Below are positions 1 through 27,687 of a DNA stretch of 27,687 nucleotides, piece after piece. The translations under genes and the position numbers were made by a program. Position 1 is the first letter of the stretch. Each line of letters starts with the position of its first letter. Source of the stretch: a virus; the IMG/VR virus record IMGVR_UViG_3300047333_000170, positions 1 through 27,687 of that record; one strand, 5' to 3'. A model generated the notes under the pieces. The model did no database searches. It had not been told where the DNA came from and was given only the letters and a program-made list of their open reading frames with translations.

Positions 1-265
1 TATAAATATTGCCTTTGACCACTTCAGCATTAATATCAAGCCTAACTGCTTTATTACCACATGCGATATCAAAGCCCACACCATTAACGTTGATAGCTCG
101 TTCATATGCCACCACACCGCCAACAGGGACGCTAAATCCAATATGGTGATCAGCCATAAGAGCAACGTATTCTGGTTTTTTCTCATGCTCCATTACCGCC
201 TTCATTTGGTCTACAGCTTCTTGGAGAGGATCTCCCCAGACTGGAATTCCATCAATTATTTTCAT
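1..265 (-). CDS. rtcB: RtcB-type RNA ligase, N-terminal part (runs off the left edge)
   Basis: Eighty-eight residues are visible, starting at the ATG at 263-265. The stretch LMADHHIGFSVPVGGVV (residues 36-52) followed by GVGFDIACGNKA (62-73) is the N-terminal signature of RtcB. In that family the D and C of DxxCG, here D66 and C69, bind catalytic metal. RtcB joins RNA 2',3'-cyclic phosphate or 3'-phosphate ends to 5'-OH ends using GTP and Mn2+, and repairs or splices tRNA. The start follows a weak AG-rich site and overlaps the upstream small ORF. It is the last visible gene of a minus-strand block that also holds a tRNA gene. The rest of the enzyme, including the nucleotidyl-transfer His, is outside the window, so activity cannot be judged. 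Confidence 0.9.
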   Translation of the reverse strand, partial: MKIIDGIPVWGDPLQEAVDQMKAVMEHEKKPEYVALMADHHIGFSVPVGGVVAYERAINVNGVGFDIACGNKAVRLDINAEVVKGNIY

Positions 266-437
266 TTTTCTTACTCATTTTAATTATAAAAGTATTACAA
301 CCTTCTTCAATAGAATTTAAAAAATGATTATATATTTTTTCTAAAAAAATTATAGTTTCTAGATAACATCTATAATTATTTGATATAACAACAAGAGTAA
401 TAAACAATAAAGATATCCGTGCAAATCGCTTATGCAA
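252..437 (-). CDS. Possible small single-pass membrane protein
   Basis: A 61-codon frame that opens with TTG directly after the TGA of the upstream gene and ends inside the start of rtcB. Residues 8-20 are hydrophobic (ISLLFITLVVISN), suggesting a signal anchor, and the C-terminus is Lys/Asn-rich. No good ribosome site precedes the TTG, so expression would depend on coupling to the upstream stop codon. No family is recognised. It could equally be a spacer between the DUF551-like gene and rtcB. Confidence 0.3.
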   Translation of the reverse strand: MHKRFARISLLFITLVVISNNYRCYLETIIFLEKIYNHFLNSIEEGCNTFIIKMSKKNENN

Positions 438-998
438 TCAATTGCTATCATATACACTTGGAAGATGTGCCCAGGCTATAACAGATTTCTTTTCATCGTA
501 AGTATATCCCCAATTGGTATTACAAAATGTACTTTCCGTAATGCAATTCTTGGATAATTCATATACAAAGTAATATACAAATCTATTGTTTCCAACTTGA
601 GTAGTAACTAAGTAAGGACCTTCTTTTTCTGGATAAGTAGTTTTATCTTTATAATTGAATTTATTCCAATGTATAATTGATTCATTTTTGCTTAACGTAT
701 TATTGCTTTTCAATTCGTCTTTTAATGAATTAAATTTATTAGAAAGTTCACGACTTAAACTATATTGTAAACTATTATATATTTCATCATACATTGTCCT
801 TACTTTATCATCCAAAAAGTTAGCCATTTCTTCAGTAAGATCTTTCATATCTTTCCTCATTTTACTCAATGTTTCAGCATTTGTTTCACAATATCTACAA
901 ACAAAGTATACTGGTACAACTGAACATGGGTCAAAAAATTGATATTCGTTTATAACACGTCTACAGACCGAACATACTGTCTTTATATTTGCAATCAT
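438..998 (-). CDS. Zinc-binding protein with DUF551-like C-terminus
   Basis: I start this 186-residue protein at the ATG at 996-998, which has GGAAAGGA a few bases upstream; a longer frame opening with GTG at 1073 would add a hydrophobic segment but lacks a ribosome site and overlaps the upstream gene. The N-terminus carries two Cys pairs (CSVC and CRYC), as in a zinc ribbon. The middle (about residues 50-110) is charged and probably helical. The C-terminal 75 residues run from HWNKF to VIAWAHLP with spaced Trp residues, a pattern like the phage DUF551 domain, which often ends in W-x-L-P. Its function is unknown. It is the fourth visible gene of the minus-strand accessory operon. Confidence 0.6.
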   Translation of the reverse strand: MIANIKTVCSVCRRVINEYQFFDPCSVVPVYFVCRYCETNAETLSKMRKDMKDLTEEMANFLDDKVRTMYDEIYNSLQYSLSRELSNKFNSLKDELKSNNTLSKNESIIHWNKFNYKDKTTYPEKEGPYLVTTQVGNNRFVYYFVYELSKNCITESTFCNTNWGYTYDEKKSVIAWAHLPSVYDSN

Positions 999-999
999 T

Positions 1000-1317
1000 C
1001 TATTCCTTTCCCATTCCGCAACCGCAACTACCGCAATTATAAGGAGGGTGAGACTTACTATTATATATGCCACAACGTTTACATCTCCATGATTTTTCCT
1101 GATCCTTTAATTCAAAACCAATTTCCCTTTCGCAATTCGGACAGTTAAAATAATACTCCCCACTAGACACAGGATTGAAATATAAGCAAAGACCGATAAC
1201 GCCCAACAAAAGACTAAACCTAAAAAGATGATAAGTTTCAGGAAACTCATTAGGATGATTTTTAGCATAGATACGGTCCATTTTTAGGTTTAATATCTCA
1301 CCTTCAAAATATTTCAT
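1000..1317 (-). CDS. Small membrane protein with C-terminal zinc ribbons
   Basis: The ATG at 1315-1317 has GGGAGGT just upstream and overlaps the stop of the preceding gene (ATGA), so I prefer it to the longer frame that opens at 1494. The 105-residue product has one membrane segment at about residues 31-48 (LFRFSLLLGVIGLCLYF). After it come Cys pairs C59/C62 and C79/C82, which form a likely zinc ribbon, then C95/C98/C100. The topology would put the zinc part on one side of the membrane. It resembles generic phage or bacterial zinc-ribbon membrane proteins; no specific role is known. Confidence 0.65.
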   Translation of the reverse strand: MKYFEGEILNLKMDRIYAKNHPNEFPETYHLFRFSLLLGVIGLCLYFNPVSSGEYYFNCPNCEREIGFELKDQEKSWRCKRCGIYNSKSHPPYNCGSCGCGMGKE

Positions 1318-1478
1318 CTTGTACCTCCCAAGACATTTATTAATGATTGTTCTCCTATAGCTTGAGGGAGAACACCATTCCATTTGTTTATAGCTTGATA
1401 TAGTAAAAAAAGTATTGCAATCCCAGCACCAAATATGCCCAATAGGCCTATAAGTAGGGAATCTGTGTTTTTCTTCAT
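1314..1478 (-). CDS. Small membrane protein, 54 residues
   Basis: A short frame starting MKKNTDSLL, with a membrane segment at about residues 8-26 (LLIGLLGIFGAGIAILFLL), then a polar tail. Its TGA overlaps the ATG of the next gene (ATGA at 1314-1317) and its ATG lies 3 bases after the stop of the gene before it, so it fills the gap in the operon exactly. That spacing, more than any homology, is the reason to call it. Ribosome site weak; translation is probably coupled. Function unknown. Confidence 0.55.
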   Translation of the reverse strand: MKKNTDSLLIGLLGIFGAGIAILFLLYQAINKWNGVLPQAIGEQSLINVLGGTR

Positions 1479-1481
1479 ATG

Positions 1482-1721
1482 TTATATAATACATTCTGGG
1501 GTGTTGTCATATTCCCACATTAGGTTATCTAAGTATTTTTGAGCCTCTATTTTATCATTAAATGTTGCTATGCTAACTTCGTGATATTCTGTATATTCTA
1601 AAGATAACTTATTAAAAACAACATTTACAAAATAATCTTTTCCATTATCCGATTTAATGAATATCTGTTTTGCATGATCTAAGTTCACGTAACTATTTCT
1701 TTCTGTCTTAATCCACATCAT
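1482..1721 (-). CDS. Hypothetical protein, 79 residues
   Basis: Starts MMWIKTE with AAGG about 7 bases upstream. The opening (W-I-K-T-E, then V-N-L-D-H-A) is typical of small phage and bacterial hypothetical proteins in which a residue is shown to a substrate by a short beta-rich domain, but no family can be named with confidence. The C-terminal part (FNDKIEAQKYLDNLM) is predicted helical. It is the first protein gene of the minus-strand block after the tRNA and the structured stretch. Confidence 0.6.
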   Translation of the reverse strand: MMWIKTERNSYVNLDHAKQIFIKSDNGKDYFVNVVFNKLSLEYTEYHEVSIATFNDKIEAQKYLDNLMWEYDNTPECII

Positions 1722-1730
1722 TTATTTGCC

Positions 1731-1901
1731 TTATAAACCCATTAAGATTTTAAATGAATTAACATAGTCACCCACAAAGGAAGCGGGAGAAGATAACAAA
1801 CACAACTTTCTTCCCGACATTTCTAACATCTAACGTTAGTTTAACCTTGCATTCATGCACCGTATACCTTGACAGATATAAAACTTAAAACCTTTCACCA
1901 T
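1731..1901 (-). pseudogene. Broken or frameshifted Icd/Ash-like small gene
   Basis: Read on the minus strand, a frame opens at 1901 (MVKGFKFYICQGIRCMNARL) and meets TAA at 1836-1838. The -1 frame from 1839 continues LTLDVRNVGKKVVFVIFSRF and stops at 1768. The first frame resumes as SGRKLCLLSSPASFVGDYVN and stops at 1731. Put together, these pieces resemble from memory the CxNARLTLDVRNVGRK and VGDYxN motifs of the Icd/Ash-like proteins of gammaproteobacterial prophages. The -1 step falls on GTTAAAC (1839-1845), a shape known from programmed frameshift sites, but ordinary decay explains two frame changes equally well. A ribosome-site-like AAGG lies a few bases before the first ATG. Not verified by search. 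Confidence 0.4.
1830..1839. repeat. 10-bp perfect palindrome CTAACGTTAG
   Basis: CTAACGTTAG reads the same on both strands. It lies in the coding part of the broken Icd-like gene, immediately 3' (minus strand) of the GTTAAAC heptamer. It may simply be coding sequence; no function is claimed. Confidence 0.35.
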
Positions 1902-1923
1902 AAACCTTGAGCCTTTCTGGGGT

Positions 1924-2003
1924 ATGCCTTTCGGCACGCATCCAAAATGCGTTGTTATCTATCCCCACCGTCGATCTCTAACAAGAGAGCAAAGGTGGGG
2001 ATA
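1924..2003 (-). ncRNA. Highly structured non-coding stretch, C4-like RNA candidate
   Basis: Three hairpins follow each other. TATCCCCACC (1960-1969) pairs with GGTGGGGATA (1994-2003), a perfect 10-bp stem, with an inner stem TCTCT/AGAGA (1975-1979/1984-1988). ACGCAT/ATGCGT (1936-1941/1947-1952) has a CCAAA loop. TGCC/GGCA (1925-1928/1933-1936) has a TTTC loop. No T-run follows on either strand, so this is not an ordinary terminator. On the minus strand it lies between the tRNA and the Icd-like gene, where phages P1 and P4 place the C4 antisense RNA. Strand and identity are inferred from that order only. Confidence 0.4.
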
Positions 2004-2010
2004 AATAACT

Positions 2011-2081
2011 TTATTGATATCGGATTCGAACCGATACACAACCATTATAAGTGGTACGCTCTACCATTGAGCTAATCAAAG
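2011..2081 (-). tRNA. tRNA-Ile(UAU), acceptor stem imperfect
   Basis: On the minus strand a cloverleaf can be drawn: D arm GCTC-AATGGTA-GAGC, anticodon arm ACCA-CTTATAA-TGGT with anticodon TAT (2047-2049), and T arm ATCGG-TTCGAAT-CCGAT with a perfect TTCGAAT loop. The anticodon UAU would read the Ile codon AUA, frequent in this AT-rich genome. Only positions 3-7 of the acceptor stem pair; the outer two pairs (C-A and T-T) do not, the first anticodon-stem pair is T-T, and CCA is not encoded. It may therefore be decayed, or may need end repair. It sits upstream, in minus-strand order, of the structured stretch and the accessory genes. Confidence 0.7.
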
Positions 2082-2126
2082 GTTTTTTGTTCGTCATTTT
2101 TATCTCTTTGCATTGACTACGAAATT

Positions 2127-2636
2127 TTAACAAACCAAATCGGTCGTTGCGTTAACAACTTCCAATTTCCCGTCTATCAACTGAGGTTCTGATGATAGCT
2201 GACTTACTAACCTATCTCTTTGGATAGGGTCGAAATAATACCGAATCTTAACATCGACCACTTGACCTTGCGACTGCTGCACTTTTCCTTCTCGTAGGTT
2301 CCTATTAGTCAAGGCGTCCCAGGCTTGTTTCTCTAGACCTGCAAGCTCGCGTCTTCGTTCAATCCACTCATAGATAGTCTTAGTGATTTCGTTGTCGCCT
2401 ATAGTGATTGTAACGCTCGTATGTAAATTTGTTTTAGCAAGACAAAACTTCAACCTTCCTATCTCTCTAACTAAATCTCTGTGCATTTGTAACCAATTGC
2501 TCACTTGGCTCTTTTGGTCTGGATATAACGGGGTCTCGTAATCCATATCACAGCAGTGTGTTTTTAGTTTTTCGCGCACATCATCGGCCTTGCGCTTAAG
2601 GTCTTTTATCTGCTTTAAAGCTTCTATAATCTTCAT
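2127..2636 (-). CDS. DIP1984-family protein
   Basis: A 169-residue protein with AGGAGG upstream of its ATG. It is mostly helical: KIIEALKQIKDLKRKADDVREKL at the start, a central IYEWIERRRELAGLEKQ helix, then VDVKIRYYFDP and a C-terminal ending in NATTDL. The order of these elements, in particular the I-x-RRxxL region and the terminal N-x-TTDL, matches the DIP1984 family of bacterial and phage proteins, whose function is unknown (some members are labelled septicolysin-like). It is the first gene of the minus-strand block and is divergent from the structural genes. Confidence 0.75.
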   Translation of the reverse strand: MKIIEALKQIKDLKRKADDVREKLKTHCCDMDYETPLYPDQKSQVSNWLQMHRDLVREIGRLKFCLAKTNLHTSVTITIGDNEITKTIYEWIERRRELAGLEKQAWDALTNRNLREGKVQQSQGQVVDVKIRYYFDPIQRDRLVSQLSSEPQLIDGKLEVVNATTDLVC

Positions 2637-2704
2637 ACATCCTCCTTTGATAAGTAAAGTTCAAGAAAGTAATCAAAAATACGTTCAATGTAAAGATATT
2701 TTTT

Positions 2705-2733
2705 TTGATAGTTAATTCTTTATTCGCTAATGT
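2705..2733 (+). promoter_or_regulatory. Predicted sigma70-type promoter for the rightward genes
   Basis: TTGATA (2705-2710) and TAATGT (2728-2733) are separated by 17 bp and lie 35 bp before the first rightward gene, in the AT-rich gap between divergent genes. A TTGACA on the opposite strand (2730-2735) could serve the DIP1984 gene but has no good -10 at the right distance. Confidence 0.45.
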
Positions 2734-2767
2734 CAAATTTAAATTTTAACTATAACCATGAGGGTAT

Positions 2768-2983
2768 ATGAAAGAGCCAATAAAACATAATCCTGACAAA
2801 GGTGTATCTCAACATCATGCAGGAATGGACTTTAACAAGGGTTACGAAACTTCTCTTTTAGATGATTCTGCGTACTATCCAGAAGCACATATGAGAGGTA
2901 ATGACTACACCGAATTACAGAATACTATCAAGAAAAGAGATAGAGCCAAGTTGATTAAAGGCCAATTTAGCAAGATTGCATAA
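2768..2983 (+). CDS. Small hypothetical phage protein, 71 residues
   Basis: Starts at the ATG at 2768 after GAGGGT, and its stop overlaps the next start (TAATG). The product is polar, with many His, Asp and Asn residues (HHAGMDFNKGYETSLLDDSAYYPEAHMRGNDY) and a basic C-terminus (KKRDRAKLIKGQF). It is the first gene of the rightward structural operon. Not recognised; a minor virion or assembly protein is possible from its position only. Confidence 0.6.
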   Translation: MKEPIKHNPDKGVSQHHAGMDFNKGYETSLLDDSAYYPEAHMRGNDYTELQNTIKKRDRAKLIKGQFSKIA

Positions 2984-3408
2984 TGTTTGATTTATCAGTA
3001 GTCGACACATCGTCTCACTATGACTCGACAGGCCAAGAACTTGGAGAGACCCGTAAGGCGATGTGCAAAAGATTAATGGAGTATATAGAGGAAACAATAA
3101 ATCTCACTCTGAAGAAGTTTCCCGACTCCAAAAAGTTTTGGATTCTCGTTCATGCCAAACCCTATCCTGGACAGACGCTGAAGATAAAACAAAAAATAAT
3201 GGTGATGTTCCAAAAGCCCTCTATGATGCTTTCCTGCATGTTATTCGAATATAACAACGAAAAAGGCGTTCTTAGGCTTATGTGGAGCTTACCAGGCGAC
3301 TGGCCTACATGGTCTGTAGGCGGTACCAATGAACCTATTCCCGAGGTCGTTGCATCCCTCAAGGAACTAAGTCTTAAATACGATGTGAGCAAAATACTTA
3401 AGCTATAG
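2983..3408 (+). CDS. Hypothetical phage protein, 141 residues
   Basis: Coupled to the preceding gene by TAATG. N-terminal helical half (residues 20-45, ETRKAMCKRLMEYIEETINLTLKKF region), then beta-rich half with FWILVHAKPYPG, VMFQKP and LRLMWSLPGDWP. No transmembrane segment or catalytic motif stands out. The P-G-D-W-P-T-W stretch (about 103-110) looks conserved in character, but I cannot name a family. It lies upstream of the scaffold and capsid genes. Confidence 0.65.
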   Translation: MFDLSVVDTSSHYDSTGQELGETRKAMCKRLMEYIEETINLTLKKFPDSKKFWILVHAKPYPGQTLKIKQKIMVMFQKPSMMLSCMLFEYNNEKGVLRLMWSLPGDWPTWSVGGTNEPIPEVVASLKELSLKYDVSKILKL

Positions 3409-3415
3409 GAATTAT

Positions 3416-3589
3416 ATGGCCGGAAAATGGATACAGAAAGCGATTAAGAAACCTGGTGCACTTCATAAAGAACTCGATGTGCCAAAAGGCAAGAAAATTC
3501 CAGCTAAAAAACTTGAAAAAGCAGCCAAGAAAGGCGGAAAAGAAGGCAAACGGGCTCGCCTGGCTGAAACACTAAAGAAAATGAAGTAA
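3416..3589 (+). CDS. Small Lys-rich protein, 57 residues
   Basis: Begins MAGKWIQKAIKKPGALHKEL and ends in GKRARLAETLKKMK; close to a third of the residues are Lys or Arg. The pattern W-x-Q-K-A-I-x-K-P-G-A-L-H-x-x-L followed by IPAKKLEKAAK is seen in many phage genomes just ahead of scaffold or capsid genes. GGAATT precedes the ATG. A nucleic-acid-binding or packaging-related role is plausible from charge alone. It is one of five small Lys-rich proteins in this window. Confidence 0.7.
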   Translation: MAGKWIQKAIKKPGALHKELDVPKGKKIPAKKLEKAAKKGGKEGKRARLAETLKKMK

Positions 3590-3606
3590 ATTTTTTTATC
3601 TATCCT

Positions 3607-3638
3607 ATCAAAACATATTTTTGTTTTGACGCGATGAC
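3607..3638 (+). repeat. AT-rich inverted repeat before the scaffold gene
   Basis: CAAAACA and TGTTTTG (within 3609-3636) pair around a TATTTT loop. The 97-bp gap in which it lies has no gene. It could slow transcription, but the stem is AT-rich and no T-run follows, so I do not call a terminator. Confidence 0.3.
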
Positions 3639-3686
3639 GGCGCAAGGTCACCAAATTGGGCAATATTAAGTAAGGATGCCACTTAC

Positions 3687-4367
3687 ATGACAGAAGATCA
3701 AACACCTCAAGAGACTGAACAAGTCGCACAGGCTGAACCACAAACTCAGCAACAAGAACATGTTGAATCTGATTCAACGATCAATTGGAAAAAAGCTACT
3801 GCCACTATGGCAGCTCAGAAGCAAGAAATTGAAGCACTGAAAGCCTATCTACAGCAAGCAGAGCAACGTAAGGCCTACGAAGCTCAGCAAGCTCAAGAGA
3901 AAGCGGAAGAGATGGACCCTGATGAGCCTATCACTTACCAAAAAGCTAATACTATTGCCGAAAGAAAAGCTAAAGAAATGGCTGGAAAGCTTTTAGATGA
4001 ATACAAGCAACAACACGCTCTTGAGAGCGATGAAGCTCGTATGCGGTCAAAGCATGATGATTATGACTACGTTCTTGAGACTTATGCAGTCCCCTTGATT
4101 AAAAAAGACCCTGCTCTTGCATACAAGATACAGCAGTCCAGAACTCCGGCAGAGACTGCCTACAAACTAGGTAAACTCTCCGATGAATACGAGGCTAATA
4201 TGGCTAAAAAAGATATAAGCCCCAAAGCAGAAAAAGTACTTAAGAACGTCAATCGCCCTACGAATTCTAATGCGGTCGGCAATCTTAAGAACCAATCTGA
4301 GGAAGCTACACAACTTTCTCCACAAGAAATATGGGCTCGCTCGCAGAAGTATGCACGACAGGCTTAA
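3687..4367 (+). CDS. Putative scaffold protein
   Basis: A 226-residue, highly charged protein immediately upstream of the capsid gene. Residues 1-35 are acidic and Gln-rich (TEDQTPQETEQ), residues 45-80 form a strong coiled-coil prediction (IEALKAYLQQAEQRKAYEAQQAQEKAEE), and the C-terminus is basic and Asn/Gln-rich. That composition, length and position are typical of podovirus capsid scaffold proteins, which direct procapsid assembly and are then removed. The ATG follows AAGGATG at about 9 bases. Identification rests on position and coiled-coil character, not on a catalytic motif. Confidence 0.65.
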   Translation: MTEDQTPQETEQVAQAEPQTQQQEHVESDSTINWKKATATMAAQKQEIEALKAYLQQAEQRKAYEAQQAQEKAEEMDPDEPITYQKANTIAERKAKEMAGKLLDEYKQQHALESDEARMRSKHDDYDYVLETYAVPLIKKDPALAYKIQQSRTPAETAYKLGKLSDEYEANMAKKDISPKAEKVLKNVNRPTNSNAVGNLKNQSEEATQLSPQEIWARSQKYARQA

Positions 4368-4380
4368 CGGAGTAGTCTAA

Positions 4381-4800
4381 ATGACTATTACAACAACTAA
4401 CGCACTCCCTGCGCCAGTGCAACAATGGTTTGACAACGTATTGTTGTCCAGACCTATGCCTAAGCTTATACATAAGCAGATGGCTTTAAAGAAAGAAATT
4501 CCGCCTAACAGCGGAAGAATAGCGAGATATCGTAGATATACAAACCTCGCTACAGCAACTGTACCACTACCAGACTCTGGACTAACACCTCCAGGTCAGG
4601 TTTTGAATGCAGTTGATATTGATGCAAGACTCGACTGGTATGGTAACTACGTCACCATCACCGATCAAGTTATGTTCATCAACCAAGATCCCGTGCTGAA
4701 TCAAACAGTGTCTCTCTTAGCACAAAATATGAGAGAAACCGAAGATCAGCTAACAAGAGATATGCTCGCGGGCTCAGCAGCGGTGATAAATTGTGTCGGT
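4381..4800 (+). CDS. Major capsid protein (N4-gp56 type), exon 1
   Basis: Exon 1 encodes residues 1-140, ending AAVINCVG. It contains features of the N4-gp56 major capsid family: an N-terminal arm with QWFDNVLLSRPMPKLIHK, the RIARYRRYTNL strand, PLPDSGLTPPGQ, and the DWYGNYVTITDQV motif. The start has GGAG eight bases upstream. Without splicing the frame runs 18 more codons into the intron and stops at 4855-4857, giving a truncated 158-residue product. The 5' splice site after T4800 is set by the P1 helix. The exon joins in phase 0 to exon 2 (5585-6115) to give 316 residues, a normal length for the family. Confidence 0.88.
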
Positions 4801-5584
4801 AAAAGATACTCTGCCGACGTTAAATCTTCTCTGATTAACTTGGAATTAGCAGCATAATTTCAATAAGAAAAGATTTATAAAACTTGACAATTTGCTGGAA
4901 ACCCCTAAAGCCTTATGCTACAATATGCACTACCGCATAAAGTGAAAATGCAAAGGATGGAACAATGGGCGATCAGCAGGAAAGATTGGAATTAGAAATG
5001 AATTGGTTTGCAGGATTTTTTGAAGGAGAAGGGCACATTTCATTATGTAGATGTTCTCATACTTCTAAAAAACAATTAGGCAATCTAAGATATATACCCA
5101 TGGCAGGTTTGTGTAATACTGATTACACAGTTTTACCAGAGATTCAAAGAATTTTAGATTTAAGTGGCATCACTTATTGTATTCAAAGACATAGAATTAA
5201 TGGTTTGGGTAAGAAACCTAAATGGGAAATAGACTTTAAGGGAATGAATAAAATTTATACATTTTGTAAATGGATTCTACCCTATATGAGAAGTGAAAAG
5301 AAAATAAGAGTTAAAAAATTGATAGAATTTTGTGAAATTCGTCATAATAAGCTTAAAATTTCTCATCAACATCCATATGGGATAGAAGAAGAACAGATTT
5401 ATAGAGATCTTTATTCTTATAAAGGAAAGACTGATTCCAAAATCCTCAACGACTTTACGTCAGGCTCCTTGCAGTTACAAGGATGAAGATAAAGTCTGAA
5501 CTCTATGGAAACATAGAGAGGGAGATTCGAAGAAGTTTCCCCGCCTACAATATAATGTAGGTCACAAAAGTAACAGATGTTTTG
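4801..5584 (+). ncRNA. Group I self-splicing intron in the major capsid gene
   Basis: Core helices found by eye: P1, exon GTCGGT (4795-4800) with GCCGAC (4813-4818), giving the required U.G pair at the splice site; P3, CTTGAC (4883-4888) with GTCAGG (5459-5464); P4, TGCTG (4893-4897) with CAGCA (4974-4978); P5, CCC/GGG inside it (4902-4904/4967-4969), extended by TTATGC/GCATAA (4913-4918/4935-4940); P7, GACTTTA (5451-5457) with TAAAGTC (5490-5496); P8, TCCTTG/CAAGGA (5466-5471/5478-5483); P9, CTCTATG-GAAA-CATAGAG (5501-5518), with a GNRA loop; a further hairpin CCTACA/TGTAGG (5544-5549/5556-5561). The terminal G is G5584. P10 pairs GGAGT of exon 2 (5585-5589) with ACTCT (4808-4812), next to P1. 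The intron is 784 bases and carries an endonuclease gene. Confidence 0.9.
4965..5486 (+). CDS. LAGLIDADG homing endonuclease (intron-encoded)
   Basis: A 173-residue protein with a single LAGLIDADG motif, FAGFFEGEG at residues 15-23, in which E22 is the expected metal-binding acid. One motif predicts a homodimer, like I-CreI. The rest is basic and beta-rich (RYIPMAGLCNTDYTVLPEI, then IDFKG). The start at 4965 follows AAGGATGG at about 8 bases. The start codon overlaps the P5/P4 strand of the intron, and the last 12 codons (ILNDFTSGSLQLQ) are read from P7, P3 and P8. The enzyme would cut intronless capsid genes near the GGT|GGA junction and so spread the intron. It is more AT-rich than its exons. 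A maturase role is possible but not shown. Confidence 0.88.
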   Translation: MGDQQERLELEMNWFAGFFEGEGHISLCRCSHTSKKQLGNLRYIPMAGLCNTDYTVLPEIQRILDLSGITYCIQRHRINGLGKKPKWEIDFKGMNKIYTFCKWILPYMRSEKKIRVKKLIEFCEIRHNKLKISHQHPYGIEEEQIYRDLYSYKGKTDSKILNDFTSGSLQLQG

Positions 5585-6115
5585 GGAGTTAATGGAGACA
5601 TGCCTACGGAATTGAGCCGTAGCGATATTGACGCGGTCGTAATCGCATTGTTAAACAATGATGCAATGATGATCTCTGACAATATATCTGGTGACCTGAA
5701 GTTCGGTACAGCACCGATCAGAGAAGCCTTCTGGGGAATGCTAAACGCGCAGTACTTGGATGACTTGGAAGCGACTACGGGTTTCGTATCGCAAGCCCAG
5801 TACCCAAGTAACATGACGGTTCTTAATGCTGAATGGGGCTCTGTTGGTAACGTGAGGTTCCTTTACTCTAGCCGTGGGTCGATCACACCGAATGCTAGCT
5901 TAAACGGAAACAACGTTGCAAACTGCTTCGTAACGGGTATGGAAGGATATGCTTGCGTAGAACTGACAAGAGCTACATGTGAGTTTATTTACACCCCACC
6001 AGGTGGACCAATGGACCCACTAAGAAGACTGCAACTGGGCGCATGGAAAATGGCTCAGGTACCTAGACTCTTAAACGATGCATGGGTGTTCAACCTCCGT
6101 GCTACACACTCATAA
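5585..6115 (+). CDS. Major capsid protein (N4-gp56 type), exon 2
   Basis: Exon 2 encodes residues 141-316, starting GVNGDMPTELSRSDIDAVV. It holds the second half of the N4-gp56 family: the FGTAPIREAFWGML segment, MTVLNAEWGSVGNVRF, a central GMEGYACVEL strand, IYTPPGGPMDPL, and the end QLGAWKMAQVPRLLNDAWVFNLRAT. A TTG (5582) opens the frame if read alone, but it lies in the intron and is not a real start; the P10 pairing and the in-frame join to exon 1 place the first coding base at 5585. Spliced, exons 1 and 2 give INCVG-GVNGD, which reads as one continuous capsid sequence. Confidence 0.88.
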   Translation, partial: GVNGDMPTELSRSDIDAVVIALLNNDAMMISDNISGDLKFGTAPIREAFWGMLNAQYLDDLEATTGFVSQAQYPSNMTVLNAEWGSVGNVRFLYSSRGSITPNASLNGNNVANCFVTGMEGYACVELTRATCEFIYTPPGGPMDPLRRLQLGAWKMAQVPRLLNDAWVFNLRATHS

Positions 6116-6123
6116 GGAGATAT

Positions 6124-7149
6124 ATGCCTTTTGCAGAAAATTTCAGAATACAAGGGACATTTACAGCTCCTGCGACTCTACCAGCTTCCATCAACTTGAA
6201 CCTTGGGTTTATTCCTTCTGGTTTCAAGATGTGGGATTTAACTCAGGCGGGTGTGTCTACGTCAGCATTTTTGCAATACTTGGAATGGCAGTCAAATTGG
6301 ACTACTAACCAAGGTATCGCGACGTATATCACTTCAGGAGGTACAACCCTTAATCAAGCTGCGGTAACTACTAATGGTATATCTATATATGACGGCTCTC
6401 AAGGTTTCACTCTTGGGCCTAATATTACAGGTACTACTATTACCCAAGCTAACCCAGCCGTTGCAACAGCTACAGCTCATGGCCTTCAGACTGGCGACCA
6501 AGTTATCTTTAATAACCTCGCCGTAATGAAACAAATCGGTGGTATTCCATTTACTGTGACAGTAACAGGTGCTAACACCTTTACTATTCCGATCAATACC
6601 TCTGGCTTTGCTGCTGCTGAAACTGCGTTTACTATCAATAAAATCTTAGTAAACAACCTCTACTTTCCAAATACCTTGGTTATCACAGGTATCACACAAG
6701 CTAACCCAATGGTTGTCACCACAAGCACTAACCATAACTTAAAAGTGGGTCAGCAAGTGAGATTCCGTATACCAGCAGTATTCGGAATGCAGCAACTTAA
6801 CGTCGGACCTAACAATTCATTGTATGGCCTACAAGGCGTTATCTCTGCTGTAACCTCAACAACCTTTACTATTGCAACTGTTAACTCAACAAGCTTTACA
6901 GCTTTTGTATGGCCAGTGGTCGGAAAAGTTCCTTTCACACCTGCACAAGCTATCCCTGTTGGGTCAGGTCCTACACCTATCACAGTAACGCCAGCGCTTG
7001 TTTACAACGATGACTTACTAGTAGATGCCGTGACCAACATTCAATTTAAAGGCATAACAATAGGTACTAGCATTTTGCAGTCGACTGGCACATTTGTTAT
7101 CGCTGCATCCGATGTATTTGCCTATGAAGCTTGGAGGGATGACGTTTAG
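6124..7149 (+). CDS. Putative virion/tail protein with two E1-FCCH-like modules
   Basis: I take the ATG at 6124, which has AAGGAGATAT immediately before it, over the longer frame that opens inside the capsid gene. The 341-residue product has an N-terminal beta-rich domain (MPFAENFRIQGTFTAPATLP) and two copies of a module of the pattern ITxANPxVVTTxxxHxLxxGxxVxF...TFTI (about residues 100-163 and 187-259). This pattern fits the E1-FCCH-type beta module found in phage virion proteins. The C-terminus returns to beta-rich sequence ending in DVFAYEAWRDDV. Directly after the capsid gene, it is likely a head or tail structural protein. The stop abuts the next ATG. Confidence 0.6.
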   Translation: MPFAENFRIQGTFTAPATLPASINLNLGFIPSGFKMWDLTQAGVSTSAFLQYLEWQSNWTTNQGIATYITSGGTTLNQAAVTTNGISIYDGSQGFTLGPNITGTTITQANPAVATATAHGLQTGDQVIFNNLAVMKQIGGIPFTVTVTGANTFTIPINTSGFAAAETAFTINKILVNNLYFPNTLVITGITQANPMVVTTSTNHNLKVGQQVRFRIPAVFGMQQLNVGPNNSLYGLQGVISAVTSTTFTIATVNSTSFTAFVWPVVGKVPFTPAQAIPVGSGPTPITVTPALVYNDDLLVDAVTNIQFKGITIGTSILQSTGTFVIAASDVFAYEAWRDDV

Positions 7150-7572
7150 ATGGTTAAGCAAACCTCTACAGCGCATCTCTTGCCTATAGTGCCTTTCTCA
7201 CCCGCGAGGGTTCAAGTGATAGGCATTACTCAGGCCAAACCTGGGGTTGTGACAACATCACAACCCCACAATCTCCAGAATGGGCAAGAAATTCGTATAA
7301 ATGTACCGCACCCTTGCGCAATGACTCAGATTAGCGGACAAGAATTTGTCTCCATCATATTGAGCCCTACGACATTTGCTTTATACGAAACTTTATATCC
7401 ATCGCCTGTACCTTTCAGCACCATTAATTACACACCTTTCATCAATGCAACAGCTACTTTACAAGCTGAAATGGTCCCCATAGGCTCAGCGTCTCAACAA
7501 AATCAACATGCCGTTCCGTATTTTTATACGTCGACAAAAGATCAATTATACAATGAAGGAGAACACTCATGA
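7150..7572 (+). CDS. Virion protein with one E1-FCCH-like module
   Basis: A 140-residue protein, starting immediately at the stop of the preceding gene and overlapping the next (ATGA). Residues 22-80 repeat the module seen in the gene before it: VQVIGITQAKPGVVTT, HNLQNGQEIRI, FVSIILSPTTFALYE. The C-terminus is polar and has a Gln/His stretch (SASQQNQHAVPYFY). It looks like a partner or detached copy of the preceding gene. Virion function is inferred from context. Confidence 0.55.
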   Translation: MVKQTSTAHLLPIVPFSPARVQVIGITQAKPGVVTTSQPHNLQNGQEIRINVPHPCAMTQISGQEFVSIILSPTTFALYETLYPSPVPFSTINYTPFINATATLQAEMVPIGSASQQNQHAVPYFYTSTKDQLYNEGEHS

Positions 7573-7952
7573 ATACAGCAGTCGCAGCAAAAAGAAAAGT
7601 CTTTGTCCCAGGAGGCTTATTACATAATCCTATCAATAAGTCGCCTGTCAACATCGATTCTATTGAAGGCATGACACCCGAGAAAGATAAGAAAGTAACA
7701 GGCACATTCCTCAATGTAGAATGCCCAGGTCAACCAGCTACCGTATGTTGCAAAGCACTATATCGAGGCTTTGGATATTGGTCTAAAACTTTCCTAGATG
7801 GCGAAAAAGCCGAAATACCTTTGTCCGTAGCACGCTTCATAAATGAACGTTGCTCATGGGAAAGACATGAACATACACTCGATGAAAAGGGCAATCAGGT
7901 CAAAACACCTAAAAAGATTTATAGATATAAATTTAACATAGAAGCTTATTAA
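7569..7952 (+). CDS. Hypothetical structural-region protein, 127 residues
   Basis: Starts in an ATGA overlap with the previous gene. The protein is mixed and basic: VFVPGGLLHNPINKSPV, then VTGTFLNVECPGQPATVCCKALYRGF and a Lys-rich tail (KTPKKIYRYKFNIEAY). No recognised domain. Placement between FCCH-like virion genes and the adaptor suggests a small head or connector component. Confidence 0.55.
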   Translation: MNTAVAAKRKVFVPGGLLHNPINKSPVNIDSIEGMTPEKDKKVTGTFLNVECPGQPATVCCKALYRGFGYWSKTFLDGEKAEIPLSVARFINERCSWERHEHTLDEKGNQVKTPKKIYRYKFNIEAY

Positions 7953-7968
7953 TAAAGGACGCCAGGTC

Positions 7969-9081
7969 ATGACAGCTTGGGATTTAAATAGATTGCGTTA
8001 CACAATACGCCGTATCACTGGCAAGCTCGATGCTTCCCAGATTCCCGATACGAGTTATGGCCCTGTCACAATTAATAATCCTGCTGGTCTAGATGACTAC
8101 ATCAATGATTATTATCTCTATGATCTCGATGAAGTCTTTCGCACCATGCAGCTAAAGACTAACTATAAATTCACCACGCAGCAAAACGTTGGCGTATACA
8201 ATCTCCCGACTAATTTGTTGCCTGGTGATCCATTAACTAAGCAGGTTTATTTCTCCGCTGACTCACCTATGTATGTCGATGGATATGAAATGTCGTGGTT
8301 TCAGGACCCTACAGCTTTCAAACGTCTATGGCCCGAATTGCATACTATACAGAAAGCCGTTGCAACTGGTAATGGTGGAACTTCTTATACATTTACACTC
8401 AATGCAACTCCTATCCAGCAAGGCACAGTGCTCATAGGGATGCAAGCACAATATAGCCCACTTGTGACAGAAAATGGTACTGATAGGCTTCAAACAGATA
8501 CTTTTACCAATCCTGGAAACCTCATTAGCTCTATCACAGGATTAATCATCGGAACAGTCGATTATCTATCCGGTGTGGTAGAGATCACGTTTACTAATCC
8601 GATTCCAGCCGGCATAAATATCAATGCTCACTACTACCCTTACGTAGCTTCCAGACCAAGAGACTGCTTATTTTTTCAAAATCAATTCTTTATCAAACCT
8701 ATTCCTAATGATGCTTTTCAGATGGAAGTGATTGCTTATCAGCAACCTACATGTGCTCTCAGTACTACAGCTTTATTCAATCCTACCGATCTGCCGGACA
8801 ATCAGTTCACCCCTAATGTACCCGATGGATTTACTAACACATTAAATATGGCTAAGTTCAACGAGTGGTGGCAAATGATCGCCTATGGAGCTAGCCGAAA
8901 GATATTTATTGAAGAAGGTGACCACGATGAGGTAGCTCGCATTTCGGGTTATCTCGATGAGCAAACGAATCTAGCTCAAAGGCGCTTATTGCGTCAGCTT
9001 TCGAACCAACGCATACAGAGCGAATATGCGGTTAACAATCAAGGCATAACGGGGAACTATCCTCCTTATCCTTATTACTAG
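7969..9081 (+). CDS. Putative head-tail adaptor protein
   Basis: A 370-residue protein beginning MTAWDLNRLRYTIRRITGK, then a short-helix region with a YYLYDLDEVFRTMQL segment. The centre is beta-rich; the end has MAKFNEWWQMIAYGASRKIFIEEGDHDEVARISGYLDEQTNLAQRRLLRQLS, a long helix. This N-terminal R-x-x-x-I/T-G-K plus a W-(Y/W)-I-A-Y-G-A-S-R-K-I-F-I-E-E-G-D motif is typical of podovirus head-completion/adaptor proteins that sit below the portal. AAAGGACG precedes the ATG. No catalytic function is expected. The assignment is by gene order and pattern, so moderate. Confidence 0.45.
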   Translation: MTAWDLNRLRYTIRRITGKLDASQIPDTSYGPVTINNPAGLDDYINDYYLYDLDEVFRTMQLKTNYKFTTQQNVGVYNLPTNLLPGDPLTKQVYFSADSPMYVDGYEMSWFQDPTAFKRLWPELHTIQKAVATGNGGTSYTFTLNATPIQQGTVLIGMQAQYSPLVTENGTDRLQTDTFTNPGNLISSITGLIIGTVDYLSGVVEITFTNPIPAGININAHYYPYVASRPRDCLFFQNQFFIKPIPNDAFQMEVIAYQQPTCALSTTALFNPTDLPDNQFTPNVPDGFTNTLNMAKFNEWWQMIAYGASRKIFIEEGDHDEVARISGYLDEQTNLAQRRLLRQLSNQRIQSEYAVNNQGITGNYPPYPYY

Positions 9082-9088
9082 AGGTAAT

Positions 9089-9760
9089 ATGGCCAACTTT
9101 AAATCACGTCCCAGAGCCCAAGACAATAGAAACGTATCGCAAGGCGATATTCAAGGCAACTTCGATTACTTAGCTAATGACTATCAAGACCCTGTATTAA
9201 GCGGAGTTCTTCCCGTAGATCACCAGATAACAGGTACCAATATTGGTACAACAGATGGTTTTCACAAGCAGGTAAGTTTTCTGAATCGTGGTGCTACTCC
9301 AGCAAATTTAACCAATGCCGTGAATGGCCAAGCATCGAACGGCATATTGTATACTATAGCTGATACTGAGGGTAACTCCGAACTTCACTTCTTAAATGAT
9401 AATGAACAAGATTTCACTCTTACTAACTCTAATAGTATTATCACTGTACCTGATGTTGCGGTTGTCATCGGACCTCCCGCACCTGTCTATACATTTCCAA
9501 CAGATATAAATTGCTTTGGATGGATATATCCTATCAACAAGACAAATCCTTCTATAGTTGGACAACCTGTATATTTTGTTGTATTCACAAACGTTCTTTA
9601 TCTCGTTAACAATACAATGACAGCGGGTTTGAATGTTGCCCTGCTTTCCTCACTCACTTATACCGTCACAGGTGCTCCACCACTTACATTAAACGTACAA
9701 GCGAATGGATTGAATTTCCCTGGAACCTATGCTTTTAGAATACAGGTAACGAATTTATAA
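9089..9760 (+). CDS. Putative tail-associated protein, 223 residues
   Basis: Starts after GAGGTAAT and overlaps the next gene (TAATG). N-terminal part is charged, with VSQGDIQGNFDYLANDYQDP; the middle is rich in Thr, Asn and Gly (ITGTNIGTTDGFHKQVSFLNRGATPANLTNAVNG), and the end is beta-rich (YTFPTDINCFGWIYPINK, LTYTVTGAPPLTLNVQANGL). It may be a small tail-fibre or adaptor-fibre linker. No family recognised; being cotranscribed with the adaptor and the large tail protein is the only functional hint. Confidence 0.5.
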   Translation: MANFKSRPRAQDNRNVSQGDIQGNFDYLANDYQDPVLSGVLPVDHQITGTNIGTTDGFHKQVSFLNRGATPANLTNAVNGQASNGILYTIADTEGNSELHFLNDNEQDFTLTNSNSIITVPDVAVVIGPPAPVYTFPTDINCFGWIYPINKTNPSIVGQPVYFVVFTNVLYLVNNTMTAGLNVALLSSLTYTVTGAPPLTLNVQANGLNFPGTYAFRIQVTNL

Positions 9761-12267
9761 TGTACGAAGCAAAATTAATAGCACCTTTAAACTCTGGCCT
9801 TGTAAACTATTACAAACCATATCTTGTCTCACAAGATGCTTTTACGACTTTAGAAAATGCCTACACATCAAGAGGTTTCGTAAAAAAAAGAGAAGGCACT
9901 TCTTTACTTGCACGCACTCCCATTTGGAATACTATAACCAACATTACTAATGCATCTCCTCCCGTGGTTACTACAGCTACTAATCATAATCTATTATCTG
10001 GTGATATGGTCTGGCTGGAGGGAGTAGTTGGGGCAACAGATTTAAATCAAAACTCCTATGTTATAACAGTTCTTTCACTTACTACATTCTCATTACAATA
10101 TTTGTCTGGTTTTGTATTTCTGCCCAATGCCATTCCTCCAAACGATCAATATCTTGAGGTTACTCCTGGTTCAAACGTCGCAGCCGATGGGGTAGGGACA
10201 GCAGGTAATATCTACCTCCCTATACTTGGCACACGCATATATATTCTCCCAGGTACAGGCAATGAGCTTCTCTTTGTTTTTAACTCTAAGAAAGTCTATC
10301 AATATAATCCAGGTGCAGGAACTTTAACGGATATAACATTTGACGAAGATGGAACCGCTTTTTTCTGGAAGGGTACTAAAGACTCATTTTATTACTCTTC
10401 TAATTATGCCAATGCTATATGGGTTACTAATAATAATGACACAGACCAAATCAAATATTACAACGGGTCGGTTACTGATGGATGGAACACTACTTTTCCT
10501 GTATTGGTTGGTACTATTCCTCCTACTATCCTTACGTCTTCATTACTCATCTTGCCTTATAAGGGCTATCTTGTCGCTCTCAATGTAACCGAGAATGATA
10601 CCCAATTTCAGAATCGAGCTACTTGGTCACAACAAGGTACTCCCTATACAGGAATTGCATTACCTACACCTAATACAGCTATAACTTTAGGCTCTCCAAC
10701 CATAATAACATCACCTGCTCACGGTTTAACTACTGGCGATATCGTAGGTCTATGGAGCTTCCTTCCACAGAATCCTAACATACTCAACGGTAAAACATTT
10801 GTCGTAACGGTCATCGATGCTAACAATTACAGTATTCCTCCGGATACTTCGGGCACAGGAATAACGGTAGATAACTCCTATACTCAGCTAATGGGTGATC
10901 CTCCCACACCTTTCGTTAACGACCCCTATGCCTGGAGACGTGACATACCTGGTAAAGGTGGGTTTAATGATGCTGACACTACCGAAGCTATTATATCTGC
11001 TGAGATTATTAATGATGTTATGATAGTAGGTTTTCAATTCTCAGAATGGCGTTTACGCTTCACAGGCGATCAGACAACACCATTCATATGGGAACGTATT
11101 TCAACAAGTTTCGGAGAAGAGTCAACTTTCGGTTCCATAGCAATGGACGAAGGCAAACTCGGGGTATCCCGAAGAGGCTTTATACGTTCCACGCAGAATA
11201 GAGTCGAGCGTTTCGACATGGCGGTCTTTGATAAAGTAGATCAAATACAAACAGATATTGCCTCCGGCGTAGTAGGTTTCTCCCGTGTTCATTCCGTACG
11301 AGATTTCAACAAACGACTTATCTATTGGACCTATGGCGAGCAACAAGGCTCTAACAACACACCTAACAAACTCCTTTGCTATAACTATCAAGATGACAAC
11401 TTCAATACATTTGACCAAAGCTTCACAACCTTAGCACTTTATAAGCAAACGACTGATAACATATGGGCTACTTGGACAACTCCTTGGGCAGGCGATACCT
11501 CTACATGGACCGACCCTTTCGAGCAACTAAATGCCATTATTATCGTTGCAGGTCAACAAAATGGCAACGTATGCCAATTCTTAGATCCAAATGTATCAAG
11601 TGATATTGGCAGTCCGTTATCTACAGTGATGAGCAATTACAATTTTAATATCACTACTAAAAAGTTTAATCCTTATATAGATAAAGGCAAAAAATGCCGA
11701 CTACAATACTTCGATGTATATATAGATTCTAACTCAGTTACTCCCATACTGGTTTCAACCATATCTCAAGCCCCAAGCGCTGTTGTCACAACCGTTATAC
11801 CGCATAATTTGGTAACTGGTCAGTCAGTACAAATGATCAATCTAAACTCTATGCCTGCTTTGAATAACACTAATTTCACTGTCACCGTTACAAGTGCGAC
11901 AACATTTTCTATTCCATTCAACACAACTATAATCGGACCCTACACAGACTTAGAGGGAACAGTAAATGTATTCGGTGAGATAACATATCAACATTTCGTC
12001 GATGATAATCCAGAGCCTGTATTACAAAGACGTATAAACACTGCGCAACTTGGAGTAACTGGAAAATATGTACGTATCTTTTGTGGCGTTAATGCTCGTT
12101 TCCATCAAATCGCTCTTACTCTCTCCGATGGAACAAACGACTATCTGCCTATTCCTCCCGCTATTAATCCCGACAATCAACTTGATGATCCTATTAAGGG
12201 TCAATCCCCTTTCTCTATGCAAGGAATAGTCATACATACTAGACCAGAAGGAATCATCAAATCATGA
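9760..12267 (+). CDS. Large tail stabilisation-type protein with three E1-FCCH-like modules
   Basis: An 835-residue protein. Residues 1-45 hold an N-terminal tail-like arm (SGLVNYYKPYLVSQDAFTTLENAYTSRG) often seen at the start of podovirus stabilisation proteins of P22 gp10 type. Repeated beta strands follow, with GNELLFVFNSKKVYQYNPG, WVTNNNDTDQIKYYNG, DPYAWRRDIPGKGGFNDAD, MIVGFQFSEWRLRFTG and GKLGVSRRGFIRSTQNRVERFD, in the arrangement of a beta-propeller. Three E1-FCCH-like modules lie near residues 59-117, 306-364 and 664-722. The role would be to close the tail knob below the adaptor. Function inferred from layout and length. Confidence 0.6.
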   Translation: MYEAKLIAPLNSGLVNYYKPYLVSQDAFTTLENAYTSRGFVKKREGTSLLARTPIWNTITNITNASPPVVTTATNHNLLSGDMVWLEGVVGATDLNQNSYVITVLSLTTFSLQYLSGFVFLPNAIPPNDQYLEVTPGSNVAADGVGTAGNIYLPILGTRIYILPGTGNELLFVFNSKKVYQYNPGAGTLTDITFDEDGTAFFWKGTKDSFYYSSNYANAIWVTNNNDTDQIKYYNGSVTDGWNTTFPVLVGTIPPTILTSSLLILPYKGYLVALNVTENDTQFQNRATWSQQGTPYTGIALPTPNTAITLGSPTIITSPAHGLTTGDIVGLWSFLPQNPNILNGKTFVVTVIDANNYSIPPDTSGTGITVDNSYTQLMGDPPTPFVNDPYAWRRDIPGKGGFNDADTTEAIISAEIINDVMIVGFQFSEWRLRFTGDQTTPFIWERISTSFGEESTFGSIAMDEGKLGVSRRGFIRSTQNRVERFDMAVFDKVDQIQTDIASGVVGFSRVHSVRDFNKRLIYWTYGEQQGSNNTPNKLLCYNYQDDNFNTFDQSFTTLALYKQTTDNIWATWTTPWAGDTSTWTDPFEQLNAIIIVAGQQNGNVCQFLDPNVSSDIGSPLSTVMSNYNFNITTKKFNPYIDKGKKCRLQYFDVYIDSNSVTPILVSTISQAPSAVVTTVIPHNLVTGQSVQMINLNSMPALNNTNFTVTVTSATTFSIPFNTTIIGPYTDLEGTVNVFGEITYQHFVDDNPEPVLQRRINTAQLGVTGKYVRIFCGVNARFHQIALTLSDGTNDYLPIPPAINPDNQLDDPIKGQSPFSMQGIVIHTRPEGIIKS

Positions 12268-12782
12268 ATACTTATGGTCCTAACTTCTCTCTACCGACAA
12301 ACCTACCGATAGATTTCGACATTCCCAAGAACGAGACTGAATTTAAAGAGCTTGTAGCCAAGAGAGAACGCCTGACAGCAAGCGTTTTGAATGTTAAAGA
12401 AAATGGTTTATACGATAAGGTTGAATTACAATCAGGTAAGCAGTATTTTAGTGTAACACCCTATCCAGCTCCAAAAAAAAAGCGTGCTGTTTTCCGTAAA
12501 GTCTTTGACTTTGTTGAGCTTAATGGAGGCAACTTGGTGGCTGGTACAACATATACTTTTGCACATGGTATCACACCTATAGTGCTTATGTCGGATATAT
12601 CGGGCTCAGCTACCACGACAACACCGGATTATCTGCCTCTACCTTTTGTATCTGCCACTACAGTTACCGATCAAATAGAGATTTACGCAGACAATACCAA
12701 TGTTTATATGATAGTGGGTGCAACACAATCTAATCTAATTCAAGCATATGTAGTGCTTGAAGTAATAAAAGGAAATGGTTAA
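12264..12782 (+). CDS. Small tail-region protein, 172 residues
   Basis: Overlaps the end of the previous gene by ATGA. A helical region (FKELVAKRERLTASVLNVKENG) follows a short N-terminal segment with PTNLPIDFDIPKNETEF. From residue 70 the product is beta-rich and ends in IYADNTNVYMIVGATQSNLIQAYVVLEVIK. RKVFDFVELNGGNLVAGTTYTF recalls short receptor or knob domains. Likely a tail tip component by location. No named family. Confidence 0.55.
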   Translation: MNTYGPNFSLPTNLPIDFDIPKNETEFKELVAKRERLTASVLNVKENGLYDKVELQSGKQYFSVTPYPAPKKKRAVFRKVFDFVELNGGNLVAGTTYTFAHGITPIVLMSDISGSATTTTPDYLPLPFVSATTVTDQIEIYADNTNVYMIVGATQSNLIQAYVVLEVIKGNG

Positions 12783-12784
12783 GT

Positions 12785-13348
12785 ATGGCTTTTGATTTTA
12801 ATAAATTCTTATTTGGTTCCACAGGTGGCCAAAAGCAATATGGCAACTGGAACAACGACCAACAGAATGCCTCAAGCAATTATTTTAATAACCCTATCAC
12901 CAGTAACGGAACATATCAAGCAGGTAATCAGTATATTCAAAACATGTTACAGGGAGGCAACCAAGCCTTTCAACAGTTTGAACAGCCTTTGTTAGATCAA
13001 TTTAATCAACAGACTGTACCTGGTATATCTAATCGATTTTCTGGTATGGGTACAGGTGCGGGAGCGTTAAATTCCTCGGGTTTTCAACAAACACTTGGTC
13101 AAGCGGGTAAAGACCTTACAAGCCAGCTCGGTGCACTTCGAGCGGGATTAACTCAGAATCTTCTTAGCCAAGCTCTAGGATATGCTCAACAGCCTTACAG
13201 TAATATTCAAGCAGGACTCCAGTTCCGTCCGTGGGAAAACGTATATGAGCAGCCTACAGAAGGCGCAATACTTGGACTTGGAAAAGCTGCCCTCGGTGGT
13301 GCTGCACAAGGTGCTGGAAGTGCATGGGGAAAATCATACTTTGGATAA
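12785..13348 (+). CDS. Putative internal virion (ejection) protein, small
   Basis: A 187-residue Gln/Asn/Gly-rich protein, first of three consecutive genes of this kind. The region QYIQNMLQGGNQAFQQFEQPLLDQFNQQTVPGISNRFSGMG and SSGFQQTLGQAGKDLTSQLGALRAGLTQNLLSQAL is typical of podovirus internal virion proteins, which are packed in the head and injected with the DNA. The C-terminus has a Gly/Ala stretch (GLGKAALGGAAQGAGSAWG) that could be a membrane-active helix. Confidence 0.6.
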   Translation: MAFDFNKFLFGSTGGQKQYGNWNNDQQNASSNYFNNPITSNGTYQAGNQYIQNMLQGGNQAFQQFEQPLLDQFNQQTVPGISNRFSGMGTGAGALNSSGFQQTLGQAGKDLTSQLGALRAGLTQNLLSQALGYAQQPYSNIQAGLQFRPWENVYEQPTEGAILGLGKAALGGAAQGAGSAWGKSYFG

Positions 13349-13357
13349 GGGGTTTAT

Positions 13358-14797
13358 ATGGTAACAGTCATTCAGCCACGCGACCTAGGTGGAGAATTTG
13401 GTTCTACTCTTGGTAAAGCTTTTTCTCAAGGTACTGAGTATGCTCTAAATCGCTCACGTTTACAGGAAGCTTTTGCAGATGCACAAAAAGTGCATAATGA
13501 TCCAAAGGCATCTCCAACGGATAAATATTTTGCTTCTCAGATTGCAGGTGCTGGCATACCTGGTTTTTCATCTGATTACAATCAAGCACTGCCTTTTCTT
13601 CAGCAACAACAGGCGCGAGAAGATGCGAGTAAGGTTCCTCCTCCTGTTAATGGCCAATCTCAGCAAAGAAATATTCAAAGTCAACAAAGTCAACAAAGTC
13701 AACAAAGTCAACCCATACAGGAACAATCACCTCAAGCTGTGGGTCAAATTCCTTCTGAGCAATCTCCTGTTTTCCAGCAACTTAAAAATTTGTATCAACC
13801 TCAAACTGAAATTATACCACCCGAAGTACAAAAAGATTACTTACAGGCCAGAGGATATATACCTAAAGTCTATTCGCCTCAAGAGATGCAATATGCGGAA
13901 CAAGATGCGTTACGAAAAGGCCTAGATCCAAACTTGATACGTCAACAAATGACCAACTATAACACAATGGCCCGACAAGAAGTGCAAGATTATGTTACGG
14001 GTCAGAATGCTTTAGAAAATCAGCGTAAAACATTACAAACACGAGATAAAGAATTTAGAGATTATTCCGCCGAAAGAATCCCTAATATCAATCCAGAAGA
14101 TAAATCAGGAGCATATAATCCTGATGATGAAATACTTTGGCAGCGTATAGGAAATCAATTTCGTACCGAACAAGATTATAATCAACGTTTTGCTCTAACG
14201 AAAAAAGAATTCGATAAACAAAAAGAATTTGAAAGTGATTTAGGTAAATATTCTCAAAAACTGATTTTTGGTCCTGAAAAAAACACTCTTGAAAATCTAA
14301 AAAATACAATAAGTCAAATGGTAAATGCAGGTCGTAGCGATAAACTTTATGAGATTTTACAAAGTAATGGTTATGCTCGTTCTCAAATCGATGAGTTTAT
14401 ATCTCCTATCTCACCTGAACAAACCAAATTTTTAGATAATTTTAAACTTCCTGAATTGATTGATCCTTTGTTAGATGAAGGTGAAAATGAAGCTACTATG
14501 GGTCCTAGATTAGAAAAATATAATCAAGCCATGAGTAAATTAGAGGATTCTATAGTAGATAATTTCAAACAAGGTACTTTTGACAAACTCAATCGATATA
14601 AGCCAGGTACAAGTTTTCTGGCTTTGCGTAGACATCTTCCAAATGTAGACTATTTAACCTATGATAGACTTATTAATAAACTTATAGATGAAAAAAGAAT
14701 ACAACCCGATGATACACAAAGAAAGCAATTGCCTTTACTTCTTAGACCTCAAACTCAACCTTTATATACATTAATACCCTTTACTAACCCTGTGTAA
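13358..14797 (+). CDS. Putative internal virion (ejection) protein, Gln-rich
   Basis: 479 residues, with AAGGGG before the ATG. After GGEFGSTLGKAFSQGTEYAL comes a Gln/Ser/Pro-rich part (residues 85-155) that contains a fourfold SQQ repeat, encoded by the 9-bp tandem repeat at 13676. From about residue 170 the chain is charged and helical (LENQRKTLQTRDKEFRDYSAER, then FALTKKEFDKQKEFESDLGKYSQKL). Long, helical, Gln-rich proteins of this sort are common among podovirus ejection proteins. No lysozyme or transglycosylase motif was seen. Confidence 0.5.
   Translation: MVTVIQPRDLGGEFGSTLGKAFSQGTEYALNRSRLQEAFADAQKVHNDPKASPTDKYFASQIAGAGIPGFSSDYNQALPFLQQQQAREDASKVPPPVNGQSQQRNIQSQQSQQSQQSQPIQEQSPQAVGQIPSEQSPVFQQLKNLYQPQTEIIPPEVQKDYLQARGYIPKVYSPQEMQYAEQDALRKGLDPNLIRQQMTNYNTMARQEVQDYVTGQNALENQRKTLQTRDKEFRDYSAERIPNINPEDKSGAYNPDDEILWQRIGNQFRTEQDYNQRFALTKKEFDKQKEFESDLGKYSQKLIFGPEKNTLENLKNTISQMVNAGRSDKLYEILQSNGYARSQIDEFISPISPEQTKFLDNFKLPELIDPLLDEGENEATMGPRLEKYNQAMSKLEDSIVDNFKQGTFDKLNRYKPGTSFLALRRHLPNVDYLTYDRLINKLIDEKRIQPDDTQRKQLPLLLRPQTQPLYTLIPFTNPV
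13676..13711 (+). repeat. Tandem repeat, four copies of a 9-bp unit
   Basis: CAAAGTCAA occurs four times back to back inside the Gln-rich ejection gene and encodes SQQ repeats. The unit is a multiple of three, so copy-number change would keep the reading frame and only change linker length. Confidence 0.9.
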
Positions 14798-14799
14798 TT

Positions 14800-16440
14800 A
14801 TGCTTCAAGATGGAATAGATCTCAATCAAGGATTAGAAGGCGGTTATACCGCTGAAGAGATACTAAATTATTTAGCATCTCATTTTCCTAAGCTATCAAG
14901 TAAGATACAATCTGCTATCGCGGGGGGATATACTGCTAGAGATATTCTTCAATATATTAATGGTGTGGATACTAAATCATTAAAAAGATACAAGGGTAAA
15001 CCTAAAGAAAGAGTGGATATACCTTTTAAAGATGATGCAAATAAGTTTAATCCTTATCTACAAGGTCAAAAAAAATACGAAGAGTATCAAAAGAATAATC
15101 CCGTAAACAAGTTTGTAGAGAAATTACCTAGTAATCTTGCGGATATTGCAATAACTGCTGCGTCGTATTATGGATTATCTAAACTTGCTAAAGAAATTCC
15201 CGCTTTATTAAACAATCCAACCTTTAAAAACATATTGTCACAAGCACAGAAAATAGCTGGTTTAAATCCAGGTGAAGAAAACCGAAGACAAGCTGAGGAA
15301 CCTACATTAGAAGGTGATGCACAGACACCACAAACCAACACAGCAGCCACAGCACAAACACAGCCCCCACAACCACAAGCGCCATCACAAACGGATTCTC
15401 TTGACTCATCTAATCCTCCCATTCAAAGCCCAATTGGCGCACGAGTCGCCCAAAATACCGGTATCCCCACTGAAACGTTAGCCACACAAACCCAAGCCAT
15501 GCCGAAAACACCAGAAATACAACCGACATCCCAAACGCCCACACCAACAGCTCAACAAACACAGCCCCCAAAGGATACCTCCAATCTTTCTCAAATTATT
15601 GATAATCTGGGTATTGGTGACAAGGTAAAAGAACTCGCACAATCTGAATTAAACCATACTCCAGAAGAAATCGCAGCTATTATCCGCAGTCCTCAGTTGA
15701 ATGCTGGTAAGAAGATAAAAAACCAAGTAGGCTTAAGTCCAGGTTCAATCAAAAAACTTAAAAAATTACCACACGAACAACTTGTAGACGCCGTAAAATC
15801 TTACATGGATAAAAACAACTTAAGACCAGATAAAACACTAAATAACGCAATAGGAAATCATACTTCCGAAATCATGACCAAGAATGGAGATATCAAAGAA
15901 GTCGAATCCCAAAAAGGTCCAGTTTTAAAGACAAAAGATGGTAAATATCTAAATGAAAATGAAGTTTCAAAACCTCCCGAAGATCTGGAAGATGCAGTAA
16001 GATATATTTATGATTCTATACCAGAAAGCGAAAAGTCTACAGCTTTTGAAGGCGCATTAAGAATAAATCTTCCTGGTAAAGGCGATCATTCTTTTACCTT
16101 AGTTCAATTCTGGGATGGTAAAGTTGGATGGTATTTCGATGTACCTGAAAATATATATAATGACATCGTAACAGGAAAATATGAACCAAAAACTCAAGGT
16201 AAAACAGGTATAGGTGAATATAAACCTGGTGTTATTGATAGTCGCGGTGCTGGATTTTCAAAAGAAATAAGGCAAAACCCTTTTTATTCTAAAGCCAATA
16301 AAAATATCACCTGGGGTTATGCAGATAATACTTATAAAGCTCAGAAAATGATTCAACCTATTTTACATAAACTATCTAAAGAGGAATACGATGAAGAAGG
16401 AAACCTCATCATTAAGAAGCCAAGATCAACAAAAGGTTAA
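14800..16440 (+). CDS. Putative internal virion protein with C-terminal KTSC-like domain
   Basis: A 546-residue protein starting two bases after the previous stop. Near the N-terminus are two repeats of GGYTAxxIL (residues 14-22 and 43-51), a possible duplicated short helix. Residues 160-270 are a Pro/Gln/Thr linker. From about residue 390 comes a folded part: LEDAVRYIYDSIPESEKSTAF, LRINLPGKGDHSFTLVQFWDGK, GWYFDVPENIYNDIVTGKYEP, then GVIDSRGAGFSKEI and NKNITWGYADNTY. The pattern of strands with VPxxxY and a G-rich turn resembles KTSC-type domains. It may act on or cross the cell envelope during ejection; this is inference. Confidence 0.5.
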   Translation: MLQDGIDLNQGLEGGYTAEEILNYLASHFPKLSSKIQSAIAGGYTARDILQYINGVDTKSLKRYKGKPKERVDIPFKDDANKFNPYLQGQKKYEEYQKNNPVNKFVEKLPSNLADIAITAASYYGLSKLAKEIPALLNNPTFKNILSQAQKIAGLNPGEENRRQAEEPTLEGDAQTPQTNTAATAQTQPPQPQAPSQTDSLDSSNPPIQSPIGARVAQNTGIPTETLATQTQAMPKTPEIQPTSQTPTPTAQQTQPPKDTSNLSQIIDNLGIGDKVKELAQSELNHTPEEIAAIIRSPQLNAGKKIKNQVGLSPGSIKKLKKLPHEQLVDAVKSYMDKNNLRPDKTLNNAIGNHTSEIMTKNGDIKEVESQKGPVLKTKDGKYLNENEVSKPPEDLEDAVRYIYDSIPESEKSTAFEGALRINLPGKGDHSFTLVQFWDGKVGWYFDVPENIYNDIVTGKYEPKTQGKTGIGEYKPGVIDSRGAGFSKEIRQNPFYSKANKNITWGYADNTYKAQKMIQPILHKLSKEEYDEEGNLIIKKPRSTKG

Positions 16441-16519
16441 ACAAGCTCTCGAAGCTCTTAACTGGCTCACCCATGGTTTAAAAAAGTCACGCAAAAAGTC
16501 TTCTGCAAAAAAGTCTTAA
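16391..16519 (+). CDS. Small Lys/Ser-rich protein, 42 residues
   Basis: A 42-codon frame that starts inside the end of the previous gene in another frame (GAGGAATACG precedes the ATG) and finishes shortly before the terminator. It has one helix (QQKVKQALEALNWLTHGL) and a basic tail (KKSRKKSSAKKS). The overlap, the ribosome site and the basic tail, like that of other small genes here, favour a real gene, but no family is known. Confidence 0.5.
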   Translation: MKKETSSLRSQDQQKVKQALEALNWLTHGLKKSRKKSSAKKS

Positions 16520-16573
16520 ACGCTATTGTCCAAATCGAATAGTTTCTTCATATCTATTCCTTTGTTTGATATT

Positions 16574-16600
16574 ACCCCGATGTAGATTCGGGGTTTTTTA
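16574..16600 (+). terminator. Rho-independent terminator
   Basis: CCCCGA (16575-16580) pairs with TCGGGG (16588-16593) around a 7-base loop and is followed by six T. It ends the operon that runs from the scaffold to the ejection genes and separates it from the tail-fibre genes. Confidence 0.9.
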
Positions 16601-16667
16601 TTGCATTTTTCTGTTAAGTTAAAATTTTAATTGATATGTTCGACTTAAAAAGCAACCCAGGTTTTTT

Positions 16668-17228
16668 ATGTCGGCAAAAAATCCAGTTCCACAGACACAG
16701 GCTTATGAGGGCGTAAGAGCATCAACGCCACCGAACTTTGTTTCTGGAAAAATAGTTCCCAATACTTCCCAGTTTAAAAACACCAAAGTCGGTGATATGG
16801 AAGTTAATTCTCTAACTAACAATACCTATCAACTAGGTGGTATTGCAGGGGGAGTCGCTTCATGGTATCTCGTCTCAGGTCCAGCAGGTAACGGCGCACC
16901 AGTCAATGTAACCGCAACATCTCAAGCGATAGTTGCTGGTAATCAATATATCTCTGCAAACGCAGCTCTTTCCACTTTCACTCTACCTCTCACAGCTAAC
17001 GTAGGGGATGCTTTTGCAATCGTCGGTAAAGGCGCAGGCTTCTGGACTATACACCAGAATGCCGGTCAATCAATTGTGTTGAATGCTGCAACTACAACGT
17101 CGGGTACTGGTGGGTCAATCACTTCCACACAGGCAGGTAACTGCATTAACTTAGTTTGCACAACTGCGAACACAGTTTTCACAGTAACTAACATATCCGG
17201 CGCACAGTCTGCCTACACCATTGTTTAA
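16668..17228 (+). CDS. Putative tail fibre/spike subunit, 186 residues
   Basis: First gene after the terminator. It begins MSAKNPVPQTQAYEGVRAS; the body is beta-rich with ISANAALSTFTLPLTANVGDAFAIVGKGAGFWTIHQNAGQSIVLN, a repeating short-strand pattern typical of phage fibre or spike domains. Cys residues appear in GNCINLVCTTANTV near the end. No catalytic motif. Ribosome site weak (CAGG). It is probably an adaptor or a small fibre for the longer glycine-rich proteins that follow. Confidence 0.5.
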   Translation: MSAKNPVPQTQAYEGVRASTPPNFVSGKIVPNTSQFKNTKVGDMEVNSLTNNTYQLGGIAGGVASWYLVSGPAGNGAPVNVTATSQAIVAGNQYISANAALSTFTLPLTANVGDAFAIVGKGAGFWTIHQNAGQSIVLNAATTTSGTGGSITSTQAGNCINLVCTTANTVFTVTNISGAQSAYTIV

Positions 17229-17236
17229 GGAGGATT

Positions 17237-17557
17237 ATGTCTAATCTTAATAGACCTCCCTTAGTAAGAGACTACAATCAGTTACCTATTCCACAAACTT
17301 ATACAGAACTGGCATTTCAAGGTGACTACACAGGAACTAATCTAATCCATAAAGGATTAGCTCTTCCAGGTACCTCCACGAGCTCTCCAGGATGGCAAAT
17401 AGCTCTACTTACTTACGATGGCTCCAATAATTTACTATCTATTACATGGCCTTTAGCTGTGGGGACCACTCCTACAACATCTCCTTCAACTATAGGTCAT
17501 GCTTCAACTGAATTTATATTCACTTGGGCAAATAGAGCTACATATACGTATCAATAA
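17237..17557 (+). CDS. Tail-region protein, 106 residues
   Basis: Starts after AAGGAGG. N-terminus MSNLNRPPLVRDYNQLPIP, then LAFQGDYTGTNLIHKGLALPG and a C-terminal beta-rich stretch (WQIALLTYDGSNNLLSITW). Small conserved-looking proteins of this style sit between fibre genes in many podovirus genomes. No function can be assigned beyond this context. Confidence 0.55.
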   Translation: MSNLNRPPLVRDYNQLPIPQTYTELAFQGDYTGTNLIHKGLALPGTSTSSPGWQIALLTYDGSNNLLSITWPLAVGTTPTTSPSTIGHASTEFIFTWANRATYTYQ

Positions 17558-17565
17558 GGATTTCT

Positions 17566-19299
17566 ATGTCGTTTGTTTATAATCCGATAACGGGCGTCTT
17601 GGATAAGTCAAATGGTGGTGGTGGAGGGGGTCCGACAACCAATCCTGTAACACCCGCTCAAGGTGGGACTGGAACAGCAACTCCAACAGCACACGGAGTG
17701 GCAGTAGCTGAAGGTGCTTCAACTCCTTTCAACTTTGTTGTAGGTGCTACCACAGGTCAAATATTTCAAGCCAATAGTGGCGCAGACCCTACTTTTAGTA
17801 CGTCAACATATCCTTCCACCAACGCAGCGGGCGATCTTATTTATGGTTCTGCAACGGATGTATATTCTAATCTACCTATAGGCTCAACAAATCAAATTTT
17901 AACTGTTATAGCTGGTTTACCATCCTGGCAAGCTGCCCCAGCTTCAGGCATAACAGGTACAACTACATTATATGCTGTTATTGTTGGTAATGGTGCTAGT
18001 TCTGTTGCCTCTGTTGGTCCAAGTGCTACAGCAGGACAAGTTTTGCAATCAGGTGGATCATCTGCCAATCCTTCATATAGTACGGCTGCATATCCATCTA
18101 CTGCTGGAACGTCAGGAACTTTACTAACTTCTAATGGCACAAATATTGTAAATACGACCTCAACTTATCCTGCAACAAATGCTATTAATACCCTTCTATA
18201 TGCATCAAGTGCTAATGTGATGGGTGCCCTTGCCACAGCAGATAACGGCGTATTAATTACTTCAGCAACTGGTGTACCTTCATGGCTTGCCGATGGAACA
18301 ACGGGACAAGTATTAACCGCTACGACAGGCAGCCCGCCAGCCTGGGCAGCAGCTTCAGGCATAACAGGTACTACCACTTTACATGATGTCATCATAGGCA
18401 ATGGGACTAATAGTGTTGTTTCTGTAGGTCCTGGCACAGCAAATCAAGTTTTGTTATCGGGTGGAGCGTCAGCCAACCCAGCTTATTCAACCGCGACCTA
18501 TCCTGGAACTGCGGTTATAGGCGAATTAATGATTGCTACGGCTGCTAATGCTTTTGGCCAATTAGCTCTGGGTACAGCAAATCAATTGATAGGCATTAAT
18601 TCGGCTGGCACATCGGTTACTAACATAACTCCAACAATCAATATTCAATCATTTACGACTGCTGCCACATCAACTTATACGCCCTCGGTTGGAATGGTGA
18701 CATGCATCATTGAAATCGTTGGTGGTGGGGGCGGAGCAGGCTCTAGTTCCACTTGTGGCTCTACAACCTCAAGTTGCGGTTCTGGTGGTGGTGGTGGCAC
18801 CTATGCTCGTGCTATCGCAACGGCTGCCAATATCGGCGCAAGTCAAACTATAACGATTCCTGCTGCTGCAAGCGGTGGCGCTGCTGGCAATAATCCTGGT
18901 AATGCAGGTGGTACGGTTTCAGTTGGCACACTTTTAACGGCGACAGGCGGAGGAGGTGGTAACGGTCAAGGTGCAAACGCAACTTTGAGTATTGCTACGG
19001 GTGGCACTGGTGGGTCGACAGTAGGTGGCTCTCTTACCTCTATTAAGATCGCTGGTAGTTCAGGAGGAATTGCAATGTCCAGTGGGATTGTGAACGCGCT
19101 TGCGGGCTACGGCGGTGCGTCTTTCCTAGGTGGTAGTGCCACTCCAGCTAACAACGGAGGAGGTTCTAACCCAGGCAACCCAGGACAAAACTTCGGTGGC
19201 GGTGGCTCAGGTGCTTGTAGCTCTGGTTCCTCGGGTACTCAGCAAGCCGGAGGTAATGGAAGTGTCGGCGCCGTATTTATAACAGAATTCATTTATTAA
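17566..19299 (+). CDS. Glycine-rich tail fibre/adhesin A
   Basis: 577 residues. A short N-terminal piece (SFVYNPITGVLDKSNGGGGGG) leads into repeats rich in Gly, Ser, Thr and Ala. One unit, ASGITGTTTL...VIxGNGxxSVxSVGP...SANPxYSTxxYP, occurs twice (from about residues 126 and 263). The C-terminal domain (about 358-577) starts NIQSFTTAATSTYTPSVGMVTCIIEIVGGGGG and continues with glycine-rich runs (GGTGGST, GGGSNPGNPG) to VFITEFIY. That domain fits the glycine-rich receptor-binding type of phage tail fibres. It would be the part that meets the host surface. The same domain ends the next gene. Confidence 0.65.
   Translation: MSFVYNPITGVLDKSNGGGGGGPTTNPVTPAQGGTGTATPTAHGVAVAEGASTPFNFVVGATTGQIFQANSGADPTFSTSTYPSTNAAGDLIYGSATDVYSNLPIGSTNQILTVIAGLPSWQAAPASGITGTTTLYAVIVGNGASSVASVGPSATAGQVLQSGGSSANPSYSTAAYPSTAGTSGTLLTSNGTNIVNTTSTYPATNAINTLLYASSANVMGALATADNGVLITSATGVPSWLADGTTGQVLTATTGSPPAWAAASGITGTTTLHDVIIGNGTNSVVSVGPGTANQVLLSGGASANPAYSTATYPGTAVIGELMIATAANAFGQLALGTANQLIGINSAGTSVTNITPTINIQSFTTAATSTYTPSVGMVTCIIEIVGGGGGAGSSSTCGSTTSSCGSGGGGGTYARAIATAANIGASQTITIPAAASGGAAGNNPGNAGGTVSVGTLLTATGGGGGNGQGANATLSIATGGTGGSTVGGSLTSIKIAGSSGGIAMSSGIVNALAGYGGASFLGGSATPANNGGGSNPGNPGQNFGGGGSGACSSGSSGTQQAGGNGSVGAVFITEFIY
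17941..18371 (+). repeat. In-frame 20-bp direct repeat in the fibre gene
   Basis: GCTTCAGGCATAACAGGTAC occurs identically at 17941-17960 and 18352-18371, 411 bp (137 codons) apart. Each copy begins the ASGITGTTTL unit of the fibre protein. Identical sequence at this spacing could recombine and delete or gain a whole repeat unit without breaking the frame. Confidence 0.8.
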
Positions 19300-19311
19300 A
19301 AAGGTCAACAT

Positions 19312-20943
19312 ATGTCAACGGGATTGCCTCCAGTACAAACAAACCCATTAGGTTATACAGGTCCAGTAATGTATCAGGTTGCTATTGTCAACAACCCTGG
19401 TGCACCTACACCCAATGATTTTAGGTTTCCTCTTGGTACAGAATGGCGAAACTCTTCTGGAGGTCCTTTAGTTACCGACATGAAAGGTGATATTTGGAAA
19501 TTTAGTAATACTATTGGTGCATCTAATAACTCAGGTGGTCAGACAGCTACTTGGTTGAAAATCACTGGTACTAATGGACCACTTCTTCAAATCAATACGC
19601 CTGATCATCCAGCAGGACCGAACGCAACTCCGACCTCTGCGGGTATACTCTCATTTACCTCAACTGGTGGTACGGTAACGATCACCCAATCAGGTTTCCC
19701 AAACTCACACACTATCAACTTTGAATCTAGTGCTTCTCCACCTTCAACTTTACAGACGTTATCCGGTGATACAGGCGTCCAGCAAAGTCCGATGGGCAAC
19801 AACATAGCTATACATTCTACTTTTACGGCAACTATTGGAGCCGTTCCCGTTGCAGTCGCAGGACCTACGAATAATGCATTACTCACTATCACCTTACAGG
19901 GTGCAGGAACAGCAGCAACATCCGCCACAATGACAGCAGCAGGTTTAGCATATTTCAACGCAGCGCAATTTACGTCATCCGGTGGTTTCATATCTTTAAT
20001 AGGTGGTTCAACTCCACCTACCCTCGGCCTCATGGTTGATAATGCGTCCGGTGCCGGCGTCAATCCTGTTATCCCCAATAGTTCAGGTATAATAACTCTT
20101 ACATCCGATACGACACTTACCGCTGGCACGCTACTTAATGGAATCAGAACGGACACCACTTCAGCTAACACAGCTAAGATACAGCTTCAATATGCGGGGG
20201 CTAATGCATCGGCAACAGCTAGCAACTATGGTATATCCCAATATAATAGTTCCCAGTTTACCGTCGTTAATGGGTTTGTGTCATTAACCGGCTCAGGTTC
20301 TGGCTTTACATCCATAAACATTCAAACATTTAACGCGACTGGCGTATATACACCATCGGTTGGAATGGCCTATTGTATAATAGAAGCAATCGGTGGAGGG
20401 GGTGGAGGTGGCGGTTCCGCTGCTTGCTCATCATCTCAATGTGCTGCCGGAGGAGCCGGAGCAGGTGGATCTTATGGAAGAAGTGTATTTTCAGCAGCGA
20501 CAATAGGGGCAAGTCAGACAGTTACAATTGGTGCTCGTGGTATGGGAGGTAACGGTAACACCGCAGGTACAGCGGGTGGCAATACTTCCGTTGGAGCGCT
20601 TATTACATCCAATGGAGGCGGAGGAGGAGCAGGAGGCCCAGCGAGTTCCACGGCAACTATTTCGGCTCCTGGTTTGGGGGGAACAAGTACAGGTACCATA
20701 GGCTTTGCCGGAGTACAAGGTTTAAATGGTATTATTCTTCCTACAATAAATTATGCGTTAGGTGGTCAGGGAGGATATTCGATAGGCGGAGGACCTGGAC
20801 AACCTGTATTTCCTGGGGGCGGTGGAGTTGGTCTTACATTTGGTTCTGGTGGTGCTGGTGCTACAACACTTAATTCCGGTTCAGCAGCTACCGGAGGTAA
20901 TGCACAAGCCGGAGTCGTTTATATAACCGAATTTATAGGGTAA
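19312..20943 (+). CDS. Glycine-rich tail fibre/adhesin B
   Basis: 543 residues, preceded by AAAAGGTC. The N-terminal half differs from fibre A (SGGPLVTDMKGDIWKFSNTIGASNNSGG, QTLSGDTGVQQSPMGNNIAIHSTF). The C-terminal domain (about 336-543) is a paralogue of that in A: NIQTFNATGVYTPSVGMAYCIIEAIGGGGGGGG, then GAGAGGSYGRSVFSAATIGASQTVTIGA and an end reading GVVYITEFIG. Two adjacent fibres with a shared receptor-facing end and different stems suggest a bipartite or alternative receptor-binding set. Confidence 0.65.
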   Translation: MSTGLPPVQTNPLGYTGPVMYQVAIVNNPGAPTPNDFRFPLGTEWRNSSGGPLVTDMKGDIWKFSNTIGASNNSGGQTATWLKITGTNGPLLQINTPDHPAGPNATPTSAGILSFTSTGGTVTITQSGFPNSHTINFESSASPPSTLQTLSGDTGVQQSPMGNNIAIHSTFTATIGAVPVAVAGPTNNALLTITLQGAGTAATSATMTAAGLAYFNAAQFTSSGGFISLIGGSTPPTLGLMVDNASGAGVNPVIPNSSGIITLTSDTTLTAGTLLNGIRTDTTSANTAKIQLQYAGANASATASNYGISQYNSSQFTVVNGFVSLTGSGSGFTSINIQTFNATGVYTPSVGMAYCIIEAIGGGGGGGGSAACSSSQCAAGGAGAGGSYGRSVFSAATIGASQTVTIGARGMGGNGNTAGTAGGNTSVGALITSNGGGGGAGGPASSTATISAPGLGGTSTGTIGFAGVQGLNGIILPTINYALGGQGGYSIGGGPGQPVFPGGGGVGLTFGSGGAGATTLNSGSAATGGNAQAGVVYITEFIG

Positions 20944-20946
20944 AAT

Positions 20947-21078
20947 ATGCCATTAAAATCAGGTAAGAGTAAAAAAGTGATCTCAGATAATATAGCTACA
21001 GAGCGCAGATCGGGACGCCCTGAGAAGCAAAGTATTGCCATCGCATTCTCAAAGGCAAAAAAAACTCGTAAAAAATAG
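20947..21078 (+). CDS. Small Lys-rich protein, 43 residues, 3' end apparently replaced
   Basis: Reads MPLKSGKSKKVISDNIATER followed by RSGRPEKQSIAIAFSKAKKTRKK and stop. MPLKxGxSKKxISxNI and KQxIAIAxSKA are the hallmarks of a small, widespread phage protein of unknown function. The present end, FSKAKKTRKK, is followed 600 bp on, after the HNH gene, by a second, unused version (FSKAGKFKKKKK, 21678-21716) in a frame with its own TAA. The present end may thus have come with the HNH element. Close behind the fibre gene's stop. Confidence 0.7.
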   Translation: MPLKSGKSKKVISDNIATERRSGRPEKQSIAIAFSKAKKTRKK

Positions 21079-21115
21079 GCGGTTTACTTTATACTGCTTG
21101 TAAAAAGAGTGTAAT

Positions 21116-21676
21116 ATGCCTAGTGGAGTTTATGAAAGAGATTTGAAAAAATGTAAAACAATTTTTGAGAAAGGTCGAACACCTCATAATAAAGGTAAAG
21201 AAACTGAAAAAAAACTAAAGAAACTCGAAAAATTTAAACTTGGATTGCCTATAGAATGCAAAATACATGGAGAACATACTAATTGGAGAATGCATAGTAG
21301 TAATAATGTTCAGTGTAGAAAATGTGCTGCTCGATGGCAAATGGAAATGAAAAAAAGAGATCCATTGAGATTTTTATATAGGGATGCTAGACGGCACGCC
21401 AAAAAGCAAAGCAGAGAATTTAAAATTACTATAGAAGATTTAAAAAATTTAATGATAATTCAGGAAAATAAATGTGCATTGTCAGGAATTAAGTTTGATG
21501 AAAATAATCTTCCTTCTCTGGATAGAATAGACTCAAAAATTGGATATGTGAAAGAAAATATACAATTAGTTTTAATAAAAATAAATCGAATGAAAAGTGA
21601 TTTTGAATCAAATGAATTTTTGGAAATATGTAAAGATATATATAGATACTCAATTAGAAAATCTATAAATACTTGA
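21116..21676 (+). CDS. HNH homing endonuclease
   Basis: 186 residues. The N-terminus MPSGVYERDLKKC...RTPHNKGK (residues 1-28) has the short basic shape of NUMOD-type DNA-binding segments. C48-x2-H51 and C67-x2-C70 may form a zinc ribbon. The C-terminal part has ENKCALSGIKFDENNLPSLDRID (117-139), then GYVKENIQLVLIKINRMKSDF, the HNH-type fold of phage homing endonucleases, with C120, D136/R137 and N157 as candidate key positions. No group I core surrounds it. TATACT (21091-21096) lies 20 bp before the ATG. The gene is clearly more AT-rich than its neighbours, as expected for an invader. Confidence 0.8.
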   Translation: MPSGVYERDLKKCKTIFEKGRTPHNKGKETEKKLKKLEKFKLGLPIECKIHGEHTNWRMHSSNNVQCRKCAARWQMEMKKRDPLRFLYRDARRHAKKQSREFKITIEDLKNLMIIQENKCALSGIKFDENNLPSLDRIDSKIGYVKENIQLVLIKINRMKSDFESNEFLEICKDIYRYSIRKSINT

Positions 21677-21716
21677 TTTTTCAAAAGCTGGTAAATTCAA
21701 AAAGAAAAAGAAATAA
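21677..21716 (+). pseudogene. Left-over 3' end of the small Lys-rich gene
   Basis: Directly after the HNH stop, the codons from 21678 read FSKAGKFKKKKK and end in TAA (21714-21716). They line up with FSKAKKTRKK at the end of the 20947 gene. No start codon belongs to this piece. It looks like the original tail of that gene, cut off when the HNH element came in with a substitute tail. Confidence 0.6.
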
Positions 21717-21732
21717 TGTAAAGCAGATTTAC

Positions 21733-22074
21733 ATGAAATGCAAAACATGCGGAAAAGCACATGGGAAAAACAACTGCCAATATACTAGCACAACGAGGCT
21801 TAGAGACGACTCAGTATTCCCGACTCATGAGAAAGGATATCTATCAGCGCACGAAAGATCTAATAAAGCCGAAGAGAGCAAGTTTGGAAAAAAACAATTT
21901 AACAAACTCGAAAAATATGTGCGAGGAGCTTCCAAACATGAACTTATCGGAAAAAACACTCGATCAGGAAAAATAGAGGTGGAAGACAAAATCCCTAGTC
22001 AATATAGACCAGAAGTTGCATTCCACGAAGAATACGAAAACAATATACTACGTAAGGGTATGAAACATGGATAA
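21733..22074 (+). CDS. Small Cys-rich, basic phage protein, 113 residues
   Basis: The first ATG that makes sense is at 21733, 16 bases after the left-over tail; the longer frame from 21673 runs through that tail in another frame. It starts MKCKTCGKAHGKNNC, an apparent zinc knuckle (C3, C6, H10, C15). Then comes ERSNKAEESKFGKKQFNKLEKY and IPSQYRPEVAFHEEY. A weak match to nucleic-acid-binding proteins is suggested by Cys and Lys content only. The stop overlaps the next gene (ATGGATAA). Confidence 0.6.
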   Translation: MKCKTCGKAHGKNNCQYTSTTRLRDDSVFPTHEKGYLSAHERSNKAEESKFGKKQFNKLEKYVRGASKHELIGKNTRSGKIEVEDKIPSQYRPEVAFHEEYENNILRKGMKHG

Positions 22075-22207
22075 GTCGTACAAAAAACTCATCAAGAAAG
22101 AAAAAGGTCTTGTTAAAGATACAACCAAGGTATTAGATAAAGACGAAAAAAGAGATAAATTCGTCCGAGCTGGCAAGAAAGCTATGAAAAAGAAAGGAAA
22201 ATGCTAA
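22067..22207 (+). CDS. Small Lys-rich protein, 46 residues
   Basis: MDKSYKKLIKKEKGLVKDTT then KVLDKDEKRDKFVRAGKKAM and a KKKGKC end. Overlaps the genes on both sides (ATGGATAA in front, TAATGG behind). Helical and strongly basic; no known function. It belongs to the same small-basic group as the genes at 3416 and 20947. Confidence 0.6.
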   Translation: MDKSYKKLIKKEKGLVKDTTKVLDKDEKRDKFVRAGKKAMKKKGKC

Positions 22208-22344
22208 TGGGAAACTCACCTAATATGACCAATCCTAAGATGCAGAAAGTCACCACCATTGCACGTCCTAAGCGTAAACAAGTCGCTGACGGCTTAATTA
22301 CTGGTAAGAAAGAGAAAAAACCACCAACGGTCTTTAGACCTTAA
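22207..22344 (+). CDS. Small basic protein, 45 residues
   Basis: Coupled by TAATG to the previous gene. Reads MGNSPNMTNPKMQKVTTIAR, PKRKQVADGLITGKKEKKPP and TVFRP. It looks like an unstructured, Lys- and Pro-rich peptide. No family recognised; the coupling and the absence of other frames support it. Confidence 0.5.
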   Translation: MGNSPNMTNPKMQKVTTIARPKRKQVADGLITGKKEKKPPTVFRP

Positions 22345-22352
22345 GAGGCTAT

Positions 22353-22574
22353 ATGCAACAGTATCCAAGAAAAGGAGCGAAGTACGTAACTCCAGAAGAA
22401 CAAAAACAAGATCGTAACTTGTACTATGATGGCAAGCTACATACAGAATTCGAGCTTAAATTAGTTAGAGCAGAGCGCCAAGAGCGTTTCGATGCTAAAT
22501 CTAAATATTTAGCAGGCATACAAGGCGTTGATGGCGGATGTTTCGATCATAGAGATATAATTCCTCCCTATTAA
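22353..22574 (+). CDS. Small hypothetical protein, 73 residues
   Basis: Starts at the ATG at 22353 behind a GAGG. It contains a charged helix (PEEQKQDRNLYYDGKLHTEFELKLVRAERQERFDAKSKYL) and ends GGCFDHRDIIPPY. Last gene before the convergent terminator, so it ends the rightward late operon. Function unknown. Confidence 0.6.
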   Translation: MQQYPRKGAKYVTPEEQKQDRNLYYDGKLHTEFELKLVRAERQERFDAKSKYLAGIQGVDGGCFDHRDIIPPY

Positions 22575-22583
22575 ATAAAAAAA

Positions 22584-22628
22584 CCCCAGGAGACGTAAAC
22601 CTAGGGTAAACCTTCACGAGGTTTTATT
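22584..22628. terminator. Convergent terminator pair
   Basis: For leftward transcripts, CCCTAGG and CCTGGGG (22600-22606/22584-22590) pair with one G.U and are followed by seven T (22577-22583 on the minus strand). For rightward transcripts, AAACCT/AGGTTT (22608-22613/22619-22624) has a 5-base loop and a T-rich tail. It insulates the late genes from the leftward recombination genes. Confidence 0.75.
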
Positions 22629-22639
22629 TAATTTATACA

Positions 22640-23284
22640 CTACTTATTATTATTACCAGCTTTTTTCCATGCGTTGAAGTTTTCTAGGCACGCGTCTGGG
22701 TTTTGTATACATGTTTGATACATCTTAGTCTGATCGCGTTTTTTTATGCTCATCATTTCTGAGAAGAACTTATCAAAACCTGGGCCGTATTCTAAGAAGA
22801 GATCATCTAGCTGTTGTCGAGTTACCCCTTCAGTAGGCTGAGGATTCTCCCTCTTGTTTCTATTCATAGCGATTTCGCCATCATCATCATCTTGAACGAC
22901 TCCCACCATAGCAGCAAGTGCATATCGTCTCATATATGTGATACCAGAACCTACAGTTTGCACGTTCCATTCTATATCGATCGATTCCCCTTTCCTAGGT
23001 TTAGGCTTAGCGATTTTAGCACACGATTGAATGTACTGACCTGACTTATGACCTAGCCAGGTAACAAGAAAGAAGTCATTACCTTCAGACTGTATTGACT
23101 GAATGATGGATAAATTATTCTTAACAAGTGCTGGCCGACAAGCAGCCCAGACGGTAGGCAGGTCCGCGTATTTTGAGTTGTAAAAAGGATTGTTAGAATC
23201 TTTAATAGCTATTTCAATTTCTGCCTGTGCTTGTGATAAAGCACCGAATAATTCGTTTAACTGTTCACTATGTTTATTTTCCAT
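22640..23284 (-). CDS. ERF-family single-strand annealing protein
   Basis: I start at the ATG at 23282-23284, which has GAGGG 6 bases upstream, not at the ATG four codons earlier. In the 214-residue product, LSQAQAEIEIAIKDSNNPFYNSKYADLPTVW (16-46) and SGITYMRRYALAAMVGVVQDDDDGE (113-137) are the two landmark segments of the ERF superfamily. These proteins anneal complementary single strands during phage recombination and replication repair. The C-terminal third (150-214) is variable and charged. A nuclease gene three genes upstream in the same leftward operon would supply the single strands. Confidence 0.9.
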   Translation of the reverse strand: MENKHSEQLNELFGALSQAQAEIEIAIKDSNNPFYNSKYADLPTVWAACRPALVKNNLSIIQSIQSEGNDFFLVTWLGHKSGQYIQSCAKIAKPKPRKGESIDIEWNVQTVGSGITYMRRYALAAMVGVVQDDDDGEIAMNRNKRENPQPTEGVTRQQLDDLFLEYGPGFDKFFSEMMSIKKRDQTKMYQTCIQNPDACLENFNAWKKAGNNNK

Positions 23285-23459
23285 TAGTGCCCTCATTGAT
23301 TGGTTTTATAACTAATTTTAATCTATTTAATACAAATTCATTAGCCCTTATTTTTCCTTCTAGATAGGGTTTGCTAAATTTTTTATAATTTAGCATATCT
23401 TTACAGATGGAAACATCTAACTCCAAATGTTCAATTAAAAATTCGATATCTTGTTGCAT
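23274..23459 (-). CDS. Small helical protein between nuclease and ERF genes
   Basis: 61 residues: MQQDIEFLIEHLELDVSICK, then DMLNYKKFSKPYLEGKIRAN and EFVLNRLKLVIKPINEGTNGK. The ATG is 2 bases after the stop of the nuclease gene, with AGGT as weak ribosome site; the stop overlaps the ERF start. Mostly amphipathic helix. Could be a regulator or partner of the recombination pair; no family recognised. Confidence 0.55.
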   Translation of the reverse strand: MQQDIEFLIEHLELDVSICKDMLNYKKFSKPYLEGKIRANEFVLNRLKLVIKPINEGTNGK

Positions 23460-23461
23460 AA

Positions 23462-24031
23462 TTATTGACCTAATATTTGTAATTCTTCTTTAGTTGCAAA
23501 AAACTGTTTAAATACTTCTAGGCACATCATAAATTGGTCAAAGTTGTAAGGATATTCAATCACAGTAGGATATTCACCTAATGGAGATAGATGAACAAAC
23601 TCTATCCTATCTATTTTAAGATCGCTTGTTTCGATCAGATACCTATAAGCCGATCCTTGCATCATCCAAGTCTTTGATGGGGCATGGGACGTCTTATAAT
23701 CAGCTAAGATTATCTTACCATCAAGCTTGTAGACTAGATCAACCTTGCCCGTTATATTAAGCTCATCACAGAAGAATCTTTCCTCTGCGAATATATGTTT
23801 TTTCTTCTCTTTCTCCCACCAAAGTCGAAAACTCTCGAAGTATTTATCTGAGTTTTGGTAAGGGTCCCAGACGCCTATTCCGTTTATGAAGTCAAAGGCA
23901 TGCTCATGTAAAGCCTCGCCTACCAGACCTTTTTCATAGAGCTTGTGAGGGGGAATCTTATCCACGCCAGAGAAAGGACGGAGAATATCCGTCACTCGCA
24001 TGTACTTTTTTCCATTATGTATAATAGTCAT
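23462..24031 (-). CDS. PD-(D/E)XK nuclease (Cas4/RecB-like)
   Basis: 189 residues, AAAGGAAAG upstream. The nuclease motifs in order are GEALHEHAFDF (residues 38-48), E83 (AEERFFC), D98 in GKVDLV, and DYK (111-113) in ILADYKTS. QGSAYRYLI (125-133) supplies the Q-x-x-x-Y motif of the RecB/Cas4-like branch. It would resect DNA ends to expose single strands for the ERF protein, the usual phage recombinase pairing. Some members have an Fe-S cluster, but the Cys set for it is not present here. No helicase domain. Confidence 0.85.
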   Translation of the reverse strand: MTIIHNGKKYMRVTDILRPFSGVDKIPPHKLYEKGLVGEALHEHAFDFINGIGVWDPYQNSDKYFESFRLWWEKEKKKHIFAEERFFCDELNITGKVDLVYKLDGKIILADYKTSHAPSKTWMMQGSAYRYLIETSDLKIDRIEFVHLSPLGEYPTVIEYPYNFDQFMMCLEVFKQFFATKEELQILGQ

Positions 24032-24052
24032 TTCTTTCCTTTTGGGTTCAGT

Positions 24053-24160
24053 TCATATTCCGTATACAGAGCGCTTAAAAAACACTAATGCTACTATCCC
24101 AAACATCGGATAGACGATGAATTGCTTAAATGCTTCATTCCAATATTGAAAGAAAAACAT
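24053..24160 (-). CDS. Small membrane protein, 35 residues
   Basis: Starts in a TAATG overlap with the stop of the previous gene and fills the only gap in the leftward operon. It reads MFFFQYWNEAFKQF, then the hydrophobic stretch IVYPMFGIVALVFF and a short basic end. One membrane helix is likely. The overlap and the membrane helix are the only support. Confidence 0.45.
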   Translation of the reverse strand: MFFFQYWNEAFKQFIVYPMFGIVALVFFKRSVYGI

Positions 24161-24480
24161 TATTTCACCGCCTGATATTCACTCACGCAGGATAAGCATG
24201 CCTCATCGCTTTTTGTTTCAACCCAGCATCTTGGGCAAAAACTCTCGTTCAAATCAACAGCTATAGCCATCTTTAGTTGTAATTCTTGCTCATTAATGAT
24301 CTGATCTAATGTTCTCATAAAGACTTCCATATTATCGTAGTTGTTATTCAGCAACCTCAAGTCAAATGAATCTAATACAACGCATTCATTTCTAAGCTCG
24401 CCTATTTCTTCTTGTAGTTTGTTAGCAAATAGCATAATCGAGTTTAGCTTACTTAAAACTCTTTCTTGGTATTCCTTCAT
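24160..24480 (-). CDS. Hypothetical protein with a C-terminal zinc motif, 106 residues
   Basis: I start at the ATG at 24478-24480, which has GGGAG about 6 bases upstream, rather than at 24543, which lies in the promoter region. Helical through residues 1-75 (YQERVLSKLNSIMLFANKLQEEIGELRN). Near the end, CPRC and CLSC form a likely zinc ribbon. It is the first gene of the leftward operon and so is expressed directly from the divergent promoter. Function unknown. Confidence 0.55.
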   Translation of the reverse strand: MKEYQERVLSKLNSIMLFANKLQEEIGELRNECVVLDSFDLRLLNNNYDNMEVFMRTLDQIINEQELQLKMAIAVDLNESFCPRCWVETKSDEACLSCVSEYQAVK

Positions 24481-24499
24481 AAATTCTCCCAGTTTTTTG

Positions 24500-24533
24500 T
24501 TGATATTAAAGGTATATGTTGTTAACATGTCAC
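24500..24533. promoter_or_regulatory. Overlapping divergent promoters with a palindromic operator
   Basis: Rightward: TTGATA (24500-24505), 17 bp, TAACAT (24523-24528). Leftward: GTGACA (24533-24528), 17 bp, TTTAAT (24510-24505). Between them, overlapping both, is the palindrome ATGTT-GTT-AACAT (24516-24528). This arrangement lies between a leftward gene and an HTH regulator gene, so the regulator is the natural candidate to bind it and choose between the two directions. Binding is inferred, not shown. Confidence 0.55.
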
Positions 24534-24580
24534 CATAGTACATAAATAAGACAATTTAACACAACAAAAAAGAGAAATAT

Positions 24581-24877
24581 ATGAAATTAAAAGATTGGAT
24601 AGAGGAAAACGGACTGAAAACAGCGTTCGTAGCCAAAAAATTGGAGATGCCGTTAGGTAACCTTTACAACATACTTAACGGTCAAGCGATGCCCAGCTTA
24701 TCGCTTGCAGTAGCTATTCAGGAATACACCAACGGAAAGGTCACCTGCAAAGATTTATTAACGCGTCGCAGACATAGAGAAAGAGCATCACAAGAATTAA
24801 AAGATCAGTATGAAGCATCTAAAAAAGTAGTGGCACCCATACAATCGCTTAAGACTCAAAAGGATATACTCTCGTGA
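24581..24877 (+). CDS. HTH regulator (Cro/YdaS-like)
   Basis: 98 residues, after AGAGAAA. The N-terminal half holds a helix-turn-helix: LKDWIEENGLKTAFVAKKLEMPLGNLYNILNG, with FVAKKLEMPLGNLYNIL (about residues 16-32) as recognition unit. This resembles Cro/YdaS-type phage regulators. The C-terminal half is basic and helical (RRRHRERASQELKDQYEASKK). It is divergent from the recombination operon and probably binds the palindrome at 24516. A Cro-like role rather than a cI-like role is suggested by its small size and lack of a cleavage domain. Confidence 0.7.
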   Translation: MKLKDWIEENGLKTAFVAKKLEMPLGNLYNILNGQAMPSLSLAVAIQEYTNGKVTCKDLLTRRRHRERASQELKDQYEASKKVVAPIQSLKTQKDILS

Positions 24878-24942
24878 ATAAAATATAGTTTTATTTTGCT
24901 GATGATATTTAATTTATTTGATACGTTATAAAAATCTTCAAA

Positions 24943-24970
24943 TAAAAAAAGCTCGGTTGTGCCCCGAGCT
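24943..24970 (-). terminator. Terminator-shaped hairpin on the minus strand
   Basis: AGCTCGG (24950-24956) and CCGAGCT (24964-24970) pair around a 7-base loop, and seven T follow on the minus strand (24943-24949 complement). It lies antisense in front of the plus-strand gene at 24985, not after any recognised minus-strand gene. Confidence 0.6.
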
Positions 24971-24984
24971 CAATAGAGACTGTA

Positions 24985-25272
24985 ATGATTGAACCTATAC
25001 GATACGACCTCCCTTGTTATGAGTTCATATGGCTCCTATCCAAGAATTGCCCAGAAGCCATATTCACCTATCTTGAGCTTTATAAGCTCAAAGAAAAAAA
25101 TAATCAAGTGTTCCTTAGCAAAAATGACATACGCGCCAACTTCCCTGTTTCCTGGGCGAAGCTCCTTACTGGTCTTCGCCTTTTGGCAAACGAGGGAGTG
25201 CTAGAATGGAAGCTTGGCAAGAACCTTGATACCCTGTACATAACTCTCTCTGCACAAGAGGAATTATGTTAA
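24985..25272 (+). CDS. Small winged-helix-like protein
   Basis: 95 residues. The stretch CPEAIFTYLELYKLKEKNNQVFLSKNDIRANFPVSWAKLLTGLRLLANEGVLEWKLG has the helix-helix-wing look of a small winged-helix DNA-binding protein, of the kind that often sits upstream of phage replication genes. Ribosome site is weak (AGAGAC). It may help recruit the initiator or regulate early genes. No family name is given. Confidence 0.55.
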   Translation: MIEPIRYDLPCYEFIWLLSKNCPEAIFTYLELYKLKEKNNQVFLSKNDIRANFPVSWAKLLTGLRLLANEGVLEWKLGKNLDTLYITLSAQEELC

Positions 25273-25418
25273 ATGAAACTGTTATAAATGTTATAAATGA
25301 ACAGAGCGAGTATAGGTTTACTCGCTCTAAAATATTACCAATATTGCTGCTATTACACGCGCTCATAATTATACATATTCTCTTTTTATGCACAACTAAA
25401 GAGTTTATTTTAATTTAG
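25266..25418 (+). CDS. Small membrane protein, 50 residues
   Basis: Starts at 25266, overlapping the end of the previous gene, with GAGGAA 3-4 bases upstream. A polar N-terminus (MLNETVINVINEQSEYRF) is followed by one long hydrophobic helix (SKILPILLLLHALIIIHILF) and a short tail. A single-pass membrane protein, unknown role. The strong ribosome site argues for a real gene. Its start region contains the direct and inverted repeats described at 25281. Confidence 0.6.
   Translation: MLNETVINVINEQSEYRFTRSKILPILLLLHALIIIHILFLCTTKEFILI
25281..25328. repeat. Direct repeat and 10-bp inverted repeat
   Basis: GTTATAAAT occurs twice in tandem (25281-25289 and 25290-25298). Five bases on, AGAGCGAGTA (25303-25312) and TACTCGCTCT (25319-25328) are perfect complements around a TAGGTT loop. 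No T-run follows on either strand. Because these lie in a short coding frame close ahead of the replication gene, they may be a protein-binding or replication site, but coding constraint could also explain the direct repeat. Confidence 0.6.
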
Positions 25419-25442
25419 GCGCATGAATCCAAAGGAGGATTT

Positions 25443-26417
25443 ATGTCACTTCTCTCTTTCCTAAATCAAGATAACTTCCGTACTTACAATATCCAAATAG
25501 CTAGATATTGCAAGAGTGTTAATGCTGCTATCATGCTATCCGATTTAGCTAACCGATATGAATATCATCTTTCGAATGGTGAACTTACATCTTTCGAAGC
25601 TCATGGCGAAGGCTGGTTCTTTTTGACATCTGAAAAAGCCGAAGAAAGAACAGCTCTTACCCGAAGAGAGCAAGATTCTGCTATAGATGTTTTAAAAAAA
25701 CTAGACCTTATATCCCAAGTTAATAAAGGCGTACCGCAAAAAAGGTTCTTTAAAATCAATGAAGAAAATGTACTACAAGTCTTTTTATTAAAACCTGTCC
25801 AAAGACTAGAAGATTCAAATAATTCTTATAATTTGGCGGAAAACGCCAAAGTAGATTGGCGGAAAGCGCCAGTTCAATTTGGCGGAAAACGCCAAACTGC
25901 ACATATAGTAGAAGAAACCCATGAAGAAACCCATATATCTCTTTCGTCTGACGCCGAAAGTTTAAAAGTATATTTTTTAGATTCTATAAAAAAATTCAAA
26001 CCTGATTTCCTTCATAAGTCTAAGTCTTGGGATAAGACTTTCGATCTCATTATCCGAGTTGACAAACGTTTACCCGAAGATGTAAAAAACATCATAGATT
26101 GGGCACATGCACAAGAGTTTTGGCAATCTAACTTGTTATCACCTAGCAGTTTACGTAAGTCTTTCGACCAGCTTCATCTTAAGATGAAGAATGATGCATC
26201 TCATCTTGCCAGGATAGCTCTTAAGAAACAAAATGCTGTCCAAGCTCAGCAGACTAAAGAGAAGTATCCCAAAGAACTTAAGTGTGTTACAATCACAAGA
26301 GATTACGTTCGCTTTATCGGCACAGCATACGAAGTTAGCCTCGAGATGGAACCATCGGCTTTTGCCCTAGCATTTAAACATGTGGCTGAAAAGGTGATCA
26401 ATGCCAATAGAAATTAA
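25443..26417 (+). CDS. Phage replication initiator, winged-helix N-terminus
   Basis: 324 residues, with AAAGGAGG upstream. Residues 1-100 form a helical domain with a winged-helix motif: FFLTSEKAEERTALTRREQDSAIDVLKKLDLISQVNKGVPQKRFFKIN, which binds DNA in phage replisome-organiser proteins. A variable linker (115-170) contains the iterons at DNA level. The C-terminal part (SWDKTFDLIIRVDKRLPEDVKNIIDWAHAQEFWQSNLLSPSSLRKSFDQL) has the conserved W-D...I-x-W...F-W...N-x-L-S-P-x-x-L-R motif of DnaD-like or replisome-organiser tails that load the helicase. It is the start of the early rightward operon. Confidence 0.8.
   Translation: MSLLSFLNQDNFRTYNIQIARYCKSVNAAIMLSDLANRYEYHLSNGELTSFEAHGEGWFFLTSEKAEERTALTRREQDSAIDVLKKLDLISQVNKGVPQKRFFKINEENVLQVFLLKPVQRLEDSNNSYNLAENAKVDWRKAPVQFGGKRQTAHIVEETHEETHISLSSDAESLKVYFLDSIKKFKPDFLHKSKSWDKTFDLIIRVDKRLPEDVKNIIDWAHAQEFWQSNLLSPSSLRKSFDQLHLKMKNDASHLARIALKKQNAVQAQQTKEKYPKELKCVTITRDYVRFIGTAYEVSLEMEPSAFALAFKHVAEKVINANRN
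25832..25896. repeat. Three palindromic iterons, probable replication origin
   Basis: TTTGGCGGAAAACGCCAAA (25832-25850), a variant ATTGGCGGAAAGCGCCAGT (25855-25873) and an exact repeat of the first (25878-25896). Each has inverted arms TTTGGCG/CGCCAAA around a 5-base loop. Starts are exactly 23 bp apart. They lie inside the initiator gene, in the linker-coding part; 23 is not a multiple of three, so the copies are read in different frames and cannot be kept by protein sequence. This is the lambda-O-gene arrangement. Confidence 0.8.
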
Positions 26418-26655
26418 TGTAGGGGCTCAAGGTGAGCATAACGAAGGTCGAGGATACCAGGAGCACCAGGACCTTGAAAAAAACCGCGCCTTGGTCAAAT
26501 CTGTGCGGTCTGAGCGATTTTCTACGGCCATAGGATCTTCGTGTTCCGGAAAAGATGACCTTTTCTTCTTTTGGCACTACATCGATGGCGTCAAATACCA
26601 AAATGTTATAAACCTAAACCAATCATATACAAAACTAGGAGAATACCTAACATGA
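26401..26655 (+). CDS. Hypothetical early protein, 84 residues
   Basis: Starts inside the end of the initiator gene, with AAGGTG 5 bases upstream, and ends in ATGA overlap with the next gene. N-terminus IEINVGAQGEHNEGRGYQEHQD, then EKNRALVKSVRSERFSTAIG and a hydrophobic-aromatic part (LFFFWHYIDGVKYQNVINLN). No domain recognised. The two overlaps support it, but a second open frame on the opposite strand exists; the coupled frame is preferred. Confidence 0.5.
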   Translation: MPIEINVGAQGEHNEGRGYQEHQDLEKNRALVKSVRSERFSTAIGSSCSGKDDLFFFWHYIDGVKYQNVINLNQSYTKLGEYLT

Positions 26656-27032
26656 TCTATCATGTACATATCTTCTCAAAGTTTATGCCTATCTTCAAGG
26701 GGTTCTACTCCACAAACGAAGATGCTTTTTCCTTCGTAGAAAAATATATACAAAAATACTTCCCAACTGAATACGTCTTCTCACACTACAAAGCTAAGTA
26801 TTTCGATGAAAGAGAATCAACCCACGACAACGAAATGCGCATAAATAAGAAAATAAACGACTCAATTGCCAATAGCTACAACATCATAGCCATCAACGAA
26901 GACTTATGCCCCAACTATAAAAATATCTTCTTATCTAAACAATTTCAACTCTCACCCTTTATTTTCTCAAGACTTAAACGTTTCTATAACACGGAGCACT
27001 ATCATGGAAGTTTCAAACCTACGTTCTGTTAA
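26652..27032 (+). CDS. Hypothetical early protein, 126 residues
   Basis: The ATG at 26652 overlaps the stop of the previous gene and has TAGGAG upstream; the longer frame that opens at 26571 runs through the neighbour and is not used. It is a mixed polar/aromatic protein (VHIFSKFMPIFKGFYSTNEDAFSFVEKYIQKYF), with Lys- and Asn-rich middle and a Phe-rich end (FIFSRLKRFYNTEHYHG). Unknown function. Overlaps the next gene. Confidence 0.55.
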   Translation: MIYHVHIFSKFMPIFKGFYSTNEDAFSFVEKYIQKYFPTEYVFSHYKAKYFDERESTHDNEMRINKKINDSIANSYNIIAINEDLCPNYKNIFLSKQFQLSPFIFSRLKRFYNTEHYHGSFKPTFC

Positions 27033-27324
27033 AAAAGGCTCAATAGATGCAACTTTCAGCCTAACAATAAAGACCGAAATCGGCATCATCACTATCAACG
27101 ATTGTACATACTTTGTAAAAAATGCCCAGAGATGGGTCTCATTTCCCTCCAGAGCCTATGAAAAAGACGGCGTGAAGAAATACGCCAACTACGTCCACTT
27201 TCCCGACCCACAAGCTTACAGTGCGTTTCAAGCTTCCGTACTCAAAGCACTAGAAACATTTATGGAAGCTAACCAAGTAAAAAATTTCGATAAATCTACT
27301 TGTACTTCGGAGAATCTATTCTAA
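27004..27324 (+). CDS. SpoVG-like phage protein
   Basis: 106 residues, starting after GGAG within the end of the previous gene. The chain MEVSNLRSVKKGSIDATFSL, IKTEIGIITINDCTYFVKN, RWVSFPSRAYEKDGVKKYANYVHF follows the layout of SpoVG-type nucleic-acid-binding proteins: a basic start, an ITIxxDC strand, W-V-S-F-P-S-R, then a basic stretch and a helix (YSAFQASVLKALETFM). Phage members of this type are of unknown function. Overlaps the resolvase gene by TAATG. Confidence 0.6.
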   Translation: MEVSNLRSVKKGSIDATFSLTIKTEIGIITINDCTYFVKNAQRWVSFPSRAYEKDGVKKYANYVHFPDPQAYSAFQASVLKALETFMEANQVKNFDKSTCTSENLF

Positions 27325-27680
27325 TGAAATGGAAGTTACCTATTCGCCTACAGTCGCCCAATGTCATGGAACATTGGGCCGTACGCATGCACAGAGTAAA
27401 ATATATCCAGCAAGAACTTAATTCACTCAAAGTTGACATAAACAAGAACTTCTCTATAAGCGATATATCTCTCACCGTGAAACTATCTCGTATATCTCCC
27501 AGGTCACTAGACTACGATAACCTAGTCTTTGCCTTTAAACCTGTACGCGATAAAATAGCACATATATTTTTTCCCAATTCTAAAATGGGTCAGTATGACA
27601 CTTCTAAATACTTCAATTGGATATACTCACAGGAAAAAGGAGCACCACAAGAGTACTCCATTACGATAGAAATTATATAA
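27324..27680 (+). CDS. rusA: RusA-type Holliday junction resolvase
   Basis: I start at the ATG at 27324 (TAATG with the preceding stop, GGAG upstream) and not at the earlier frame start at 27300. 118 residues. SPNVMEHWAVRMHRVK near the start and RSLDYDNLVFAFKPVRDKI (60-78) carry the D-x-D-N motif of RusA; D63, D65 and D92 are the likely metal-binding acids and K72 the basic partner. NWIYSQEKGAPQEYSITIEI forms the end. The enzyme cuts four-way DNA junctions. It follows the replication genes, as is usual in phages, and ends 7 bases before the window edge. Confidence 0.8.
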   Translation: MKWKLPIRLQSPNVMEHWAVRMHRVKYIQQELNSLKVDINKNFSISDISLTVKLSRISPRSLDYDNLVFAFKPVRDKIAHIFFPNSKMGQYDTSKYFNWIYSQEKGAPQEYSITIEII

Positions 27681-27687
27681 TCCCTTT

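Follow-up and report, generated by a model that had tools for sequence, protein, structure and literature searches.

What becomes of a major capsid protein when the gene that encodes it is interrupted by an intron and the RNA is translated before the intron has been removed? The question is raised by a capsid gene in the window (the whole stretch of 27,687 nt of viral DNA that was analyzed, itself a virus record in IMG/VR), and we address it by asking what the gene and its insert are, what related introns look like, and what peptide the unspliced RNA would encode.

A divided capsid gene and its intact relatives

The segments 4381–4800 and 5585–6115 encode two parts of one protein that join in phase 0 (INCVG-GVNGD) to give 316 residues. 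The exon 1 half, read with its intron-encoded tail, scores 86.6 bits against TIGR04387 and matches phrog_1357 with an E value of 1.7e-18, and the exon 2 half matches phrog_1357 (E 1.1e-9) and scores 52.5 bits against TIGR04387, for which the cut-off of 60 applies to a whole protein; an intact relative scores 162 bits. The N- and C-terminal halves align to successive parts of the TIGR04387 (N4-gp56 capsid) profile, meeting the test of family membership, and about 40 IMG/VR relatives that are 75–89% identical have a co-linear, unbroken 316-aa ORF in which the site at residue 140 is empty. A sequence-only reading of the window had proposed an N4-gp56-type capsid gene divided by an insert of 784 nt at 4801–5584, with a 316-residue product after a phase-0 join and one of 158 residues without splicing. 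The coordinates, length, and join prove exact, both profiles match both halves, the relatives have an unbroken ORF of the same length, and the exon 1 frame is open for 158 codons.

The insert is almost certainly a mobile group I intron that is removed by self-splicing, a conclusion drawn from sequence and not shown by RNA. Its predicted helices are listed in Table 1. In P1, U4796–U4800 pairs with G4813–A4817, with the extra pair G4795–C4818, and this helix covaries among the related type A introns described below. The splice sites proposed from the sequence alone, after T4800 and after G5584, both stand: the U.G pair of P1, the terminal G (G5584), and a 5-bp P10 that joins 5585–5589 to 4808–4812 are the features expected of a group I intron, and all three are present. 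At the predicted 3' site of related introns P10 averages 3.2 bp, against 1.7 in shuffled controls (sd 0.10). P9 of the window intron occupies 5501–5518. The covariance search that the sequence-only reading had suggested as a check does find a group I core, in that an Rfam search of a 1-kb region matches RF00028 at 5390–5518 with E=1.4e-9 and 43.5 bits, which is under the gathering score of 50; RF00028 is absent from a scan of the whole window at the gathering cut-off.

Table 1. Features of the interrupted capsid gene and its predicted intron, in window coordinates.
Feature	Position	Strand	Basis
Exon 1 of N4-gp56-type major capsid gene, residues 1–140	4381..4800	+	TIGR04387, phrog_1357, co-linear intact relatives
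P1: 4795–4800 with internal guide sequence (IGS) 4813–4818, U4800.G4813 at 5' splice site	4795..4818	+	Sequence
Group I intron (predicted), 784 nt	4801..5584	+	RF00028, empty site in ~40 relatives, helices
Exon 1 in-frame extension KRYSADVKSSLINLELAA and stop TAA (4855–4857), proposed degron	4801..4857	+	Sequence, recurrence, controls
P10 strand of internal guide, partner 5585–5589, 5 bp	4808..4812	+	Sequence
P2-like hairpin UAAAUCUU/AAGAUUUA enclosing LAA codons	4822..4878	+	Minimum-energy fold of 4794–4880, no covariation data
P3 5' strand, partner 5459–5464	4883..4888	+	Sequence pairing
LAGLIDADG-like homing endonuclease ORF, 173 aa, overlapping 3' core	4965..5486	+	Pfam, phrog_5046
P7 5451–5456/5491–5496 (GACUUU/AAAGUC), P3 3' strand 5459–5464, P8 5466–5471/5478–5483	5451..5496	+	RF00028 alignment, pairing
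P9, P9.1, and P9.2 hairpins and 3' end AAAGTAACAGA...G, common with type A introns, e.g. L157	5501..5584	+	
Exon 2 of capsid gene, residues 141–316	5585..6115	+	phrog_1357, TIGR04387

Elsewhere in the window, at 6082–7572 and 9760–12267, a module like ITNASPPVVTTATNHNLLSGD is repeated in three adjacent tail-region proteins, and an 835-aa protein with such a module has a short match, far under the cut-off, to TIGR01408 (ubiquitin-activating enzyme). A tRNA-Ile with anticodon TAT lies at 2011–2081 on the minus strand.

A chimeric intron at an intron hot spot

The intron ORF has a LAGLIDADG-like motif; it matches PF00961 (E 6.7e-4) and PF14528 (E 9.5e-4) just under the curated cut-offs, with 20.9 of 23.1 and 19.8 of 22.5 bits, respectively, and matches phrog_5046, which is annotated as an HNH endonuclease, with E 1e-13. 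A free-standing endonuclease-like ORF at 21116–21676 on the plus strand matches phrog_3322 (E 2.7e-26) and also endonuclease VII and Srd-like families. Comparison of its parts indicates that the window intron is a chimera, in which an IA-type core and the LAGLIDADG-like ORF are flanked by sequence from a different group I subgroup. Its two termini, ...KSSLINLELAA on the 5' side and ...AAAAGTAACAGA on the 3' side, are those of the intron types that we call A and B, and the IA-like core and the ORF lie between them. The best DNA similarity of the core is to the DNA polymerase intron of Thomasclavelia phage TR-TP1 (E=3e-6), and introns of Staphylococcus phages give weak DNA matches. The same chimera is found at another site, residue 181, of a related capsid gene (L361), where it has a different 3' domain, and a type A intron with a nearly identical 3' domain occupies the window's own site in L157. 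It is likely, though untested, that the core and ORF moved as a unit between resident introns, as the two capsid sites with their locally differing 3' domains would suggest.

The capsid gene is an intron hot spot, and other members of this capsid family carry inserts elsewhere in the same gene. Two scans with 3'-core patterns gave ~200 related introns of types A and B, and those in capsid homologues fall into some 30 position bins, with the caveat that positions are uncertain in distant members. Introns in capsid genes have precedents, in LittleE and Tuc2009 (PMC3706429). Three features went unnoticed in the sequence-only reading: the intron ORF together with the chimeric make-up, the hot spot, and the ssrA-like ...LELAA end, which is conserved at the protein level in related introns.

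Types A and B have, on comparative evidence, a group I core. When 24 type A introns are aligned, pairing holds in 96% of cells, and in 20 of the 28 pairs both partners change. Covariation scores 0.499, compared with 0.167 after shuffling and ~0.1 when the sequences are slid, the latter being the fairer control because shuffling ignores relatedness and because one of the aligned sequences supplied the structure. RF00028 gives no match to type A or B introns. Almost none of them occur among 50,697 phage records, and in GTDB genomes the exact type A pattern has 17 matches, one of them in an intron context. The locus exposes a group I subgroup that escapes the Rfam model and has hardly any members in deposited phage genomes or, at the sensitivity of an exact pattern, in GTDB genomes.

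Five capsid genes (L052, L053, L055, L056, and L057) also contain, near codon 88, mini-inserts of ~56–68 nt with an in-frame ...LLAA, LKAA, or LIAA stop. Each has a P1, and a P10 that varies in step with the 3' exon, but no ribozyme core. In every case a full group I intron follows a few dozen bases downstream; a pattern scan for mini-inserts found no copy without such an intron. It may be that one ribozyme serves both inserts. Translational bypassing of these 56–68 nt was rejected, as there are no matched take-off and landing codons and, by eye, P1 and P10 change together.

The in-frame tail of the unspliced product

In the unspliced RNA the capsid frame continues through 18 intron-encoded residues and ends ...KSSLINLELAA, which satisfies the sequence criterion for an ssrA-type end, namely a terminal Ala-Ala carboxylate preceded by a tail five or more residues long. 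This ending recurs. Within the close family, 17 capsid genes are interrupted, and the first in-frame stop is preceded by AA in 16 of these and by VA in the other, against a background of 0.36% for stop-terminated frames. Unbiased scans identified 75 introns in which the exon frame passes through the core, and here the frame ends in AA in 41 and in A in 51, with no charged residue at the end in any of them, whereas in the two remaining frames of these introns AA occurs in 1 of 150 (p=5e-23). When the exon frame stops before the core, AA is found in the same frame in 2 of 25 introns. An additional scan, based on another pattern from the core, returned seven introns, all ending in A and four in AA, against 0 of 14 off frame. 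These p-values overstate independence, since the introns are related, and the reading frames and P1 helices of the related introns were assigned by script. The codon-position entropy of the tails is 1.53 at the third position and 0.59 and 0.37 at the other two; free third positions beside nearly fixed first and second positions are the mark of selection on the peptide. The stretch that encodes the tail varies in location, being found in L5, L6, or the P1 loop, and in the P2-like hairpin in the window.

A second conserved class of tail (EVAIS, VVAFS, EVVIN) does not end in AA and follows the pattern (E/V)V(A/V/T)(I/L/F)(S/N/G)-stop, with third positions that vary too; its members are L123, L177, L243, L250, L257, L262, L271, L278, L303, L337, and L354. 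Two further endings, ANDxxFALVA and NTMGALAA, each before a stop, look ssrA-like but are apparently exon encoded, with the stop formed at T/AA, and were not used as evidence.

What is observed is an open frame that leads into the tail, and a tail that recurs and is conserved at the protein level in related introns. From these observations we infer, as the more probable reading though one well short of certain, that the intron encodes an ssrA-like degron that clears truncated capsid protein; the degradation itself, the protease, and the benefit are all inferred. Ala-Ala-COO- is the key ClpXP element (PMC7652416), and hydrophobic C termini lower protein levels and are generally avoided by bacterial proteins (PMC7246954). 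A ribosome translating exon 1 of unspliced RNA would enter the intron and halt at 4855–4857 after the 18 residues, the Ala-Ala carboxyl end would act as an ssrA-like degron, and the 158-residue fragment would be destroyed by host ClpXP or a similar protease. Otherwise, a fragment of the most heavily translated virion gene would accumulate and could poison assembly. Weighing against this reading are the second class of tail, with its different ending, and the absence of an Ala-Ala tail from the classic introns of T4 td, nrdB, and Tuc2009.

It remains possible, though we consider it unlikely, that this is an ordinary group I intron in which the peptide has no role and the LAA ending arises incidentally, from hairpins that the RNA forms in its loops and from shared ancestry. 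Recurrent hairpins, of which CUGC-AUA-GCAG is an example, and the recurrent motif CGUAAAGACG do carry Ala codons, the core CAGCGTGA yields AA and a stop in one frame, and RNA motifs partly dictate the final Ala codons in two classes of tail, the +18 class (GCGTAAAGACG) and RAQAKAA. An incidental origin would not account for third positions that vary while the first and second are fixed, for the confinement of AA to the exon frame, or for the same ending being reached through different loops and different RNA sequences, and the introns that stop earlier have short loops without the LAA ending.

Constraint on the stop codon, and not on the residues before it, seems to us doubtful as an explanation; here the stop would bar ribosomes from the ribozyme core or couple translation to the intron ORF, with the residues incidental. 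Indeed, the LAA stop overlaps or adjoins the ATG of the intron ORF in L047 (TAATG) and in L160 and L355 (ATGATG), an arrangement that suggests translational coupling in those introns. Placement of the stop, however, leaves both the Ala-Ala and the synonymous variation unexplained, the ORF in the window begins 107 nt further downstream, and many such introns have no ORF there. Least credible, and in our view very improbable, is that the tailed, truncated capsid is a stable functional protein such as a minor or decoy capsid form. Many introns do keep the frame open across the conserved core, which is in favor of such a protein, but the truncation point ranges from about residue 86 to beyond 260 among relatives, so that there is no common product, and the truncated form is absent in ~40 relatives.

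If the tail does act as a degron, it would offer an answer to how an intron can persist in a gene from which truncated products could poison assembly. The ribozyme loops show selection as peptide too. We would extend the proposal, with slightly less assurance, to a large unrecognized group of group I introns in phage virion genes that encode exon-framed C-terminal degrons, such that the unspliced product self-destructs and introns are tolerated at many sites of the top-expressed gene. No earlier report of an intron with an ssrA, degron, or proteolysis tag was found in the literature, subscription papers being outside the scope of the search.

Comparison with known introns and with tmRNA tagging

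The window intron shares its P3/P7/P8 core, 5' U.G pair, and terminal G with phage group IA introns, including those of T4 td and nrdB, of Staphylococcus Twort-like phages, and of the Thomasclavelia TR-TP1 polymerase gene. In the td, nrdB, and Thomasclavelia introns, however, the exon frame stops at or just past the splice site without Ala-Ala, whereas 18 residues are read in the window. The major head gene of Lactococcus phage Tuc2009 has an intron with an endonuclease ORF, as in the window, though its exon frame ends FPAWS, with no Ala-Ala. In a P22-type coat intron (MW202674) the frame ends ...QDAYFLLAA; its P1 is unfixed, so the exact start of the intron-encoded tail is uncertain. The capsid intron of mycobacteriophage LittleE (L386), which has a LAGLIDADG-like ORF like that of the window, and the tail-gene intron of mycobacteriophage BAKA (L390) are reported to splice efficiently in infected cells (PMC3706429), and their exon frames end VATAAA and LAAAAA, respectively. 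Each of these two endings is weak evidence alone, as the genomes are rich in Ala codons, and both phages differ from the window virus in capsid family and host; the published account of the two introns does not discuss the tail (PMC3706429). Finally, tmRNA (ssrA) tagging places a C-terminal ...LAA on truncated proteins, as is found in the window tail, with Ala-Ala-COO- as the main ClpXP determinant (PMC7652416). In contrast with the tmRNA tag, the window tail is intron encoded and precedes an ordinary stop codon, with neither tmRNA nor a stalled ribosome involved.
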